From Planctomycetota bacterium (GTDB lineage Bacteria > Planctomycetota > Phycisphaerae > Phycisphaerales > Phycisphaeraceae): a stretch of 64,000 nt of DNA. A program made the translations under genes and the position numbers. Numbering within the stretch: position 1 is the stretch's first letter; each line of letters starts with the position of its first letter. The DNA is taken from contig JAJRXX010000052.1 in NCBI GenBank assembly GCA_024276075.1, forward strand, positions 1-64,000, in the 5' to 3' direction. Shown here piece by piece: positions 1-64,000 of this stretch. Below the pieces are notes generated by a model that did no database searches, was not told the origin of the DNA, and was given only the letters and a program-made list of their open reading frames with translations.

Positions 1-95
1 CGAGTGAGATCGTCAGTGCCAAGAGTGCCATCAGGAGGCTGTTGGCGCGTGGTGGGCGTGTTTGTATTGAAGGCGTCATCGGGGTTAAAGGATAA
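1..95 (+). CDS. C-terminal end of an unidentified protein (partial)
   Basis: The frame opening at base 3 is clear to a TAA at 93-95 and encodes the last 30 residues, ending RVCIEGVIGVKG. The other two forward frames stop sooner or look less protein-like. Its place before nuoJ suggests a complex I gene such as nuoI or nuoH, but the residues match neither C-terminus that I can recall, so the identity is left open. Confidence 0.35.
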   Translation, partial: SEIVSAKSAIRRLLARGGRVCIEGVIGVKG

Positions 96-206
96 GACCG
101 TGGGCAAGTGGTGACAACTGTGCGGGAAGGGGACGGGTTACCCGTGCGATGGGACACAGGTACGACAAGGGCGCGCGGTGTGTGTGTTAATTATTTTGAT
201 GTTTGT

Positions 207-235
207 TTGACCGACAAATCGTGGCCCGGTATCTT
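207..235 (+). promoter_or_regulatory. Possible sigma70-type promoter before nuoJ
   Basis: TTGACC at 207-212 and TATCTT at 230-235 are separated by 17 bp, close to the TTGACA/TATAAT consensus. It lies in the 180-bp gap before nuoJ, so nuoJ-N may have an internal promoter in addition to read-through from upstream nuo genes. Seen by pattern only. Confidence 0.4.
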
Positions 236-276
236 CTCATCAGTAATAGTTGTTCCGGTTATCTAATCGTGTTGCT

Positions 277-843
277 ATGGGGTTCGGCCCATTGTCGATC
301 CTTGCACAAGTCTCGTCCGTTGACCCAGCCCAGCAAGCGGCTCCAGCGCTGTTCTATGGGTTTGCAATACTTACGTGCCTCAGCGCGTGGGCGATTGTGG
401 TTACCCAGAATATCGTCCGTATGAGTGTCTACCTCCTGTTAACGCTTGGGGGCGCAGCGGGGTTGTATTTTATGCTTGGCGCGGAATTTCTCGCGGCCAT
501 TCAATTGGTCGTATACGCAGGCGGGACGCTGATCTTAATTGTGTTCGGCATCATGCTCACGAGCAAAAATCCGTTTATGCAGCTGCGCCCGCAGGGGTGG
601 GAAGTTGCCCTTGCGGTGCTGATCGCGGTATCAATCGGGGGATTACTGTTGTTGGCGTTGGTGAACAGCCCGATGCCCGAGTCAGGTCAGGCCGGCAATG
701 CGCTGGTGGGGTATGGTCACGTGAGCGTCATTGGAAAGGCACTGCTGGGCGCGTATTTGGTCCCGTTTGAGGTCGCAGCGGTCCTGCTGCTGGTCGTGAT
801 GATCGGGGCGGCGTACATTGCCCGGCGCAGGGCTGAAGAATAA
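277..843 (+). CDS. nuoJ: NADH-quinone oxidoreductase subunit J
   Basis: Membrane subunit of respiratory complex I, which couples NADH oxidation by quinone to ion translocation across the cytoplasmic membrane. About 188 residues with five hydrophobic segments. The stretch AIQLVVYAGGTLILIVFGIM is the conserved NuoJ third helix carrying the pi-bulge-like YAGG region. The ATG at 277 is preferred; an in-frame TTG at 250 would add nine residues, and neither has a clear ribosome-binding site. It heads the visible series J-K-L-M-N, in the canonical bacterial order, with an 88-bp gap to nuoK. Confidence 0.93.
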   Translation: MGFGPLSILAQVSSVDPAQQAAPALFYGFAILTCLSAWAIVVTQNIVRMSVYLLLTLGGAAGLYFMLGAEFLAAIQLVVYAGGTLILIVFGIMLTSKNPFMQLRPQGWEVALAVLIAVSIGGLLLLALVNSPMPESGQAGNALVGYGHVSVIGKALLGAYLVPFEVAAVLLLVVMIGAAYIARRRAEE

Positions 844-931
844 CGGTATTTTGTGGTTGGCCGCATCGGCGGACGCCAATAGCGCGTACACAAGTATTAA
901 CCGGGGATTTCAACGATTTAAGATACCGACC

Positions 932-1273
932 ATGAGTTCAGTCACCACCATAGGCCTGACGCATTTCGTGATCGTGTCGTTCTTTCTAGTGGCGGCGGGT
1001 ATTGCGACGATGCTCACCAAGCGAAACGCGATCGGCATCCTGATCGGCGTCGAGTTGGTTTTGAATGCCGCGGGGGTCAATTTTGTGGCGTTTAATCGTT
1101 TCGCCTGGCCCGCCTCCGCGTCGGGACAGATCGCGATCGACGGGACGATGTTTGCGATTTTTGTCGTTGTGCTAGCCGCTGCGGAGGCGGCGGTGGCGCT
1201 GGCGATTTTTCTCAATTTTTACAACAATTTTAGTACCATCGACGTCGAAAAAGCCACGCAACTGAAAGGGTAG
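932..1273 (+). CDS. nuoK: NADH-quinone oxidoreductase subunit K
   Basis: Small 113-residue membrane subunit of complex I, related to MrpC-type antiporter subunits. It has three transmembrane helices. The segment IGILIGVELVLNAAGVNFVAF contains the conserved glutamate of helix 2 (Glu in GVELVLNA) required for ion translocation, and a second glutamate follows in AAAEAAVALAI of helix 3. The ATG at 932 gives the normal family length; the longer open frame from 818 overlaps nuoJ and lacks an appropriate site. nuoL follows about 50 bp downstream. Confidence 0.95.
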   Translation: MSSVTTIGLTHFVIVSFFLVAAGIATMLTKRNAIGILIGVELVLNAAGVNFVAFNRFAWPASASGQIAIDGTMFAIFVVVLAAAEAAVALAIFLNFYNNFSTIDVEKATQLKG

Positions 1274-1322
1274 TGTGCCGTATCGGTGAGTGGGCCCCGG
1301 CCCCGCCGACCGCCAAAGATCC

Positions 1323-3452
1323 ATGACACCGACCCAGCAACTGATCCGTGACCTGTTCGTGACCGCGACCCTGCTGCCGTTGGCCAGTAGCCTGATCGTG
1401 CTATTTATCGGTAAGCGCGTGATGGGCAAGGGTGCGGCGTGGTTTGCAACGGCGGCGATGGGGTGTGGCTTTGCTTGTTCGGTCTATGGGCTGCGATTGT
1501 GGCTCGAACACGCGCCTGGGACGATCCTATGGAACGTGCCCTGGATCCCGCTGCCCGCATTCGGCGGGGGGTGGCTGTACCTCGGGGCGATGATCGATGG
1601 GCTGACCGTGGCGATGATGGTTATGGTCACGGGCGTCGCCACGTTGGTGCACCTCTACAGCATCGGTTACATGAAGGGCGACGCGCGGTTCGAGCGATTT
1701 TTCGCCTATCTGTCGCTATTCACCTTTTCGATGCTCGGGATCGTGATCAGCAACTCGATCATGCAGCTCTTTGTGTTCTGGGAGTTGGTGGGACTCACGA
1801 GCTACCTCTTAATCGGTTTTTGGTTCGAGAAGCGGGCCCCGCAGTTGGCGTGCAAGAAGGCCTTCGTGATGAACCGCGTGGGCGATATGGGCTTTTTGAT
1901 CGGGTTCGGGATACTTTTTTACAAGCTGGGCGGTCGCTTGTTGCTGCCGGCCGCAGCGGGTGCTGTGGACGCAGAAGGCCACGCGGTGGTGACTATGTTC
2001 GACGCGATCCGCAGTGTGATCGAGGCGGACGGATACTCGATCACGAACCCACCCATGTGGCTAACAGCGGCGGGCATTGGCCTGTTCTTCGGTGCCATCG
2101 GCAAGAGCGCTCAGTTCCCGTTGCACACGTGGCTGCCCGACGCCATGGAGGGGCCGACGCCTGTTTCGTCGATCGTACACTCCGCGACCATGGTTGCCGC
2201 GGGCGTATATCTAACGGGTCGGCTCTACCCGATCCTCACGCCGGGGGCGCACCTGTTCATCGCGACGATCGGCTTGGTCACACTGGTAATGGCGGCTTGC
2301 ATGGCGCTGGTAATGACCGACATCAAGCGCGTGTTAGCCTACTCGACCATTTCGCAGTTGGGCTACATGATCCTGGGGCTGGGAACGGGTGCGTATGCCT
2401 ATGCGCTGTTTCACCTGATCACGCACGCGTTTTTCAAGTGCTGCCTGTTTCAGTGCTCCGGATCGGTTATCAATGCTGCGCATCACCAGCAGGACATGCG
2501 TTACTACGGCGGGCTGGGTAAGAAGCTGCCCGTGACCGCGCTGTGTTACTTCGTCTGCACGCTGGCGATCGCGGGTGCGTCGATTCCTTATTCAAATCTG
2601 GGTATTAGCGGCTTCTATTCTAAAGACGGCATCATCGCGGGCACGATCAACTACGGCCACGCGATGGCGGCATTCGGCCCTTATGCGAAGCTGTTCTATT
2701 GGGGCCCGCTTGCGGTGGCGTATCTCACGGTTTTCTACATGGCGCGTAGCTTTGCGTTGACGTTTCTGGGTAAGCCGCGTGACCAGCACCTGCACGACCA
2801 CGCACGCGAGGCGCCGTGGACGATGGTCTTGCCTCAGGTATGCCTTGCCGCCATGGCGATCCTGTCGGCGCCGTTCATCATGCCGTTTTGGTTGGACCTG
2901 ATCGTCGGTTCCGAGCCTGCCGCCGCAGCGGGGTGGCTCCAGCGGGCTACGGACTTGGCGCACGGTCCCGCGATGCACGATACACACGCCGGTTTGTTGC
3001 AGGGGGTGGGCTGGATCATCGCGTTGGTAGCGGGCGTCGCGATCTACCAGCCGGGTATGGCCATCAGCTCGAAGGTCGCCGCAGTACCTGGTATCAAGCA
3101 GCTATACACCTGGGCGTACAACAAGTTTTACTTTGACGCGCTTTACGACGTGTTCACCGTGAGCCTGGTCAAGACCGTGTCCCGTATCGTCGGCACGATC
3201 GACAAATACATCGTCGACGGGATGGTAAACCTAGCGGGCTGGACGGGGCGATTCGGCGCGTTCCTGACGGGTGTATTTGATAGCCAGGTGGTCGACGGTG
3301 CTGTCAACGGCGCCGCCAACGTCGCTGCCAGTGGTGGGCAACTGCTGCGTGGCACTCAGATGGGGCGCGTGCGTGCATACGTATTGTTTTTATTCGTTTC
3401 CGCAACGGTGGTGACGCTGATGGTCATCACCGTTACCCTGGCGGCGCGGTAG
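1323..3452 (+). CDS. nuoL: NADH-quinone oxidoreductase subunit L
   Basis: Largest antiporter-like subunit of the membrane arm of complex I, 709 residues. It carries the proton-antiporter core with the hallmark FWELVGLTSYLLIGFW (essential Glu of TM5), GKSAQFPLHTWLPDAMEGPTPVSS, and TDIKRVLAYSTISQLGYM. The C-terminus continues into a long helical region ending in a final hydrophobic segment, as expected for the lateral helix and anchor. The ATG at 1323 is chosen because the in-frame start 11 codons upstream adds a Pro/Gly/Arg-rich tail not seen in the family. Length is slightly above the usual 610-650 because of loop insertions around residues 200-240. Confidence 0.96.
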   Translation: MTPTQQLIRDLFVTATLLPLASSLIVLFIGKRVMGKGAAWFATAAMGCGFACSVYGLRLWLEHAPGTILWNVPWIPLPAFGGGWLYLGAMIDGLTVAMMVMVTGVATLVHLYSIGYMKGDARFERFFAYLSLFTFSMLGIVISNSIMQLFVFWELVGLTSYLLIGFWFEKRAPQLACKKAFVMNRVGDMGFLIGFGILFYKLGGRLLLPAAAGAVDAEGHAVVTMFDAIRSVIEADGYSITNPPMWLTAAGIGLFFGAIGKSAQFPLHTWLPDAMEGPTPVSSIVHSATMVAAGVYLTGRLYPILTPGAHLFIATIGLVTLVMAACMALVMTDIKRVLAYSTISQLGYMILGLGTGAYAYALFHLITHAFFKCCLFQCSGSVINAAHHQQDMRYYGGLGKKLPVTALCYFVCTLAIAGASIPYSNLGISGFYSKDGIIAGTINYGHAMAAFGPYAKLFYWGPLAVAYLTVFYMARSFALTFLGKPRDQHLHDHAREAPWTMVLPQVCLAAMAILSAPFIMPFWLDLIVGSEPAAAAGWLQRATDLAHGPAMHDTHAGLLQGVGWIIALVAGVAIYQPGMAISSKVAAVPGIKQLYTWAYNKFYFDALYDVFTVSLVKTVSRIVGTIDKYIVDGMVNLAGWTGRFGAFLTGVFDSQVVDGAVNGAANVAASGGQLLRGTQMGRVRAYVLFLFVSATVVTLMVITVTLAAR

Positions 3453-3500
3453 CATCGAGGCCGATGCCGATCGTCGACGGTTTATAAGGATTTGCTGATC

Positions 3501-5063
3501 ATGGAATCCCAATTACTCAACTGGATGATCTTTACCCCTGCGATAGGCGCGGGCTTGTGCTTGCTGCCGGGGATATCGAAGCAAGCCGCCAGAAAAATCG
3601 CACTGGTTGCTTCGCTGATCACGTTTGGCCTCAGCGCCCAGATCGCTACCGCGTACTACGCTGCGGGGCTCGACGGCGTGCAGTTCGAGACGTCGATCGA
3701 GTGGATCGCCGCGATCAACGCGTACTACCGTGTGGGCGTGGACGGCTTATCGTTGCCGCTGGTGTTGCTGACCACGTCGTTGAGCATATTGATCGTATTG
3801 GCTTCGTGGAAGATCGAGAAAGCGACCAACGCGTTTATGGCGCTCTACCTATTCCTGTTTACAGGCATGATGGGTGTGTTCTTGTCGTTGGATATGTTCC
3901 TGTTCTACGTGTTCTTCGAGATATCGTTGCTGCCGATGTACTTTTTGATCGGCGTATGGGGCGGCCCTCGCAAGGAATACGCGGCGATCAAGTTCTTTCT
4001 CTACACGTTGGCCGGGTCGATCTGCCTGCTCGTGGTGATGCTGGGGCTTTATTTCCTGACACCCGCTGCAACGGGCGCGGGTAATACTTGGGTGATGGTT
4101 AGCTCCGACCCCGGCGTGGTGACGCTGCAATCCGAAGCTGTGCGCGGGCTGTTTGCACAGACCGGCGAGTATTGGCTGTTTGCACGGTGGGCGTTTTGGC
4201 TGACGTTCATTGCGTTTGCGATCAAGCTACCCCTGGCTCCACTGCACACGTGGCTGCCCGACGCGCACGTGGAGGCACCGACGCCTATTTCTATGATCCT
4301 GGCTGGGGTGCTGCTGAAGATGGGTGGCTACGCGTTGATGCGGATCACGTACCCGTTCTTTCCCGACGCGGCGAGATACTTCTGGGTGGCGGTGGCGATC
4401 ATTGCAGTATTCGGCATCCTCTACGGTGCGTTGTGTGCTATGGCGCAGACCGACTGGAAAAAGCTCGTGGCATACTCGTCCGTGAGCCACATGGGGTACG
4501 TGGCGCTGGGTATCGCGATGATGACCCGTACCGCCTTTGACGGGGCGTATTACCAGATGATCGGCCACGGTATCAGCAGCGCGCTGATGTTCTTCTTGGT
4601 GGGCGTGGTGTATGAGCGTGCGCATCACCGTGACCTGGAACGTTTCGGTGGCCTGTGGCTAAAGTGGCCCGGGTATGGCGGGTGGTCGATGGTCGGTTTC
4701 TTTGCGGGCATGGGTTTGCCGGGCTTGTGCGGGTTTATCGGTGAGATCATGGTCCTGCTGGGCACGTTTGAGGCTGCGGGCAATCCCGGCTTTGACCCCG
4801 CCACGGTCTACACACTGGGCATCCTCGCGGCGGCGGCGGTTGTGCTCACGGCTGGGTACATCCTCTGGATGTTCCAGCGGGTGTACATGGGTCCGGAGAA
4901 ACCTGATTACAAAGAATACGCTTCCGTCACGGGTCGTGAATACGTCATCATGGCCACGCTGGGCATCGCGGCGGTGGTTTTTGGCATCGTGCCGGTGCTC
5001 GTATTTAATCTGACTGATCCGACGTTCACTTCGATTATGAAGATCCTCGGCGTCAGCGGCTGA
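3501..5063 (+). CDS. nuoM: NADH-quinone oxidoreductase subunit M
   Basis: Second antiporter-like subunit of complex I, 520 residues with about 14 helices. Conserved stretches include YVFFEISLLPMYFLIGVWGG (functional Glu of TM5), KLPLAPLHTWLPDAHVEAPTP, and WKKLVAYSSVSHMGYVALGI. An AAGGA at 3486-3490 sits about ten bases before the ATG at 3501, which decides against the TTG at 3492. It follows nuoL after a short gap and precedes nuoN by about 40 bp, consistent with one transcript. Confidence 0.96.
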   Translation: MESQLLNWMIFTPAIGAGLCLLPGISKQAARKIALVASLITFGLSAQIATAYYAAGLDGVQFETSIEWIAAINAYYRVGVDGLSLPLVLLTTSLSILIVLASWKIEKATNAFMALYLFLFTGMMGVFLSLDMFLFYVFFEISLLPMYFLIGVWGGPRKEYAAIKFFLYTLAGSICLLVVMLGLYFLTPAATGAGNTWVMVSSDPGVVTLQSEAVRGLFAQTGEYWLFARWAFWLTFIAFAIKLPLAPLHTWLPDAHVEAPTPISMILAGVLLKMGGYALMRITYPFFPDAARYFWVAVAIIAVFGILYGALCAMAQTDWKKLVAYSSVSHMGYVALGIAMMTRTAFDGAYYQMIGHGISSALMFFLVGVVYERAHHRDLERFGGLWLKWPGYGGWSMVGFFAGMGLPGLCGFIGEIMVLLGTFEAAGNPGFDPATVYTLGILAAAAVVLTAGYILWMFQRVYMGPEKPDYKEYASVTGREYVIMATLGIAAVVFGIVPVLVFNLTDPTFTSIMKILGVSG

Positions 5064-5106
5064 TCGGGCCGGTGTATTGAGCTAATTACGATAAGGACAC
5101 TACGAC

Positions 5107-6708
5107 GTGACCCCTGCGATACCTGATTGGTCTGAACTGCAATTGATCGCGCCCGAGCTTTGGCTGGTGGCGGCGATGTGCGCGGTGATCTTGGTGCCGT
5201 TTATCAAGCGAGACAGCGTGGCGCTACCAATGGGCGCTGCTGTGTTGGGGCTTGTGTTGGCGAGTTATTCCGCTGTGTCCACACTCAGCAGCGTCGACAG
5301 CGCCGGCTCGATCTTTTCGGGCATGTTGACGGTTGATTATTTCAGTCAGTTTTTCAAGGTGCTGCTGGTGCTGTTTACCCTACTGGTGATCACGCTGTGG
5401 TGGCTGACATCTTGCAACCGGACACACGCGTACGACGCGCCTGATTTTTTGTGCCTGCTGTTGGGCGCGGCACTGGGTATGTCCTTGATGGCCTCGGCGA
5501 GTAACCTGCTGATGATTTTTCTCGCCATCGAATCGGCGTCGATGCCCAGCTTTGCACTGGCAGGGTTTCGTAAGCGGTCGCGGGCGGGGTCGGAAGGATC
5601 GCTCAAATACGTAATTTTCGGTGCCGCCAGCAGCGCGATCATGCTCTACGGCATGTCGTTGATCTACGGGTGCGCGGGTACGCTGGGGCTGCCGGGCGTT
5701 GCGGAAGCGGTCGCGTCGGATATGACCCCGTTGATGGCGGTGGGCTTGGCGGCGATGTTTGTCGGATTGGCGTTTAAGCTCTCAGCGGTGCCGATGCACT
5801 TCTGGTGCCCCGACGTGTTCCAGGGCGCGCCGACCGAAGTCACGACGTTTCTATCCGTGGCGTCGAAGGGGGCTGCGGTGTGTTTGCTGGTGCGTCTGCT
5901 GCACGCGTTCGGGGTTGCGACGATCCCAGTTGCCGGGCCTGCGACACTAGCGGGGATGGGCGTCGCCGTGGCGATCCTTGGCGGCGTGACCGCGACGTGG
6001 GGCAACCTCGTGGCGATGCACCAGACAAATATCAAACGGCTATTGGCGTACAGCTCGATAGCCCACGCGGGTTACATGATTATGGCTGCGAGTCTGATTG
6101 TGACCTCGGGCGGAGCGGCACAGGGTGTCATTGGGGCGCTCCTGTTTTACTTGTTGATCTACACCTTTATGAACTTGGGCGCGTTTACGGTCGTCGGCTT
6201 GGTGGCGTTGTACACCGGCAGCGAAGAACTATCCGACTACGTCGGCCTGATGAAGCGTTCGCCTGTGTTGGCGGTGCTGATGACACTGTTTCTGTTTAGC
6301 CTGTTCGGCATGCCCGGCTTGGGTGGTTTTATGGGCAAGATATACCTGATGCGGTCGATGGCCGACGCCGGGTCGGGCGGGTTTGTCCTGATCGTTGTAC
6401 TGCTTCTGAACACACTGGTGAGTTTGTATTACTACATGCGTCCGATTTATTTCATGAGTTTTGTGGCCGACACACAGGATCGTCCGGCATTTACCCCACG
6501 CGGGTTGGGCATTGCGATGTTGATATTGTGTGCCGCGGTACTGCTGTGGACGGGTCTGTTGCCCGGCAAGGCGGGTAGCCTAACGGTTGACTACGCCGTA
6601 TTAGCTACTGCTGATCATCGTCACCGGTTGGAAATCGCGTCCCCGTCAGCGGTGGTCGAGGTGTCGGCTATCGTGACTGAAACACTTGCACAGACCCCGC
6701 ACGACTGA
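5107..6708 (+). CDS. nuoN: NADH-quinone oxidoreductase subunit N
   Basis: Third antiporter-like subunit of complex I, 533 residues. The core shows FLAIESASMPSFALAGFRKR (conserved Glu), FKLSAVPMHFWCPDVFQGAP, and TNIKRLLAYSSIAHAGYMIM. The start is GTG at 5107, supported by AAGGA about ten bases upstream. Unusual for the family is a soluble C-terminal tail of about 40 residues after the last helix, from roughly residue 490, containing HRHRLEIASPSAVVEV. It ends the recognisable nuo operon. Confidence 0.95.
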   Translation: MTPAIPDWSELQLIAPELWLVAAMCAVILVPFIKRDSVALPMGAAVLGLVLASYSAVSTLSSVDSAGSIFSGMLTVDYFSQFFKVLLVLFTLLVITLWWLTSCNRTHAYDAPDFLCLLLGAALGMSLMASASNLLMIFLAIESASMPSFALAGFRKRSRAGSEGSLKYVIFGAASSAIMLYGMSLIYGCAGTLGLPGVAEAVASDMTPLMAVGLAAMFVGLAFKLSAVPMHFWCPDVFQGAPTEVTTFLSVASKGAAVCLLVRLLHAFGVATIPVAGPATLAGMGVAVAILGGVTATWGNLVAMHQTNIKRLLAYSSIAHAGYMIMAASLIVTSGGAAQGVIGALLFYLLIYTFMNLGAFTVVGLVALYTGSEELSDYVGLMKRSPVLAVLMTLFLFSLFGMPGLGGFMGKIYLMRSMADAGSGGFVLIVVLLLNTLVSLYYYMRPIYFMSFVADTQDRPAFTPRGLGIAMLILCAAVLLWTGLLPGKAGSLTVDYAVLATADHRHRLEIASPSAVVEVSAIVTETLAQTPHD

Positions 6709-6742
6709 ACGTGTCGAGCGGAAATCGAATAGGGCGATATTC

Positions 6743-7183
6743 TTGGCTGATCTAACCGCAACAAAGTCTGGCCTGGCTGACGAGCTCAATCACCTTTTGG
6801 TAATGGAGTCGCGTAGCCTCGCCCGGCACATCGACGAGGCCAAGCCGTACCTCTCGCCGCAGACGCATCACATCTGGGCGCAGACCCAGCGTGTGGCCCA
6901 TATGAGCAGCGATCACGAGCAACGCTTGGGTGCCATAATTGATCGTCTGGGACTCCCCTTCCGACCCGGTACGTTTCAGTCGGAGGTCGCTTCGTACCAC
7001 TTTATTGATCTTCAGACCATGCTTGAGCTATTGATCGGGGAGAAGCGTCAGCAGATTGCTTCATATGAACGCGCCAAGGGTCACGCGGCTAACATGCCCG
7101 AATTGCTGACCGAGCTGGACGATTTGCTCGCCGATACCCAAGGCCAATTGGCATTATTTGAGTCACAGGCCAAGGAAAGTTAA
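6743..7183 (+). CDS. Small ferritin-like (four-helix) protein, function unknown
   Basis: A 146-residue soluble, strongly helical protein. Four amphipathic helices carry Glu/His pairs in ferritin-like spacing: MESRSLARHIDEA, AHMSSDHEQRLG, LLIGEKRQQIASYERA and ELLTELDDLLADTQ. This resembles bacterioferritin-like or DUF892-like domains that bind a di-metal site, but the liganding set is not proven by eye. The TTG at 6743 is favoured; the open frame can be extended to 6686, overlapping the end of nuoN. It lies directly after nuoN and may be co-transcribed, suggesting an iron-handling or stress role, which is inference. Confidence 0.6.
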   Translation: MADLTATKSGLADELNHLLVMESRSLARHIDEAKPYLSPQTHHIWAQTQRVAHMSSDHEQRLGAIIDRLGLPFRPGTFQSEVASYHFIDLQTMLELLIGEKRQQIASYERAKGHAANMPELLTELDDLLADTQGQLALFESQAKES

Positions 7184-7254
7184 TAGGCCAAGGATTGCGG
7201 GTTCGTGCGTTGTTTGTGGCTGACGGGCGCGGCTGCGGGGGAGATTGAATCTGG

Positions 7255-7282
7255 TTGACAAGGCCTGCGCGGGTCCTACACT
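7255..7282 (+). promoter_or_regulatory. Probable promoter of tRNA-Asp
   Basis: A perfect TTGACA at 7255-7260 is followed after 16 bp by TACACT at 7277-7282. It is about 75 bp upstream of the mature tRNA and no other gene starts here, so it most likely drives the tRNA. Confidence 0.6.
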
Positions 7283-7357
7283 TGCTGGCCGAGCCTGTTG
7301 GCGCGGGCTTTGTTTGGTATGGCCGGGGTCTGGTCCCAAGCCCCGCGACGATAACCC

Positions 7358-7431
7358 GGGAGCGTAGCTCAATTGGTTAGAGCACCGGACTGTCGATCCG
7401 GAGGTTGCGGGTTCGATCCCCGTCGCTCTCG
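7358..7431 (+). tRNA. tRNA-Asp (GUC)
   Basis: A full cloverleaf can be drawn. The acceptor GGGAGCG (7358-7364) pairs with CGCTCTC (7424-7430) and G7431 is the discriminator. The D arm is GCTC/GAGC, the anticodon stem CCGGA/TCCGG, and the loop CTGTCGA with anticodon GTC at 7392-7394. The T loop is TTCGATC. Discriminator G and anticodon GUC agree with aspartate. CCA is not encoded. A short T-run follows at 7432. Confidence 0.97.
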
Positions 7432-7620
7432 TTTTTGTAGCGGTCGTGCGTGACGTCTTGTCGCGAGTATCTACAGCACTGCGAACTGCAAGTAGGTTTA
7501 TAAAGCGGTAGCGTGGCGTGTTTTGTTAGCGTCACCGCGGTTGTGCACGTATCGTTTCGGCGTCTGGGGTGCTTTGGGCGGTATAAAGGATCGCTGGGTG
7601 TGACCTTGGCCCGCGTGGCT
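7432..7620. other. Non-coding gap after tRNA-Asp
   Basis: About 190 bp with no convincing reading frame, hairpin or promoter visible apart from the T-run directly after the tRNA. The adjoining 7621-7767 is a repeat element described separately, and 7768-7817 is the short leader of the carbamoyltransferase gene. Confidence 0.5.
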
Positions 7621-7767
7621 TAGAGCGTTTTCTGATTTCGCATGCGGGATTCTCAGCGAGCCGCGCGCGTCAGCAAGCGGGTTTTTGGCTCTAAGAGGTC
7701 CGCTCCCTGACGGTCGCGGCTCGTAGCGAAGTCCTGTCAACCGTACACTCATTCAGAAAATGCTCTA
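7621..7767. repeat. TA-flanked inverted-repeat element, subfamily II copy 1
   Basis: The ends TAGAGCGTTTTCTG (7621-7634) and CAGAAAATGCTCTA (7754-7767) are inverted copies with one mismatch. Inside, GAGCCGCGCGCGTCAG (7658-7673) and CTGACGGTCGCGGCTC (7707-7722) form a second long stem. The inner core, read on the minus strand, matches the copy at 48056-48157 (GAGCCGCGACCGTCAGG followed by AGCGG). The layout suggests a non-autonomous element with TA target ends, similar to MITEs. Confidence 0.8.
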
Positions 7768-7817
7768 GGTTGAGTCGAGATTGGCTAAATCAGGGCCGCT
7801 AGCAGGGACGGGTCAGC

Positions 7818-9455
7818 GTGGGTAAGTCATTTATACTGGGCATCGGCGGGTTTTATCACGATTACAACTGTGCGCTGATTGACGTGGACTCGCGTCGCGT
7901 GGCGATGTGTGAAGCCGAACGGCTATCAAGGCGCAAGCACCACACGATCACCGAGCCCGACGACATCTTGGTGCCGATCCAGAAGTGCTGCAATGACCTA
8001 GGCTGCAGGATCAAAGACATCGACACGGTGGTCTTGGCACACACGGACCCCTTTGAATGCAAGGGTTGGATCCGTGATGAGTTCAGCAAGGCCAAGGTGG
8101 CCGACGTGGACCACCATTTGTGCCACGCAGCGGCGGCGTTCTTCGCGTCCCCCTACGAAGATGCAGCGATCCTTTCTCTCGACGGCTTTGGGGACGGCTC
8201 GAGTGGTATCATCGCATCCGGGTCGGGGACGACACTCGACGAGATTCAGCGCATCCCAGCCGAGCACAGCATCGGGCTGGAGTACCTGCGTGCGACGTAT
8301 CACATCGGGATGGGTGGCCACGGCTCAGAAGGCAAGACGCAGGGGCTGGCGCCGTACGGGCAGCCAGTTTTTTTCGATGAATACATGAAAGAGATTGAAA
8401 TATTGCCCGAGGGTAATCTTCGGCTTGGCCAGCGGCTCCGTAGCGACGACTCCCAACTCGCTGTGGAGGGGGGCTATCTCAGCTCGCTGATACTGAATAA
8501 TGAATTTCTTACACAGTGCTGCCAGCGGCGGATCGACCCCGAGCCGTTGGAAACCGTCCACAAGGACCTTGCTGCGAGCATTCAGAAGGTGCTTGAAGAG
8601 GTGGTGTTGCGGTTAGCGGCGATCGCGGTGGAAAAAACGGGCAAAGACGCGCTGGTCCTCAGCGGTGGCGTGAGTATGAACTCCTCAGCCAACGGGCTGC
8701 TGCTTCGTAGCGGTCGATTCAAGAACATATTCGCGCTTCCGATGTCGTCGGATCGGGGCACCGGGTTAGGCGCTGCGCTCTACCACGCGCACTGCGTGAT
8801 GGGGGTGCCGAGGTTCTATCGGCTCGATGATGTGTTCTACGGCCAAGCGTATACCGATCGCCACGCGGAGCGTGCGATGCGAAAGGGCGGCTTGAAATAC
8901 CAACGATGTGATGATGTAGCGACCGTGGTAGCCGAGGCGATTCGAGACGGCAAGATCGTGGGTTGGTGCCAAGGCCGTTCGGAACTGGGCGCCCGTGCAC
9001 TGGGGCATCGAAGCATCCTCGCTGACCCGCGCAATGCTCAGACGAAAGACTTCGTGAACGCCCGAGTAAAACACCGAGAGGGTTTTAGGCCCTTTGCACC
9101 GGCTGTGCTTGCGGAGCGTGCGGAAGAGTTTTTCGACTTCCCAAAAGGTGTGAGCGATTTGTCTTTGATGACCTTCACTGTGGACACGAACCCCAACGGT
9201 GCTCAAGCGTCGCCCGCCACGACGCACATCGATGGGACCGCTCGGATACAGACCGTTCACCCCGAACGCCACGGCCTGTATCACAGCGTCATTGAACGGT
9301 TTGGCGAGATGACCGGCGTGCCGATTGTGCTCAATACCAGCTTCAATGATAAAGAGGAGCCGATCGTCGAGACGCCTGAAAACGCCGTCTTTATGTTCAT
9401 GCATTCGGACATGGATTTGTTGTGTATCGGGAACGTCATCGGCCAAGAAAAGTAG
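7818..9455 (+). CDS. Carbamoyltransferase, NodU/CmcH family
   Basis: Transfers a carbamoyl group from carbamoyl phosphate, through carbamoyl-AMP, to a hydroxyl of a sugar or secondary metabolite. 545 residues. The N-terminal Kae1-like half has the metal-binding DHHLCHAAAAFFASPY and LSLDGFGDGSSG; later come LSGGVSMNSSANG and, opening the C-terminal domain, GWCQGRSELGARALGHRS and LNTSFNDKEEPIV. Length is normal. The GTG at 7818 follows a purine-rich stretch. The acceptor cannot be read from sequence; the hydrolase gene 6 bp downstream suggests tailoring of a glycan or small molecule. Confidence 0.9.
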   Translation: MGKSFILGIGGFYHDYNCALIDVDSRRVAMCEAERLSRRKHHTITEPDDILVPIQKCCNDLGCRIKDIDTVVLAHTDPFECKGWIRDEFSKAKVADVDHHLCHAAAAFFASPYEDAAILSLDGFGDGSSGIIASGSGTTLDEIQRIPAEHSIGLEYLRATYHIGMGGHGSEGKTQGLAPYGQPVFFDEYMKEIEILPEGNLRLGQRLRSDDSQLAVEGGYLSSLILNNEFLTQCCQRRIDPEPLETVHKDLAASIQKVLEEVVLRLAAIAVEKTGKDALVLSGGVSMNSSANGLLLRSGRFKNIFALPMSSDRGTGLGAALYHAHCVMGVPRFYRLDDVFYGQAYTDRHAERAMRKGGLKYQRCDDVATVVAEAIRDGKIVGWCQGRSELGARALGHRSILADPRNAQTKDFVNARVKHREGFRPFAPAVLAERAEEFFDFPKGVSDLSLMTFTVDTNPNGAQASPATTHIDGTARIQTVHPERHGLYHSVIERFGEMTGVPIVLNTSFNDKEEPIVETPENAVFMFMHSDMDLLCIGNVIGQEK

Positions 9456-9461
9456 CGAGGC

Positions 9462-10412
9462 ATGTGGGTATTAATCAGACGGTTCTGGGTGCGTGTCAGG
9501 CTGTCTGGAGTTCGTAGTGCCTGCCAAGAAGCGGTGCGGTACTTGATGCGTGCACAGTTCGCGCCGCTTGCCAATACCGATCAGCAGACTTTGTTTGTCG
9601 CCGACCAGAGTCACATCCGGGCACAAGAGAAGAAGAAGGCGCGACACTTCCGAACGATCGCCGGTGCTGCTCAAACCGAGAAGGATTACCCGGAGGTCTT
9701 CAAGCACAGCGGTAGGGTCTTGCGGTATTCGTTTACCCCAGCCAGCGAGCAGCCGTCTCGCGGGCTGGTAGTCAGCTTTCATGGACACGACGCGCATCGC
9801 CTGATCCGTTCCGGGAGCGTGTACAAGCATTTTGATCTGCTGCGGCCTTGGGACACCTTCGGCTGGAACCGCCGGGGCAGTTGGTTTTGGGGCGAAAAGG
9901 GCGACAACTTTGTTGAGGTGATGGTTCAAGCGTTGATTTCGAAATACAGGAGCAGAGCAAATCAGGGCAAGCCTTGGTTTTGCGTGGGGGCGTCAATGGG
10001 CGGATTTGCCGCGCTGTATCACGGCGTAAAATTTGACGCCAATGGCATTTATGCCATGTGCCCGCAAGTGGACCTGCACCTGAAAATTGAAGAATACGGC
10101 ACGGAGGACTTAAATCACCCCTACGGATACCTGAGGGGCGACGACGAGAGCAGCGTGCCTGATTTGCTTGGGGCGGCTCGTGGAAAGGGGACGCTCCCCC
10201 CGTTGTTCCTTATCCAGAACCAATTCGATTTAGTGAACCCGTTTTCCGAGCACGGGTTTCGTTTGTTGGAGGTCTACAACGCCAAGAAAGCATGGTACGG
10301 CCTGCGCGTCTATCCAGCCATAGGCCATGGCGGTGACGGCAGCGACTTTGAAGCGGATCACTTCTTTACTTTGATCGCAGCGCGTAAACCGCCGTGGGCG
10401 TTTTCGGATTGA
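9462..10412 (+). CDS. Alpha/beta-hydrolase family protein
   Basis: 316 residues with an alpha/beta-hydrolase fold inferred from its motifs: an oxyanion-type SFHGHDAH at about residues 105-112, the nucleophile elbow GASMGG with Ser178, an acid candidate in QNQFDLVNPF, and the catalytic His in AIGHGGDG near the C-terminus. It looks like an esterase, acylhydrolase or thioesterase; no close family is recognised. It follows the carbamoyltransferase by 6 bp and is almost certainly co-transcribed. The start could instead be the ATG at 9546; the first 30 residues are basic and not clearly a signal peptide. Confidence 0.7.
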   Translation: MWVLIRRFWVRVRLSGVRSACQEAVRYLMRAQFAPLANTDQQTLFVADQSHIRAQEKKKARHFRTIAGAAQTEKDYPEVFKHSGRVLRYSFTPASEQPSRGLVVSFHGHDAHRLIRSGSVYKHFDLLRPWDTFGWNRRGSWFWGEKGDNFVEVMVQALISKYRSRANQGKPWFCVGASMGGFAALYHGVKFDANGIYAMCPQVDLHLKIEEYGTEDLNHPYGYLRGDDESSVPDLLGAARGKGTLPPLFLIQNQFDLVNPFSEHGFRLLEVYNAKKAWYGLRVYPAIGHGGDGSDFEADHFFTLIAARKPPWAFSD

Positions 10413-10507
10413 TATTTGGATAAGTCTTGAGTTGGTTTGGTGTTTTTGTCACGACGGAGAGATCGGTGGCGTGGTGTCGTTTTGTTTTTGTGAACATGGC
10501 TCACTTT

Positions 10508-11284
10508 TTATGTTGTGATGCCGTGCAGTGCCGCCCCGATGCTGTAGGCGATCCCCGCTGCCAAGCCGCCGACGATTAATGTTTCGAGTCCCGACAGCCA
10601 CCATCGCTCACCGACAAACCGGCTTTTCATCGCACCCACGCCGAAAAACGCTGCGCCGGTGAGCATCGCACTCCAAAAGAAAGAGTGAATGACGTTCACA
10701 TGGGTGGGCCCGACGAGTTCAAATACATAAGTTACGAGAGGCACAGAGCCTACGACGACGAACGCGGCGAACGTGGCCCACGCGGCTTTAATTGGATTGG
10801 GGCCCGTGAGCGACAGCCCCAGTTCTTCGATGAGCATGGTGTCGACCCATTGATGGGTGTCCGAGGTGATTACCTTTACGGCATGCTCTAGATTTTCGCC
10901 TTCGAATCCCTTAGCGGCAAACAATTGGCGTATCTCTTCTCGTTCGCCCAGTGGGTAGCGTGCGATGTGCTCTTCTTCGAGCTTTCGCAGGCGTCGCCGG
11001 AGTTGATCATCTGCTCGTGTGCCCAGGTAGTTGCTGGCCGCCATGCTGAACCCGTCAGCCAAGAGATTTGCCACGCCCAGAACCAATATGGTTCCCGCAG
11101 GCAGCCCTGCCCCTGTCACGCCCGCGACGATGGCAAACGTCGTAACCGTTCCGTCGATCGCACCATACACAAGGTCCCGCACATAGCTATGTCGCGGTCC
11201 ACGTTCGAGACGGCGTTTGATCGCTGTGGGCGAGTGTTCAGCTTTCAGGTTTGGGAGGCTTAACGGGTCCTTTTGGTTGCCCAT
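10508..11284 (-). CDS. VIT1/CCC1-family metal (Fe/Mn) transporter
   Basis: 258-residue membrane protein of the vacuolar iron transporter family, which exports or sequesters Fe2+/Mn2+. The hallmark DLVYGAIDGTVTTFAIVAGV forms the first helix, and ILVLGVANLLADGFSMAASNYLG the second. A cytosolic Glu-rich segment (about residues 88-150, with KLEEEHIARYPLGEREEIRQL) corresponds to the metal-binding loop, and three helices follow. Convergent with the hydrolase gene. TATAAT on the minus strand at 11296-11291 lies very close to the ATG, so a short or leaderless transcript is possible. Substrate choice is by family only. Confidence 0.9.
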   Translation of the reverse strand: MGNQKDPLSLPNLKAEHSPTAIKRRLERGPRHSYVRDLVYGAIDGTVTTFAIVAGVTGAGLPAGTILVLGVANLLADGFSMAASNYLGTRADDQLRRRLRKLEEEHIARYPLGEREEIRQLFAAKGFEGENLEHAVKVITSDTHQWVDTMLIEELGLSLTGPNPIKAAWATFAAFVVVGSVPLVTYVFELVGPTHVNVIHSFFWSAMLTGAAFFGVGAMKSRFVGERWWLSGLETLIVGGLAAGIAYSIGAALHGITT

Positions 11285-11330
11285 AGCTGGATTATAGAAA
11301 GACCGCTGAGATTTAGGGTTTTTGGTGTGT

Positions 11331-11435
11331 TAGAGCACCTTGCATAAATAATCGCCATGTCAGTTCTGGAGTAGGGCAGGTCATTGACCTGCCTTCTTCT
11401 TGGGGAGATGGAGAATAATTACGCCAAGTGCTCTA
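11331..11435. repeat. TA-flanked inverted-repeat element, subfamily I copy 1
   Basis: 105 bp with ends TAGAGCACCTTGC and the inverse of TAGAGCACTTGGCGTAATT. A perfect internal hairpin GGCAGGTC-ATT-GACCTGCC lies at 11375-11393, followed by TTCTTCTT. It matches 61575-61679 at 102 of 105 positions; the three differences are near the right end. It sits between the divergent VIT-family gene and the giant gene. Confidence 0.9.
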
Positions 11436-12046
11436 GCGGAGCTTTGAAACAGGAATTCGCGGCGTGGTTTTCCTTGGATTCGCCAATGCTGCATTTGTGA
11501 AGTGCATGTATCTCTATTTGAAAAAGCAACATACAGCGAATCGTCGTTGTGGCGAGATGGGCGTTGCAGCGCGATGTGAGTTCCGTGATTTGTCGGGAGT
11601 CTTGCGTTAACAACTTGTCGATCAACGCACATCACCAAGATTCGTGATCGTTTCAGCGATCGTTTTTAATCAAACATAATCATTGACATTTTCTTGTGTG
11701 TCGCTTTATAATTAACATCATCCAAGGCTGAGAAATGTTGTGAAGCGGGAAGTTGGTGGAGAAGAAACTGCGATACTGGTCAAGAAGGCAGCGATTGAGT
11801 ACGCGCAGTTGGTTCGGTGATGAAAGCGGTAACAAATTGGTATCAAGAGGGATCATCAGTTGTGGACGGCGCTTCGCGGACGAAAGCTAGCTCTGTGCGC
11901 AGCGAGGCATGGATGTGTAAGCAACGGATCAGCGGTTAGTGATGATTTCGCTCGGTCATGTTGCGATAATTAGGTTTGGAGAATTCGCGGTCGTTGTGTG
12001 GGCGATGACCGCTATATGGACTGGTTAATCGGTCCTGGGGACGGGC
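11436..12046 (+). promoter_or_regulatory. Leader region and promoter of the giant gene
   Basis: A textbook sigma70-type promoter occurs here: TTGACA at 11683-11688, an 18-bp spacer, and TATAAT at 11707-11712. It predicts a 5' untranslated leader of about 325 nt before the ATG at 12047. Two tiny frames lie inside the leader: 11740-11820 (26 codons, GTG start) and 11820-11939 (39 codons, ATG overlapping the preceding TGA). Neither has a good ribosome-binding site. The part before the promoter, 11436-11680, shows nothing I can assign. Confidence 0.6.
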
Positions 12047-15000
12047 ATGAGAAGCCGTAGGCCTTTGTTGGGTCGCATCACCAAGCGCGCAAGGGGCGTG
12101 ATTCTCGGGAATCTTCCCTGGAGAAGAGCGAAGCGCCTTCCCCGAGTCCAAGCATTCAATGACCTGCCGAGCGTCGAGCCGCTCGAGCAGCGTATCCTGC
12201 TGAGCTTTACGCCTACGCCTACCACAGAGTTCGATCAGGCATTTCAGACCTACGAGACGTCTGCGGCCCTGGTGGTGGACGCGTCACCCCCCGACACCGG
12301 CCTTGGCGGGACGTTTTCCAACAATGCGGTCAATATCACGCTCCAAGGCATCCCCACCTGGACCGAGCAGGGCCCCGGGCCGATCCAGAATGGTCAGACC
12401 GAGGGTTTGCCCAACAATCCAGTGACCGGTGCGGTCAACGTCGTGGCGGTCCACCCGATTTTGCCTGACATCATATATGTAGGCGCGGTTGGGGGCGGCG
12501 TTTGGAAGACCACGAATGGGACAGCGGCCAATCCCGTCTGGACCCCGCTTACGGACGACATGCCCTCGCTGTCGATCAGCGCTTTGGCGATTAGCCAGAT
12601 CGACCTTAACACCATCTACGCGGGCACGGGTAGCCAGAGCAGTTCCGGCATTGACGGGGGCATTAATAGCCGAGCTCAGGGGCTGATGCGATCAACGAAC
12701 GGCGGCGCTTCCTGGGAGATCATTCCCACGAACAGCGCTACGCAGTTCGATAATTTGGTCATTACCAACATCGTCCCGACGGGGATGCTCGACTCAACCA
12801 CCAGCCAGGAGATCATCCTTTTAAGTGCGGTTGACCATGTGCCGCAAAACGCCGGCGGGACATTTTCGGTAGCGAAGCGGGGCGGGGTCTTTATTAGCCG
12901 TGACGCGGGTGACACATGGAGCCAGGTCTCGGGCACTGCGGGCACCGATTTGCCGTTCGGCCCGGCTACGGACCTGTTCTTTGTTCCCGGCGATTCGGTC
13001 ATTGGTCGGCCCGATCAGATATACGCTGGCATCGCGGGCTTCTCTGACGCCAACAACAACGGCATACAGGACGGCTTGGAGTTTAATGCCGCCGACATCG
13101 GCATATACCGCAGCACAGACGCCGCCAATTGGGCCAAGGTCTCCGACGCCACGCTTCCCGGTTTTGCGACGATTCGTTCGATCACCTTCGCCGCACACGA
13201 GAACCCGGTTACGGGCACGTACTCTGTCTACGCAGGCCTGATCGACAACACGAGCAACGTAGCCGGTATCGTTCGTCAGACTACCGGTGGTGATGGGCTC
13301 GACAATGACACCGACGGAACGACCGATGAGTTCGACGAGTTCAACTGGGCCGCGATGGACCTGCCCGGGCTACAAGAGCCGCTGATCGCCGGCGGCACCG
13401 GATTTATCGATCTTCACCCCGGCAACCAGGGGCGTCTGCATTTTTCGATCGTCGCTGACCCCGTCCTCGACAACATTGTTTATGTCGGCGGCGACCGTCA
13501 GCCTTCAGCTGGCGAGGGTGTTGGCAGGCCAACCGCGTCGGGTGCGAATGATTTTAGTGGCAGGTTGCTGCGTGGTGATTCATCGGCGGGTACCGGTAGC
13601 CAGTGGACGTCCATCACGCACACCAATGCGATGGGGACTGCTCCGCACGCCGACTCGCGTCAGATGGTCTTCGATCTGATCAGCGGGGACATCCTTGAAG
13701 TTGACGATGGCGGCATTTATCGGTTGACCAACCCAAACAACCCCGCCACGCGCCAATGGGTGTCAGCCAACGGCAACCTGCGCGTCACCGAGGTTTATTC
13801 GGTTAATTACGATTCGACGAATGACATCATTGTCATCGGCAATCAGGACACCGGCTCGGCTGAGCAGACCGCCACGGGTAGCCTGGTGTGGACCAGCGCG
13901 GTCAATACAGCGGCGCCGTCCGGCTTCTTCACAGGCGATGGCAATACGCAGGCGGTCAGCAGCACCGCTGGCGGGTCTACACGCTACGCGCTGTTCTTCA
14001 CGATTAATTCCGTTCGCCGCCGCCAGTTTGACGCCAGCGGGAACTTCATACCTGGCAGCGATGTGCCGGTGCGATTTGCCAGCGGATCGGGCCAGCCGTT
14101 CCAGTCAGGTCTCAGCGCGGCTGATCGGTCTGCTGTCCGATTCAATCTGCCATACACGCTCAATGCGGTCGATCCGACGCGCATGCTGATCGGCCACAAC
14201 GGCCTGTACGAGTTTCGTGCCAACGGCGACATCCTGTTGCGGACTCTCCAGGGCACCCCCCCGGCGGGTACGGGCAATATTACCGCGGTTGCTTACGGGT
14301 TTAAGCACCTGACGAATTCAGCTTTGGACAATCCCGGCGTGCTCTACGCGGCTCGCGGCAATGTCGTTTACGCGCGGGCGTCAGGATCGCTGGCAGCGGG
14401 CGGCGCGGCACCGGCGCTGACCCAGACGACCATCGCCGGCGCGGGGACGATCCGCTCGATCGTCATGGACCCGACCGACCCGACGATCGCCTATGCAGCC
14501 GGGACGAACAACATCTTCATGACCAACGATGGCGGAGGCACTTGGCACAACATCACCGGCAACCTCGTTGGGCAGGGGCTGAACTTCCAGGCCCTGGAGG
14601 TGGCGAGCGTTAACGGTACGCCGGTGCTCATGGCCGGTGCTTTTGATGGTGTTCACAGCGCGATCTTCCCCACAGTCGGGTCTGCCGCGGACACCATCTG
14701 GTCCAAGCTTGGTAACAACTTCCCCAATACACCTGTTAACGATCTTCATTTCGATCGAGTGGATGGCGTTTTGCTAGCGGGCACGCTGGGCAGGGGCGTG
14801 TGGAAGATCGACCTGTCGGCACTGCCGCTCAACGAGGCGCTCGACAATCAGGGTTCGCTGGTGATTACGAGTAACCCCGGCTTCGGTGACAGCATCCACT
14901 TGATCCGTCGCCAAGGCAACCCGCTGATCCTAGATGTCTTCGTCAACGCGACGCCGGGTCCGGCGGTGCCGCCGACGATTTCGGTACCGCTAGCAGCTTT

Positions 15001-18000
15001 GCAATCGATTTTTGTCGCTGGCGGCGACGGCGACGACACGCTCATCGTCGATTCGACGAACGGGCTGATCGACGTGCCCTTCGGCATTGATTTTGACGCG
15101 GGCACGGGCAGCGACGCGCTGATCCTAACCGGGCCAAGCAGTCAGCAACTCGCCACGATCGATCCTGCAGAGACTCCCGGCAATGGGATACGCACAGTCA
15201 CCGGCAACGGCACCGAGCAGAACGTGACGTTTTCGGATACCGAGACGGTTACGCCTGTGGGTATCACCGTCGACCCGCTCGACGCGATCCTGGGCAACTT
15301 CCAGAACGGCCTGGCGCAGCTCGCACAAACACTCGAAGCGCTCAGCGGATCGAGTCTCTTGGGTCAGGCCCTGCCGGTGTTTGGCACGTCGTTGGGTAGT
15401 GCGCTCAACGGTGAGGGTGTCGGCGAGCCTTCGCCGATTGGCGCCGGTGGTTCCCGTCAGGCTGGAAAGGCCCTGTTCCGATTCGGGCAGAACAGCACCG
15501 GTAGCCAGTTTCTCCGCCGTATCTTCGAGACCGGGTCTGGCGGGTTCTTGTTAGACGACATCACCACGCTCAGCACACCCGAAGACCTGCGGCAGCTTCT
15601 CGACGATTTGGACGCCACGCCCGGCAATGTGACGCTTAGCGAGTCCGCGTTCATCACCACGTTTAACGTCCAGGTCAACAAGTCCATCGACGGCGTAGCC
15701 GACATGGTGATCGACGCCCTCGGTGGCACGGTCAACTTTGCCGGGGCGCTTCAGTTCACCGCCGACGTTGCGCTGAACCTTGTGCTGGGCGTTGATTCTG
15801 ATGGGTTTTTCGTGGATACCGCCAGTTCCACGCCTCAGATTGTTCTGACCAATATTCAAGGCACCGCCGATGCCACCGGCCAGTTCGGGTTTCTAGGTGT
15901 CACACTTGAGAACGGCACGCTGACCACTGCCCCGGGTGTCGCTGTTGAGATCAGTTTGATCGATCCCAATACCGGTGCCCCGGACGATCTGATCCGCATC
16001 GATGAGTTGAGCAATCCCATTACCGATTTGGCCAGCGTTAATTTCCAGGACGACCCGACCGCGGACGACATGGTGTTTTCAGGTTCGCTCAAGGCGGCGC
16101 CTCTGTTCGCGGGCGGTCCGGACTTGTTTAGTTTGGCCAACGCGCAGGTGCAGCTCTCCTGGGCGGATATTAATGACCCGCTGAACGTCAGTGTCCAGGC
16201 GGTGCCCGGGCTTGGTGACGACATTGCCGCGTTCCTCAACACGGGCATCGACGACATCATCGGTGGCCTCAACGAGGTTTCTACGGTTTTGCAGAGTTCG
16301 GCTAGCGTTGATCTGTTTGGTGCGAACTTCAGCGTTTTGGGTACGACTCTTGGCGATATTTTGGCCGGTGCCGCTGGCACGCGTGTCTATGCCGGTTCGT
16401 CGGTCTTCGACATCTCGCCCGTCACGACCAGCGGTGGGTTTAAGAAATTTATTGTCAGTCTCAATGGGATGAACCCGGGCCAGCAGGGCGTCGCCGTCGG
16501 CGCAGCGGTGACCTATAAGGGTGTAGGGGGTGTGAACTTCACGGGCACGATTGATAGCGTAGGCCTTTCCGATTTTACCGTACAGTTTGATGTGGCCGCC
16601 ACCCAGCCGCCCGATACAGCCTCGCCGAATTTTGAAATCAACATCGGTGGCGGGCTCGACTCCATATTTAGTTCGTTCTTGGGCGACCTACCGAGCATCT
16701 CGGCACAGACGCCGACACTGCAGACATTCTTCGACTTTTTGGCTAAGCAACTCGGCGTCGACCTCGATTCGCTGGGTATTAGCATTGTGGGCTCGGGCAA
16801 CAACATCGCCATCGAATTTGCCCTGCCGATCAATCCCGATCCGCTCACGTTTATGCAGCCGATTGACCTGGGCGGCGTGCTGGCGGGGCTTGAGCTCAGT
16901 GCCGGCGGCAACATCAATATCCAGGTCGACCCGAACTTCAATCTCGCGGTTGGTTTTAGCCTTGCGCCCGCTACGCCGTTGGCAGACCGTTTTTACTTCG
17001 TCGACTCGCCCGGCACACCCGATTTCAGCCTCGACGTCACCGCGCAGTTAGACGATCCGAATATCACGGGCAACTTTGGTTTGCTGGAGATCATGCTCGC
17101 CGAGCAGGCGCTACCGACCAACGAGGGCGTCAAGCTTGACGCCTCTCTCAGCCTGGACCTGACCGATCCCAATACCGATGGCCGCATTACGATTAATGAG
17201 TTGACCACCGCGGGCTTGTCGTCCCTGGTCAATACAAGCATCAGCGGTGCGCTCGACATCGACGGCCTGGAGATCACCGCCACAGGTGCAGTCGGCGGGT
17301 CCATCGGCTCGCTGCTGATCGACCTCGACGGCACCACCGGCGGAGCGATCAATAGCCTTTCCGATCTGGGGGGTGTGCTATCAAACATCAACGTCACCGG
17401 CGACCTTAATCTCCAGAACTTCGACAACCTATCCGCTTCGGACATCTTCGGCTTGATCTCGCAGCTAGCGGGTTGGCTCAATTCGCTCGGTGATAATCCG
17501 GTCCTCGATTTCACCATCCCATTCACCGACACGTCGCTGGGCGAGGCGCTTGAACTGGGTGCTGGGTTTGCCCAGAACGTGGCGGACATTATCGAGAGTG
17601 TTGATAATCCCGGCTCGGCATCGTTTGACACGATCGAACAGTTGACCACGCAACTTTCGAGCGTGTTGGGTTCGGGCAACGCGGTTACTTATGACGCCGC
17701 TGCCAACGCGATCCTGATCAACCTCGCCTTTTCCCATGCGCCTACGCCACTGTCGGTCCCGATTGATATCGATTTCGGCTTGGGCGACTTGGCGAGTATC
17801 AGCACGTCGAGCACGTTGTCTCTAGCGCCGAGCGTGGACTTTACGCTGCCGATCGGGATTGTCCTTCAGCCCACGACCGCTGTGACGTCCTCGACGCTGC
17901 TGTCCGAGTTGAACAACGGCAACGGCGTGAGCACCGTCACCGGGAACGACTTCGCCATCACGACGCGCGACGGGGTTGTGCACAACATTGATCTCTCATC

Positions 18001-21000
18001 CGTCACCGATGTGGGCGGTGTGATCTCGCTGATCCAGTCCGTTACGGGCGGCAGCGTCACCGTTCAGTTGATGCCCACTGACCCGGACAAACCCACCGGC
18101 GCCCAGAGGCTGGTGCTCACCGATCAGACGTCCGGGGGTAGCACATTCCAGATCGCTTCGCTCAACAGTTCAATCGCTGCGATGGCACTGGGGATCAAGG
18201 CGACCGATACCGACAACGACGGCGTGATCGACGGTCTAGCGATGAGCTCTGACAGCCTGCTCGATCGCCTCTTCATAGATAGCTCCGCCTCGCTGATGGG
18301 GCAGTTAACACTTACCGCAGCCGACATCGACGCGATGGCTAGCCTCGGGTTCCTGGGCCTGGAGATTATTGACGGTCAGGCCACCGCCAGCGCAGCGGTC
18401 GACATCAGTCTGATGAATCCGACTCCGGGTGCTAAGGTCTTCCTCAGCGAATTGTTCGACAATCTCGGCGGCGGTTTATCGAGTTTCATTAATATCACGC
18501 CCACCGGATCGGCTAGCCTTGATCTGCCTGTCCAGTCCACGGGGATCGCTGCGGGGCTTTTGACCGGCGACCCTCGTATCCTCGTTTCCCTGCCGGATAT
18601 GTTCGACCCTAGCACGGCGAACGTCACGTTCCAGGACCTTGACAATATCGCGAATCTGAAGGATTTTTCCTTCACCAACATCCTCAACGCCCTTCAGACC
18701 ATCCTTGATCAGCTCCAGACCGCGCCGGCTTTCAGCTTCCTTCGGCAGGATATCCCGCTGATCAACGTCAGCGTGATGGACCTGGTCGGTGTCGTCGACG
18801 ATTTCGCTGCTGCCATTGAGCAGCTTACGAATAACCCCGGCGCTGCAATCGATCAGTTCGAATCCGCCATCGAGCAGGCGTTGGGGTTGCCTCCTACAGC
18901 CGTGTCGCTGAGCCTCGTCGATGGCCAGGGTAATCCGGTCGCCGGTCCTTTGCCCGCCGACGTGACGCTCCGCTTCGATTTTAACTTCGATATTTTTGAT
19001 TTCTCTCAGCAGGTTCCGATCAACCTGGACCTGACGAGCTTGGTGCCGGCACTTGCGAGCCTCAACGACATTGTCGACGTCAATGGCCAAGCGCTGCTGG
19101 ACATCATGGCCGGGGCGACGCTCGACATCGCCTTCGGGTTTGACCTGAGTGACACGAACTTTGATTTATTCCTGTTCGACGGCACGCAGTTCGAGCTTCG
19201 CGGCGAACTAAACGCGACGATCGCCGAGTTGACTGCCGCAGTGGGCCCGCTTGGGTTGTCGATTATCAACGGCATCGCCACCCTCGACGGCGGCAGTGGT
19301 ACAGGCCCGGCGACGTGGACCATCGGGCTCAATCCGTCCGACGGTATTTCACGCTACAGCCTGCTTGATCCGTCGAGTTTTTTCGGTGGCAGCAACAGCG
19401 CCATCACCACGACGCTCGATACCGATCTCAATATTAACCTGCCGTTTTTCCTAGCCGATAAGACCACGCCGCTGGGTAGCGCCGCCGACGCCGACAACAA
19501 CGGTTTCCCGGATAACAACCTGGTCATTCAGGGTTCAGCCGATTTAGTCAACGGGCTGAACGTACAGATCGTTCAGTTGCCGGATTTTGCGGCGGCGTTG
19601 GCGAACCTCGATTTTTCCGACATATTCAGCAGTTTTTCGATCGGTTTCGACAGCATCATGAAGCTGGTCGAAGACGTCATGATGGGGCAGATTTTTGGTA
19701 TCGAAATCCCCCTGATCGGGGATAATCTCCAAGACGCGGCACGCTTCGTTGGCGACATCCGCCGCAGGGTGCGCGACAACTTCGATCGTATACAGAACCT
19801 AGGGATCGACGAATTACGCCAGGCGATCTTCGACGCGCTGGGCCCGGGTGGGCTTGGTTGGTTGCTGCCCGCGGGCACGTCGTCGTTGGGTCTCAATGAT
19901 TTCTTCAGCACGCCCTTTGGCAACACCGCCACGGGGCTGACCGACATCGAAATACTCGTCGACGGCGTGGTCGTTACCGACACGACTCAGATTACCTCGC
20001 TGCCAAACGACTTGCTGTTCCGTTCCACACTCCACAGTGACTTGATCCAGGCGAGCGTACCCATAGGTTTTGATCTGGGTGATATCCCCCTGGTTGACCT
20101 CGAGGTCACGGGTAACGTCGACCTGACCATCGGTTTTGACTTCACGTTTGGTATAGGTGTAAGTCAGACCGAGGGCGTCTACCTCGACGTCTCCAGTGCC
20201 GAGGATATCCGGGTCTTTGTGGACGCCGCGATCCCCGGTTTCCAGGCGATTGGCACGCTGGCGTTTCTCCAGGTCGAGGTCAGCGACGATCCGACACAGC
20301 CCAGCGGCTTTAACCGGTTCACCACGCCGCCACCCGGCGCACCCGATGCCGCGACGTTTATCATCGACCTGCTCGATCCGAACATGGACGGCAAGCTGTC
20401 GTTCAGCGAGTTGCTCGGTGGCGGGATCAGCCTCGACGCCAAGCTCGACGCCGAGATTGATATCAACCTCAACCTGATCGCTTCGTTAGGTGGCGACGCG
20501 AACTTCCCGTCGGTCAAGGCGGAATTCGACTTGCTCGCTCAGTTCGATCCGAACGCGGCCAACTTCGGCGGCGGCAACCTCACCATGGCGTTTAATAACG
20601 TCCGCCTCGATCTGGGCGAGTTCCTCACCGGCTTCGTCACGCCGATCTTTGACAAGATAAACACCGTCCTTGATCCGGTTTTGCCGATCGTGACGGTGCT
20701 GACCGAGCCTATTCCGGTGATCTCCGATTTGGCGGGTCAGCCTGTGACGCTGGCCGATCTCGCCGCGATCTTTGGGCTAGCCGAGATCGCCGACTTCCTG
20801 GACGGCGTCGCGGCGGTGGCGGACATTCTCTCCGAGGTCAGCAGCGTTGCCACGGCTCTGGCCGGCGGCGAGTTGGTCTTCGGTGACTTCCCATTGATTA
20901 ACCAGCCGATCGCGGGGGGGCTGACCGGTAGCGGTAGCTCACTGGTTGTTACCCAACCGGTGACCGTCGATACGTTTGATTATTCCGCGATTACAAACGC

Positions 21001-24000
21001 AGCCCCGCCGTTGCCGCCGGAGCTGGCAAACTTTAAGAACCGCTCGGACGGGGGTGGGTTCAGTTTTGCGCTGTTGGACGACCCCGCCTCGGTGTTGCAG
21101 TTGATGCTGGGCAAGGAGGACCTCGTTCTCTTCACGTACGACATGCCGGCGTTCGTGTTGGACTTTAGCTACAGCCAATACTTCCCGATCATCGGCCCCT
21201 TGGGTGTTCGTCTCGGCGGGCAGATTGGTGTTGGCCTCGATTTTGCGTTTGGGTACGACACGCAGGGATTCTTCGACTTTTCGCGTACCCAACGCGTGGC
21301 TGACATCTTCAATGGGTTCTTTATCAGTGATCGGGCCAATGCTAATGGTACCGGCGAGGACGTGCCCGAGGTTGTCTTTACCGGCGGAATCACCGCTGCG
21401 GTCGAGCTAAACGTCGGTGTTGCGTCGGCGGGTGCCGAGGGCGGCATCTTCGTCACCGTCAACTTCGACCTCAACGATCCCGACGGCGACGGCAAGGTCC
21501 GCATCAACGAGATACTTCAGAACCTGACGCTCGCGCCGCCGCCGCTTTTTGTCTTTGACGTCAGCGGCTCGATCTCAGCCAGGCTCAGGGCGTACATCGA
21601 GATCCTGCTCGTTCTGAATTTCGAGTTCGAGCTTGCCAACATTACATTGGTCGAGTTTGAAATCCCACGTCCCGAATTGGCGATCACCGAGCCTGTGTTG
21701 GCCACGGTGGTCGGTAGCTCAGGGTCGGGATCAGGTTCGAGCCTGTCGACGAATAGCTTGATCGCTCCCAGCGGTGCAGCAAATTTCGGTCCCACCACGG
21801 TTACTACTAATGCCACGCCACCCACCACGCCCGGCACATTGATCCTTAATACCGATCTTACGGGTAACGATAATTTCTCACTAGACCGCGGCGACAACGA
21901 CAGCCACGTCATCGTGCGGTCACAGGGTTTTGTCCAAGAGTTCTTCGGCGTTAACAGCATATGGGCCGACGGCGGCGGTGGCGACGACGTCTTCTTGTTT
22001 GACCCGAGCCTGACCCTGCCCATCGAAGTCCACGGCGGTGCCGGCAATGACCGCATCACAGCCGGCGGCGGGGCCGCGGTGATCCGTGGCGATGACGGCG
22101 ACGACATCCTTTCTGGCGGTTCGGAAGACGATCAAATATTCGGCGATGCGGGTAACGACACCATTACCGGCGGTCGCGGCGACGACCAACTCGAGGGTGG
22201 CGACGGCGTCGACGACATCGACGGTGGGCTTGGCAATGACACCATCCTTGGCGGTATCGGTAACGACATCCTCAAGGGCAACGTTGGCGATGACACAATC
22301 TCCGGCGAAGACGGAGACGACAGCGTCTTTGGCGGGCTCGACGACGACATGATCACCGGCGGCCAGGGCAAGGACACGCTCCGCGGTGATGCTGGGCGTG
22401 ACATCATCCATGGCGGTACCGAGGACGACCGACTCGAAGGCGGCAGCGGCAACGACGACCTGTTCGGCGACGACGGTGACGACAAACTGTTTGGCGAAGC
22501 GAATAACGACGAACTGCATGGCGGCGACGGTGACGACGAGTTGCTCGGTGGTGTCGGCAGTGATTCGTTGTTCGGTGACGCGGGTAACGACACGATCATT
22601 GCCGGCACGTCCACCGTCGGCGGTGACGCCAACTCGCTGCACACAATCTTCGGTGGCGACGGCAACGACATCATTTTCGGCGACATTGGCGACGACACCA
22701 TCGACGCCGGTCTAGGCGACGACCAGGTTTTCGCTAACAAGGGCAGCGACATGATCATCGGCGGCTGGGGTGCCGATTTGATCGTCGGTGGTGTGAACCA
22801 GACCACCGGAGGCGGGAATGCTTCGGACAGCAACACCATCTACGGCGACCTCGTCGACGGCCGCGCCGTTCCGCCCGGTGTACCCAGCGACCACATTGAC
22901 ATGATCTTCGGTGACATCGGCCCGGACCTCATCGATGCCGGTGCGGGCAACGATGTGGTTAGGGCTTTCGGTGGCAACAATACCCTTTGGGGACGTGCGG
23001 GTGACGATCAAATGTTCTCCGGCACCGGCAACGACATGGTCTTCGCCGGTACAGGCGCCGACTTGGTCAATATCCTCGGCGGCAACAATACCGTATTCGG
23101 CCAGGAAGACCCCGCCGCAATCATCGCCGACCCCGCTTCCGAGCCCGCCGATAGCCCCGACGTGATTGTCACCGGCTCGGGTAACGACCTGGTCTTCGGC
23201 GGCGCAGGCGGCGACAACATCTTCTCCAGCGGCGGTGACAACACCTTCTTCGGCGAGGATGGCAACGACCAAATCACCTCCGGCGGTGGTGATGACACCA
23301 TGTTCGGCCAACTTGGTAACGACATCCTTTCCAGCGGCGGTGGCAACGACGTCCTGGTCGGCGGCGACGGTGACGATGAATTGCTTGCCGGCGATGGTAG
23401 CGACATCCTCTGGGGCGGCGATCAGGTCTTTGACCGTGACCGGTTCCAGGCGCCGAACCTGCTCGATCCGCTGTTCTGGGACGCCGCGACCCAGGCTCGT
23501 ACCGGGTATATCCCGCCGGTCATCTGGCCGATCGACCCGAACACAGGCGTTCACGTCGACACGATCGACGGCACCATCCAGGACGGCCGAGACACACTGC
23601 GCGGCGGCGGCGGTACCGATTGGCTGTTCGGCGGTGGTGATATCGACGACCTCGACGGCGAGGGCGGCGCCGATTACCTCGACGGCGGTGCAGCCGATGA
23701 CATCGTCCGTGGCGGCGACGGCGACGACAACGTCCGTGGCGGTGCTAATGACGACTCCGTACAGGGCGGCGCGGGCATCGACCAGCTCTACGGTGACGAT
23801 GGCTCCGATCTGCTCTTCGGCGATGCGGGATTTGTTCGCGCACAGGACCTGCTCGATTCGAGCTTGCAGATCATCGAGACAGCCGGCACGCACACGCTGC
23901 GTGGTCAGCGCCTGTTCGGCGGCAACGGTATCGATACCCTTCACGCCTACGCAGCGACACTCGACCCAGCCATCGAGTCAGTGCTGATGGGCGACGAACT

Positions 24001-27000
24001 ATTCGGTGGCACGGGCAACGATTGGCTGTTCGGCAATATTCGTCAGGAGAGGATGTTCGGCGAAAACGGCAACGACTTCCTGCACGGCGAAGAGCTGCGA
24101 GGCCCCAACTACGCTAAGAATACCCAGGCAGCGATCATCGGCGGTGACGACTTCATGGTCGGTGGCTCAGGCGAGGACCAGATGTTCGGCGGCGGCGGGA
24201 ACGACGAACTGTGGGGCGGGGGCGATTCCGACTGGCTCGAGGGTCAGAACGGCAACGACACCCTCAACGGCGGCGGCGGGATCGACATCCTCGTCGTCGA
24301 CACCAATCAGACCTACGACGTTTTTGGTGACGACATCGACGGGCACAACGACAACCAACCCGGTGCGGGTGTCGCGGACGACAACGCCACCGACATTGCC
24401 TTGGTCGAGGGCACGCTCTTTAACGACGTGATCCTGCTGTCCGAGGAGATCGTCATCGAGGGCTTCGCCGACGCGGTGAGCACGGGCTTTACCACCGCCA
24501 ACGCTACTTTTGATCTGACCATCGACACGCCGCTTCTAGCTGCACCGCTGATCGTCAATGTTACGGTTTCGCAGTTCACCCCCACGCCCGGTCTGGTGCA
24601 CGTGCTCGATCAGTTGGCTGACCACATCACCGCTGAGTTGGCCACAGCGTTGATCGGCACCGGCATTGAAAACAGTGTTGCAGCGGTGCGCAACGGCAAC
24701 CGGATTAATCTACTCACCCGTGGCTTAGGCAGAAATGCCTCGCTTGAAATTACAAATGCCAACGCTATTACCACCGGCCAACTCGGCTTGGTCGATCCGC
24801 TCGCATTGAGTACAGCCGGTGCGGATCGTTTGGTGGTCGATCTGACCGCGGGCTTATCACGGCAGCGCACCTTCTTCTCCAAGTGGCGCGGCGCCGGCGG
24901 CGTCGGGCTCGTCGAACAATTCCGCGTTTCGGGCCTGTTCGGCGACGACGATCTCGGCTTCGTCGAGGGGCGCAACGCTGTCGACATCTCCAGCCTTACG
25001 GCACGCAGCAACGACTTCATCGGCGTGCTTGATGGCGGCCCGGGCGACGATATCCTGCGCGGCACAGCCGGGCGCGATCGCATTGACGGCAGCTCGGGCA
25101 ACGACACCCTCTTCGGGCTTGCGGGCGACGATCGGCTCTGGGGCGGATTGGGTAACGACTCGCTCTTTGCCGGGCAGGGCAACGACGACCTGATCGCCGG
25201 CGAAGGTAATAACAAACTCTACGCCTGGTCCATGGACCCGCTTCCGTCGGGTGATACTCAGTTCGGCGTCTTTGTCGATGAGAACGGCATCCTTCGCGAC
25301 GACAACGGCGACCTCGACGGCGACGGCTTGCTCGACTCAGACGGCATATCCCCGCCCTACGCGCTAGAGGACACAGGCCTAAACCGCATGCTCGGCAGCC
25401 GAGGCAACGACATGCTGTTCGGTGGGACCGGCCTGGACTTTATGTTCGGCAACGGCGGCAACGATCAGCTATTCACCAAGGACGGTGAGCTTTTTGAAGA
25501 CGCCTTCGGCGACAACACCAGCGATCAGTGGAAGGCCTACGCTCGCTCCACCGGCCAGGTCTGGTACTACTCCGGCACCAACGCCGACGATGAGATCTCC
25601 GTTGACTTCGTTACCGAACCGGGCCTGCTCGCCGGGCACCACCTGATCACCCGGTTAACCAACAACAACGGCAATTTCTCGTTCGACGCACAGGTCAGGC
25701 TCGACTTCGACGCCCGCGACGACAACGGCAACCTCGTTTGGCAGCCCGACGACGCCTTGGCCAATCTCGACAGCCTGCGTGTACGCGACAACAACCTACG
25801 GTCATTCGGCGAGGACGTGATCAATCTCGCCTCTGCTGGCTTGCTGCCTTCCGAGGGCGAATTCCTGGCGATCATCATCGACGCGCTCGACGGACGCGAC
25901 AAGATCACCGTCGGGCCTACCGTACAGAAAGACGTCTGGATCGACGCCGGCGCTGGCGACGACGAGGTGCAGATCGTTTCCGGCAACGCCATCCTCACCG
26001 ATCAGACCGAGTCCGTTGTTCGTAACGAGGTACCCGGCAGTCCGAACGACTCATCTGCCGCAGCGCCGCTGCAGGGCTCAGCCATCCTGGTCGCCGCCGC
26101 CAACGGCCCGGTAGACGGACATATTACGGGTCGCGCACGGTTTGACCTGAAGGTCAACGGCGCCGCCCCCGTCTCTGTCTCTGTTATTGCTGGCACCACA
26201 AACGACAACGCCACGCTTGCCGACCTTGCCGCGGACCTGAACGCCGCCTTGACCCAGGCGGGCTTGGGCGCCGATGTCGTCGCTCAGGCATTGAATAATA
26301 AGCTCGCACTCGTCACCACAAGGACGGGCGCCCTCGCCGACTTGGAGATTACTTCCGCCAACGGCATCACGACCGGCCAACTTGGGTTCAACGTCGGCCA
26401 AGTCGCCAACGCCCAGGCGCTCGAGCGCAGCGTCCTGTTCACTGGTTTAACCATTGATAATCCCAACGACGTCGATTGGTACGTCTTCGACCTCACCGCA
26501 GCGCCCACCGGCAAGATCGCCATCACCAGCGCCTCCGACCTCGATCAGCTCTCGGGCCTGCTGTTTGAACAGACGCCCAACGGCCTGAAGTTGGTACGCC
26601 GTATCGATCCCAACAACGTCGTCGTCGTGGCCGGGCCCACGCCCGACGGTACTGAGTTGTTGATCGGCGCCACACCTCCGCCGACTGATGGGCTGCTCCC
26701 AGCCGATGCGCAGTTCAACTTGGTTATTAATGGCGTCGTCTCGCAAACCGTCACGATTGCCGCGGGTACCACACCACGCCTGCTCGACGACCTCGTTGCA
26801 GCACTCAACACCGCATTCGACGACCCCGCTTCCACCATCCAGTTTGGCGGGCAGATATTCAAGCTCAGCGAGCTTCTGGTCGCTGACACGACCCAGCAGC
26901 GGCTTACCATCGCCCCGAGCGATTACAGCTTTGTCCAGACCCTAGCCATCCAAAATATCGGTGACGCCACCGCGCTGCAGACCCTCGGCTTTGTCGATGG

Positions 27001-30000
27001 CCAGGCGCTCGATGCAGCGGACAACCAATTTTCACTAGCTAATCTCGACCAAGCCATTGGCTTGACCATCCACGACACCGCGGACACCGATCGTTTCCGT
27101 ATCACCCTGCCGCAACCGGGTCAGCTAGGCGACCAGCTCGTCTTGAGCGTCAACGCCGGCTCGCCGGACGTGACCGTTGAGCTTAGAGACGCGCTGGGCG
27201 CCGTTGTGGTTGCAGCCGCCACGGGCGCGACTGTGACCAGTTCTCTCGATGGGCTCGCTGACGGCGACTACGAGTTGGTTGTTACCGCTGCGTTACCGAC
27301 GCGGTACAGCATCGAGCAAACCATCGGGACGCCAAGCAACGCGCTGCTGGACCTATCCGGCGCAGCCGAGGTGTCGGATGATCTAACAGGTTTAACAGCG
27401 GGCAGGTATTTCTTACAGGTCCAATCGCTCAACCGCATCCCCACCATCTACGACCTTTTAATTGGCGTGGACAATAATCAGCCCGTTGCTGTGAGCCTCG
27501 CTACTCGTAGCGACGCGACGCATCGAAACGTGATCCTCGGCGGCGACGGCAACGACGTACTCAAAGGCGGTGGCGGCGAGGACTGGGTCTTCGGCCAAGC
27601 AGGGGACGACGTACTCTCAGGTGGGCTGGATCGTCAGGCAAGCGACCTGCTGTTCGGTGGTGACGGCAACGATACATTCCAACTGATCCCCGACGGCCTG
27701 CCGTTTATCAAAGGCACGAACAACACGCTCATTCCAACGCTCAGCGACTTCTTCGACGGCGGCTTGGGGCACGACCGCGTCCTGTTCCTTGGCGGCGACA
27801 CTGATCGTCTTGGCCGAGATGTACCCGACTTTGTTTCCATACGATTCAATACCATCCTCCACCGCTACGAGTTCACCAGCCTGATCTGGGACATCCAGAA
27901 TCAGCGGTTCCTCACCGAGGACAGCCCGGCGATGCTGGCGTTTGATGCAGCCGCCGCCACCAACGGCCAGATCACGACGGACTGGTCATTCGATCTGGTC
28001 GTCAATTCCGGTACGCCTATCACCGTGACGCTCCTCCAAGCCGACACGACGGACAACGTCACGATCGCCGATTTGATCGACGACATGAACGATGCGCTGG
28101 ATCAAGTTGGCCTGTTGTCGCTCGTCGTCGCGGGTCAGAGCGCGAACCAGCTCACACTTTCAACCGTTGACACCGGCCCCGGTGCGGAGTTGGAGATCAC
28201 TTTCGTTGATCCGACGCTTGAGACGCTCCTGGGCTTCACGCCCGATCCCGCTACCCGTACCGCGCGCGGCGTCGAGGGCGTATTCCAGCAGCAGTTCTTG
28301 TTCTACCAGGACAAAGATATTGAGCAGACCGTTTTCGACACCCGGGCTGGTGACGACGTGGTTCATGCCGACCCCGAGTACAAGTTCCCTGGCGTCGACT
28401 CCGAGTGGGGTATCAAAGCGGGTGCGTTCCAGCAGGGCGCAAGCATCGGTGCGCTGACCATCCTCGGCGGCGACGGCAACGATCGTCTCTTCGGCGGTGC
28501 GCTCGACGACTACATCGACGCGGGTGATGGCATCGACTTCGTGGCTGGCGGCCCGGGTGACGACGAGATCATTGGCGGACCCGGTAGTGACTTGCTGCTG
28601 GGTGACAGCACACCGGTGCCACCCGACGACTTTGAGGTCACCACACGCAACGGCGTTTCGGGTCGAAACGATGGGCTGAACTTCGCCTCGTTCCTTTCCG
28701 AACTGGAGCCCGGCAAAACCGTCGAAAACCTTACGCTCCACTTAGGCGATCTGGGTGACTGGTACATCTTCGCAGCACCGAAAGCGGACAACCAGTTTGG
28801 CATCACCGATACCGGCTTGCTTCGGCAAGACAATATCCAGATCAACTTCTTCGAGCAGACCGCAACCGGCTTGGCGCCGGACCCCGTCTCGCAGGCATTG
28901 TTTGATCAATCTAGAGACCAGGCTCTGTTCCTCTTCGCCGGGGAGAATACCGACCCGAACGACCCGTTGTCGCTGGTGCCCTCGGAGCGATTCGTGGGTG
29001 TGCCCGACTTCTACATGCTGCACGTGCTAAACGTTACCGGCTTCGGCATGATCGCTTCGGGGCCGGGTCCGGGTACAGGCATCCTCAGCGGTGACGCTAC
29101 GCTGAGTCTGGCTGTGGACGTCACGGGGTTCACAAACACGATCAACATCACCCTGCCCCAGGGCAATTCGATCGGGGGCGATCCTGATTTCAGGAATAGC
29201 CTCGACGACTTAGTCGTCGCCATGAACGCTCTGATCGACACCGAGTTGACCAATGCAAGTCAACCCATCGACCTGATCAACGTGACCAAGGACAATAGCA
29301 ACCGACTAATCATCTCGCTCAACCAGTCGGGTTCGCTCGAGGTGACCGCTGCGAATAGCGTGGCTCAAGACGAGTTGTACCTCCAAGTCGGCCAGACCAA
29401 TGGCGCCGCTCGTCCGATGGGTTTCTACAACATTGGCTTTGCTGATCCCACGGAGATTGAGCAGACTGTCCACATCCCCGCCGACTCCGGTGACGCGCAT
29501 ATCCAGTCCGCCAATCCTGTGGACCGCGCCACCGCCATCCCGCTCGGTGATATCAACGGCGACGGCTTTGCCGACTTGATCGCCTCGGTTAACGAACGGT
29601 TCGGCAGCATATTCAACACCCCGGCCGGCTTCACAGGGCATGCGCAGGAGTTGGTCGCACCGAGCCTTGCTCGCATCTACTTTGGGTCAAACCCGCCCGC
29701 TGATTCCGACCTGACCACGGGTTCCGTTACGCTCAAGCTCCCCGCGCCCATCACCGGGCAGTCACTGGGCGTGCAGTCCATATTCGCCTCGCCGGGCGAT
29801 CTGAACGGCGACGGACTCGACGACATCGTTGTGGCGGTTTCGGCCCAGAGCATCAGTGGCATTAACGCGCCTTTCCAAGACCAGGGGGTCTACATCCTCT
29901 TTGGCCGAGCGACGTGGCCGGACGTGGTTGACGTTGTGAACGAAGCTGACGTGATTATCACCGGGTTCCAGAATGAGCTGACTATCGATACTGCCGATAT

Positions 30001-33000
30001 CGACAACGACGGTATCGCTGACCTTCTCATCGGTGAGACTCGTCCCAGTTCTGTGCAGGGAGGGGTAACGCACGTTTTCTACGGGCGATCGACTGCTGGG
30101 TGGGCCGGCGCCAACGCGGTCTTTAACGCCGACTTCTCCGACCTCACCGATCCCGCCAATCCAGTTGCAGACACGGATGGCTTTGATATCACGACCAATC
30201 CCGATTTCTGGCATCTGACCACTGGTCGAGGCGCAGACCCGGGTCACACCCCGTCCCACAGCGTCTACTTCGGCGCCAACGAGGGCCCCAACGGCGGCGG
30301 CACCTTCGAGGGTAGCGGGCTCGGGCACATCACCTCGTCCGTCATCGATCTGACCTCGTTGCTCAACCCGCAGTTGCTGTTTAGCTACTTCCTTGAGACC
30401 GAGGGTTCTTCCGGGTCGTTTGATAAGGCCGAGGTACAGGTTGGCATCGCAGACGCCGCTGGCAACGTCGCCTCATACGTCACGGTGGCTACCAACGACA
30501 ACGGTACCGATAGCCTGATCGATCCGACCAGTGCCTGGCGACGGGCGATCGTTGATCTCAGTGGATTCGCCGGTCAGACCGTCCGCGTTCGCTTCCAGTT
30601 CGACGCAGTCGACAACATTCTCAATGCGTTTGAAGGTTGGTTCGTCGACGACGTCGTGGTGCGAGGCGCGCTTCTGGCCAGCAATGCGGATGCTCAACTC
30701 GGCCGATTCGGTCCCGATCAGATTTTCTGGGCTGATAACAATCAAATACTCCAAGGCGATATCACCAGCAAGCCGGCCAGTGGTTTAATCAACACCCAGA
30801 ACTTCATCGTCTCCGTCGCTGCTGATGTGCAAGGCGGCAAGATCTACTGGAGCGAAGCGGCCTTCACCGGACAGCAATTCCCGCAGATGTTTATCAAGCG
30901 GCAGAACCTCGACGGTTCGGGCACGCCCGAAACAATATTTAGCTTCAGCCCCGGCACGTTCGGACCGACTCTGTTTTCCGCCATCACGCTCGATACCGTC
31001 AAAGGACACATCTACTTCTCCTTCGTTGGCCTACGCGGTATTCAGCGTGCCGACCTCGATGGGTCGAATGTTGTGAATGTGATCACGGATACCTCATCCT
31101 TCACCGTCGATACCCCGTATTCCCTTGCGGTCGATTCCGCAGGCGGCAAAATTTACTGGATGGACGTCGTCGCGCAGACGGTCAACCGAGCCGACTTGAA
31201 CGGGGCCAACCCAGAAAAACTCGCGGCTGTTGCCAGCCCGCCCGGCAGTGCCTCGCAGTTTGCCCCGCACGCCATTGCGCTCGATACCGTTCAGGGCAAA
31301 ATTTACTGGATGGATCAATCCAGCATCTTCCGCGCCGATCTGGACGGCTCCAACGCGGCATTGTGGGAAGAGGACATAAGTAACAACGGCGTTCTGGTCG
31401 ATAGCGACGCGGGCGTGGTCTATATCCACGACGACGACGAAATCGATGTCAAATCGGTGGACAACCCCGCTCTCTTCGGGCGCGTTCCCACAGGCGTCGT
31501 TGTCCCGTCGAGCCCCGTTGGTCTCGTGATCGACCTGCGCACCCCGTTTGCGGATAACGTCAATGTCATCGAGAACATCGGCGACTTTAACGGTGACGGC
31601 ATCGACGACTTCACCGCTAGTCGTTTCGACCGTTTAGGCGACGACATCTTCCTGTTCCTTGGCCGTGACAATGTACGGTACAGCGGCATAATTAATCAGC
31701 CTGCAACCAGTCTCGCTGACATGGTGATCCACGACGGCGGTGCTTTCATCGGTACCACAGCGGTGCCCGCAGGCGACCTCGATGGTGACGGCAAGGACGA
31801 CCTGATCGTCAACGCTCCGCAGCAGTCGTACATCATCTTCGGCCGCGACGTCGTCCCGCCCGCGCCCGGCACGCCCGTTGATTTTGATGTGACCACCGCG
31901 CCCGACGTCGCCATCGTCAGTGGTCAATTTGGTGCTGTCGGTTTGGGCGATATGGACGGCGACGGCAAGGGCGAATTGGGCGTCGCCGCTCTCGAGTTCA
32001 ACGCCGCACTAGCAGAGGACGGATCACGCCTTGAGCACCAGGTGGCTTACACGTTCTTGGGTCGTGACCGTGCCGAATGGTTCTCCGGACCGTTTAATGT
32101 AGCCGACCCGTTCGCCGATCCTGACATGGTCTTTGAGCCCGCACGTCCGCTCTATGATGATGAAGGCGATCTGACAATCACGCCCGACCGTTTCCTCCCG
32201 GCAGGTGATATCAATAACGATGGCCTGGCGGACGTCATCCTGGCAGACATCCTCGGCAACAACGCCACCCTTTGGCTTGGACAGCCACTGGTGCCTGTCG
32301 TCGACGCCGGTCTGTCCGGCACCGGCGCCCCGTTGGTGCGACCCGAGCCGTTTGTCTTTGAATTGGCTAAGCCGATATTCACCATCCCCAACCCGCAGCA
32401 GGATGGGCGCGTGCTCAACGGCTGGACCACAGGCCAACTCAACGCCGGGGTCGGCGGCGACTTCCGGATCCACCTGCCCGGCCCCGCTGGTACTGCTAAA
32501 GCTAGCTGGACCGTCGGCAGCCTTGCGACCGGCTCGTACGACGTCTATGCCACCTGGGCGCCGCTCGCCAACGCAGCCTCCAACGCCACCTACCGCGTCT
32601 TTGATGGTTCGACGCTTCTGGATACCGTCCAAGTTGATCAGCGGTTCGCACCCGAAGTGCTCAACCCCGGGGACCCCGGTCCTCCGTGGCGAAAGCTGGG
32701 CACGTTCGACATCAACAGCGGCGGCCTGATTATTGAATTGATTGACAAAGCCGGCGGCCTAATCGTCGCCGACGCCATCCGCGTCGATGTCGGGGCTACG
32801 CAGGTCATCGTCGACAACACCGACCCGGGTTACGCCGAGGTTGAGGACACCTCCCTCACGGGCGCTTTTGTGATCGAGGGTTTTGAGGATGGCGAAAACC
32901 TTTCCGAGGTCTGGGGCATCGGCGACTTCAACGCCGACGGTGCCGACGACTTTGTGATTCAGGGCGACAATCGAGCTTACATCCTCTTAGGCCCGGTCAA

Positions 33001-36000
33001 CATCACCGGCACGGAAGACATCCCGACCGTCGCTGACATCCTGGTTGATACCAATTCGTTGGGCAAGCTCGCACGCCGCCCGACCGACATCGACGGTGAC
33101 GGCCGCGCAGACCTTGTTTTTGTGAAGGGTGATGCGGGCAGTTTAAACTTCACGGTCACAATGATCTTTGGCCGACCGAATCTGCCACGCGTGATTGATT
33201 CCGGCTGGCTCGCTACGGCGCCATCGCGTGTTGTGCAATTCAATGTCGCCAAGTCGTCCGTGGGCTTGGGCAGCGGCGATGATGCGGCAATTCATCTCGC
33301 TCCGGAGACACTCGACTGGGACGGCGATGGTCTGTCCGATTTGCTGATCAGCAGGACGATTTTCTTTAATACCCAGCAAACCAGTAGTGTGCCGATTGCG
33401 CTGCTGTACACGGGCGCCGACCTAGCGCCTACTGCCGACGATCCGTCCGCTATCCCAGGCCTGAACGCCACGCTCCGCATTGATTCGGACGCTTCGAGCC
33501 GCACCGCGGTGATGAACACCTTACTGGGGGCCAGCTCCGGATTCACCGCTTCAGCTCCGAGTGCGTCTAACGTATTCACCCGTGCAGCAGGCGATCTCAA
33601 CGGCGACGGCCTAGAGGACATTGTTCTGCTCAATAGCTTCTTCGCGACCTTCAGCAACACCACGCTCAGTCTCTCCACCACACTGGGTCGGGGTTACGTG
33701 ATCCTCGGCCAGGCCGTCCAGAATTCGGGCGTGCAAGCCGACCTCAACACCAACCTCGGCACACCCGCCGCCAACACCCCCTGGCGTCTGCGACTCGACC
33801 AGCAGATCGTCAATGGGCAAACCAGTGTCGGTAGCACGCTGCCGACCGACATCACCTTCGGCGATGAGTTCAACGGCTACTCATTGGTATCCGCGACTCC
33901 GCTGGGTGACGTGAACAACGACGGCTTCGACGATTTGGCAGTGACGCGCCTGTTCGAGGATGCGAACTTCGGCCAGGGCAGCATCTTCATCCTCAACGGC
34001 TCGCAGTCCTTGGGACTGCCCCAGGGCATCGTCGATGTCGCCACCCACGCCGACGTTACCATTCGCCAATTTGACCCCGGCGTATTAGGCCCCGGCCAGC
34101 GCACGGTCGCATTCCTGGGTGTCTACGCTGGCGACTTCAACGCTGACGGTGAGGTCGACTTTGCTGTCGGTCAGCCCATCAGCGGCCTGCAAGACGCTCA
34201 GCCCGGCCAGCCCCCACAGCTTCTCGACTTCCAGTCTCGCGGCGACGTGCGCATCTTCTGGTCCATCGCCGACCATCAGGGCAGCGAGATCAACCTGACC
34301 GACGCCGACGTCGTCCTCACGGGTCAACGCGAGCTCGATCGTTTCGGCACACTGCCTGTGACCCCTCAGATGGATATCAACGGCGACCGCATCGCGGACC
34401 TGATCGTCGGTGCGCAAGACGCCGACGTGTTTACCTCTGGGTTCGTCAGCAAGGCCGGCAAGGTCTACGCCATCTACGGAGCTCCGCAGCGGTTCGATCT
34501 AGCCGACTCCCAGCTTGTCCAACCACTGGCTAACCGCACGATCACCGGCGCGGGCGATTTCGTCGTCGATCCGAACACCGGCCAACCGGTCACATTCTTC
34601 GATCCCGATTTGGACAACAACGGCGTGCTCGACACGAGCAATTTCGTCTTGCCTGCCAGTGGCGGGGCGCTGTGGTACTCGTTCACCACGCTCGGCGACG
34701 GGCGTGCGGGCAATCAGGTTCGTCTCCTGCCTGCGTCTCAGGCGCCCAAGACCATCGCCCTGAAGGGCCCCGACGGATTCGTCGAGGGTCTAAACGCCCT
34801 GCTCTCCAGCAGCTCCGTGACACAACTCGAGATCGGCGGCGAGCAGCGCGACATCGGCGTGATGGAATTTGACTTGTCCGGCTTCCTCGACGCCGTCGAT
34901 GGGCCAAACGCCGCTCGCATCATCGAAAATGCCGACCTGGTACTCGATACCTTAACCGAGGTGGGCACCAGCCCGACCTTCCTGACCGAATTCAACGGCA
35001 TCGTTTACTTCCGCGCGTTCACGTCCAGCCACGGCACCGAGCTATGGCGCACCGACGGCACCGGGCAGGGTACGTTTATGCTCAAGGACATCCGCCCCGG
35101 CACGAACAGTTCGACCCCGACCAACTTCTTCGTCTCCGACGACGGCCAAGGCAACCAGTTCCTTTACTTCAGGGCCACCACCGATACCGAGGGACGCGAG
35201 CTGTGGCGCACCGACGGCACGGCCGCAGGCACGGAATTGGTCAGCGACATCCGCGTCGGCACGAGCGGTTCCAACCCATTCGGCTTCGTCCAGGTGGCGG
35301 ACGTTCTGTTCTTCAAGGCTACCGACGGCAGCGGCACTGAGTTATTCGCCCTTCGCCCCGATGGCACCGTCAGCAACTTGACGACCGCTTCTACGCTGAC
35401 CGTGGGCGACATGACCAGCATCGGAAACACGCTATTCCTCGGCACAACCACCTCGGCAGGCGTGCATCGACTTCAGCGGATCATCGTGACCAACGGCGTG
35501 CCCGGTTCGCTTCAGACCATCTCTAACTGGCGATCCAGGCCGTCGCGGTTGACCGAGCTCGGTGGGCAGCTCTACGTTAGGGGCAGCCAAGACGTCAACA
35601 TCATCATCGCGATTGTCACAAGCGGTGAAGAACTGTGGCGCGTTAATCCGAGTACATTTGCCATTACCCAGATCAGCAACGCGCCCGGCACCGCCAGTTC
35701 TAGCCCGACCAGGCTCACCACAGTCGGCGGCACGCTCTACTACACCGCTTCGCCCGACGGGTCTTCATCGCCAGAGCTTTATAAGATCACTAATGCCACT
35801 GGTACGCCTACCAGGCTCACCACAGGCGGACGCAATCCCAGCACCTTGACCGTTGTCGGGTCGCAGGTCTTCTTCAGGACCTTCGAGTCTGGTGGCCGCA
35901 ACGAGTTGTGGGTCTCCGACGGCACCGTCGGCGGGACCAACCGGGTCACCGACATCAACACCAGCAATGTCAACGATTCGGTCAGCGGCTTGGTCGAGCA

Positions 36001-39000
36001 CAACGGCCTGCTCTACTTCGAGGCCAACGACGGCACCGAGAACGCCATCTACCGCACCGACGGCATCGATCGCAATACCGAAAAGGTCCACGTCACCGGC
36101 ACTAATACTCCGTTTAACTTTATTAGTAACGGCAACGACATCCTCTTCTCTCTGTTTGATGGTACATCGACCCAGTTGCACATTAGCGACGGTCTCCCTC
36201 AGGGTACGACCGTCAAGGTGGCCGACGCCGGTATCCTCAGCGGCACCATCCGCGTGAGCGTCTTGGACGACGAGGGCAACGGCACCGTCGAGGTCGCCGA
36301 CGCAGCGGCGCCCGCGGCCAACTTCATCGACATCGACTTGGCGACGCTCAACATACCCGCCAACGGCCTGGCGAGGCTCGATATCGCTCAACTCATCAAC
36401 GACGCGCTGCAAGCCGGCAAGACCCGCGTCACGCTCAAGATCGAGATGTTAGGCGCCAACCCGCTTCCTTTGTTGACCAAGCGTGCCCGGCCCCAAGACG
36501 CCTCCACCAGTCAGACCGCGTTGGAGATCACCACAGCTCAACGCAACGGCGTCGTCGCCGATCTCTACGATGAACAGGGGCATCGGCTTGTCGAGGGCCA
36601 ATCGGTCATCGACACTCGTGCGCACAAGGCTGGGACATACTTCCTGCGTGTTTACAACCCATTTGCTGCCGATCAGACAGGTGACTTGCCGTTCGCCATC
36701 GAGTTCAACCCGCCCAAGGCCGGACAAACCAACCCGAACCCCGAGTTCGGCCGCGACCAGATCCGCGGCGGTGAGGGCCCTGACCTCTTGATCGGCAACG
36801 GCGACCTCGATCGGCTATTTGGCGAGAGCGGAATCGACAGCTTTATCGCTGAGGAATTCGAGCTGCGTGACCTCGAGACCGGTGAGACGCGTGAAGACCC
36901 GTCCGCGCCGGAGGCAGTCAGCTCTACAGGCACGCCGCCGGCAGACCGCGTGATTGACATCGAGGATATTCAGCTCCGTCGTATCGTCGCTTTGGCATTG
37001 GGCATCCCAGTCACCACCGCTTGGAACGGTGCCCCGTTGGTCTCGCAGTCGATCTTGGCGTCACGGCTCAACACGCTTACATACCTCGAAGCCAGTCTCG
37101 ATCCCGCCGTCAACAATTTCTACACCACGTTCGAAGGCTTGCAGTTTGCCACGAACATCCGCTTGCTGAATCTGTCCGGCACGGCTCTAGGCGTCTTCTT
37201 CAGTCAGTTCGGCAGCCTCTCTACGCTCATACCCGGCACCGATCTGATCACCGGCGAGCCGTTCGGTCTTACAAGGCTGCAGTACCTGGGACTCGACCGC
37301 ATAATCGACTTCGAGTCCGCCACCACACTCGCCGCCATCTCGCAGTTCGAGTCACTTGAAGTGTTGAGCATGGACCGGCCCGACGCCTCAGGCCTGGGAT
37401 TCTTCCAGCTCACGGATATTTCCGCGCTGGCGGGCTTGAAGAACCTCCGTTGGCTGAGCCTCGCGGGCAATCAGATCACCGACCTAGGCCCACTGGCGGA
37501 ACTCGACATATTGCAGCAAGCCGAGCAGATACTCGATCCGCAAGCGAACCGATTGGCTTACCTCGACCTACGTGACAACGCCATCACCGACATCGGTCCG
37601 CTTGTGGGTCAGGACATCATCGACGATGGCCAGTTCAGCGACGGCTACGCAGAGCCGGTCGGCCCGTGGGCACGCAATCAAAATCCGTTCCCCGGCGCGT
37701 TTGAGCAGGACTACCGCTTTACCTTCGCCGGATCGACCAACCAAGCCACGTGGACATTCACCGGCTTGCCCGCAACAGGGTTTAACGTCTTCGTCACTTG
37801 GCCCGAAAACGCCAATAGGTCTACAGCCGTGACGTACACCGTCACCGGCGAGATCACCACACAGGTCGTCGTTGATCAGACCCAGGCACCTGCCGGTAGC
37901 CTGTTCGGCGGCAGCACATGGGAATTCTTGGGCATCTTCGCGCCCGACCTCAGCGGCCAGATCATGGTCCAACTCGACGGTGCTGTGGACGGGATCGTCG
38001 CCGCCGATGCCGTGCGCATCGCTCGGTTCGACCAAGTGCTGCCCGCGTTGACGCAGCTCGACCTCCGCGGCAACCCACTCGACAGCCGCAGCCACGACCT
38101 ATACCTGCCCGACTTGGTCGGCGTGGCGGGTTCGGGATTCGGGACCAATGCACTGGGCGCAGGCCTCCTGGTTGACCCCGATTTAGCTTCGCCGACCTTC
38201 CAGATACCGCAGATACCCCCGCAGGCGATCGCGGCCAATCTCACATCCCCGACCGTCCTCGCCAGCCTCGCCGCGGTCGATCCCGACGCTAACACACTGC
38301 TGCTCGGCTCGAACACCACGGTCAGGCAGTTCCAAGGCCCGTTCGATTCCACCCCGGGCTCAATACTTGACGACTTCATCGACCCGATCTCGTCGTTCTT
38401 CGACAATCCCATCCAGCCCGTCGACGCCATCTTCGGCCCCGACGGCAACTTCTACGTCGTCGATGCGGGTAACCGTCAGGTCCTCCGCTTCGATGGCCTC
38501 ACCGGCACGTTCCTCAATGTCTTCGTCACCGCCGATGAAATACCCGGTACCGGAACGCCTGAGCACCTCGGCTTTGGCATCGACAACGACCTTTACCTCG
38601 TTGATTCGAGTAACAGCCTTCACCAGTTCAATGGCAATACCGGTGCCTTTGTGGAAACCGACTTCACCTTTGGGACTGGTCTCGACATCGGCAATATAGA
38701 ATTTCACAATGGCAACATCCTGCTATTTACGGACATGACTAGCAGGAGATTGATCGGCCGTAACATCGAGACGGAAACGTTTGATCTAATTGGGCCAATT
38801 AACGGCACCGGTCTGTTCCCCGACGGTATTGACGTCGGTCCCGACGGGTTAATCTACGTCTCCAATACCGGTTCCAACAGGATCGAGCGGTTCCAATTCG
38901 ATTTCCTGGCCGGAACGTTTGTTTTCGTCGATGTCTTTGTGGATTCCACCGCCGCACCTGAGCTGAGCGATCCGACCGACCTCGTCTTCGGCCCCGACGG

Positions 39001-42000
39001 CACCCTCTACGTCGTCAGCGACGGCAACAGCACCGTACTCGGATTTGACATCACCACCGGCACGCAGATCATTGACTTGGCGATCGTGTCCGGCAACCCA
39101 CCCCTGGGCTCCATCCCGTTCATCAACTTCGCTCCGTCAACCGTCACCTTCAGCGTTACCAGCAGCGACCCTGCCGCCGCCAGCTTCACCATCAACACCA
39201 AAGATGAGATCGAGGTCACACCCACAGCCGGCTTCACCGGCACCATCCAGGCCACCGTTTCCGCCACCGATGGTCTGGGCCGCACCGCCGAGATGATCTT
39301 CGATCTGAGCATCGGCGTGGGCGCCGTCTACGGCAACGCCTTTAACGACCAAGACGCCAGCGGCACTCGCGATACATCCGAGCCGGGCCTTGCGGGTGTC
39401 ACCATCTACGCCGACCTCAACGCCAACGGCGTGTTCGACGCCACCGAGCCCCTGGGCCTCACCGACGACAACGGCGACTACGCCATCAATGGCCTCACGC
39501 TCCAGTCGCAGCCGTACTTGGTGCGTCAGGTGCCCCTGCCCGACGCCAGCCTGACCGTACCCGTTGGCTTCGGCAACGCCATGTTCCCCATCGCAGCGCT
39601 TGCAGGCATCAACGTCTTCGAGCAGGTCGTGTACAGAGGCCGACTTATCATCAGCGGTTTCGACGCAAACACCAGCGTCCAGGGGCTGTTCTCCTACGAT
39701 GGTGTTACGCTTACACCGCTAGCGGCCTTCCCCTCTGGCTCGCCACAAGGCCTGACCGAGTTCAACGGCGTACTCTACTTCTCCGCCAATGACGGAAACG
39801 GCGCCGGAACCGAGTTGTGGCAATATGACGGGAACACCGTCAAGCTCGCTGCCGACATCAGCACCACCAGTTCGTTCCCCACCTCGTTCGTTGTCTTCAA
39901 CGGTGCCCTGCACTTTATCGCAAACGCCGGTGCCGGTGCCGGCAACGAGCTATTCAGGTTCGACGGCGTCAACCCGCCCACTCTCGCTGCCGCGTCGGTT
40001 CCAACAGGATTCAGCAATCCGTTCGATCTGGTGGTATTCAATAATCTCTTGTTCTTACGAGGTTTCACGCCCACGACCGGCACCGAGTTATTCGCCTTCG
40101 ACGGCTCCAAGATCAATCTCGTTGTCGATATCAACCCCGGCGCCAGTTCCTCGACACCCCTCGACCTCACCCCGTTCAACGGAAACCTCTACTTCAATGC
40201 CTCCGCAGGTTCCGGCGGCGTGGGCAGAGAATTGTTCCGGTTCAACCCGGCGACAGGCGGCGTCGAGTTCGTCGCCGACATCAACCCTGGCACCAGCTCG
40301 TCGAGCCCATCCGAATTTACCGAGTTCAACGGCCAGCTATTCTTCAGAGCATTCAGGTCTGGAGGCGAGGGCACGGAGCTATGGTCCTTCGACGACGTCA
40401 ACGGCCCGCAACTCGTGGCGGATATTAATGCCGGGTCACCCTCATCTACCCCGCAATTCTTTACCGTCTTTGACAACGCCCTGTATTTCTCCGCCGCCGA
40501 CTCACCGTTCGGCCGCGAACTGTGGCGCACCGATGGCCAAAACGTTGAGCGGGTCTTCGATATCCGCGAAGGCGGTAGTTCATCAAGTCCAAGCGATCTC
40601 GTCGAGTTCGGCGGCACGCTCCTATTCGGTGCCAACGACGCCGCGGGCGACCAGGTCTTCGAGTTGATCCCAGACGCACACATGTTCCGTCTCAGCTCCG
40701 CTACCGCGCAGCTCGCCGCAGATTTTGGCAACCAACTCGTCGTCAGCGTAGGGGTGGACCAGACCGCCGACGAGGGCGATACCGTCACCGTTGCAGCTAC
40801 TGTCAACGACCCCGATCCGTCCAATGGCTCAAACTTCGCGTTCCAGTGGCAGATATCCTCGCCGAACGTCACGATCCTAAATAACAGCGACACCACACAG
40901 ACGCTCGAGTTCATACCAACCGACAATGGCACATTCACCGTGACGCTCACCGTCACCGATCTCGACGATGGGAATAAGCAGTTCACCGATTCGATGCGCG
41001 TCTTCGTGAACAACGTCGCCCCGACGACCACCGGTGGCTTCAACCAAACCCTTGATGAGGGCCAACCCATACCGACACTCGACGCGGCGACGCTTGTCAC
41101 CGACCCCGGCGCCAATGACACACAATCAATCCTTTGGCAGGTGGTATCCACCAACGGACAGGTGATCCCCGATAGTACGAACACCACGCTCGACTTCACG
41201 CCCAACGACAACGGCACCTACACCGTGACCATGACAGCCACCGACGACGACGGAGCAGCATCCAACCCGCAGGTATGGGTCTTCACCGTCAACAACGTCG
41301 CTCCGCAGAACGTCAACGCCGGCGCGGACCAGACCGTCAACGAAGGGCAAACCGCCAACCTCGCCGTCACCTTCACCGACCCAGGCTCCGCCGATACCCA
41401 CACGATCGATTGGCAGGTCGTTCACGACGCCACCAGCCAGGTCGTCGCCCAAGCCTTTAACGCCGGTGCGAACTTCAACTTCACACCTGACGATGACGGC
41501 ACCTTCACGGTCACGGTTACGGTCACCGACAAGGATGGCCAGAGCAACACCGACACAGTACAAGTCACAGCTCTCAACGTCGCGCCGCAGAATCTCAATG
41601 CCGGCAGCGACCAGACCGTCAACGAAGGCCAGCTTGTGAGTCTGAGCCTCGTGGGATCACCGACCGACGCGAGTACGATCGACCAAGCGAGCTTGTCGGT
41701 GACATGGGACGTGTTGGCGAGCAACGGTCAGGCTGTCAATTCCGGTAGCGGATCAACCTTCAACTTTACGCCCAATGACAACGGGATATACACGGTTACG
41801 ACGACGGTCTACGATAAGGACGGCGGCTCCACCAGTGACACGGTCACCATTACCGTCAATAACGTTGCCCCGCAAAACGTCGACGCAGGCCCGGACCAGA
41901 TCGTTGACGAAGGCCAGCTTGTGAGTCTGAGCCTTGTCGGTGCGCCTACCGATCCGAGTTCGGTTGACGAGGCGAGCCTGTCAGTGGTCTGGGACGTGGT

Positions 42001-43036
42001 GGCTACCAACAATCAAGTCATCAACTCTGGTAATGGTTCGACCTTCAACTTCACGCCTACCGATAACGGCGTCTACACCGTCACGACTACGGTTTCCGAC
42101 AAGGACGCCGGCTTCACCACCGACACCGTGACCATTACCGTCAACAACGTCGCACCTCAGAACGTCGACGCCGGACCGGACCAGGCTGTTGTAGAGGGAC
42201 AGACAGCGAACTTTGCTGTCACCTTTAACGACCCCGCGGGTGCCGCGGATAACCAAGCAATCGCTTGGCGTGTCGTGGACGACGCCACAGGCTTGTCGGT
42301 AGCCACCGGTGGTGGGGCCAACTTCAATTTCACGCCTACGGACGATGGCACGTTTACCGTCACGGTTACGGTCACGGACAAGGACGGTGGTGTCGGTACC
42401 GATACCGTCAAGCTCACCGCCAACAACACCGCGCCTACGCTAATCGTGCCCGGAGACCAGGTCGTTCCCTTCGGTCAGACGTTTATCCTCACAGGCTCCG
42501 TCAGCGACGTGCCCACCGATACCGTCAGCGTCACCGTCGACTTCGGTGACAGCGTGGTCGTACCGGCGATCGTCCAGCCCGACGGCTCGTTCAGCATCAA
42601 CCACGCCTACACCCAGCGAGGCCAGTTTACCGTCACCGTTACCGCCACCGACGAAGACGGCGGGATCACACAGCAGTCTCTGCTCGTCACCCACGGCCTA
42701 TTGGGTGACTTGAACAACGACGCGCTAGTCAATGCCGACGATATCGATCTGATCTCCGCAGCGTTGTTATCTGGCAGCACCGATCCGAGGTTCGACCTCG
42801 ACGCCAGCGGTATCGTTGATGCTGCTGACAAAATACATCTGATCACCGTCATCCTCGGAACCGGATTCGGCGACGTGAATCTCGACAAGGTCGTTGACGA
42901 TGCCGATCTGAGTCTATTGCTGACGAACTTCGGCAGCAGCTCCGCCGGCTGGTCCCAAGCCGATTACACAGGCGACGGACTGGTCGACGACGCCGACTTG
43001 AGCCTGCTCCTGACAAACTTCGGCAACAGCTTTTAG
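12047..43036 (+). CDS. Giant multidomain surface protein (10,329 residues), LEPR-XLL start and dockerin end
   Basis: One uninterrupted frame of 31 kb. The N-terminus is basic (Arg/Lys-rich residues 1-35) followed by SVEPLEQRILLS at 42-53, the LEPR-XLL-like motif of large planctomycete exported proteins. Order of parts by approximate residue: BNR propeller 123-928; six EF-hand-bearing modules 1069-3215; RTX blocks within 3325-4090, 4325-4480, 5160-5220 and 5470-5520; hook-IN-like repeats between 4150 and 5790; FG-GAP 5825-6010, 6508-6745 and 6945-7480; YWTD propeller 6215-6495; ELWxxDGT 7640-8058 and 9178-9548; LRR 8302-8525; golvesin-like twice; NHL 8742-9002; SdrD-B-like 9092-9162; seven PKD/Ig units 9565-10215; dockerin 10218-10329. 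Composition is acidic and Asp/Gly-rich, pointing to an extracellular calcium-stabilised adhesin, matrix or predation protein. Function is unknown. The stop codon lies in a repeat element. The ATG has GGGGACGGG just upstream. Confidence 0.93.
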   Translation: MRSRRPLLGRITKRARGVILGNLPWRRAKRLPRVQAFNDLPSVEPLEQRILLSFTPTPTTEFDQAFQTYETSAALVVDASPPDTGLGGTFSNNAVNITLQGIPTWTEQGPGPIQNGQTEGLPNNPVTGAVNVVAVHPILPDIIYVGAVGGGVWKTTNGTAANPVWTPLTDDMPSLSISALAISQIDLNTIYAGTGSQSSSGIDGGINSRAQGLMRSTNGGASWEIIPTNSATQFDNLVITNIVPTGMLDSTTSQEIILLSAVDHVPQNAGGTFSVAKRGGVFISRDAGDTWSQVSGTAGTDLPFGPATDLFFVPGDSVIGRPDQIYAGIAGFSDANNNGIQDGLEFNAADIGIYRSTDAANWAKVSDATLPGFATIRSITFAAHENPVTGTYSVYAGLIDNTSNVAGIVRQTTGGDGLDNDTDGTTDEFDEFNWAAMDLPGLQEPLIAGGTGFIDLHPGNQGRLHFSIVADPVLDNIVYVGGDRQPSAGEGVGRPTASGANDFSGRLLRGDSSAGTGSQWTSITHTNAMGTAPHADSRQMVFDLISGDILEVDDGGIYRLTNPNNPATRQWVSANGNLRVTEVYSVNYDSTNDIIVIGNQDTGSAEQTATGSLVWTSAVNTAAPSGFFTGDGNTQAVSSTAGGSTRYALFFTINSVRRRQFDASGNFIPGSDVPVRFASGSGQPFQSGLSAADRSAVRFNLPYTLNAVDPTRMLIGHNGLYEFRANGDILLRTLQGTPPAGTGNITAVAYGFKHLTNSALDNPGVLYAARGNVVYARASGSLAAGGAAPALTQTTIAGAGTIRSIVMDPTDPTIAYAAGTNNIFMTNDGGGTWHNITGNLVGQGLNFQALEVASVNGTPVLMAGAFDGVHSAIFPTVGSAADTIWSKLGNNFPNTPVNDLHFDRVDGVLLAGTLGRGVWKIDLSALPLNEALDNQGSLVITSNPGFGDSIHLIRRQGNPLILDVFVNATPGPAVPPTISVPLAALQSIFVAGGDGDDTLIVDSTNGLIDVPFGIDFDAGTGSDALILTGPSSQQLATIDPAETPGNGIRTVTGNGTEQNVTFSDTETVTPVGITVDPLDAILGNFQNGLAQLAQTLEALSGSSLLGQALPVFGTSLGSALNGEGVGEPSPIGAGGSRQAGKALFRFGQNSTGSQFLRRIFETGSGGFLLDDITTLSTPEDLRQLLDDLDATPGNVTLSESAFITTFNVQVNKSIDGVADMVIDALGGTVNFAGALQFTADVALNLVLGVDSDGFFVDTASSTPQIVLTNIQGTADATGQFGFLGVTLENGTLTTAPGVAVEISLIDPNTGAPDDLIRIDELSNPITDLASVNFQDDPTADDMVFSGSLKAAPLFAGGPDLFSLANAQVQLSWADINDPLNVSVQAVPGLGDDIAAFLNTGIDDIIGGLNEVSTVLQSSASVDLFGANFSVLGTTLGDILAGAAGTRVYAGSSVFDISPVTTSGGFKKFIVSLNGMNPGQQGVAVGAAVTYKGVGGVNFTGTIDSVGLSDFTVQFDVAATQPPDTASPNFEINIGGGLDSIFSSFLGDLPSISAQTPTLQTFFDFLAKQLGVDLDSLGISIVGSGNNIAIEFALPINPDPLTFMQPIDLGGVLAGLELSAGGNINIQVDPNFNLAVGFSLAPATPLADRFYFVDSPGTPDFSLDVTAQLDDPNITGNFGLLEIMLAEQALPTNEGVKLDASLSLDLTDPNTDGRITINELTTAGLSSLVNTSISGALDIDGLEITATGAVGGSIGSLLIDLDGTTGGAINSLSDLGGVLSNINVTGDLNLQNFDNLSASDIFGLISQLAGWLNSLGDNPVLDFTIPFTDTSLGEALELGAGFAQNVADIIESVDNPGSASFDTIEQLTTQLSSVLGSGNAVTYDAAANAILINLAFSHAPTPLSVPIDIDFGLGDLASISTSSTLSLAPSVDFTLPIGIVLQPTTAVTSSTLLSELNNGNGVSTVTGNDFAITTRDGVVHNIDLSSVTDVGGVISLIQSVTGGSVTVQLMPTDPDKPTGAQRLVLTDQTSGGSTFQIASLNSSIAAMALGIKATDTDNDGVIDGLAMSSDSLLDRLFIDSSASLMGQLTLTAADIDAMASLGFLGLEIIDGQATASAAVDISLMNPTPGAKVFLSELFDNLGGGLSSFINITPTGSASLDLPVQSTGIAAGLLTGDPRILVSLPDMFDPSTANVTFQDLDNIANLKDFSFTNILNALQTILDQLQTAPAFSFLRQDIPLINVSVMDLVGVVDDFAAAIEQLTNNPGAAIDQFESAIEQALGLPPTAVSLSLVDGQGNPVAGPLPADVTLRFDFNFDIFDFSQQVPINLDLTSLVPALASLNDIVDVNGQALLDIMAGATLDIAFGFDLSDTNFDLFLFDGTQFELRGELNATIAELTAAVGPLGLSIINGIATLDGGSGTGPATWTIGLNPSDGISRYSLLDPSSFFGGSNSAITTTLDTDLNINLPFFLADKTTPLGSAADADNNGFPDNNLVIQGSADLVNGLNVQIVQLPDFAAALANLDFSDIFSSFSIGFDSIMKLVEDVMMGQIFGIEIPLIGDNLQDAARFVGDIRRRVRDNFDRIQNLGIDELRQAIFDALGPGGLGWLLPAGTSSLGLNDFFSTPFGNTATGLTDIEILVDGVVVTDTTQITSLPNDLLFRSTLHSDLIQASVPIGFDLGDIPLVDLEVTGNVDLTIGFDFTFGIGVSQTEGVYLDVSSAEDIRVFVDAAIPGFQAIGTLAFLQVEVSDDPTQPSGFNRFTTPPPGAPDAATFIIDLLDPNMDGKLSFSELLGGGISLDAKLDAEIDINLNLIASLGGDANFPSVKAEFDLLAQFDPNAANFGGGNLTMAFNNVRLDLGEFLTGFVTPIFDKINTVLDPVLPIVTVLTEPIPVISDLAGQPVTLADLAAIFGLAEIADFLDGVAAVADILSEVSSVATALAGGELVFGDFPLINQPIAGGLTGSGSSLVVTQPVTVDTFDYSAITNAAPPLPPELANFKNRSDGGGFSFALLDDPASVLQLMLGKEDLVLFTYDMPAFVLDFSYSQYFPIIGPLGVRLGGQIGVGLDFAFGYDTQGFFDFSRTQRVADIFNGFFISDRANANGTGEDVPEVVFTGGITAAVELNVGVASAGAEGGIFVTVNFDLNDPDGDGKVRINEILQNLTLAPPPLFVFDVSGSISARLRAYIEILLVLNFEFELANITLVEFEIPRPELAITEPVLATVVGSSGSGSGSSLSTNSLIAPSGAANFGPTTVTTNATPPTTPGTLILNTDLTGNDNFSLDRGDNDSHVIVRSQGFVQEFFGVNSIWADGGGGDDVFLFDPSLTLPIEVHGGAGNDRITAGGGAAVIRGDDGDDILSGGSEDDQIFGDAGNDTITGGRGDDQLEGGDGVDDIDGGLGNDTILGGIGNDILKGNVGDDTISGEDGDDSVFGGLDDDMITGGQGKDTLRGDAGRDIIHGGTEDDRLEGGSGNDDLFGDDGDDKLFGEANNDELHGGDGDDELLGGVGSDSLFGDAGNDTIIAGTSTVGGDANSLHTIFGGDGNDIIFGDIGDDTIDAGLGDDQVFANKGSDMIIGGWGADLIVGGVNQTTGGGNASDSNTIYGDLVDGRAVPPGVPSDHIDMIFGDIGPDLIDAGAGNDVVRAFGGNNTLWGRAGDDQMFSGTGNDMVFAGTGADLVNILGGNNTVFGQEDPAAIIADPASEPADSPDVIVTGSGNDLVFGGAGGDNIFSSGGDNTFFGEDGNDQITSGGGDDTMFGQLGNDILSSGGGNDVLVGGDGDDELLAGDGSDILWGGDQVFDRDRFQAPNLLDPLFWDAATQARTGYIPPVIWPIDPNTGVHVDTIDGTIQDGRDTLRGGGGTDWLFGGGDIDDLDGEGGADYLDGGAADDIVRGGDGDDNVRGGANDDSVQGGAGIDQLYGDDGSDLLFGDAGFVRAQDLLDSSLQIIETAGTHTLRGQRLFGGNGIDTLHAYAATLDPAIESVLMGDELFGGTGNDWLFGNIRQERMFGENGNDFLHGEELRGPNYAKNTQAAIIGGDDFMVGGSGEDQMFGGGGNDELWGGGDSDWLEGQNGNDTLNGGGGIDILVVDTNQTYDVFGDDIDGHNDNQPGAGVADDNATDIALVEGTLFNDVILLSEEIVIEGFADAVSTGFTTANATFDLTIDTPLLAAPLIVNVTVSQFTPTPGLVHVLDQLADHITAELATALIGTGIENSVAAVRNGNRINLLTRGLGRNASLEITNANAITTGQLGLVDPLALSTAGADRLVVDLTAGLSRQRTFFSKWRGAGGVGLVEQFRVSGLFGDDDLGFVEGRNAVDISSLTARSNDFIGVLDGGPGDDILRGTAGRDRIDGSSGNDTLFGLAGDDRLWGGLGNDSLFAGQGNDDLIAGEGNNKLYAWSMDPLPSGDTQFGVFVDENGILRDDNGDLDGDGLLDSDGISPPYALEDTGLNRMLGSRGNDMLFGGTGLDFMFGNGGNDQLFTKDGELFEDAFGDNTSDQWKAYARSTGQVWYYSGTNADDEISVDFVTEPGLLAGHHLITRLTNNNGNFSFDAQVRLDFDARDDNGNLVWQPDDALANLDSLRVRDNNLRSFGEDVINLASAGLLPSEGEFLAIIIDALDGRDKITVGPTVQKDVWIDAGAGDDEVQIVSGNAILTDQTESVVRNEVPGSPNDSSAAAPLQGSAILVAAANGPVDGHITGRARFDLKVNGAAPVSVSVIAGTTNDNATLADLAADLNAALTQAGLGADVVAQALNNKLALVTTRTGALADLEITSANGITTGQLGFNVGQVANAQALERSVLFTGLTIDNPNDVDWYVFDLTAAPTGKIAITSASDLDQLSGLLFEQTPNGLKLVRRIDPNNVVVVAGPTPDGTELLIGATPPPTDGLLPADAQFNLVINGVVSQTVTIAAGTTPRLLDDLVAALNTAFDDPASTIQFGGQIFKLSELLVADTTQQRLTIAPSDYSFVQTLAIQNIGDATALQTLGFVDGQALDAADNQFSLANLDQAIGLTIHDTADTDRFRITLPQPGQLGDQLVLSVNAGSPDVTVELRDALGAVVVAAATGATVTSSLDGLADGDYELVVTAALPTRYSIEQTIGTPSNALLDLSGAAEVSDDLTGLTAGRYFLQVQSLNRIPTIYDLLIGVDNNQPVAVSLATRSDATHRNVILGGDGNDVLKGGGGEDWVFGQAGDDVLSGGLDRQASDLLFGGDGNDTFQLIPDGLPFIKGTNNTLIPTLSDFFDGGLGHDRVLFLGGDTDRLGRDVPDFVSIRFNTILHRYEFTSLIWDIQNQRFLTEDSPAMLAFDAAAATNGQITTDWSFDLVVNSGTPITVTLLQADTTDNVTIADLIDDMNDALDQVGLLSLVVAGQSANQLTLSTVDTGPGAELEITFVDPTLETLLGFTPDPATRTARGVEGVFQQQFLFYQDKDIEQTVFDTRAGDDVVHADPEYKFPGVDSEWGIKAGAFQQGASIGALTILGGDGNDRLFGGALDDYIDAGDGIDFVAGGPGDDEIIGGPGSDLLLGDSTPVPPDDFEVTTRNGVSGRNDGLNFASFLSELEPGKTVENLTLHLGDLGDWYIFAAPKADNQFGITDTGLLRQDNIQINFFEQTATGLAPDPVSQALFDQSRDQALFLFAGENTDPNDPLSLVPSERFVGVPDFYMLHVLNVTGFGMIASGPGPGTGILSGDATLSLAVDVTGFTNTINITLPQGNSIGGDPDFRNSLDDLVVAMNALIDTELTNASQPIDLINVTKDNSNRLIISLNQSGSLEVTAANSVAQDELYLQVGQTNGAARPMGFYNIGFADPTEIEQTVHIPADSGDAHIQSANPVDRATAIPLGDINGDGFADLIASVNERFGSIFNTPAGFTGHAQELVAPSLARIYFGSNPPADSDLTTGSVTLKLPAPITGQSLGVQSIFASPGDLNGDGLDDIVVAVSAQSISGINAPFQDQGVYILFGRATWPDVVDVVNEADVIITGFQNELTIDTADIDNDGIADLLIGETRPSSVQGGVTHVFYGRSTAGWAGANAVFNADFSDLTDPANPVADTDGFDITTNPDFWHLTTGRGADPGHTPSHSVYFGANEGPNGGGTFEGSGLGHITSSVIDLTSLLNPQLLFSYFLETEGSSGSFDKAEVQVGIADAAGNVASYVTVATNDNGTDSLIDPTSAWRRAIVDLSGFAGQTVRVRFQFDAVDNILNAFEGWFVDDVVVRGALLASNADAQLGRFGPDQIFWADNNQILQGDITSKPASGLINTQNFIVSVAADVQGGKIYWSEAAFTGQQFPQMFIKRQNLDGSGTPETIFSFSPGTFGPTLFSAITLDTVKGHIYFSFVGLRGIQRADLDGSNVVNVITDTSSFTVDTPYSLAVDSAGGKIYWMDVVAQTVNRADLNGANPEKLAAVASPPGSASQFAPHAIALDTVQGKIYWMDQSSIFRADLDGSNAALWEEDISNNGVLVDSDAGVVYIHDDDEIDVKSVDNPALFGRVPTGVVVPSSPVGLVIDLRTPFADNVNVIENIGDFNGDGIDDFTASRFDRLGDDIFLFLGRDNVRYSGIINQPATSLADMVIHDGGAFIGTTAVPAGDLDGDGKDDLIVNAPQQSYIIFGRDVVPPAPGTPVDFDVTTAPDVAIVSGQFGAVGLGDMDGDGKGELGVAALEFNAALAEDGSRLEHQVAYTFLGRDRAEWFSGPFNVADPFADPDMVFEPARPLYDDEGDLTITPDRFLPAGDINNDGLADVILADILGNNATLWLGQPLVPVVDAGLSGTGAPLVRPEPFVFELAKPIFTIPNPQQDGRVLNGWTTGQLNAGVGGDFRIHLPGPAGTAKASWTVGSLATGSYDVYATWAPLANAASNATYRVFDGSTLLDTVQVDQRFAPEVLNPGDPGPPWRKLGTFDINSGGLIIELIDKAGGLIVADAIRVDVGATQVIVDNTDPGYAEVEDTSLTGAFVIEGFEDGENLSEVWGIGDFNADGADDFVIQGDNRAYILLGPVNITGTEDIPTVADILVDTNSLGKLARRPTDIDGDGRADLVFVKGDAGSLNFTVTMIFGRPNLPRVIDSGWLATAPSRVVQFNVAKSSVGLGSGDDAAIHLAPETLDWDGDGLSDLLISRTIFFNTQQTSSVPIALLYTGADLAPTADDPSAIPGLNATLRIDSDASSRTAVMNTLLGASSGFTASAPSASNVFTRAAGDLNGDGLEDIVLLNSFFATFSNTTLSLSTTLGRGYVILGQAVQNSGVQADLNTNLGTPAANTPWRLRLDQQIVNGQTSVGSTLPTDITFGDEFNGYSLVSATPLGDVNNDGFDDLAVTRLFEDANFGQGSIFILNGSQSLGLPQGIVDVATHADVTIRQFDPGVLGPGQRTVAFLGVYAGDFNADGEVDFAVGQPISGLQDAQPGQPPQLLDFQSRGDVRIFWSIADHQGSEINLTDADVVLTGQRELDRFGTLPVTPQMDINGDRIADLIVGAQDADVFTSGFVSKAGKVYAIYGAPQRFDLADSQLVQPLANRTITGAGDFVVDPNTGQPVTFFDPDLDNNGVLDTSNFVLPASGGALWYSFTTLGDGRAGNQVRLLPASQAPKTIALKGPDGFVEGLNALLSSSSVTQLEIGGEQRDIGVMEFDLSGFLDAVDGPNAARIIENADLVLDTLTEVGTSPTFLTEFNGIVYFRAFTSSHGTELWRTDGTGQGTFMLKDIRPGTNSSTPTNFFVSDDGQGNQFLYFRATTDTEGRELWRTDGTAAGTELVSDIRVGTSGSNPFGFVQVADVLFFKATDGSGTELFALRPDGTVSNLTTASTLTVGDMTSIGNTLFLGTTTSAGVHRLQRIIVTNGVPGSLQTISNWRSRPSRLTELGGQLYVRGSQDVNIIIAIVTSGEELWRVNPSTFAITQISNAPGTASSSPTRLTTVGGTLYYTASPDGSSSPELYKITNATGTPTRLTTGGRNPSTLTVVGSQVFFRTFESGGRNELWVSDGTVGGTNRVTDINTSNVNDSVSGLVEHNGLLYFEANDGTENAIYRTDGIDRNTEKVHVTGTNTPFNFISNGNDILFSLFDGTSTQLHISDGLPQGTTVKVADAGILSGTIRVSVLDDEGNGTVEVADAAAPAANFIDIDLATLNIPANGLARLDIAQLINDALQAGKTRVTLKIEMLGANPLPLLTKRARPQDASTSQTALEITTAQRNGVVADLYDEQGHRLVEGQSVIDTRAHKAGTYFLRVYNPFAADQTGDLPFAIEFNPPKAGQTNPNPEFGRDQIRGGEGPDLLIGNGDLDRLFGESGIDSFIAEEFELRDLETGETREDPSAPEAVSSTGTPPADRVIDIEDIQLRRIVALALGIPVTTAWNGAPLVSQSILASRLNTLTYLEASLDPAVNNFYTTFEGLQFATNIRLLNLSGTALGVFFSQFGSLSTLIPGTDLITGEPFGLTRLQYLGLDRIIDFESATTLAAISQFESLEVLSMDRPDASGLGFFQLTDISALAGLKNLRWLSLAGNQITDLGPLAELDILQQAEQILDPQANRLAYLDLRDNAITDIGPLVGQDIIDDGQFSDGYAEPVGPWARNQNPFPGAFEQDYRFTFAGSTNQATWTFTGLPATGFNVFVTWPENANRSTAVTYTVTGEITTQVVVDQTQAPAGSLFGGSTWEFLGIFAPDLSGQIMVQLDGAVDGIVAADAVRIARFDQVLPALTQLDLRGNPLDSRSHDLYLPDLVGVAGSGFGTNALGAGLLVDPDLASPTFQIPQIPPQAIAANLTSPTVLASLAAVDPDANTLLLGSNTTVRQFQGPFDSTPGSILDDFIDPISSFFDNPIQPVDAIFGPDGNFYVVDAGNRQVLRFDGLTGTFLNVFVTADEIPGTGTPEHLGFGIDNDLYLVDSSNSLHQFNGNTGAFVETDFTFGTGLDIGNIEFHNGNILLFTDMTSRRLIGRNIETETFDLIGPINGTGLFPDGIDVGPDGLIYVSNTGSNRIERFQFDFLAGTFVFVDVFVDSTAAPELSDPTDLVFGPDGTLYVVSDGNSTVLGFDITTGTQIIDLAIVSGNPPLGSIPFINFAPSTVTFSVTSSDPAAASFTINTKDEIEVTPTAGFTGTIQATVSATDGLGRTAEMIFDLSIGVGAVYGNAFNDQDASGTRDTSEPGLAGVTIYADLNANGVFDATEPLGLTDDNGDYAINGLTLQSQPYLVRQVPLPDASLTVPVGFGNAMFPIAALAGINVFEQVVYRGRLIISGFDANTSVQGLFSYDGVTLTPLAAFPSGSPQGLTEFNGVLYFSANDGNGAGTELWQYDGNTVKLAADISTTSSFPTSFVVFNGALHFIANAGAGAGNELFRFDGVNPPTLAAASVPTGFSNPFDLVVFNNLLFLRGFTPTTGTELFAFDGSKINLVVDINPGASSSTPLDLTPFNGNLYFNASAGSGGVGRELFRFNPATGGVEFVADINPGTSSSSPSEFTEFNGQLFFRAFRSGGEGTELWSFDDVNGPQLVADINAGSPSSTPQFFTVFDNALYFSAADSPFGRELWRTDGQNVERVFDIREGGSSSSPSDLVEFGGTLLFGANDAAGDQVFELIPDAHMFRLSSATAQLAADFGNQLVVSVGVDQTADEGDTVTVAATVNDPDPSNGSNFAFQWQISSPNVTILNNSDTTQTLEFIPTDNGTFTVTLTVTDLDDGNKQFTDSMRVFVNNVAPTTTGGFNQTLDEGQPIPTLDAATLVTDPGANDTQSILWQVVSTNGQVIPDSTNTTLDFTPNDNGTYTVTMTATDDDGAASNPQVWVFTVNNVAPQNVNAGADQTVNEGQTANLAVTFTDPGSADTHTIDWQVVHDATSQVVAQAFNAGANFNFTPDDDGTFTVTVTVTDKDGQSNTDTVQVTALNVAPQNLNAGSDQTVNEGQLVSLSLVGSPTDASTIDQASLSVTWDVLASNGQAVNSGSGSTFNFTPNDNGIYTVTTTVYDKDGGSTSDTVTITVNNVAPQNVDAGPDQIVDEGQLVSLSLVGAPTDPSSVDEASLSVVWDVVATNNQVINSGNGSTFNFTPTDNGVYTVTTTVSDKDAGFTTDTVTITVNNVAPQNVDAGPDQAVVEGQTANFAVTFNDPAGAADNQAIAWRVVDDATGLSVATGGGANFNFTPTDDGTFTVTVTVTDKDGGVGTDTVKLTANNTAPTLIVPGDQVVPFGQTFILTGSVSDVPTDTVSVTVDFGDSVVVPAIVQPDGSFSINHAYTQRGQFTVTVTATDEDGGITQQSLLVTHGLLGDLNNDALVNADDIDLISAALLSGSTDPRFDLDASGIVDAADKIHLITVILGTGFGDVNLDKVVDDADLSLLLTNFGSSSAGWSQADYTGDGLVDDADLSLLLTNFGNSF
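12170..12205 (+). other. LEPR-XLL-like N-terminal motif of the giant protein
   Basis: Residues 42-53 read SVEPLEQRILLS. The family motif is LEPR followed by two leucines; here Gln replaces Pro. No classical hydrophobic signal peptide precedes it, which is typical of this group; the motif is associated with planctomycete surface or exported proteins by family knowledge. Confidence 0.75.
12415..14830 (+). repeat. BNR/sortilin-like beta-propeller region of the giant protein
   Basis: Residues about 123-928 have repeated blades of the type DIIYVGAVGGGVWKTTNG. Asp-boxes are visible at residue 216 (STNGGASW), 284 (SRDAGDTW) and 826 (TNDGGGTW), with a final GTLGRGVWKIDL. This is the fold of BNR-repeat glycosidases and VPS10-type receptors; no catalytic set can be assigned. 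Confidence 0.75.
15251..21690 (+). repeat. Six long modules with EF-hand-like loops
   Basis: Residues about 1069-3215 hold six diverged copies of a 300-420-residue module. Each has a strand-rich part beginning like FGYDTQGFF or DRFYFVDSPG, then a Ca-loop-like segment: residue 1306 DPNTGAPDDLIRIDEL, 1707 DPNTDGRITINEL, 2124 NPTPGAKVFLSEL (degenerate), 2429 NPSDGISRYSLL (degenerate), 2777 DPNMDGKLSFSEL and 3144 DPDGDGKVRINEI. Related segments occur in other very large bacterial RTX-type proteins; no domain name is recalled. Confidence 0.75.
22025..24305 (+). repeat. RTX (hemolysin-type calcium-binding) block 1
   Basis: Dozens of GGxGxDxxx nonapeptides such as GGAGNDRIT, GDAGNDTIT and GGDGDDELL run through residues about 3327-4086, interrupted by a short insert near 23420-23570 containing several tryptophans. 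These fold into a calcium-filled beta-roll. Smaller blocks recur at 25020-25480, 27530-27700 and 28456-28610. Confidence 0.9.
25020..25480 (+). repeat. RTX block 2
   Basis: Residues about 4325-4478 contain GGPGDDILR, GSSGNDTLF, GGLGNDSLF, and after an Asp-rich insert GGTGLDFMF. Same beta-roll type as block 1, separated from it by a hook-IN-like unit. Confidence 0.85.
27530..28610 (+). repeat. RTX blocks 3 and 4
   Basis: Two short beta-roll runs, 27530-27700 (GGDGNDVLK, GQAGDDVLS) and 28456-28610 (GGDGNDRLF, GGPGDDEII), flank one hook-IN-like unit at 27955-28270. Confidence 0.8.
29530..30090 (+). repeat. FG-GAP repeats, first set
   Basis: Residues about 5828-6014 contain GDINGDGFADLIASV, GDLNGDGLDDIVVAV and ADIDNDGIADLLIGE, each followed by an aromatic YFG or LFG turn. 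These are integrin-alpha-type propeller blades with calcium loops. Further sets lie at 31560-32290 and 32890-34490. Confidence 0.85.
30130..30680 (+). other. MAM-like beta-sandwich in the giant protein
   Basis: Residues about 6028-6211 read like a jelly-roll of the MAM or immune-inhibitor-A type, with LLFSYFLETEG, WRRAIVDLSGFAGQTVRVRF and EGWFVDDVVV. Such domains bind carbohydrate or protein; the assignment is from these phrases only. Confidence 0.55.
30690..31520 (+). repeat. YWTD-like (LDL-receptor type) propeller
   Basis: Residues about 6215-6492 hold blades GKIYWSEAAF, GHIYFSFVGLRGIQRADL, GKIYWMDVVAQTVNRADL and GKIYWMDQSSIFRADL. YWTD-type propellers are common in metazoan receptors and occur in some bacterial surface proteins. 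Confidence 0.75.
31560..32290 (+). repeat. FG-GAP repeats, second set
   Basis: Residues about 6505-6748 carry GDFNGDGIDDFTAS, GDLDGDGKDDLIVN, GDMDGDGKGELGVA and GDINNDGLADVILA, each with a following FLG or IFG. Confidence 0.85.
32360..32830 (+). other. Golvesin-like domain 1
   Basis: Residues about 6772-6928 resemble the golvesin C-terminal, CBM-like fold: FRIHLPGPAGTAKASWTV, SYDVYATWAPLANAASNATY, and a closing GGLIVADAIRVDV. A second copy is at 37610-38030. Likely ligand-binding; the ligand is unknown. Confidence 0.6.
32890..34490 (+). repeat. FG-GAP repeats, third set
   Basis: Residues about 6949-7482 have at least six loops, including GDFNADGADDFVIQ, TDIDGDGRADLVFV, LDWDGDGLSDLLIS, GDLNGDGLEDIVLL, GDVNNDGFDDLAVT and MDINGDRIADLIVG. 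Confidence 0.85.
34960..36220 (+). repeat. ELWxxDGT repeats, first cluster
   Basis: Residues about 7639-8058 repeat GTELWRTDGTGQGTF, RELWRTDGTAAGTEL and NELWVSDGTVGGTNR with intervening LYFRA or LYFEA strands, the ELWxxDGT propeller-type repeat of bacterial surface proteins. A second cluster lies at 39590-40680. Confidence 0.85.
36955..37620 (+). repeat. Leucine-rich repeat segment
   Basis: Residues about 8304-8525 show LRR units of the bacterial internalin kind: LTYLEASLDPA, IRLLNLSGTAL, LRWLSLAGNQITDLGPLAEL and LAYLDLRDNAITDIGPLVG. It is followed by a golvesin-like insert and resumes with LTQLDLRGNPLDSRSHDLY. Confidence 0.8.
37610..38030 (+). other. Golvesin-like domain 2
   Basis: Residues about 8522-8662 repeat the theme of the domain at 32360: QDYRFTFAGSTNQATWTF, FNVFVTWPENANRSTAVTY and a closing GIVAADAVRIAR. 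It interrupts the leucine-rich repeats. Confidence 0.6.
38270..39055 (+). repeat. NHL-like propeller segment
   Basis: Residues about 8742-9003 contain FGPDGNFYVVDAGNRQVLRF, VGPDGLIYVSNTGSNRIERF and FGPDGTLYVVSDGNSTVLGF, which are NHL-type blades. Confidence 0.75.
39320..39535 (+). other. SdrD-B-like domain
   Basis: Residues about 9092-9163 read GNAFNDQDASGTRDTSEPGL, then GVTIYADLNANGVFD and a closing TDDNGDYAINGL, the Cna-B/SdrD-B-like fold with calcium-type loops. Confidence 0.75.
39590..40680 (+). repeat. ELWxxDGT repeats, second cluster
   Basis: Residues about 9182-9545 carry GTELWQYDGNT, NELFRFDGVNPP, GTELFAFDGSKI, GRELFRFNPATGG, GTELWSFDDVNG and GRELWRTDGQNVE with spacing of about 60 residues. 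Confidence 0.85.
40740..42690 (+). repeat. Seven PKD/Ig-like units
   Basis: Units of about 90-95 residues begin GVDQTADEGD, GFNQTLDEGQ, GADQTVNEGQ, GSDQTVNEGQ, GPDQIVDEGQ, GPDQAVVEGQ and PGDQVVPFGQ, and most end VNNVAP. Units 4 and 5 are close at DNA level, with GAAGGCCAGCTTGTGAG recurring at 41624 and 41909, a 285-bp period. They form a stalk before the dockerin. Confidence 0.85.
42695..43033 (+). other. Type I dockerin-like C-terminus
   Basis: Residues about 10217-10329 hold four calcium loops: GDLNNDALVNADDIDLI, FDLDASGIVDAADKIHLI, GDVNLDKVVDDADLSLLL and ADYTGDGLVDDADLSLLL. Dockerins bind cohesins in cellulosomes; planctomycetes use them widely at the end of surface proteins with unknown partners. 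No cohesin gene is visible in the window. Confidence 0.85.
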
Positions 43037-43159
43037 AGCACTTGGCGTAATTAATCTCCATTGACCGGGTGGCACGGCTTGCTTGCAAGCCGTGAAATAC
43101 AGATATTTCTTACACCTACGATCCAATCAAAATGGAGAATATTGACGCCAGTTGCTCTA
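43034..43159. repeat. TA-flanked inverted-repeat element, subfamily I copy 2
   Basis: 126 bp. The left end TAGAGCACTTGGCGTAATTA and right end (inverse) TAGAGCAACTGGCGTCAATA match over about 29 bp, through TCTCCATT on each side. A perfect 10-bp stem CACGGCTTGC-TT-GCAAGCCGTG lies at 43073-43094. The first three bases are the TAG stop of the giant gene. The core differs from the copies at 11331 and 61575 but is shared with 51807. Confidence 0.9.
43073..43094 (+). terminator. Perfect hairpin after the giant gene
   Basis: A 10-bp GC-rich stem with a 2-base loop, 37 bases after the stop codon of the 31-kb gene. It lacks a T-run, so it would be an imperfect intrinsic terminator or an mRNA-stabilising structure. 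It is also an integral part of the repeat element. Confidence 0.4.
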
Positions 43160-43280
43160 ACGTGGCTCCACACCGTGCGTAGCTCTTGTGCAGGTCCTCT
43201 ATATTTTTTGAGATCGACTTGCCAGGCGGTTTGTCGTCAAAATGGTTTGCTTGGCAGAGCACGCTGCGCGTGATGTACGT

Positions 43281-45707
43281 CTACTCGACCTTGACGCGAA
43301 GCTTTTCGCCCAGGGATATAAACTGTTTGCCCCACTGTTTTGCCGCGGCGTCGCCTTGCTGGGTGTGATCCTTAAGCCGTGGCCAAACATGTTGCGCGAC
43401 GTCGTAAAAAATGTTTTGCGTCTTCTGGAGATCGACCTCAAACGGCAGCATCCCGACCAGATCCGCGATGGCGTGGAACTGCTTCACGATTGAAAGCTGA
43501 TCGGGCTGCGATCGTAATGATTTCGCCTGTCTTTCGAGGGTATTTTTCATCGCGTACGCCAAGCCCTCAGTATCCAGAGTGATCCCCCATTTTTGCGTAT
43601 CATCCAATAGGCTACGCACCGCTTCGAGGTCAAGCGTTTGGGCTTCAAATGCACGAAGCAGGTCCGTGTTCACCACGAATTCCACCGCCCCGTGGAAAGC
43701 CTTCGGCAGCGGGATATCCAATCCCGCCAAGTAGTGTATGAGTGAGCCGTGGTGATCGTATAGGTGCCTGTATGCCGATTCGACCTCTGCCAACGGCGAT
43801 TTCAAGATCAGATCGCGGACCTTACGCTGCTCGTCGCGGAATAACGATTTGAGTGAAATTGTCATCTCAACAAAGTGCTTGTCGAGCAGACGAATCGCCT
43901 GCGGCAGATCGCCCCCGGTAAACGCATCGCTTACTTCTTTTGTAAGAGCCTTGTGCAATGCTTGTTGGCCATACACGCGCACCCCGCCGGTCACGTTGTG
44001 GTCGCCGAAGTGCAGCACGCCGAAGCTCAGCTTCGTCGAGTCCCCTGTGATGTTCGACCGGACGGTCACGCATCCGATCGCGAGCTTGACCCTGCCCGCT
44101 TCCTGCACGCAATGGTCTTCACGGCCCACCGTGTAGCAGTAGATGTTCGTTTTGTCTGCGTATGGCTCGAAAAGGCAGCTCGCCGCGTAGTGGGCACACA
44201 CTTTCTGCATGTCAACGGCTGCAGGCTTTACCCGTTCCCGGTACACGCGGCCCGCGTCGCCGTATTGCCGATCGTTACTCGGTGCTTGGCTCAATAAACG
44301 CTCGAACTCCGGCTCAAGGTCCTCGCCGAACAACTCTTTGCTCAGGTATATTGCCGCGGCTGCGTATTGCAAGCACTGCACCGGCTCCACCCGAGACACC
44401 TCGTCAAAGAACCAGCCGCAACTGGTGTACATGAGCATGAGTTGGCGTTGCAACTCGAGCAGCTTGATCGCGACGATCTTGTCCGAATCGGTGAGGCGTG
44501 CGGTAGCGTGCTGATTAAGAAACTTGTCCCACGTGTCCACCGACCGGTCCAGTACCACGTTGATGTAGTCATTACGCGCCGCCCACGGGTCCTTGAGGAG
44601 TTCTTTGCTCTTTTGTTCATAAAGAGTGGTGGTGGCATCTCGCAGCCAGTCCAGCGCCGTCCGCAGCGGCTCGCGCCACGCCTGGTTCCATTGCGGGTTG
44701 GCGCCCGTGTGACAGCCGCAGTCTGCTCGCCACCGTTCTACGCCGTGCGAGCAACTCCAGGAGGTATTCTCAATAATTTCCGCTTCATGCGTCGGCGGGT
44801 GAAGCTCAAGGTATTCCCCGTAATTGGTCACCTTTGCCATCTGGTGATTCTGGATGTGGTGCAGCGCATACGCCAATGCCATATCGCCAAATCGGTGGTG
44901 GTGGCCGTACGTTTCGCCGTCGGTTGCAATGTGCACTAGTTGCGCCCGGTCGTGTGGATCGGAGAACGTCTGCATCATCCGATCGACCAGCACCTCTCCT
45001 CTCGACAGAAGGTGGTCGAAGGCGATCGCCTGTGAGATGCCGCCATGGTAGAAAAATACCGCGATCGCTCGCCCCGATGGCAGGTTGATTTTGTATGGCT
45101 GCGTCGTATCGACTTTTCCACCTTCGACGTTGTCCCAGTTTTCACTATTGATTAGGCGCACCCGGCGTGCCTGGTACGGCGACAAAATCGTAAAGCGGAT
45201 ATCAAATGCTGCGAGTTCATCGAGTGCCGTCAAGTCAACCGCTGTCTCCGGTAGCCACATCCCTTCCGGCCTGCGACCGAAGCGGTGTTCAAAGTCTCGC
45301 ACACCCCAAGCGACCTGCGTGTGTCTGTCCCGCGCATTGGCAAGAGGCAGGATCATGTGGTTGTAGGCTTGTGCCATCGCCGACCCGTGCCCCGAGAATT
45401 GTGCTGCACTCTGTTTGTCGGCGTCCAAAATAGCGCGGTACACGTCCGGCGATTGGGTCTCGAGCCACGACAGCAGGGTCGGGCCGAAGTTGAAGCTGAT
45501 GCTCGCGTAGTTGTTGACGATCTTCACGATACGATCTGCATCGTCGAGGATGCGCGATGCGGCGTTGGGCGCGTAGCACTCAGCGGTGATCCGTTCATTC
45601 CAGTCGTGGTACGGGTACGCTTCGTCCTGGGTCTCGATGGCTTCGAGCCATGGATTTTCACGCGGTGGCTGATAAAAGTGCCCGTGCACGCAGATGTATC
45701 GATCCAT
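43281..45707 (-). CDS. Glycoside hydrolase family 57 protein (alpha-amylase/amylopullulanase-like, DUF3536 type)
   Basis: About 808 residues. The N-terminal GH57 (beta/alpha)7 barrel opens with YICVHGHFYQPPRENPW. The nucleophile Glu is expected in GMWLPETAVD and the acid Asp in HIATDGETYGHHHRFGD. The long C-terminal half is helical and matches the DUF3536-type extension, with no carbohydrate-binding module visible. There is no signal peptide, so it is probably cytosolic and acts on alpha-1,4 glucans such as glycogen. The ATG at 45707 is preferred to the one four codons earlier. It follows malQ by 90 bp on the same strand, consistent with a glucan operon. Confidence 0.9.
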   Translation of the reverse strand: MDRYICVHGHFYQPPRENPWLEAIETQDEAYPYHDWNERITAECYAPNAASRILDDADRIVKIVNNYASISFNFGPTLLSWLETQSPDVYRAILDADKQSAAQFSGHGSAMAQAYNHMILPLANARDRHTQVAWGVRDFEHRFGRRPEGMWLPETAVDLTALDELAAFDIRFTILSPYQARRVRLINSENWDNVEGGKVDTTQPYKINLPSGRAIAVFFYHGGISQAIAFDHLLSRGEVLVDRMMQTFSDPHDRAQLVHIATDGETYGHHHRFGDMALAYALHHIQNHQMAKVTNYGEYLELHPPTHEAEIIENTSWSCSHGVERWRADCGCHTGANPQWNQAWREPLRTALDWLRDATTTLYEQKSKELLKDPWAARNDYINVVLDRSVDTWDKFLNQHATARLTDSDKIVAIKLLELQRQLMLMYTSCGWFFDEVSRVEPVQCLQYAAAAIYLSKELFGEDLEPEFERLLSQAPSNDRQYGDAGRVYRERVKPAAVDMQKVCAHYAASCLFEPYADKTNIYCYTVGREDHCVQEAGRVKLAIGCVTVRSNITGDSTKLSFGVLHFGDHNVTGGVRVYGQQALHKALTKEVSDAFTGGDLPQAIRLLDKHFVEMTISLKSLFRDEQRKVRDLILKSPLAEVESAYRHLYDHHGSLIHYLAGLDIPLPKAFHGAVEFVVNTDLLRAFEAQTLDLEAVRSLLDDTQKWGITLDTEGLAYAMKNTLERQAKSLRSQPDQLSIVKQFHAIADLVGMLPFEVDLQKTQNIFYDVAQHVWPRLKDHTQQGDAAAKQWGKQFISLGEKLRVKVE

Positions 45708-45797
45708 TCGACAACCCATTCATAATCAGTCAGCACCGAAGCCAGGCAGCCATTTCGTAACCACCCCGCCTAGCTACAGCCTGACCACATCACGCAT

Positions 45798-47981
45798 TCA
45801 GATCGGCTCGGATTCATGGTCTAGGTTCTTATCGGCTACCGGCATACCCTGCCCTTTGCGGTGATTCCGAGAATCGTTCAGGTCTCGTAGCGCCTGGGCG
45901 ACCTTCGGCATCCGGGTGGTAAACGTTTCGAGATCGAACCGAGCCTTGCGAAGCCAATTCGGCCGTTCGTGGGACGTCCCCGGCACATTCTGTGGCTGTG
46001 TCTCCTGCCACAGGTCTTCGAGGTTTGCCAGTACCAGACCGGCCCGGCTGCTGCCTAGACACTTTAAAATTCCACGCACCACCGATTCCACTCCCGTCGA
46101 TTCGCCAAGCAGACCCATCTCCGTGAGCCACCGTACCAATGCCTCCTTCATCTCTTGGCGATGCGAGCGTTCACTATCGCTATCCGAGTCGTTCAACAAC
46201 CCCAGCAGGCGTTGGTCGTCGATGTCGACGCCGTCCCACATACCTCCAAACGTGGGTGTGTCATGCGTGTTTAGACTCGCTATGGATTTCTCTTTGATGG
46301 ACGATATCGAGTGGCCCGGGTCAGTTCCTAATTCAAACTGACCGACGTACATCCGCCACACACCGTGTTTGCCCATGTCTTTTCGTACCTGTTGCGGTAC
46401 GGTGCCTAGGTCTTCGCCGATGATCGTGACGCCGTGCCGGTGCGACTCCAGTGACAAGACAGCGTACATCTCTTCCGGATGGTGACGCACGTATACGCCG
46501 TCCGTAGCGTCCATGCCCTGTGGCACCCAGAACATCCGGTGCAGGCTCATTACGTGATCGATCCGTAGCCAGCGGGCGTATCGCAACTGGTGTCGAACGC
46601 ACGCGGTGAAATATCGGTATCCATCCTCACGCATGCGCTCCGGGTGCATCGGTGCGAATCCCCAGTCCTGACCGCTTTTGAATAATTGGTCGGGCGGCGC
46701 GCCACCCGATACGCCGTGTGCAAACACCGACCTGTATCGCCAGGTGTCATACCCCTGAGGGTGCACCCCCAGCGGCAGGTCCAGGTACAGGTCGGCACCT
46801 CGGTTACGAGCATTTTTAGCGACCGTTCCGATCTGCTCTCGTGTGACCCACTGCGCATAGAGGTGTTCACGCACAGCCACGTCGTCGTAATCGCCACGGC
46901 GTAGCTCACCGTCGCGCATCCGTGGTGTCCAATCCTGCCATGGCGTGCGTTGCTTCTCGCACACCGCCCGAAACCGCGCGTAATCTTCGACAGCCGGGTT
47001 GTCCCTTACAAACCGATCAAAGTCGACCTTCCGCTGGGCGGAGTTATTAGGCAGGCTTGCTGCCAACTGAGCAAGCACCTTGCGTTTGAGTGCCATCTGT
47101 TGCCGGTAATCCACGGTCGGGCTCGACCGGAGCGCTTCGATCTGTGCTTTGAACTGAGCGCCTTGTGTCATCGTCTGCGCCGCGGCGCAGGTCTGGTACT
47201 CCGCTGTGCGCAATGGGTCTGCATAAAATTCGTTCCACATGAGCCTGCTGACCGGCGCGTAAGGGCTGTGTTCATATAGCTCATCGAGGAACGCTGACAT
47301 CAGTGGCAGTGTTCCGACGCAGTTGCCACCCAAACCCGTCACCCACTCCAGTAGCCTCTCCAGATCGGTCAGGTCGCCCGCTCCCCAACTCCTGTTTGAG
47401 TGCAGCGCGTACAACGGCAGAAAAACACCCCATGCGCGACGCGAGTCCATGCAAGTCTCGTCGTAAGATTCCATAGGTGCGGAAATTATGGTGCTGTTCG
47501 CCGACCGTGTTTTCGTTTTTACGATCAACTGGTGATAGCCCCATGGCAGCTCATGTGGCACTGTTACGGTCTTCCGGAGGTACGGGACGTTCTCCACTAC
47601 GAATGTTTTCTGCGCAGGCAACGGCTCAAGGTCGCAGCTCCATGTTTCGTGCCTGCCGTCTTCCAATTCCAATCGACAGTTGATGTGATTGCCGTCGCGT
47701 CGCGGGTCGATCCGGATAGCCACGCTCGCCGGCTGTCCCTCCCACGCCACAGCGACCGGCTCGATCAGCCGTCGCCAATTAGACTGCCTGTATTCCCGTG
47801 TCGCGTCGCGTGCTTCTCCGGCGCGTTCGATAGGTACCCCAAGTGCTGTGAAAACTTTCATCAAGGCGTGGGGCGATGCTTGCACCTGTTGTTGATGAAT
47901 GTCGTAGTACGTCGTTTGTACGCCGCAGCATTTCGCCAGCGCATGCAGGTCCGCGTATTTAGCATCGTCCGCCGTTGTCAT
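45798..47981 (-). CDS. malQ: 4-alpha-glucanotransferase (amylomaltase), GH77
   Basis: Disproportionates maltodextrins by moving alpha-1,4-glucan segments between chains; cytosolic. 727 residues. Motifs include LRIDHVMSLHRMFWVPQG (catalytic Asp of the GH77 barrel), IIGEDLGTVPQQVRKDM (acid/base Glu), and NTHDTPTFGGMWDG (transition-state Asp). The N-terminal 150 residues form an added domain seen in the longer MalQ forms. The ATG at 47981 has GGAG about ten bases upstream. Together with the downstream GH57 enzyme it indicates turnover of an internal glucan store. Confidence 0.93.
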   Translation of the reverse strand: MTTADDAKYADLHALAKCCGVQTTYYDIHQQQVQASPHALMKVFTALGVPIERAGEARDATREYRQSNWRRLIEPVAVAWEGQPASVAIRIDPRRDGNHINCRLELEDGRHETWSCDLEPLPAQKTFVVENVPYLRKTVTVPHELPWGYHQLIVKTKTRSANSTIISAPMESYDETCMDSRRAWGVFLPLYALHSNRSWGAGDLTDLERLLEWVTGLGGNCVGTLPLMSAFLDELYEHSPYAPVSRLMWNEFYADPLRTAEYQTCAAAQTMTQGAQFKAQIEALRSSPTVDYRQQMALKRKVLAQLAASLPNNSAQRKVDFDRFVRDNPAVEDYARFRAVCEKQRTPWQDWTPRMRDGELRRGDYDDVAVREHLYAQWVTREQIGTVAKNARNRGADLYLDLPLGVHPQGYDTWRYRSVFAHGVSGGAPPDQLFKSGQDWGFAPMHPERMREDGYRYFTACVRHQLRYARWLRIDHVMSLHRMFWVPQGMDATDGVYVRHHPEEMYAVLSLESHRHGVTIIGEDLGTVPQQVRKDMGKHGVWRMYVGQFELGTDPGHSISSIKEKSIASLNTHDTPTFGGMWDGVDIDDQRLLGLLNDSDSDSERSHRQEMKEALVRWLTEMGLLGESTGVESVVRGILKCLGSSRAGLVLANLEDLWQETQPQNVPGTSHERPNWLRKARFDLETFTTRMPKVAQALRDLNDSRNHRKGQGMPVADKNLDHESEPI

Positions 47982-48055
47982 CTCATCAGCTCCATCAGCA
48001 CCATACCCGATGTGTTATCAATTCAGCGCGGGCCGAATAAGAGTATCGACACATT

Positions 48056-48157
48056 AGAGCACTTTCGTTTTTGATCGCAATAGATTCCCACGACGAGCCG
48101 CGACCGTCAGGAAGCGGTCTCTTAACGCAGGGTTGCACCAAATATGAAAATGCTCTA
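48056..48157. repeat. TA-flanked inverted-repeat element, subfamily II copy 2
   Basis: 102 bp with left end TAGAGCACTTTCGTTTTT and right end (inverse) TAGAGCATTTTCATAT. Inside, GAGCCGCGACCGTCAGGAAG (48095-48114) continues with CGGTCTCTTA, matching the complement of the core at 7658-7722. It lies upstream of malQ and may carry part of its leader. Confidence 0.85.
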
Positions 48158-48572
48158 AGTGCCAGCCTACCTGGGCGTGGCTTTTGTATGACACCGGGCC
48201 ATCCAGGGGGGAAGTGTACGCAATCAATTGCGGGAGTCCTATACTTCAGCACGTGGGTGATTGAATACCGAGGCGGCTTGTGAACGAGAGGTTGTTCTTA
48301 CGAAGCGGGTGCCCGCAGGTAAAATTTTGTTGTAAAACAAGTTAAGGTTGTTGCCCGCCGCGGTTCGTCCGTTGTTATAGACCCCGCGAAATAGGCGCGT
48401 CATCCCCCCGCGAGGAGGGCTCGTCAGTGAACCAAGCGTCGCGGTAGTCTGTATGCTTTCGAGAGCACCAAACCGCTTGCGTCGATTCGTCTCTGGGCCA
48501 GACCATTTAGATAGCGGCCAATGGGGCGGCGTCTGGGGTCTATGCGAGGCAATGTAAACAGGAGTGTAATCC
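48158..48572. other. Non-coding region upstream of the globin gene
   Basis: About 415 bp without a convincing gene. Visible items are an imperfect palindrome TTGTT-GTAA-AACAA at 48327-48340 and a short GC hairpin CCCCGCGAGGAGGG near 48405. Neither matches a regulator site I can name with confidence. The promoter for globin-znuACB should lie here. Confidence 0.4.
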
Positions 48573-49013
48573 GTGATTGATTTAGATGCCGTTTTTAATG
48601 AAAGCTATATCCGGGTGTTGAACGACAAGACGTCCGTTGGCAATCGTTTTTTCGACGATTTCTATGACCGTTTCCTCGCCTCCTCTCCACTCGTAGCAGA
48701 GAAATTTAAGAACGTCGACATGGCCGCTCAGAAAACGATGCTCAAACAATCGTTGTTTTATCTGCTCAATCTCTACACGATGAAAAAAATCCCCGACCAC
48801 CTCACCGAGATTGCTCGCCAGCATGACCCCGCCCACGCGGATATCGCCCCGGAGCTCTACAACCTTTGGCTCGAATGCCTCATCGATACCGTCAGGGAAT
48901 CCGACCCGCAGTTTAACGACGACGTCGAGCTCGCCTGGCGGATGATTTGCTCGCAGGGGATAGCGTTTATGGTGTTTGTCTACAACAAAAATACCAAAAC
49001 TCCGCACGGTTGA
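48573..49013 (+). CDS. Single-domain globin (flavohaemoglobin-type)
   Basis: 146 residues, the size of one globin domain with no reductase attached. By comparison with flavohaemoglobins, Tyr31 in DDFYDRFL is the B10 position, Gln53 in MAAQKTML the E7 position, and His84 in ARQHDPAHADIAPELYNLW the proximal haem ligand (F8). B10-Tyr/E7-Gln suits O2 or NO chemistry rather than simple storage. The GTG at 48573 is preceded by GGAGTG. The znuA start lies only about 25-35 bp after its stop, so the globin probably heads the metal-importer transcript. No reductase partner is visible. Confidence 0.85.
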   Translation: MIDLDAVFNESYIRVLNDKTSVGNRFFDDFYDRFLASSPLVAEKFKNVDMAAQKTMLKQSLFYLLNLYTMKKIPDHLTEIARQHDPAHADIAPELYNLWLECLIDTVRESDPQFNDDVELAWRMICSQGIAFMVFVYNKNTKTPHG

Positions 49014-49045
49014 TCTCAGCTCGGTCTTGCTATGGGGTGAACGCT

Positions 49046-49978
49046 GTGCAACAGCTCATAACCACGCGTTTTATCTTGTCGGTTTTGGTGGCGACCTTTA
49101 TCACCGGTTGCGGTGACAGCACCCCTCGGTCAACCACATCAGCCGCAATCACCGTAGCGGTGAGCATCGCGCCTCAGGCGTGGCTGGTCGGACGGATTGG
49201 CGATCCGCATGTCGATGTGGTTACCGTCTTGGAGGCGGGCCGCACACCCGAGACCTATCAGCCCACTGATGTGCAGGTCGGCCGAATTATGTCCGCCGAC
49301 ATCTATTTTCGGATCGGCGTCCCTTTTGAAAACAGTCCCTGGTTCAGCGCGATCGAGCGTGCCGGTGGGCCTGTGATCGTCGATACGAGTCGTGGCGTGC
49401 CGCTGCGTTACTTCACCACAGCCGATGATGATGAAAGCCCGTTACCACTCGACGACCACGCCGTTCACAACCACCATGGCCATCATCACACCGGGCCCGA
49501 CCCACACATCTGGTTAAGCCCGCCGCTTCTCAAGATCCAAGCCCGAACAATCGCCCAGGTCTTGATTAAACTCGACCCCCAGCACAAAGCTCACTACGTG
49601 CGGAACCTCGAATCATTGGAAAGCCAACTCGATCGACTCGACGCGACAATCCGCGACACGTTGACCCCCATCCGTGGCAAGACCGTGATCGTGTTCCACC
49701 CCGCGTGGGGTTACCTCGCCGACCAATACAGCCTGCAGCAAGCCGCTATCGAGATCGAAGGCAAGCAGCCCAGCGACTATGAATTAACCCAACTTCAGCG
49801 GCTCGCACGCGACGGTGGGATCAAGGTCGTCTTTGTGGGGCCCCAGTCGTCGTCTCGGCCCGCTACTGCGATTGCAAAGGTCATCGGGGCGCGTGTCGAG
49901 GTGATCGATCCACTGGCGCCTGATGTAGACGAAAATCTGCTGCGTGTCGCCCGCAAGCTCGTAGAATCCTATAACTAA
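49046..49978 (+). CDS. znuA: Zinc/manganese ABC transporter substrate-binding lipoprotein
   Basis: Captures Zn2+ (or Mn2+) outside the membrane and hands it to the ZnuB permease. About 310 residues. The N-terminus has a hydrophobic segment ending FITGCGDS, a lipobox with a lipidation Cys. Cluster A-I features are SIAPQAWLVGRIGD and TYQPTDVQVGRIMSADIYF. A His-rich loop HNHHGHHHTGPDPHIWLSP precedes the second half, as in zinc-type proteins, and HPAWGYLADQY supplies another His ligand. The GTG at 49046 is favoured because GGGG lies about eight bases upstream; GTG 49037 is possible. znuC follows after about 50 bp. Confidence 0.92.
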   Translation: MQQLITTRFILSVLVATFITGCGDSTPRSTTSAAITVAVSIAPQAWLVGRIGDPHVDVVTVLEAGRTPETYQPTDVQVGRIMSADIYFRIGVPFENSPWFSAIERAGGPVIVDTSRGVPLRYFTTADDDESPLPLDDHAVHNHHGHHHTGPDPHIWLSPPLLKIQARTIAQVLIKLDPQHKAHYVRNLESLESQLDRLDATIRDTLTPIRGKTVIVFHPAWGYLADQYSLQQAAIEIEGKQPSDYELTQLQRLARDGGIKVVFVGPQSSSRPATAIAKVIGARVEVIDPLAPDVDENLLRVARKLVESYN

Positions 49979-50030
49979 CTCTGTAGGCTAGGGAGGCTAG
50001 GACATCAGATCACACCGGAGCGATACCGCG

Positions 50031-50912
50031 TTGGACCAGTCCGTTACAAATCCCATCGTCGAATTGAGTCACGTTTCGTTCGGATACCCACCGCACCACA
50101 TACCCGTGCTCGACGACGTGAGCCTGCGCATCGAGCCCAGAGATTTCCTGGGCATCATCGGTCCCAACGGCGGCGGCAAATCCACGCTACTCAAGATCAT
50201 CCTTGGCCTGCTCAAGCCCCAATGGGGTTCCGTCACCGTGTTCGGACAGCCACCCGCACATGTCCGTAGCCAAATCGGGTACGTGCCCCAGCACGCACAC
50301 ATTGATTCGTCCGTTCCCGCCAGCGTATTGGACGTAGTCTTAATGGGCAGGCTAAGCCGTTCGCCCTGGGGTGTTGCATTTGGCAGGGTACACACCGAAG
50401 CCGCGATGTATGCCTTGCGTCAAGTCGAAGCCGACGATCTCGCCAAGCGACCCATCGCCACGCTCTCAGGTGGTCAGCGTCAGCGTGTGCTGATCGCTCG
50501 CGCCCTAGCCGGGGACGCCAAGCTATTGCTGCTTGACGAGCCCACCGCAGGCGTCGACCCGAACATGGAGCGTGGCTTGACGAATCTCCTGCATCGACTC
50601 AATGAGACCCTCCCGATCGTTTTGGTTAGCCACGATATCTCCTTTGTCTCGACCCACCTCAAGCGGATCGCCTGTCTGAACCGGAAGTGCACCTGCCACG
50701 AAGCCCACGAAGTTTCGCCCGAGCTAATCGCACACGCCTATCACGACCACGTCCGCCCTATGCAGCACGCGGATCAGTGTCCGTTGTCAGACCCCGGCTG
50801 CGATAGCCAGTGTGCCCACGAAGACGTGCACCGTGACCCGACCCAACAGTCAGCGTCCCCAGCCGAGACGCCACCCGGAATGGATACCGGCGATCGGATA
50901 CTGCGCCCATGA
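50031..50912 (+). CDS. znuC: Zinc/manganese ABC transporter ATP-binding protein with Cys/His tail
   Basis: Energises the ZnuA/ZnuB importer. 293 residues. Walker A is GPNGGGKST, the signature LSGGQRQRVLIARAL, Walker B LLLLDEPTAG, and the switch His is in VLVSHD. After residue 220 an extra tail of about 75 residues is rich in Cys and His: CLNRKCTCHEAH, AHAYHDHV, QCPLSDPGCDSQCAHEDVH. This may bind metal and gate activity. The TTG at 50031 has CGGAG about ten bases upstream. The stop overlaps the znuB start as ATGA. Confidence 0.92.
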   Translation: MDQSVTNPIVELSHVSFGYPPHHIPVLDDVSLRIEPRDFLGIIGPNGGGKSTLLKIILGLLKPQWGSVTVFGQPPAHVRSQIGYVPQHAHIDSSVPASVLDVVLMGRLSRSPWGVAFGRVHTEAAMYALRQVEADDLAKRPIATLSGGQRQRVLIARALAGDAKLLLLDEPTAGVDPNMERGLTNLLHRLNETLPIVLVSHDISFVSTHLKRIACLNRKCTCHEAHEVSPELIAHAYHDHVRPMQHADQCPLSDPGCDSQCAHEDVHRDPTQQSASPAETPPGMDTGDRILRP

Positions 50913-51760
50913 CACGATTTTTTCTGGATATGGCTGATAACCCTTTCCTGGCTGCGGGTCTGGTGGCGGGCTTGCTCGCGAGCCTGGCGTGCGGCGTCAT
51001 AGGCCCATACGTCATCACACGCAGGATCGTCTTCTTGAGCGGCGCAATTGCTCATACCGCGCTGGGCGGCATCGGTGCAGCGGTATTCCTGGCCAACCAC
51101 TACCCGTCCGCTTTCGGTTGGTGTCGCCCTCTCCACGGTGCCGTCGTGTCAGCCTTGGTCGCCGCGGTGATAATCGGCATCGTACAGCACCGCGTCGCCG
51201 AGCGCATCGACACGCTCATCGGTGCTATGTGGGCGATCGGCATGGCGATTGGTGTGATGCTCATCAAGTTCACGCCCGGCTACCACACGGAATTGATGAG
51301 CTATCTATTCGGCAACATCGCCTACTTCGGCTGGGACCAGGTCAGGCTCATCGTCGCGCTCGACGTCATTATCATCGTGGCGGTATTGATTTGTCATAAA
51401 CAGTTATTAGCGATCTGCTGCGATCAGGAGCACGCCCAACTGCAAGGCGTCAATGTCCTGGCAGCCAACATCCTATTGCTGACGCTCGTGGCGCTAACGG
51501 TCATCTGCTTGATCCAACTTGTGGGCCTAATCCTGGTAATTGCTTTGCTCACGCTGCCTGCTGCCACCGCTGCCCATCATGTATCGCGCTTGGCACCCAT
51601 GATGTGCGTCGCGGTTGTCTTGTGCGCACTGGTTACCACCGTCCCTCGCGTGGCGGTATACGGCACCGCTCTGAGCCCCGAGTCGGTCATCGTCTTATCC
51701 GCGGGCGTGGTCTACCTTGCGTCCGTCTTGTGGCACCGTGCCCGGTTAGCAGTACGCTAA
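50909..51760 (+). CDS. znuB: Zinc/manganese ABC transporter permease
   Basis: Membrane channel of the importer, 283 residues with eight or more helices of the ABC-3 family. Characteristic stretches are CGVIGPYVITRRIVFLSGAIAH and ALLTLPAATAAHHVSRLA near the end. The ATG overlaps the stop of znuC by four bases, indicating translational coupling. It is the last gene of the globin-znuACB group; a partial repeat element follows 47 bp after the stop. Confidence 0.94.
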   Translation: MTRFFLDMADNPFLAAGLVAGLLASLACGVIGPYVITRRIVFLSGAIAHTALGGIGAAVFLANHYPSAFGWCRPLHGAVVSALVAAVIIGIVQHRVAERIDTLIGAMWAIGMAIGVMLIKFTPGYHTELMSYLFGNIAYFGWDQVRLIVALDVIIIVAVLICHKQLLAICCDQEHAQLQGVNVLAANILLLTLVALTVICLIQLVGLILVIALLTLPAATAAHHVSRLAPMMCVAVVLCALVTTVPRVAVYGTALSPESVIVLSAGVVYLASVLWHRARLAVR

Positions 51761-51806
51761 CCACCTTGCCCTGTACTTTCAGTATGGTACGGATTGCTTT
51801 TATCGC

Positions 51807-51900
51807 TAGAGCAATTGGCGTTATTAATTTTCGTTAATCGGGTGGCACAGATTGCTTGCAAGCCGTGAAATACAGATGTGTGTTACACCTATGATTCCAA
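51807..51900. repeat. Partial subfamily I element (copy 3)
   Basis: The left end TAGAGCAATTGGCGTTATTAA and core CGTGAAATACAGATGTGTGTTACACCTATGATTCCAAT match the element at 43034-43159. The internal hairpin is degraded (CACAGATTGC against GCAAGCCGTG). No TGCTCTA right end is present; the sequence passes into a family 2 element from about 51891. Confidence 0.8.
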
Positions 51901-51996
51901 TTCAGATTAATATTTGCGCGGTGTCCACGGATGCGGGAACAGGATAGACCATCACTTATGCTATTTCCGACGCGCTAGAAATAGACGCAATGCGTA
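51891..51996 (-). repeat. Family 2 intergenic element, copy A
   Basis: On the minus strand it begins TACGCATTGCGTCTA and continues collinearly with copies at 61681 and 63587 for about 105 bp, sharing phrases such as TAAGTGATGGTCT, GCGCAAATATT and TGAATTGG. It abuts or overlaps the truncated right end of the preceding element. Confidence 0.8.
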
Positions 51997-52065
51997 TCAA
52001 TGGTGCACAAATAAAATGTCATCTCCCCACCGGGTATTGGATTGCGGTAAAAAGGGAGATCATTC

Positions 52066-52368
52066 ATGTTTCGCATCATCAGCCCGTTGTTGTTCCTGTT
52101 AGCTCGGACTACGCAGGCGGAATTGTCCCCGCATATCCAATGCCTCAAAGTCGAGAATGAGATCCTCAGATTTTCGCTACCGAATCACATCCGCACGACA
52201 CCGGTCGAGCGTACCAAGCTGCTCAGGTTCGGCAAGGTCTTGGGCTTGTCATTAAGGAATAGGACCACACATTGTCAGCCCACAGTATTTATTACGTCAG
52301 CGATAGTGCATCTTGCGGCTGACCTTGCCGACGGATCGACATCAGGAGGACTCGTGTTTGTGATTTAG
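52066..52368 (+). pseudogene. Decayed integrase/transposase fragment (rve family N-terminus)
   Basis: The frame opens well (AAGGGAG, ATG at 52066) and encodes LSPHIQCLKVENEILRFSLP followed by TPVERTKLLRFGKVLG. This matches the N-terminal region of planctomycete rve-type integrases (pattern ENRILR..LP..I..TPAER..L.RFG). The expected next motif IVSP appears one frame over, at about 52271 (ATT GTC AGC CCA), and then stops, so a frameshift and loss of the catalytic DDE domain are inferred. Gene remnant, not functional. Confidence 0.65.
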
Positions 52369-52424
52369 TTGAATATTAGAACCATACGCCCCTCACACCA
52401 GTCAAGCTGTCGAGGGTTTTTATT

Positions 52425-53348
52425 GTGATACCATCATCCCTAATGATAGGTCCACCCAGCCACATCCGGTTGAAGGTGCTTAAAGCGGTCAAGCGTGATC
52501 GCCATCGCTACGACCCGCTGCGGGTCCTGGGCATGAGCGTGTCGTTGGGGTTGCTGGTCGCGGTTCCGTTATCCGGGCTGGCACAGGTGGATCTGTGGCG
52601 GGGCAGGCATTACTTGCTGTATGACATGGTCCCGTTTAAACACGGGTTGGCAGGAGTGATTATTGGGATCGGGTTGATGTACGTGGTGACGTTCTTGAGC
52701 AATGTCGTCGCGGGCAGGCTGTTCTGCGGGTGGGGCTGCCCGGTGGGTCAGGTGAGCCGGTTTGGGGAGGTGGTTGACACGCCTGGATTAAAGCCAGCGA
52801 AGCGACGGCAGGCTCAGATCAAAGGCGCGGCATTTAGCTTATTATTTGTTTTGTCAGTGATGGCTTGGTGGGTGGACCTACGGGTGTTGTGGCAAGGGTC
52901 AGCGTTGGCGTTGGCTTGGTCATGGGGGGTGCTGTGGATCGGGGTAGCCGGAGCGTATCTGCATGGGCGTTGGTGGCGATGGGGGTTTTGCAAGAGCGCC
53001 TGCCCGATTGGGCTGTACTACTCGTTCGTGTCCCCGGCATCGTGGTACGGGGTCTACTTCCGCAATCAGCAAGATACGTGTATCGAATGCGATGCGTGTG
53101 ACCATGTGTGCCCAGTGGACCTCAAGCCGCGTGATCTGATGGCCCCGGTCCCGGCTCGGGCGGGGGTGTCGATTGCGGACGCACCTGGGCGCAACCACTG
53201 TCTGGAATGCGGCGACTGCATCCGCGCTTGCGAGCAGATGATCAAGCTTCGAGGACAGGAGCCGGTGCCGTTGTTATTGGGGTATCACCGTGGCCCGCAA
53301 CGGATCGATAAAGCGGCAAACGCTCCAGCGGATCAGCAGGGACCATAA
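52425..53348 (+). CDS. NapH/FixG-like membrane 4Fe-4S protein
   Basis: 307 residues with five hydrophobic segments and four Cys motifs: FCGWGCPVGQ, FCKSACPIGLYYS, CIECDACDHVCPVDLKP and CLECGDCIRACEQM. The last two would bind two [4Fe-4S] clusters; the first two are the NapH/FixG transmembrane CxxxCP motifs. It is shorter than CcoG/FixG (about 470) and lacks the C-terminal Ig domain. Its place before the cbb3 genes suggests electron delivery or copper reduction during oxidase assembly. The start is GTG 52425 with CGAGGG upstream; ATG 52443 is an alternative. Confidence 0.85.
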   Translation: MIPSSLMIGPPSHIRLKVLKAVKRDRHRYDPLRVLGMSVSLGLLVAVPLSGLAQVDLWRGRHYLLYDMVPFKHGLAGVIIGIGLMYVVTFLSNVVAGRLFCGWGCPVGQVSRFGEVVDTPGLKPAKRRQAQIKGAAFSLLFVLSVMAWWVDLRVLWQGSALALAWSWGVLWIGVAGAYLHGRWWRWGFCKSACPIGLYYSFVSPASWYGVYFRNQQDTCIECDACDHVCPVDLKPRDLMAPVPARAGVSIADAPGRNHCLECGDCIRACEQMIKLRGQEPVPLLLGYHRGPQRIDKAANAPADQQGP

Positions 53349-53368
53349 AGAAATTTGCGATCCATTGG

Positions 53369-53396
53369 TTGACAAGGTTTTCAATTTACTCAGAAT
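53369..53396 (+). promoter_or_regulatory. Possible promoter for the oxidase genes
   Basis: TTGACA at 53369-53374, a 16-bp spacer, then CAGAAT at 53391-53396. It lies in the 100-bp gap after the Fe-S protein gene. No clean FNR box (TTGAT-N4-ATCAA) is seen. Confidence 0.4.
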
Positions 53397-53448
53397 GGTA
53401 TTCAGACTATTTAACCTGATTTAATTTTTGCTTTGATGGGGTGGGCAG

Positions 53449-54093
53449 GTGGAAGGCCGACACGTGGACGCCCAGAACCGTGAACATCTGATTCGAGAGC
53501 ATATCGAGGAAATCCGTCGGCTCGAGACGGGTTCTGTCGACGCGGTTGAGCCTGCTCGTGCATCCGCCGGTTGGCCCCCAGACGGGTATTACCTGCTCTG
53601 GCATGTGGTGGTGGGGATGATGCTGGGATTGATCGGGTCGCTGGTGAGTCTGCTCGCCAATGTTTTGGGAGCACCCCTGTTTGGAAAACCAGCCCTTGAG
53701 TTGATCCGGGTGTACCTGACTTTTCCGATGGGACAGCGAGCGTTGTACGCCGACGATGGGGTGATCCTTTTTGTCGGCTGCGTGTTGTACCTGTGCACCG
53801 GCGCGGTCTATGGCAGCGTGTTCCATGTGGTGATGAGTTCTCTCTTTGTCGAGGCATCGGCGGTCAAGCGATTTGTCGTCGCGACCGCGATCGGGCTGGG
53901 GCTGTGGGTAGTGAACTTTTACCTGATACTTAGTTGGCTTCAGCCGATGCTGCTGGGCGATAACTGGATCGTGCGTCTGGTGCCGGTGTGGGTGGCGGTG
54001 CTGACACACATGGCGTTTGCCTGGACAATGCTCGCTTTAGAGTCCCGGGGCCGTTTCGAGAGGCCGCGCCTAAGCGGGCCTTCTGATGCTTGA
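53449..54093 (+). CDS. Uncharacterised membrane protein of the cbb3 locus
   Basis: 214 residues. A charged N-terminal region of about 45 residues (REHLIREHIEEIRRLETG) precedes four hydrophobic segments at roughly residues 47-72, 100-130, 140-165 and 172-198, with aromatic-rich helices (GLGLWVVNFYLILSWLQPML). No cofactor motif is visible. The family is not recognised. It lies between the Fe-S protein and the dihaem cytochrome, with 21 bp to the latter, so a role with the oxidase is inferred from context. The GTG at 53449 follows a G-rich stretch. Confidence 0.75.
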   Translation: MEGRHVDAQNREHLIREHIEEIRRLETGSVDAVEPARASAGWPPDGYYLLWHVVVGMMLGLIGSLVSLLANVLGAPLFGKPALELIRVYLTFPMGQRALYADDGVILFVGCVLYLCTGAVYGSVFHVVMSSLFVEASAVKRFVVATAIGLGLWVVNFYLILSWLQPMLLGDNWIVRLVPVWVAVLTHMAFAWTMLALESRGRFERPRLSGPSDA

Positions 54094-54114
54094 CGTGAAA
54101 TACAGGTCACAGGT

Positions 54115-55275
54115 ATGTCCGAGAAAATAAGTTCAACCCGTCTATCTTCGGCCCGTAGGCCAATCCTTTGGGGTTGGCTGCGGCGCCCGTGGTTAGCGGT
54201 GTTTTTGTTTGCCGGGGTCTTGATGGCTTTGCTGGGTGCGTCAGGTCAAGGCGACCGAGACGGTGATAAGGTGGTCGCGGCCAACGACACAGCGGATCGC
54301 GAGAGCCCGCATCCGACCCCAGCCGATCCCCGTTCGGCAAACTATAACCAATGGCGCACGAACGAACCGGGTGAATACCGGAGATATAACCAGCGTGCGA
54401 GCCTTTTGCAGCGTGGCAAAGGGGTGTACGCGAAATACTGTGTCGGCTGCCACGGAGCAAACGGTGACGGTCAAGGACCGGCTTCGGTAAGGCTTATTAC
54501 CAAACCTCGCGATTTCACCAAAGGCATCTACAAATTCCGATCCACCGATTCGGGTAGCTTGCCTTTGGAATCAGACTTGCACCGAACGATCGCCAATGGG
54601 CTGTCGCGCGTGAGCATGCCGGCGTTTCCGCTAATGCCCGAGCAGGAGAAGGTAGCGGTGATCGAGTACATTAAGTCGTTCTACCCCGATTGGGAGAAAG
54701 AAAAGAACAACCGAAAAATCGTATCGATTCCGACGGCTCCACAAGACCTGGATAAACAAGAGCGGGTCCTGCGTGGGCGGATTGTGTATCTGGCGATGCA
54801 GTGCGGCAAGTGCCACGGCAGTGATGGGGCTGGCACGGGGGCAACACAAACCGAATATACCGACGCGTGGGGCAACCCGCAGAAGCCTTTGAATTTTACC
54901 CGTGGCAGTCTCAAAGGTGGCGACAACCCGGAAGACATTTTCCGCACCTTCCATACGGGCCTTCGCAGCATCATGCCGGGGTACGGCGGGGTCACGCTAG
55001 CAGCGGTGAATATCGAGACGTTTGAGTCTCAAAAGAGCTATCTGCGCGAGGGCGAGCTTGAACAACTGGACCCGTACCTCGAATCGTTTCCGAAAACAGC
55101 CAGCGAGGTATTTACCCAGATGGATGAATCTCAGCGACAACAATTGGTGAAGCGTAATAGCTGGGACTTGGTCGCGTATGTCTTATCCCTGCAACAAAAA
55201 TTCTCAACCGCGCAAGCTGTATTGGGACAGCCTCGGTCCGTACCACGCAGCGACCTGAACGGGGAGACCCCATGA
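54115..55275 (+). CDS. Membrane-anchored dihaem cytochrome c (CcoP-like)
   Basis: Carries electrons to the oxidase. 386 residues. One membrane anchor at about residues 25-41 leaves the rest periplasmic. Haem c motifs are CVGCH at 109-113 and CGKCH at 230-234, each in a cytochrome c fold with Met candidates in SMPAFPLMP and SIMPGYGG. It occupies the place of CcoP but stands before ccoN, unlike the usual N-O-Q-P order, and is longer than CcoP. The stop overlaps the ccoN ATG as ATGA. Confidence 0.88.
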   Translation: MSEKISSTRLSSARRPILWGWLRRPWLAVFLFAGVLMALLGASGQGDRDGDKVVAANDTADRESPHPTPADPRSANYNQWRTNEPGEYRRYNQRASLLQRGKGVYAKYCVGCHGANGDGQGPASVRLITKPRDFTKGIYKFRSTDSGSLPLESDLHRTIANGLSRVSMPAFPLMPEQEKVAVIEYIKSFYPDWEKEKNNRKIVSIPTAPQDLDKQERVLRGRIVYLAMQCGKCHGSDGAGTGATQTEYTDAWGNPQKPLNFTRGSLKGGDNPEDIFRTFHTGLRSIMPGYGGVTLAAVNIETFESQKSYLREGELEQLDPYLESFPKTASEVFTQMDESQRQQLVKRNSWDLVAYVLSLQQKFSTAQAVLGQPRSVPRSDLNGETP

Positions 55276-56738
55276 CCCGAATTGATTCGCCTTCACCCGC
55301 AGCCGCCGGTGTCAATCCCGTGAGTACGTCGCCGACCGGGCGGCTTGTCAATACGACATTGGTCAAGTGTCACCTCGTCGCAGCGGTATTCTGGTTTACG
55401 ATCGCGTTGTTTGCGGGTCTGTTTTATTCTCTACAATTGCTTCAGCATTGGCCGTTGCCAAAAATCGCGGTGCTGTCGCCTGGCCGAATCCGGATGATCC
55501 ACACGAACCTGATCGCGTTCGGGTGGCTCACCAACGCGTTCCTGGCCATGCTGTACTGGACGGTCCCGAGGCTGACGGGCAAGCGTGTGGCGCACAACGT
55601 GCTGGGGTGGGCGATCTGGGTCGCGTGGAACGCGATTATTTTAGCGACGTACATCGGTCTGCACTTGGGTCAAGCCCAAGCGGTCGAGTGGGGTGAGACG
55701 CCGGTATGGATCGATCCGGTTGTTGTAGCCGGGGCGATCCTGGTGTGGATTCAATTCTATACCCCGATCGTGCGCAGCACGGAAAAGGCGATGTACGTGA
55801 GCTTGTGGTACTTCACCGCGGGGTTTATCTGGCTGGGGCTGACGTACATCATGGGCAATTTTTTTCCGGAATACCTAGTGGCGGGCAGCGCGGCGGGTCC
55901 TTTGCTGGGTCTGTATATCCACGATTTGGTGGGGCTTTGGGTGACGCCGATGGGCTGGGGGATGATGTACTTCTTCGTCCCGATCCTTCTGAAGAAGCCG
56001 ATCTGGTCGCACGCGCTGTCGCTGGTGGGGTTCTGGGGGTTGGCGTTTTTCTACCCTCTGCAGGGGCTTCACCATTTCCTGGGTTCGCCGGTCCCGATGT
56101 TTGCTCAATACAGCGCGGTGGTGAGCACGATCGCGATCGAGATTGTCGTCACGACCGTGGTGATCAATTTCTTTATGACATGGCGGGGCAGCGAAGGCGC
56201 ACTTAAGAACAACATAGCCATCCGTTGGTTCTGGGTGGGCGCATTGAACTACGCCATCACCTGTTTTCAGTGCGCGTTCCAGGTCACGCTGACGTTTCAG
56301 CAGGTGATCCACTTCACCGATTGGGTCGTTGGGCACGCACACCTGGTGATGTTCGGGGTGTTCAGCTTCTGGATATTCGGGATGATCGAACACCTGTGGC
56401 CTAAGCTGGTCGGGCGGGATTGGTGGAGCGTGTCTCTAAACCGGTGGCAGTTCTGGCTGATCACGATCGGGCTGGGTGCGATGTTCCTGACGCTGACCGC
56501 TAGCGGGATCGCTGAGGGGTTTATGGCGATGCAATTGTCCCCGCGCGAATCGATTCTGGAGATGGTCCGCCCGTTTTGGATAGTCCGCACGATCACGGGT
56601 TTGGCGATCATCAGCGGGTTCGGCTGCCTTGTGGTGAACATGGTGATGACTGCCTGTGTTGCGAAGACCAAGCACATCGATGTCGATTACGAGCCTTATG
56701 AGCCGATCGAAAATGAGGTGACGGTTGGAACGGTTTAG
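55272..56738 (+). CDS. ccoN: Cytochrome c oxidase cbb3-type subunit I
   Basis: Catalytic subunit reducing O2 to water with proton pumping. 488 residues, about 12 helices. The ligand set is complete by comparison with known CcoN: His77 and His357 (low-spin haem b), His355 (haem b3), His217, His267 and His268 (CuB), and Tyr261 six residues before the His pair, the cross-linked tyrosine. Key stretches are RMIHTNLIAFGW, YIHDLVGLWVTP, YPLQGLHHFLG and VVGHAHLVMFG. It overlaps its upstream and downstream neighbours, so is translationally coupled. Confidence 0.96.
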   Translation: MTRIDSPSPAAAGVNPVSTSPTGRLVNTTLVKCHLVAAVFWFTIALFAGLFYSLQLLQHWPLPKIAVLSPGRIRMIHTNLIAFGWLTNAFLAMLYWTVPRLTGKRVAHNVLGWAIWVAWNAIILATYIGLHLGQAQAVEWGETPVWIDPVVVAGAILVWIQFYTPIVRSTEKAMYVSLWYFTAGFIWLGLTYIMGNFFPEYLVAGSAAGPLLGLYIHDLVGLWVTPMGWGMMYFFVPILLKKPIWSHALSLVGFWGLAFFYPLQGLHHFLGSPVPMFAQYSAVVSTIAIEIVVTTVVINFFMTWRGSEGALKNNIAIRWFWVGALNYAITCFQCAFQVTLTFQQVIHFTDWVVGHAHLVMFGVFSFWIFGMIEHLWPKLVGRDWWSVSLNRWQFWLITIGLGAMFLTLTASGIAEGFMAMQLSPRESILEMVRPFWIVRTITGLAIISGFGCLVVNMVMTACVAKTKHIDVDYEPYEPIENEVTVGTV

Positions 56739-57573
56739 CTTTATTTTTCTGGTAGCGGGTTTGCTGTTCTTCTCGGTGGCGTTCGCGATCGCTGGGTGGA
56801 TCCCGACGCTGTCGCTCCAAGACATGGAGGTGCGCACGGTCGAGCAGCTAGCCCAACAGCCGCCTCTGGACTTTATTGAGATGCGTGAAGAGTACCCCGA
56901 AGCCTTTAAGAAGGCGTTTGGAGATACGAGCTTGGAAGGCGCGTTCGAGCAGGCACTGCGCTTAGGTCACCGTACTTATATTGCCGAGGCTTGTTGGCAC
57001 TGCCACTCGCAGCAGGTTCGGCCTTGGGGCAATGATGAAGCGAGGTACGGGGCGCTGAGCTACCCCGAGGAGTACCACAACGAGTTGAACATGCCCCCGC
57101 TGTGGGGCACGCGCCGCATCGGACCCGACCTGATCCGTCGCGGTGGCAGGCAGTCGAACGATTGGCACGTGGCGCATTTCTACCACCCCCCGGACGTCAA
57201 CCCACGGAGCGTGATGCCCGATTATCCCTGGTTTTATGAAAAAGACGGGATCACCCCCAACAAGATCGGGCTGTCGATCATCGCGTATGTCCAGTGGCTA
57301 GGCAGTTGGCAGCCGACCCGTCAAGAGACGATCCATCAACTGCCTGCGATCGATCGCAGCTATCCAGAACCCAATATCATCGGTCGCGGAAAAAACACCC
57401 TGTCTGTAGAGGCTGTTGAAGCGCAGCCGGATGCCGACGATGAATATGAAGACGACGAGTATGATGATGAGTACGACGACGAAGAAGACGGATATGGAGA
57501 CGGAGATTATGAGGATGAATCTGAAGACGAAGATTACAGCGATGAAACCGAGGATGATGAGTACGGGTATTGA
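56725..57573 (+). CDS. ccoO: Cytochrome c oxidase cbb3-type subunit II with acidic Tyr-rich tail
   Basis: Monohaem cytochrome c subunit. 282 residues. An N-terminal anchor (residues 5-25) is followed by the haem site CWHCH at 90-94 in EACWHCHSQQVRPWGNDEARYG, then RRIGPDLIRRGGR and SVMPDYPWFY with the Met ligand. Residues 236-282 form an unusual tail: 30 of 47 residues are Asp or Glu and 8 are Tyr. Normal CcoO ends before this. The TTG start at 56725 overlaps the end of ccoN by 14 bp. The tail could dock a basic cytochrome or bind calcium or copper; that is speculation. Confidence 0.93.
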   Translation: MERFSFIFLVAGLLFFSVAFAIAGWIPTLSLQDMEVRTVEQLAQQPPLDFIEMREEYPEAFKKAFGDTSLEGAFEQALRLGHRTYIAEACWHCHSQQVRPWGNDEARYGALSYPEEYHNELNMPPLWGTRRIGPDLIRRGGRQSNDWHVAHFYHPPDVNPRSVMPDYPWFYEKDGITPNKIGLSIIAYVQWLGSWQPTRQETIHQLPAIDRSYPEPNIIGRGKNTLSVEAVEAQPDADDEYEDDEYDDEYDDEEDGYGDGDYEDESEDEDYSDETEDDEYGY

Positions 57574-57635
57574 CAGCCCCACGCCCGTGTGTGAAACGGA
57601 GATTCCGGTCGTATTTTCAAAGAGCGAGATAGGTC

Positions 57636-57980
57636 ATGATTAGTTTAAACTCCGACGCCCAAGCGGTGCATCAGCGATCGAATGACCCGGCGGCATCACC
57701 CCGGGCGCGGGTGTTTTTGTGGGCTTTCAGTGTGGCGATGGTGGTGACGGCTGGCGGTGCGTTTATCTTTAAGTTGTGCGATTTTTATATCACCGCTACT
57801 ACACAGGGGCCTGGGGCTCTCGCGTCGTTTCTGATCCCGGTGCTCAACTACCTGATCGTCGCGCTGGGCTTTGCGTGCCTGTTTCTGTGGGCGTATTTTT
57901 CGGGCCAATTCCGGGACATCGAAGCCCCCAAGTACCGCATGCTTGAGATGCAACAAGAAATCGATGGTGAGGGAGGTTAA
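57636..57980 (+). CDS. ccoS: CcoS/FixS-like oxidase maturation protein with extra N-terminal segment
   Basis: 114 residues. The C-terminal half, LFLWAYFSGQFRDIEAPKYRML, closely follows the FixS/CcoS pattern (a helix, then SGQFDDL, then a terminal hydrophobic YRIL-type end). CcoS is normally about 50 residues; here an additional helix (residues 27-50) and a 25-residue soluble start are present. CcoS assists insertion of haem b and copper into CcoN. It is spaced 62 bp from ccoO and followed by a small membrane peptide. Confidence 0.65.
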   Translation: MISLNSDAQAVHQRSNDPAASPRARVFLWAFSVAMVVTAGGAFIFKLCDFYITATTQGPGALASFLIPVLNYLIVALGFACLFLWAYFSGQFRDIEAPKYRMLEMQQEIDGEGG

Positions 57981-58028
57981 CCCTGGGATGAATATCGAAC
58001 CGTAAATCCAGTTGTGATGGGATTAACT

Positions 58029-58157
58029 ATGTTTCGACGACACAAATATCTCAGCTATCGGGGTTACACGTTTCCGTGGTTTATCGCGTTGATCTGGATT
58101 ACCTATTTCATCGTCGGGCTGACCTATCTCGTGCGACACGTTTTGCTGGTGGACTAA
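58029..58157 (+). CDS. 42-residue single-helix membrane peptide in the cbb3 locus
   Basis: ATG at 58029 to TAA at 58155-58157. The product starts MFRRHKYLSYRGYTFPW and continues with a hydrophobic helix IALIWITYFIVGLTYLV and a short C-terminus. GATGGGA about eight bases upstream serves as ribosome-binding site. Size and topology fit a CcoQ/FixQ- or CcoM-like accessory subunit, but sequence similarity cannot be claimed. It lies between the ccoS-like gene and ccoI. Confidence 0.65.
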   Translation: MFRRHKYLSYRGYTFPWFIALIWITYFIVGLTYLVRHVLLVD

Positions 58158-58284
58158 TACGCGTCGGCGTGTGTTTGGGCCGCGTCGTATAGACAATAAG
58201 CATTTGTGACATCTGATCGGGTGTAGAAGGGCAGTCGGACAATACTTAGGGTGATTGCATAACCGCGGCAGGCGGTTCCCCGAC

Positions 58285-60696
58285 ATGGCTTTGTTAACCA
58301 CCAAATCGGAACCGGGGATTGCGGGGGGTGTGCACCACACGGGTGTTGAATCGTTATGTGTTCACTGCGGTCTTCAGATCCCGCGGGCACGGCGAAGGGG
58401 CGGTCATGGTGCGCGGTTCTGTTGTTTTGGCTGTCGATTTGCCTATGGATTAGCCCAGCCGAGCGAGGGGAGTTTCCCAAATACTTTCGGTGTCGATCAC
58501 TCCGACGCGATCAGTGACGGGGCGAACACGTTGTTGTTGCGCCTGGGGTTGGGCATCTTCCTGGCTATGAACATTATGGTCTTTAGCTGGGCGTTTTATT
58601 CGTGTGAGTGGTACACTCAGGGCACGGGGCGTCACGATTCGCTGGCAGGGTTGTTCGCCTATCTGCTGTTGTTGTTAAGCACGGTTTTGATTGCGGCGTT
58701 GGGTATGCCTCTTGCGGCCGACGCGATGGGCCAAGTGTTTACCCCCGACCGTACCCTCGGAGCCACCTCCGCAAGACCCTTGGGAATACGAAACCGGGGC
58801 TGTGCTGCTGGTGTTCTGAGTTGGCTGCGCGCCGTTGGGCGTGTCCGCTTGGACACGAATGCACTAATCTGTATCGGGGTCGGCGGCGCTTATCTGATTA
58901 GTGTGATTCACACGTTGCAGGGCCGGGGTAGTCTATATTACGACACGGCGGCGATGATCCTGGTGCTGGTGACACTGGGGTACTTTCTTGAGTCTGCAGC
59001 CAAACGTAAAGCTTCGGGCGTGGCCCGCTCGTTGATGGAACCGCTCGCGCCCCGGGTACGTGTGCGGCGTCATGGTGAAGAGGTCCACATCAAGTCGGAC
59101 CAAGTCATCGTCGGGGATCGTGTGTATACCCGTGCAGGGGAGTGCTTTGTTGTGGACGCCTTGGTCGTTGAAGGGGCCGGTCGCGTGGATGAGTCTAGCC
59201 TCACAGGTGAATCTCAACCTCGGAGCGTAGAACCGGGACACGCTGTATTGGCAGGGACCGTCAACCTCGATGGGCCGTTATGGACACAAGCGCAACGGGT
59301 CGGTGATGATCGTGTCATCCATCAGACACAGCGTCTCTTAGAGGAAGCTCGGATGCGTCAACTGCCGATCCAGAGATTGGCTGACTGTGCCGCGTCTGTG
59401 TTTGTCCCATCGGTACTGGTTTTGACAGCGGGTGTGCTAGTCTGGCACGCGATTCACGGAGATGCTACGCGCGGGTTGTTCGATGCGTTAAGCGTGTTGC
59501 TGATAAGTTGTCCCTGTGCGCTAGGGTTGGCCGCTCCGCTTGCTGCGTGGAGCGCGTTGCGTCGTGCTGCCGAACACGGGGTCATTATAGATTCAGCGGC
59601 AACACTTGAACGGATCGCCACGATCGATCGTGTGTATTTTGATAAGACCGGAACGTTGACCCAGGGCTATCTAAGTCTGCATCAAATCGTCGTAGCGGAC
59701 GGGATCGATCAGGACCAGGCCTTGCGATGGGCCGCGGCTTTGGAGGCAACGAGTGTCCATCCGATCGCTCGATCACTCGTTGCGGAGGCACAACAACGCG
59801 GTTTGAAACTGCCCAGTGTAGGTGTCGCCAAAACTTTACCGGGCTTGGGCGTGGAAGCACGGATCGTGGATCAAATGATGAGATTAGGCAGCGCCAGGCT
59901 AGCTGACTCGACCGGGCTAAACGTGACACCGTTTGATGAAGCTTACCTTTCTCAAGATGCTTCCAATGGCACTGCCGTGGCGTGCACAAAGATATATCTA
60001 CTCGACGCCAGCCGCGTCCTGGCACGCTTCGACTTAGCCGAACAGCTGCGCAATGAGGCAGCCGAAGCTGTGGTTCGGCTCAAAGAAATGGGGATCGCCG
60101 TCGAGATGCTCTCGGGTGATCAGCCGGCTCCAGCCAAGCAAATAGCCCGATCATTGAATATCCCATTTGAAGGGGCTCTGTTGCCGGCGGAAAAAATTGA
60201 GCGGGTTGCAGACGCCCAGCGATGTGGCGGGCGCGTAGCGATGGTCGGTGATGGGATCAACGACGGGCCGGTACTAGCAGTCGCCGAGGTGGGATTTGTG
60301 ATGAGCAGCGGGACGGATTTAGCCAAGCAAGCCGGACACGTTTGGTTGTTGGTCGATCGGCTCGACCGCATCCCGATGACGATAGCGATCGCGAGGCATT
60401 GCATGAAACGGGTGCGGTTGAACCTGGCGTGGGCGTTCGGTTACAACCTGATCGGGCTGACACTGGCGGCCGGTGGTTTGTTGACGCCTATCATTTCGGC
60501 ATTGGCCATGATCGCGTCGAGCCTGATGATTGTTGCTACCTCTCGCAGCGCGGGCCGTATTCACCAAGCCGACGATCTCGCAAGGACCATTCCTACAAAA
60601 TCCGAAAACGAGCGAACGGTGTCGCCATCGGAGTCGAATAATCTTAAGGATCGACCACGGCCCGTGATGGGACAAACCATTGTGTCACAGGTGTAA
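58285..60696 (+). CDS. ccoI: Copper P1B-type ATPase for cbb3 oxidase assembly
   Basis: Exports or delivers copper for CuB assembly; 803 residues. The N-terminus has a treble-clef-like Cys cluster (CVHCG at 25-29, FCCFGC at 45-50) typical of CcoI-type pumps, but no separate HMA domain follows before the first helix. Core motifs are TGES in DESSLTGESQP, the CPC metal site at 409-411 (ISCPCALGLAAPLA), DKTGT starting at 453, SVHPIARSL, and VGDGINDGPVL. The ATG at 58285 is preferred; the open frame can be extended ten codons to 58255. The TauE/SafE-like gene follows 8 bp later. Confidence 0.92.
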   Translation: MALLTTKSEPGIAGGVHHTGVESLCVHCGLQIPRARRRGGHGARFCCFGCRFAYGLAQPSEGSFPNTFGVDHSDAISDGANTLLLRLGLGIFLAMNIMVFSWAFYSCEWYTQGTGRHDSLAGLFAYLLLLLSTVLIAALGMPLAADAMGQVFTPDRTLGATSARPLGIRNRGCAAGVLSWLRAVGRVRLDTNALICIGVGGAYLISVIHTLQGRGSLYYDTAAMILVLVTLGYFLESAAKRKASGVARSLMEPLAPRVRVRRHGEEVHIKSDQVIVGDRVYTRAGECFVVDALVVEGAGRVDESSLTGESQPRSVEPGHAVLAGTVNLDGPLWTQAQRVGDDRVIHQTQRLLEEARMRQLPIQRLADCAASVFVPSVLVLTAGVLVWHAIHGDATRGLFDALSVLLISCPCALGLAAPLAAWSALRRAAEHGVIIDSAATLERIATIDRVYFDKTGTLTQGYLSLHQIVVADGIDQDQALRWAAALEATSVHPIARSLVAEAQQRGLKLPSVGVAKTLPGLGVEARIVDQMMRLGSARLADSTGLNVTPFDEAYLSQDASNGTAVACTKIYLLDASRVLARFDLAEQLRNEAAEAVVRLKEMGIAVEMLSGDQPAPAKQIARSLNIPFEGALLPAEKIERVADAQRCGGRVAMVGDGINDGPVLAVAEVGFVMSSGTDLAKQAGHVWLLVDRLDRIPMTIAIARHCMKRVRLNLAWAFGYNLIGLTLAAGGLLTPIISALAMIASSLMIVATSRSAGRIHQADDLARTIPTKSENERTVSPSESNNLKDRPRPVMGQTIVSQV

Positions 60697-60704
60697 CCCG
60701 AACC

Positions 60705-61577
60705 ATGATGACAGTCGATGGCACACTTAACTTTTTTGCAATTTATAGCTCATTATTTATCGCTGGGCTCGCTGCCAGCCTTCATTGTATCGGGATGTGT
60801 GGCCCGATTTTGCTGGGCTTTGCTCAGGTGTTTGAGCGCACCACGTTGACCATCAATGGGCAGTCAATCGCCGGTGATCGTAGTGCCCAACAAACCCGTT
60901 CATTGATCGGAGACTTCGCCTGTTACCACGCCGGTCGCATCTGGACCTACGCATTGCTGGGGTTCGGTGCCGGGCTGCTAGGGCAAGGCATCCGTGACAG
61001 CAGCGCCTACCTCGGATTGCAATTCCCGCTAGCGATCGCCATCAGCGCAACGGTCATCGTGAGCGGGGTATTGCTGCTGGGTGTCTTGCCCATCGGAACA
61101 ATCAACGTATGGCTGGCCGGTTGCGGCGCCGGGAAGCTGACCGAAAATAAATGGTTAACCAAGCTGACCCACAATCGTGGGTCGATCGCCCGATTGCTAC
61201 TGGGCGTGGTCATGGGGCTTTTGCCTTGTGGGATGGTCTACACGGTACTACTTGTTGTTGTAGCCATGCCCACACCGTTGCACAGCGCCGTGGGCATGAT
61301 CATTTTTGGACTCGGTACGCTTCCCTCGTTGACCGGTGTATTGCTGGCCTATCGCGTGGTTCCCCTCCGATTCCGTGCTCACGGTTCGCGGTTGGTTGCT
61401 GTTATTATCATTATGGCGGGGGCTTGGATGATGGCCCGAACGCTGATCGTGTCGTCACCCTCGAACCATGACAGTGCGTACCACACTTGTCACAGCCATG
61501 TTCTGGGTAGGTTCGACACACAACCGTATGGTTCAATTATTCGGTCGAGCGGCGAATCCGATGTATTTCGAGATTAG
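60705..61577 (+). CDS. TauE/SafE-family (CcoH-position) membrane protein
   Basis: 290 residues with about six helices. The motif LHCIGMCGPILLGFA near the N-terminus and LLGVVMGLLPCGMVYTVLL in the middle define the sulfite-exporter/cytochrome-biogenesis-like family that commonly accompanies ccoI and aids oxidase or copper maturation. The last 35 residues (HTCHSHVLGRFDTQPYG onward) are hydrophilic. The final codon and TAG stop lie at the edge of an inserted repeat element, so the natural C-terminus may have been replaced. Start is ATG 60705 or 60708. Confidence 0.82.
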   Translation: MMTVDGTLNFFAIYSSLFIAGLAASLHCIGMCGPILLGFAQVFERTTLTINGQSIAGDRSAQQTRSLIGDFACYHAGRIWTYALLGFGAGLLGQGIRDSSAYLGLQFPLAIAISATVIVSGVLLLGVLPIGTINVWLAGCGAGKLTENKWLTKLTHNRGSIARLLLGVVMGLLPCGMVYTVLLVVVAMPTPLHSAVGMIIFGLGTLPSLTGVLLAYRVVPLRFRAHGSRLVAVIIIMAGAWMMARTLIVSSPSNHDSAYHTCHSHVLGRFDTQPYGSIIRSSGESDVFRD

Positions 61578-61679
61578 AGCACCTTGCATAAATAATCGCC
61601 ATGTCAGTTCTGGAGTAGGGCAGGTCATTGACCTGCCTTCTTCTTGGGGAGATGGAGAATAATTACGCAAGTTGCTCTA
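61575..61679. repeat. TA-flanked inverted-repeat element, subfamily I copy 4
   Basis: 105 bp, identical to 11331-11435 except at three positions near the right end. Its first three bases (TAG) end the preceding gene. The hairpin GGCAGGTC-ATT-GACCTGCC at 61619-61637 is conserved. Confidence 0.92.
61619..61645 (+). terminator. Terminator-like hairpin after the oxidase genes
   Basis: An 8-bp GC-rich stem with a 3-base loop followed by TTCTTCTT, close to a rho-independent terminator, about 42 bases after the last gene of the cbb3 locus. It is carried by the repeat element. Confidence 0.5.
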
Positions 61680-61680
61680 A

Positions 61681-61787
61681 TACGCATTGCGTATAGTTCT
61701 AGCGCGTTGTAAAGGATGTAAGTTATTGTCTGTTTTGTCTTCGCGTTCGCAGATGCCGCGCAAGTATTATCTGGATTGGTATGACGG
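61681..61787 (+). repeat. Family 2 intergenic element, copy B
   Basis: Starts with the near-palindrome TACGCATTGCGTATA one base after the preceding element and runs without gaps against copy C. Shared phrases are GTAAGTTATTGTCTGT, GCGTTCGCAGATGC, GCGCAAGTATT and GGATTGGTAT. Confidence 0.85.
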
Positions 61788-62036
61788 ATACCTCGATGGG
61801 AAATACCCCCCTAGGGCCTAGGCTGACTTTGATATGGCCCTAAATGTTGGCCGGTGTGTCAGGTACCAAGCGGTGTCAATTTACGTAATTTATTGACGTG
61901 TGATTTGATAAATTGTGCCATTCCCAAAACCCTGACACGGTCCGACAGGTGGGCTTGATCCTTCGCAGAGACGCGACGATTTGCTGTTCAGTCGAAGGGG
62001 TGTGGTTCATGGCCTTGCCTCAGGACGATCATCGTT
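61788..62036. other. Non-coding remainder before the osmolyte importer
   Basis: About 250 bp with no convincing gene. It contains CCTAGGGCCTAGG (61810-61822) and an inverted repeat CAATTTA (61877-61883)/TAAATTG (61909-61915). The sequence separates two convergent transcription units. Confidence 0.4.
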
Positions 62037-63587
62037 TCAGGTTGTGCGGGTGAGGTTCTCAATCAGACGAATCAGCAGACTCAGTGAGACAGCCATAATT
62101 GCGGCAGGCACAGCGCCCAGGAGTGTGAGGCGGGGATCGTTCCGCGCTAAGCCCCGCGCGATGAAATCGCCCAGTCCACCCGCACCAATATAGGTGCATA
62201 GTGTGGCGATCCCCACGGTCAAGACCGTCGCCGCCCGGATACCCGCGATCATCACCGGCGCGGCTAGCGGTAGCTCCACCATCCATAGCCGCTGGCGGGG
62301 CGACATGCCCACGCCGTCCGCGGCTTGAATGACCCCAGGCGGTACCTCACGCAAACCGATGAACGTATTCAGGACAATCGGCAACAAGGCATAGAGGACC
62401 AATGCCGTCACTGCAGGAACCATTCCCAACAGGCCGTAGACCGAAAACAAAAACGCGAGCATGGCTAGGCTCGGGATTGTCTGAACCACTTCGACGCCAG
62501 CGAGCACCGGCCCGCGCGTGGGGGCATTGCGGTGAACGATCACACCGATCGGGACGCCCAAGGCGATTGCGATCAGCACACCCAGGACGGTAAGGGTCAG
62601 GTGCTCGAGTGTCTTGCGGCCGATCTCGGTCTTTCGCTTAACGGCTAGTGCCCATAATGAGGCGGGTTTTGTAGACAGCCTGTCGCCGCTGGCAACCGGT
62701 GAACCCTCGGTCGCCTGCTCTTCACGCTGATTTAACCACCAACGGACGACATCCGCTGGCTCCTGCTTGAGTACATCTACCGCATGATTCATCTGTCGCA
62801 TATCGCCATCGGAGATGGTCCCAGCCAGGATGCCCAGCGCATCGCGGATTTCCGGGTGATTCCGTAGCAGTTCACCGCGTGCGACCGGGGCTGCGTCATA
62901 AGGCGGGAAAAAATGCCTGTCGTCATCAAGAACGCGCAGGTTGTATTCGGCGATGCGGCCGTCCGTGGCGAAGGCGCAGATCACGTCTACCTGCTCTTGG
63001 GCAACTGCCTGATACATCAAACCCGGGTCCAGATCGACGGTCGTCCCCAGCTTGAGCCCGTACGTCTTGCACAGGCCGGGATAACCGTCGGGTCGTTCCA
63101 TAAACTCCGAGGTGAAGCCGCCGCCCAGTTGTCCGGCCCGGTAGCCCAGGTCACTGATGGTTGCCAGGTTGTATTCATCAGCCATTGCGCTGCGTACGGT
63201 AATCGCATATGAATTGTTGAAGCCGATCGGCGGTAACCATTCCAGGTCATAGCGATTCCGGTAGGCCTTGGTGATGGTTCGGAACGCATCGTCTGGGTTA
63301 TTGATCACCTCGTGCTTGAGGATGTTGAGCAATGCCGTGCCGGTGTATTCGACGTAAAGATCGAGCTGGCCACCAACGAGTGCCGTGTGACAGATGTCGG
63401 TGCCCCCCAAGCCAAAGCGCCGCTCTACCTTTAGATCGGTATGCTGCTCGATTAGCTGCGCGACGAGTTCACCCAGTATTTCCTGCTCGGTAAAGTTCTT
63501 GGAACCGACTCGCACGGTTTTCGGCTGCGCGACACATACCGGCGTGGTGAACCCAAGCAACAGTATGAATAGCCAACAGCGCGTCAT
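62037..63587 (-). CDS. Glycine betaine/choline-type ABC importer: fused substrate-binding protein and permease
   Basis: About 516 residues. A signal peptide (MTRCWLFILLLGFTTPVCVA) is followed by an OpuC/ProX-type binding domain, residues about 23-300, with VRVGSKNFTEQEILGELVAQ and VEYTGTALLN. After a linker (about 300-330) comes an OpuB/ProW-type permease with GVEVVQTIPSLAMLAF and the ATPase-contact EAA-like loop AADGVGMSPRQRLWMVELPL. Imports a quaternary ammonium osmolyte by family. In known fusions such as OpuABC the permease comes first; here the binding domain does. The start is ATG 63587 or 63593; the longer frame to 63692 runs through a repeat element. Confidence 0.9.
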   Translation of the reverse strand: MTRCWLFILLLGFTTPVCVAQPKTVRVGSKNFTEQEILGELVAQLIEQHTDLKVERRFGLGGTDICHTALVGGQLDLYVEYTGTALLNILKHEVINNPDDAFRTITKAYRNRYDLEWLPPIGFNNSYAITVRSAMADEYNLATISDLGYRAGQLGGGFTSEFMERPDGYPGLCKTYGLKLGTTVDLDPGLMYQAVAQEQVDVICAFATDGRIAEYNLRVLDDDRHFFPPYDAAPVARGELLRNHPEIRDALGILAGTISDGDMRQMNHAVDVLKQEPADVVRWWLNQREEQATEGSPVASGDRLSTKPASLWALAVKRKTEIGRKTLEHLTLTVLGVLIAIALGVPIGVIVHRNAPTRGPVLAGVEVVQTIPSLAMLAFLFSVYGLLGMVPAVTALVLYALLPIVLNTFIGLREVPPGVIQAADGVGMSPRQRLWMVELPLAAPVMIAGIRAATVLTVGIATLCTYIGAGGLGDFIARGLARNDPRLTLLGAVPAAIMAVSLSLLIRLIENLTRTT

Positions 63588-63693
63588 ACACATTGCGTAT
63601 TTTTTTTGTGCATCGGAGGTGGCGTAAGTGATTGTCTGTCCTACCCCCGCGTTCGTAGATGCTACGCTAATATTTATGTGAATTGGTATCACG
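63587..63693 (+). repeat. Family 2 intergenic element, copy C
   Basis: TACACATTGCGTATT to ATTGGTATCACG, collinear with copies A and B. It fills the space between two importer genes exactly: its left end contains the start codon region of the permease fusion and its right end contains the TGA of the ATPase gene. Confidence 0.85.
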
Positions 63694-64000
63694 CCGATAC
63701 TCCGGGTTGCAGCAGGGCTGCTTGCCTGGTGGCATGGTTGAACAATTCTTTGACGAACGGCGTTGCGGGATGATTAAGTAGCTCGTCCTTGGTTCCAACC
63801 TGCTCTAGTTTTCCTTGGTTCATCACGGCAATCCGATCTCCCAGACGGATCGCTTCGAACAAGTCATGCGTGACGAAGACGATCGTCTTGCCCAGCGTCT
63901 GCTTGATGCGTATCAACTCTCCCTGCAGTTGATCGCGCGTGACCGCGTCCAAAGCACCAAAAGGCTCATCCATCAGCAGGTATTTTGGGTCGGATGCCAG
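63689..64000 (-). CDS. Glycine betaine/choline-type ABC importer ATPase (C-terminal part)
   Basis: Open to the window edge. The visible 103 residues start [20 protein letters not shown] (Walker B and D-loop), then the switch His in [22 protein letters not shown], and end [10 protein letters not shown]. This matches OpuCA/ProV-type ATPases without the C-terminal CBS domains, so the protein is the short form. It precedes the fused binding protein/permease gene on the same strand and energises it. Confidence 0.92.

Follow-up and report, generated by a model that had tools for sequence, protein, structure and literature searches.

A predicted disordered acidic tail on a planctomycete CcoO recurs on unrelated respiratory proteins and probably marks a docking site for a common electron carrier

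A FixO/CcoO-family subunit encoded by a Planctomycetota bacterium ends in a strongly acidic tail dotted with tyrosines and predicted to be disordered. Because such a tail is also found on unrelated respiratory proteins, it probably marks the docking site of a common electron carrier. The analysis started from a window of 64,000 nucleotides (assembly GCA_024276075.1, contig JAJRXX010000052.1, positions 1 to 64,000 of the forward strand), to which coordinates refer unless a locus is named, and was extended to related genomes. We give odds of about one in two to the view that this tail forms a disordered tether, on the side where electrons enter a cbb3 oxidase, for the docking of a shared basic carrier, similar in its working to mitochondrial Qcr6.

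Results

The tailed CcoO and its operon

The window carries on its forward strand an operon which, judged by the ligand residues in its sequence, encodes a cbb3-type (C-family) oxygen reductase. A hydrophobic 214-aa protein (53449-54093; orthologues in 10/12 relatives), for which there was no family match in Pfam or NCBIfam, is followed by a CcoP-like dihaem cytochrome c (54115-55275; Pfam Cytochrome_CBB3) and a CcoN-like catalytic subunit (55272-56738; Pfam COX1). The latter aligns over residues 24-470 with the solved cbb3 chain 9g6b_A, including the His residues that we take to be the haem and CuB ligands and the presumed active-site Tyr of helix VII; its score against NCBIfam ccoN was 169.8 bits and the cut-off of 583.15 was not reached. 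Downstream of ccoO lie the genes for a FixS-like small membrane protein (57636-57980; Pfam FixS), a copper-type P-type ATPase (58255-60696; profile matches) called CcoI-like from its operon position, and a DsbD-like membrane protein (60705-61577; Pfam DsbD_2). The names ccoG, CcoI and the like are presumptive and reflect similarity and place. In 12 relatives of the same order the ccoP-like, ccoN, ccoO, fixS-like, ATPase and dsbD-like genes stood together in 12/12 cases, two of them split into two frames each (ccoN at L035, the ATPase gene at L042). The fixS-like gene adjoined ccoO in all 12, as its relatives do in nearly all operons read. The FixS-like protein of the window has 114 aa vs a profile length of 44-51 and contains an additional hydrophobic stretch.

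The tailed protein itself (56725-57573, forward strand; 282 aa, TTG start) had been named CcoO in the preliminary description of this DNA, and the match to PF02433 (FixO; 109 bits, cut-off 29.6) bears this out at the level of the CcoO/FixO family. It contains CWHCH at residues 90-94 and a helix at residues 5-29, and ccoN overlaps it upstream. As the score of 99 bits against the NCBIfam ccoO equivalog TIGR00781 lies under the cut-off of 200.65, we place it in the broader FixO family only. The family core, delimited by Pfam FixO, an AlphaFold model and Foldseek, spans residues 1-195 (56725-57309) and comprises the N-terminal membrane helix and a mono-haem c domain, with WLGSW at its end. It is followed by a segment that is conserved in the clade of tailed proteins (residues 196-219, 57310-57381, including ETIHQLPAIDRSYPEP), of which family f5 has its own version, and by a variable linker without predicted structure (residues 220-235, 57382-57429), both defined from an alignment of related CcoO proteins and the tails of 21 members. 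The acidic, Tyr-dotted tail makes up residues 236-282 and, with the stop codon, 57430-57573; its last residues are DDEYGY and it is kept in kind across the clade.

In the AlphaFold model, calculated with 34 aligned proteins as input (mean pLDDT 68.6), the membrane helix 5-29 and much of the core were obtained with fair confidence, while residues 195-282 had no secondary structure and a pLDDT of about 41-59 per ten-residue block. The top four Foldseek matches to this model were CcoO chains, including 8smr_F and 9g6b_B. The protein shares its core, haem c motif and operon partners with the solved cbb3 CcoO chains (3mk7_B, 9g6b_B, 8smr_F); its sequence aligns with them only over about residues 67-173, and it has 87 residues beyond WLGSW. 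As part of this flexible 87-residue extension, the tail, for which a site near the haem c entry point had been suggested, has no fixed place. The structureless tail comes after a single membrane helix at the N-terminus and the haem c domain, so that the strongly negative periplasmic tether proposed beforehand is its natural reading; the known topology of CcoO would put it on the periplasmic side.

Residues 236-282 (57430-57570; stop codon 57571-57573) read DADDEYEDDEYDDEYDDEEDGYGDGDYEDESEDEDYSDETEDDEYGY. The extreme acidity and the 8 Tyr among 47 residues had been reported correctly, the number of Asp/Glu being 31 and not 30; Lys and Arg are absent. Against the 8.1% share of Asp/Glu in the operon's proteins the binomial chance of such a run is 6e-23, and for Tyr it is 5e-5, figures that serve as a rough yardstick since the stretch was selected because it is extreme. 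A microsatellite is ruled out by mixed codons (GAT 9, GAC 8, GAA 8, GAG 5, TAT 5, TAC 3) and by the output of a tandem-repeat finder, which gave a single row with a 15-base unit in 1.9 copies. A frameshift near the tail, or lack of the tail in relatives, had been named as grounds for dismissing it. Neither was found: the alignment of CcoO proteins runs unbroken across WLGSW into the YPEP stretch (residues 196-217), and the extension is present in 12/12 aligned relatives, which together with the mixed codons rules out a frameshift or an assembly artefact. A hydrophobic antisense frame (57298-57582, reverse strand) can be read as a shadow of the acidic and Tyr codons. Codons for DEY[DE]D-like stretches, searched as a DNA pattern, occurred at 5 places in the genome, 3 of them within the CcoO tail, one in a short frame and one in an unrelated-looking protein.

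Distribution of the tail

The extension beyond WLGSW was seen in 13/13 loci of the order (the window and the 12 relatives), and a search of 350 genomes of this order gave the same 13 again. With 8 Acidobacteriota loci among the best 80 of 408 relatives taken from a scan of named genomes, the tailed clade comes to 21 distinct members; the remaining close named loci match contigs already among these. In 396 genomes from the phylum of G649 we found 4 clade members, of which 3 were already known and 1 stands at the place of L050. Alignment of related CcoO proteins, suggested earlier as a check on conservation, showed that the acidic aromatic make-up is retained across the clade. Beyond residue 22 of the tail, the net charge was -3 or lower in 20/21 members, the exception (L053) having a short tail with net -1. 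An aromatic residue was found among the last six in 17/21 tails (shuffle mean 9.0), and [FYW]G occurred 21 times (shuffle mean 7.0); neither value was attained in 5000 shuffles, in a set whose members are related. The length of the tails varies greatly. They contain no Cys, no Met and about one His per 650 residues, a composition that argues against a role in handling copper.

A quick tree of 74 CcoN proteins, which omits four short rows (including L060 of the tailed clade) and three loci without ccoN, united the 19 tailed rows in one group (SH-aLRT 99), for which one change is needed. Planctomycetota and Acidobacteriota are intermixed in this group, and the operon was thus probably transferred between phyla. 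At the 61 other loci of the best 80 of 408 relatives, CcoO stops 0 to 50 residues past WLGSW. A strict test for an acidic-aromatic tip, which misses tails that contain Lys or are poor in acids at the very end, was passed by CcoO at 10/19 loci of the tailed clade vs 2/61 others. No tail was present in the 16 fused CcoNO proteins of the same order that were read (their last 47 residues hold 3-12 Asp/Glu and 0-2 Tyr) or in three unfused CcoOs of the same family (6-7 Asp/Glu in the last 47 residues). Among 22 untailed genomes with a CcoO match, none of the 19 ends read was tailed, G008, G041 and G047 standing outside this count.

The CcoP-like subunit of the clade is also distinct. Its distance from MPxY to the C-terminal helix was 56-66 residues in 18/18 tailed-clade proteins, vs 8-22 in the 26 of 53 other CcoP-like proteins with a recognised helix (our pattern found none in 27/53); long spacers belong to the genes of the window (54115-55275) and of L048-L058, L060, L061, L077, L078, L082, L083 and L095. 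A related planctomycete clade lacks such tails on CcoO and has an acidic-aromatic tip of the EEFIEDE type on CcoP instead. The strict test was passed by CcoP at 12/55 other loci (L065, L089, L093, L098, L099, L106, L107, L109, L112, L116, L119, L125) and 1/18 of the tailed clade, and by 0/391 other flank ORFs; CcoO and CcoP are not alone in passing, as 2/19 tailed-clade CcoN and 4/59 FixS-like proteins elsewhere passed it too. Two tailed-clade loci, L057 and L060, have the tip on both subunits when judged by eye. The tip may have switched between CcoO and CcoP. Docking of the tail to the CcoP-like subunit by bulk charge was rejected, as the charge of the latter showed no trend with the tail (rho 0.10, p 0.42; Mann-Whitney p 0.60). 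Charged positions specific to the clade in the CcoP-like protein were 9 basic vs 3 acidic, which is only suggestive of docking.

Similar segments on other respiratory proteins

The tail had been taken as peculiar to this CcoO, a view that did not hold: in the same genome, similar segments are carried by CoxB and by a multihaem and a dihaem cytochrome. We sampled 458 kb of this genome, including the window and partly chosen for cytochromes, and obtained 357 ORFs of at least 80 aa (longest non-overlapping frames). At least 12 Asp/Glu in 24 residues with at most one Lys/Arg were found in 3/357, namely CcoO, the dihaem cytochrome and a cytochrome with eight CXXCH motifs. This amounts to 3/8 CXXCH-bearing ORFs, of which 6 were judged to be cytochromes, vs 0/349 others (Fisher 7e-6). 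Outside the operon, searches of the genome with cytochrome c families yielded the dihaem protein on C14, the 8-CXXCH protein and a monohaem protein on C34. In the dihaem protein, EEPDDEYDEYGEDEDE links the two haem domains; the 8-CXXCH protein (1782 aa; L199:5964-11309, reverse strand), whose gene adjoins those of an aa3-type oxidase, has the acidic segment EEDEEDYGYDDEEEEDYGYGDEDE. CoxB of this aa3-type oxidase ends in YLDLGDEDEGY.

CoxB was surveyed at 30 loci, with 55 genomes matched. In the 17 closest relatives, none with a fused cytochrome c, the final residue was Tyr or Phe in 15/17 and the last 15 residues held 3-12 Asp/Glu in 16/17, that is in all but L228, which has no tip; L226 has an acidic end with an internal Tyr. 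CoxB of the caa3 type differs from them in its fused cytochrome c domain, which follows the CuA domain at the very place of this acidic-aromatic end (present in 16/17). An aromatic final residue was found in 0/13 CoxB with fused cytochrome c, of which L237 passes a looser tip test. In the multihaem cytochrome an acidic-aromatic segment was present in all 17 genomes read (G018 was unreadable, G010 is cut by the contig), directly after the last recognised CXXCH in 14/17. The proteins of G016, G025 and G032 have one CXXCH fewer and the segment at a similar residue number, that of G025 nearly without aromatics. G028, G007 and G027 have a weak version of the segment, with a best net acidity of 8-9 in 24.

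The segments are spelt alike within a genome. In family f5, DPYG appears both in the multihaem protein and in CcoO, except in G052 (DEYG, DAYG), and G044 and G056 have DPYA as well. G024 has DGFGD and DPF in CcoO and the multihaem protein and DDGF in CoxB; the genome of the window uses DEYGY, DYGY and DEGY, and G025 has nearly pure Asp/Glu in all three proteins. For the comparison, multihaem segments were picked by a score of acidity and aromatic-Gly applied uniformly over genomes, CoxB pieces were cut manually (G025 being represented by its tipped C406 copy), and relatedness among the genomes, many of them metagenome assemblies, was handled by thinning. Mean similarity of CcoO and multihaem spelling was 0.60 within genomes vs 0.38 in permutations of the genome labels (p = 5e-5, n=12; 7e-4, n=8; 9e-4, n=7). 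CoxB and the multihaem protein gave p 0.02 (n=11), 0.02 (n=7) and 0.002 (n=7), and CcoO and CoxB a borderline 0.06 (n=11), then 0.014 (n=7) and 0.007 (n=7). The longest peptide common to CcoO and the multihaem protein had 3-10 residues (DPYAEEDPYG in G056), and for each of 12 genomes at least 41 of 200 synonymous recodings had common DNA as long as the longest observed. In none of the 12 did this recoding test point to gene conversion from one of the two genes to the other. As spelling is common where, so far as the recodings show, DNA is not, the likeness arose at the protein level.

A Lys-tailed cupredoxin as candidate partner

A gene located between coxB and the multihaem gene encodes a 264-aa protein with the C-terminal end GPKKKK; another copy, on C3, has nine Lys and Gln at its end. 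The signal peptide of the 264-aa protein, judged by eye, suggests export. The type-1 copper ligands His149, Cys187, His190 and Met193 (Cys-x2-His-x2-Met) are invariant in 13 aligned proteins. Profile matches to cupredoxins are weak: copper nitrite reductase at E 4e-4, amicyanin at E 5e-3 and, at E up to 1 in Pfam, Copper-bind in 3/13 and Cupredoxin_1 in 4/13 members (best 0.0023). The strongest match, NOMO2 (E 3e-12), is due to the C-terminal transthyretin-like domain. Amicyanin, a type-1 copper carrier, has a C-x2-H-x2-M ligand loop. The candidate has this loop and an upstream His in common with it, and beyond amicyanin an added N-terminal part, the transthyretin-like domain and often a Lys end. 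The C-terminal domain of the 1782-aa cytochrome is related to the cupredoxin-like protein encoded next to it (L199:4966-5757, reverse strand).

The cupredoxin gene stands beside coxB for 16 of the 17 closest CoxB relatives, the exception (L228) being the CoxB without a tip. At E < 1e-40 the protein was found in 13/13 genomes with a tailed CcoO vs 5/48 others (Fisher 1.3e-9, or 1.2e-8 when two weak matches are counted among the others). The number of Lys at its end rose with the acidity of the CoxB end (rho 0.64, p 0.008, n=16; thinned 0.62, p 0.03, n=12) and of the multihaem segment (rho 0.60, p 0.013, n=16; thinned 0.72, p 0.008, n=12); for the CcoO tail, with some paralogues left out, the relation was not significant (rho 0.53, p 0.06, n=13; 0.55, p 0.13, n=9). 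In several tailed genomes the cupredoxin ends with 0-2 Lys. G025, with three coxB copies, is a natural control with a mixed outcome. On C406 the neighbouring cupredoxin ends in 11 Lys and CoxB in a long acidic run; on C335 there is neither a neighbouring cupredoxin nor a tip; and on C339 a KKKKNK-ended cupredoxin is adjacent to a CoxB without an acidic tip, whose acidic-aromatic stretch is internal only. No cupredoxin was seen in the flanks read for the Acidobacteriota members. Two small cytochromes c of the window's genome, with lipoprotein-like starts and a pI of about 8.6, are alternative carriers.

Discussion

These observations are most simply explained if the segments signal where a periplasmic partner common to the proteins docks. 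Several periplasmic redox proteins that are unrelated to each other carry acidic stretches with interspersed Tyr or Phe, in many cases with Gly next: CcoO, CoxB as the CuA subunit, the multihaem cytochrome and, in the genome of the window, the dihaem cytochrome. The stretches would recruit one shared basic mobile electron carrier. By binding it they would concentrate it locally where electrons are donated and accepted, in the manner of the mitochondrial hinge protein with cytochrome c. We favour a mobile carrier because the segments sit on the haem c and CuA entry subunits and on the donor cytochrome, and because of the mitochondrial precedent. The leading candidate would be the amicyanin-like cupredoxin with its Lys-rich C-terminus, whose gene is mostly found beside coxB; to name it as the partner goes a step beyond proposing a mobile carrier. 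A motif common to unrelated proteins, whose spelling changes jointly between genomes without signs of copying of DNA, points to selection for a common partner. More tentatively, we can imagine a code that extends over the respiration of these Planctomycetota, and perhaps of the Acidobacteriota that share the oxidase. An acidic-aromatic-Gly motif with lineage-specific spelling would evolve concertedly on unrelated redox proteins (cbb3 CcoO or CcoP, aa3 CoxB, multihaem and dihaem cytochromes), serve one basic Lys-tailed blue-copper carrier, and be absent where CoxB has fused a cytochrome c of its own.

Alternatively, the tails might be low-complexity linkers that drift in exported cytochromes and act, without any partner, as spacers or as aids to solubility; they would then resemble each other through the amino-acid habits of the genome. 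Their disorder in the model, their greatly varying length and the nearly tailless L053 agree with this. Such linkers would, however, hardly keep an aromatic near the end and [FYW]G more often than shuffled sequences do, or Tyr/Phe as the last residue in most unfused CoxB; nor do they account for the common motifs, which are whole and go beyond composition, or for the lack of such a segment in every non-cytochrome ORF among the 357 sampled. We therefore consider drift rather unlikely, though the most serious competitor of a docking tether.

Less likely still, the segments could bind one another or a common scaffold and hold the donor and the oxidases in a supercomplex or condensate, with Tyr as stickers and no mobile carrier. 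Tyr and Phe spaced along an acidic, Gly-containing sequence would suit this, as would the similar spelling of donor and acceptor proteins within a genome. All segments are acidic, however, and should repel each other unless a cation or basic partner intervened, and a cupredoxin with a basic end in many genomes is encoded beside nearly every one of these coxB genes. Binding of calcium or another hard cation, stabilising the complex or serving its assembly, would fit the dense carboxylates and the near absence of Cys, Met and His, yet leaves the aromatic tip and the common spelling unexplained; we regard it as very improbable.

In our view, it is poorly understood how a single carrier is directed to several oxidases in bacterial chains. 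For the docking tether the nearest precedent is mitochondrial. According to PMC11413003, residues 41-73 of the yeast Qcr6 loop are about 90% Asp/Glu and predicted to be unstructured, and the loop becomes structured on contact with the positively charged carrier cytochrome c; the same paper describes the Qcr6/UQCRH hinge protein and a C-terminal segment of yeast Qcr9 as likewise unstructured, mostly Asp/Glu and in contact with cytochrome c. The CcoO tail, strongly acidic, located on an electron-transfer protein and given a structureless, low-confidence prediction, matches the traits of such peptides. It may work like the hinge protein, but we do not class it as a relative of that protein and claim no homology. 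Whereas Qcr6 is a subunit of mitochondrial complex III, the segments described here are carried by oxidase subunits and cytochromes, as tails at the C-terminus or as inserts, and they differ further in their Tyr/Phe-Gly dots, their genome-specific spelling and a cupredoxin as candidate carrier. Among the literature matches listed, seen as titles and abstract openings and with most subscription journals outside their scope, none dealt with acidic CcoO or CoxB tails or with a poly-Lys cupredoxin partner. The motif offers a readable list of possible electron-exchange partners. If the Lys-tailed cupredoxin is indeed the partner, paired charged tails would deliver electrons, a simple and testable principle that reaches beyond the mitochondrial hinge protein.

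Two further observations concern the genome of the window. The dihaem cytochrome with the acidic linker is encoded at L185:3450-6150 (forward strand) next to genes for a small monohaem protein and for a protein whose match to a porin is weak, a neighbourhood that is possibly a separate electron path. In the window itself, a stop-to-stop frame of 10,335 codons (12029-43033, forward strand) with GGxGxDxLxG-like repeats encodes a giant protein and takes up about half of the 64,000 nucleotides.
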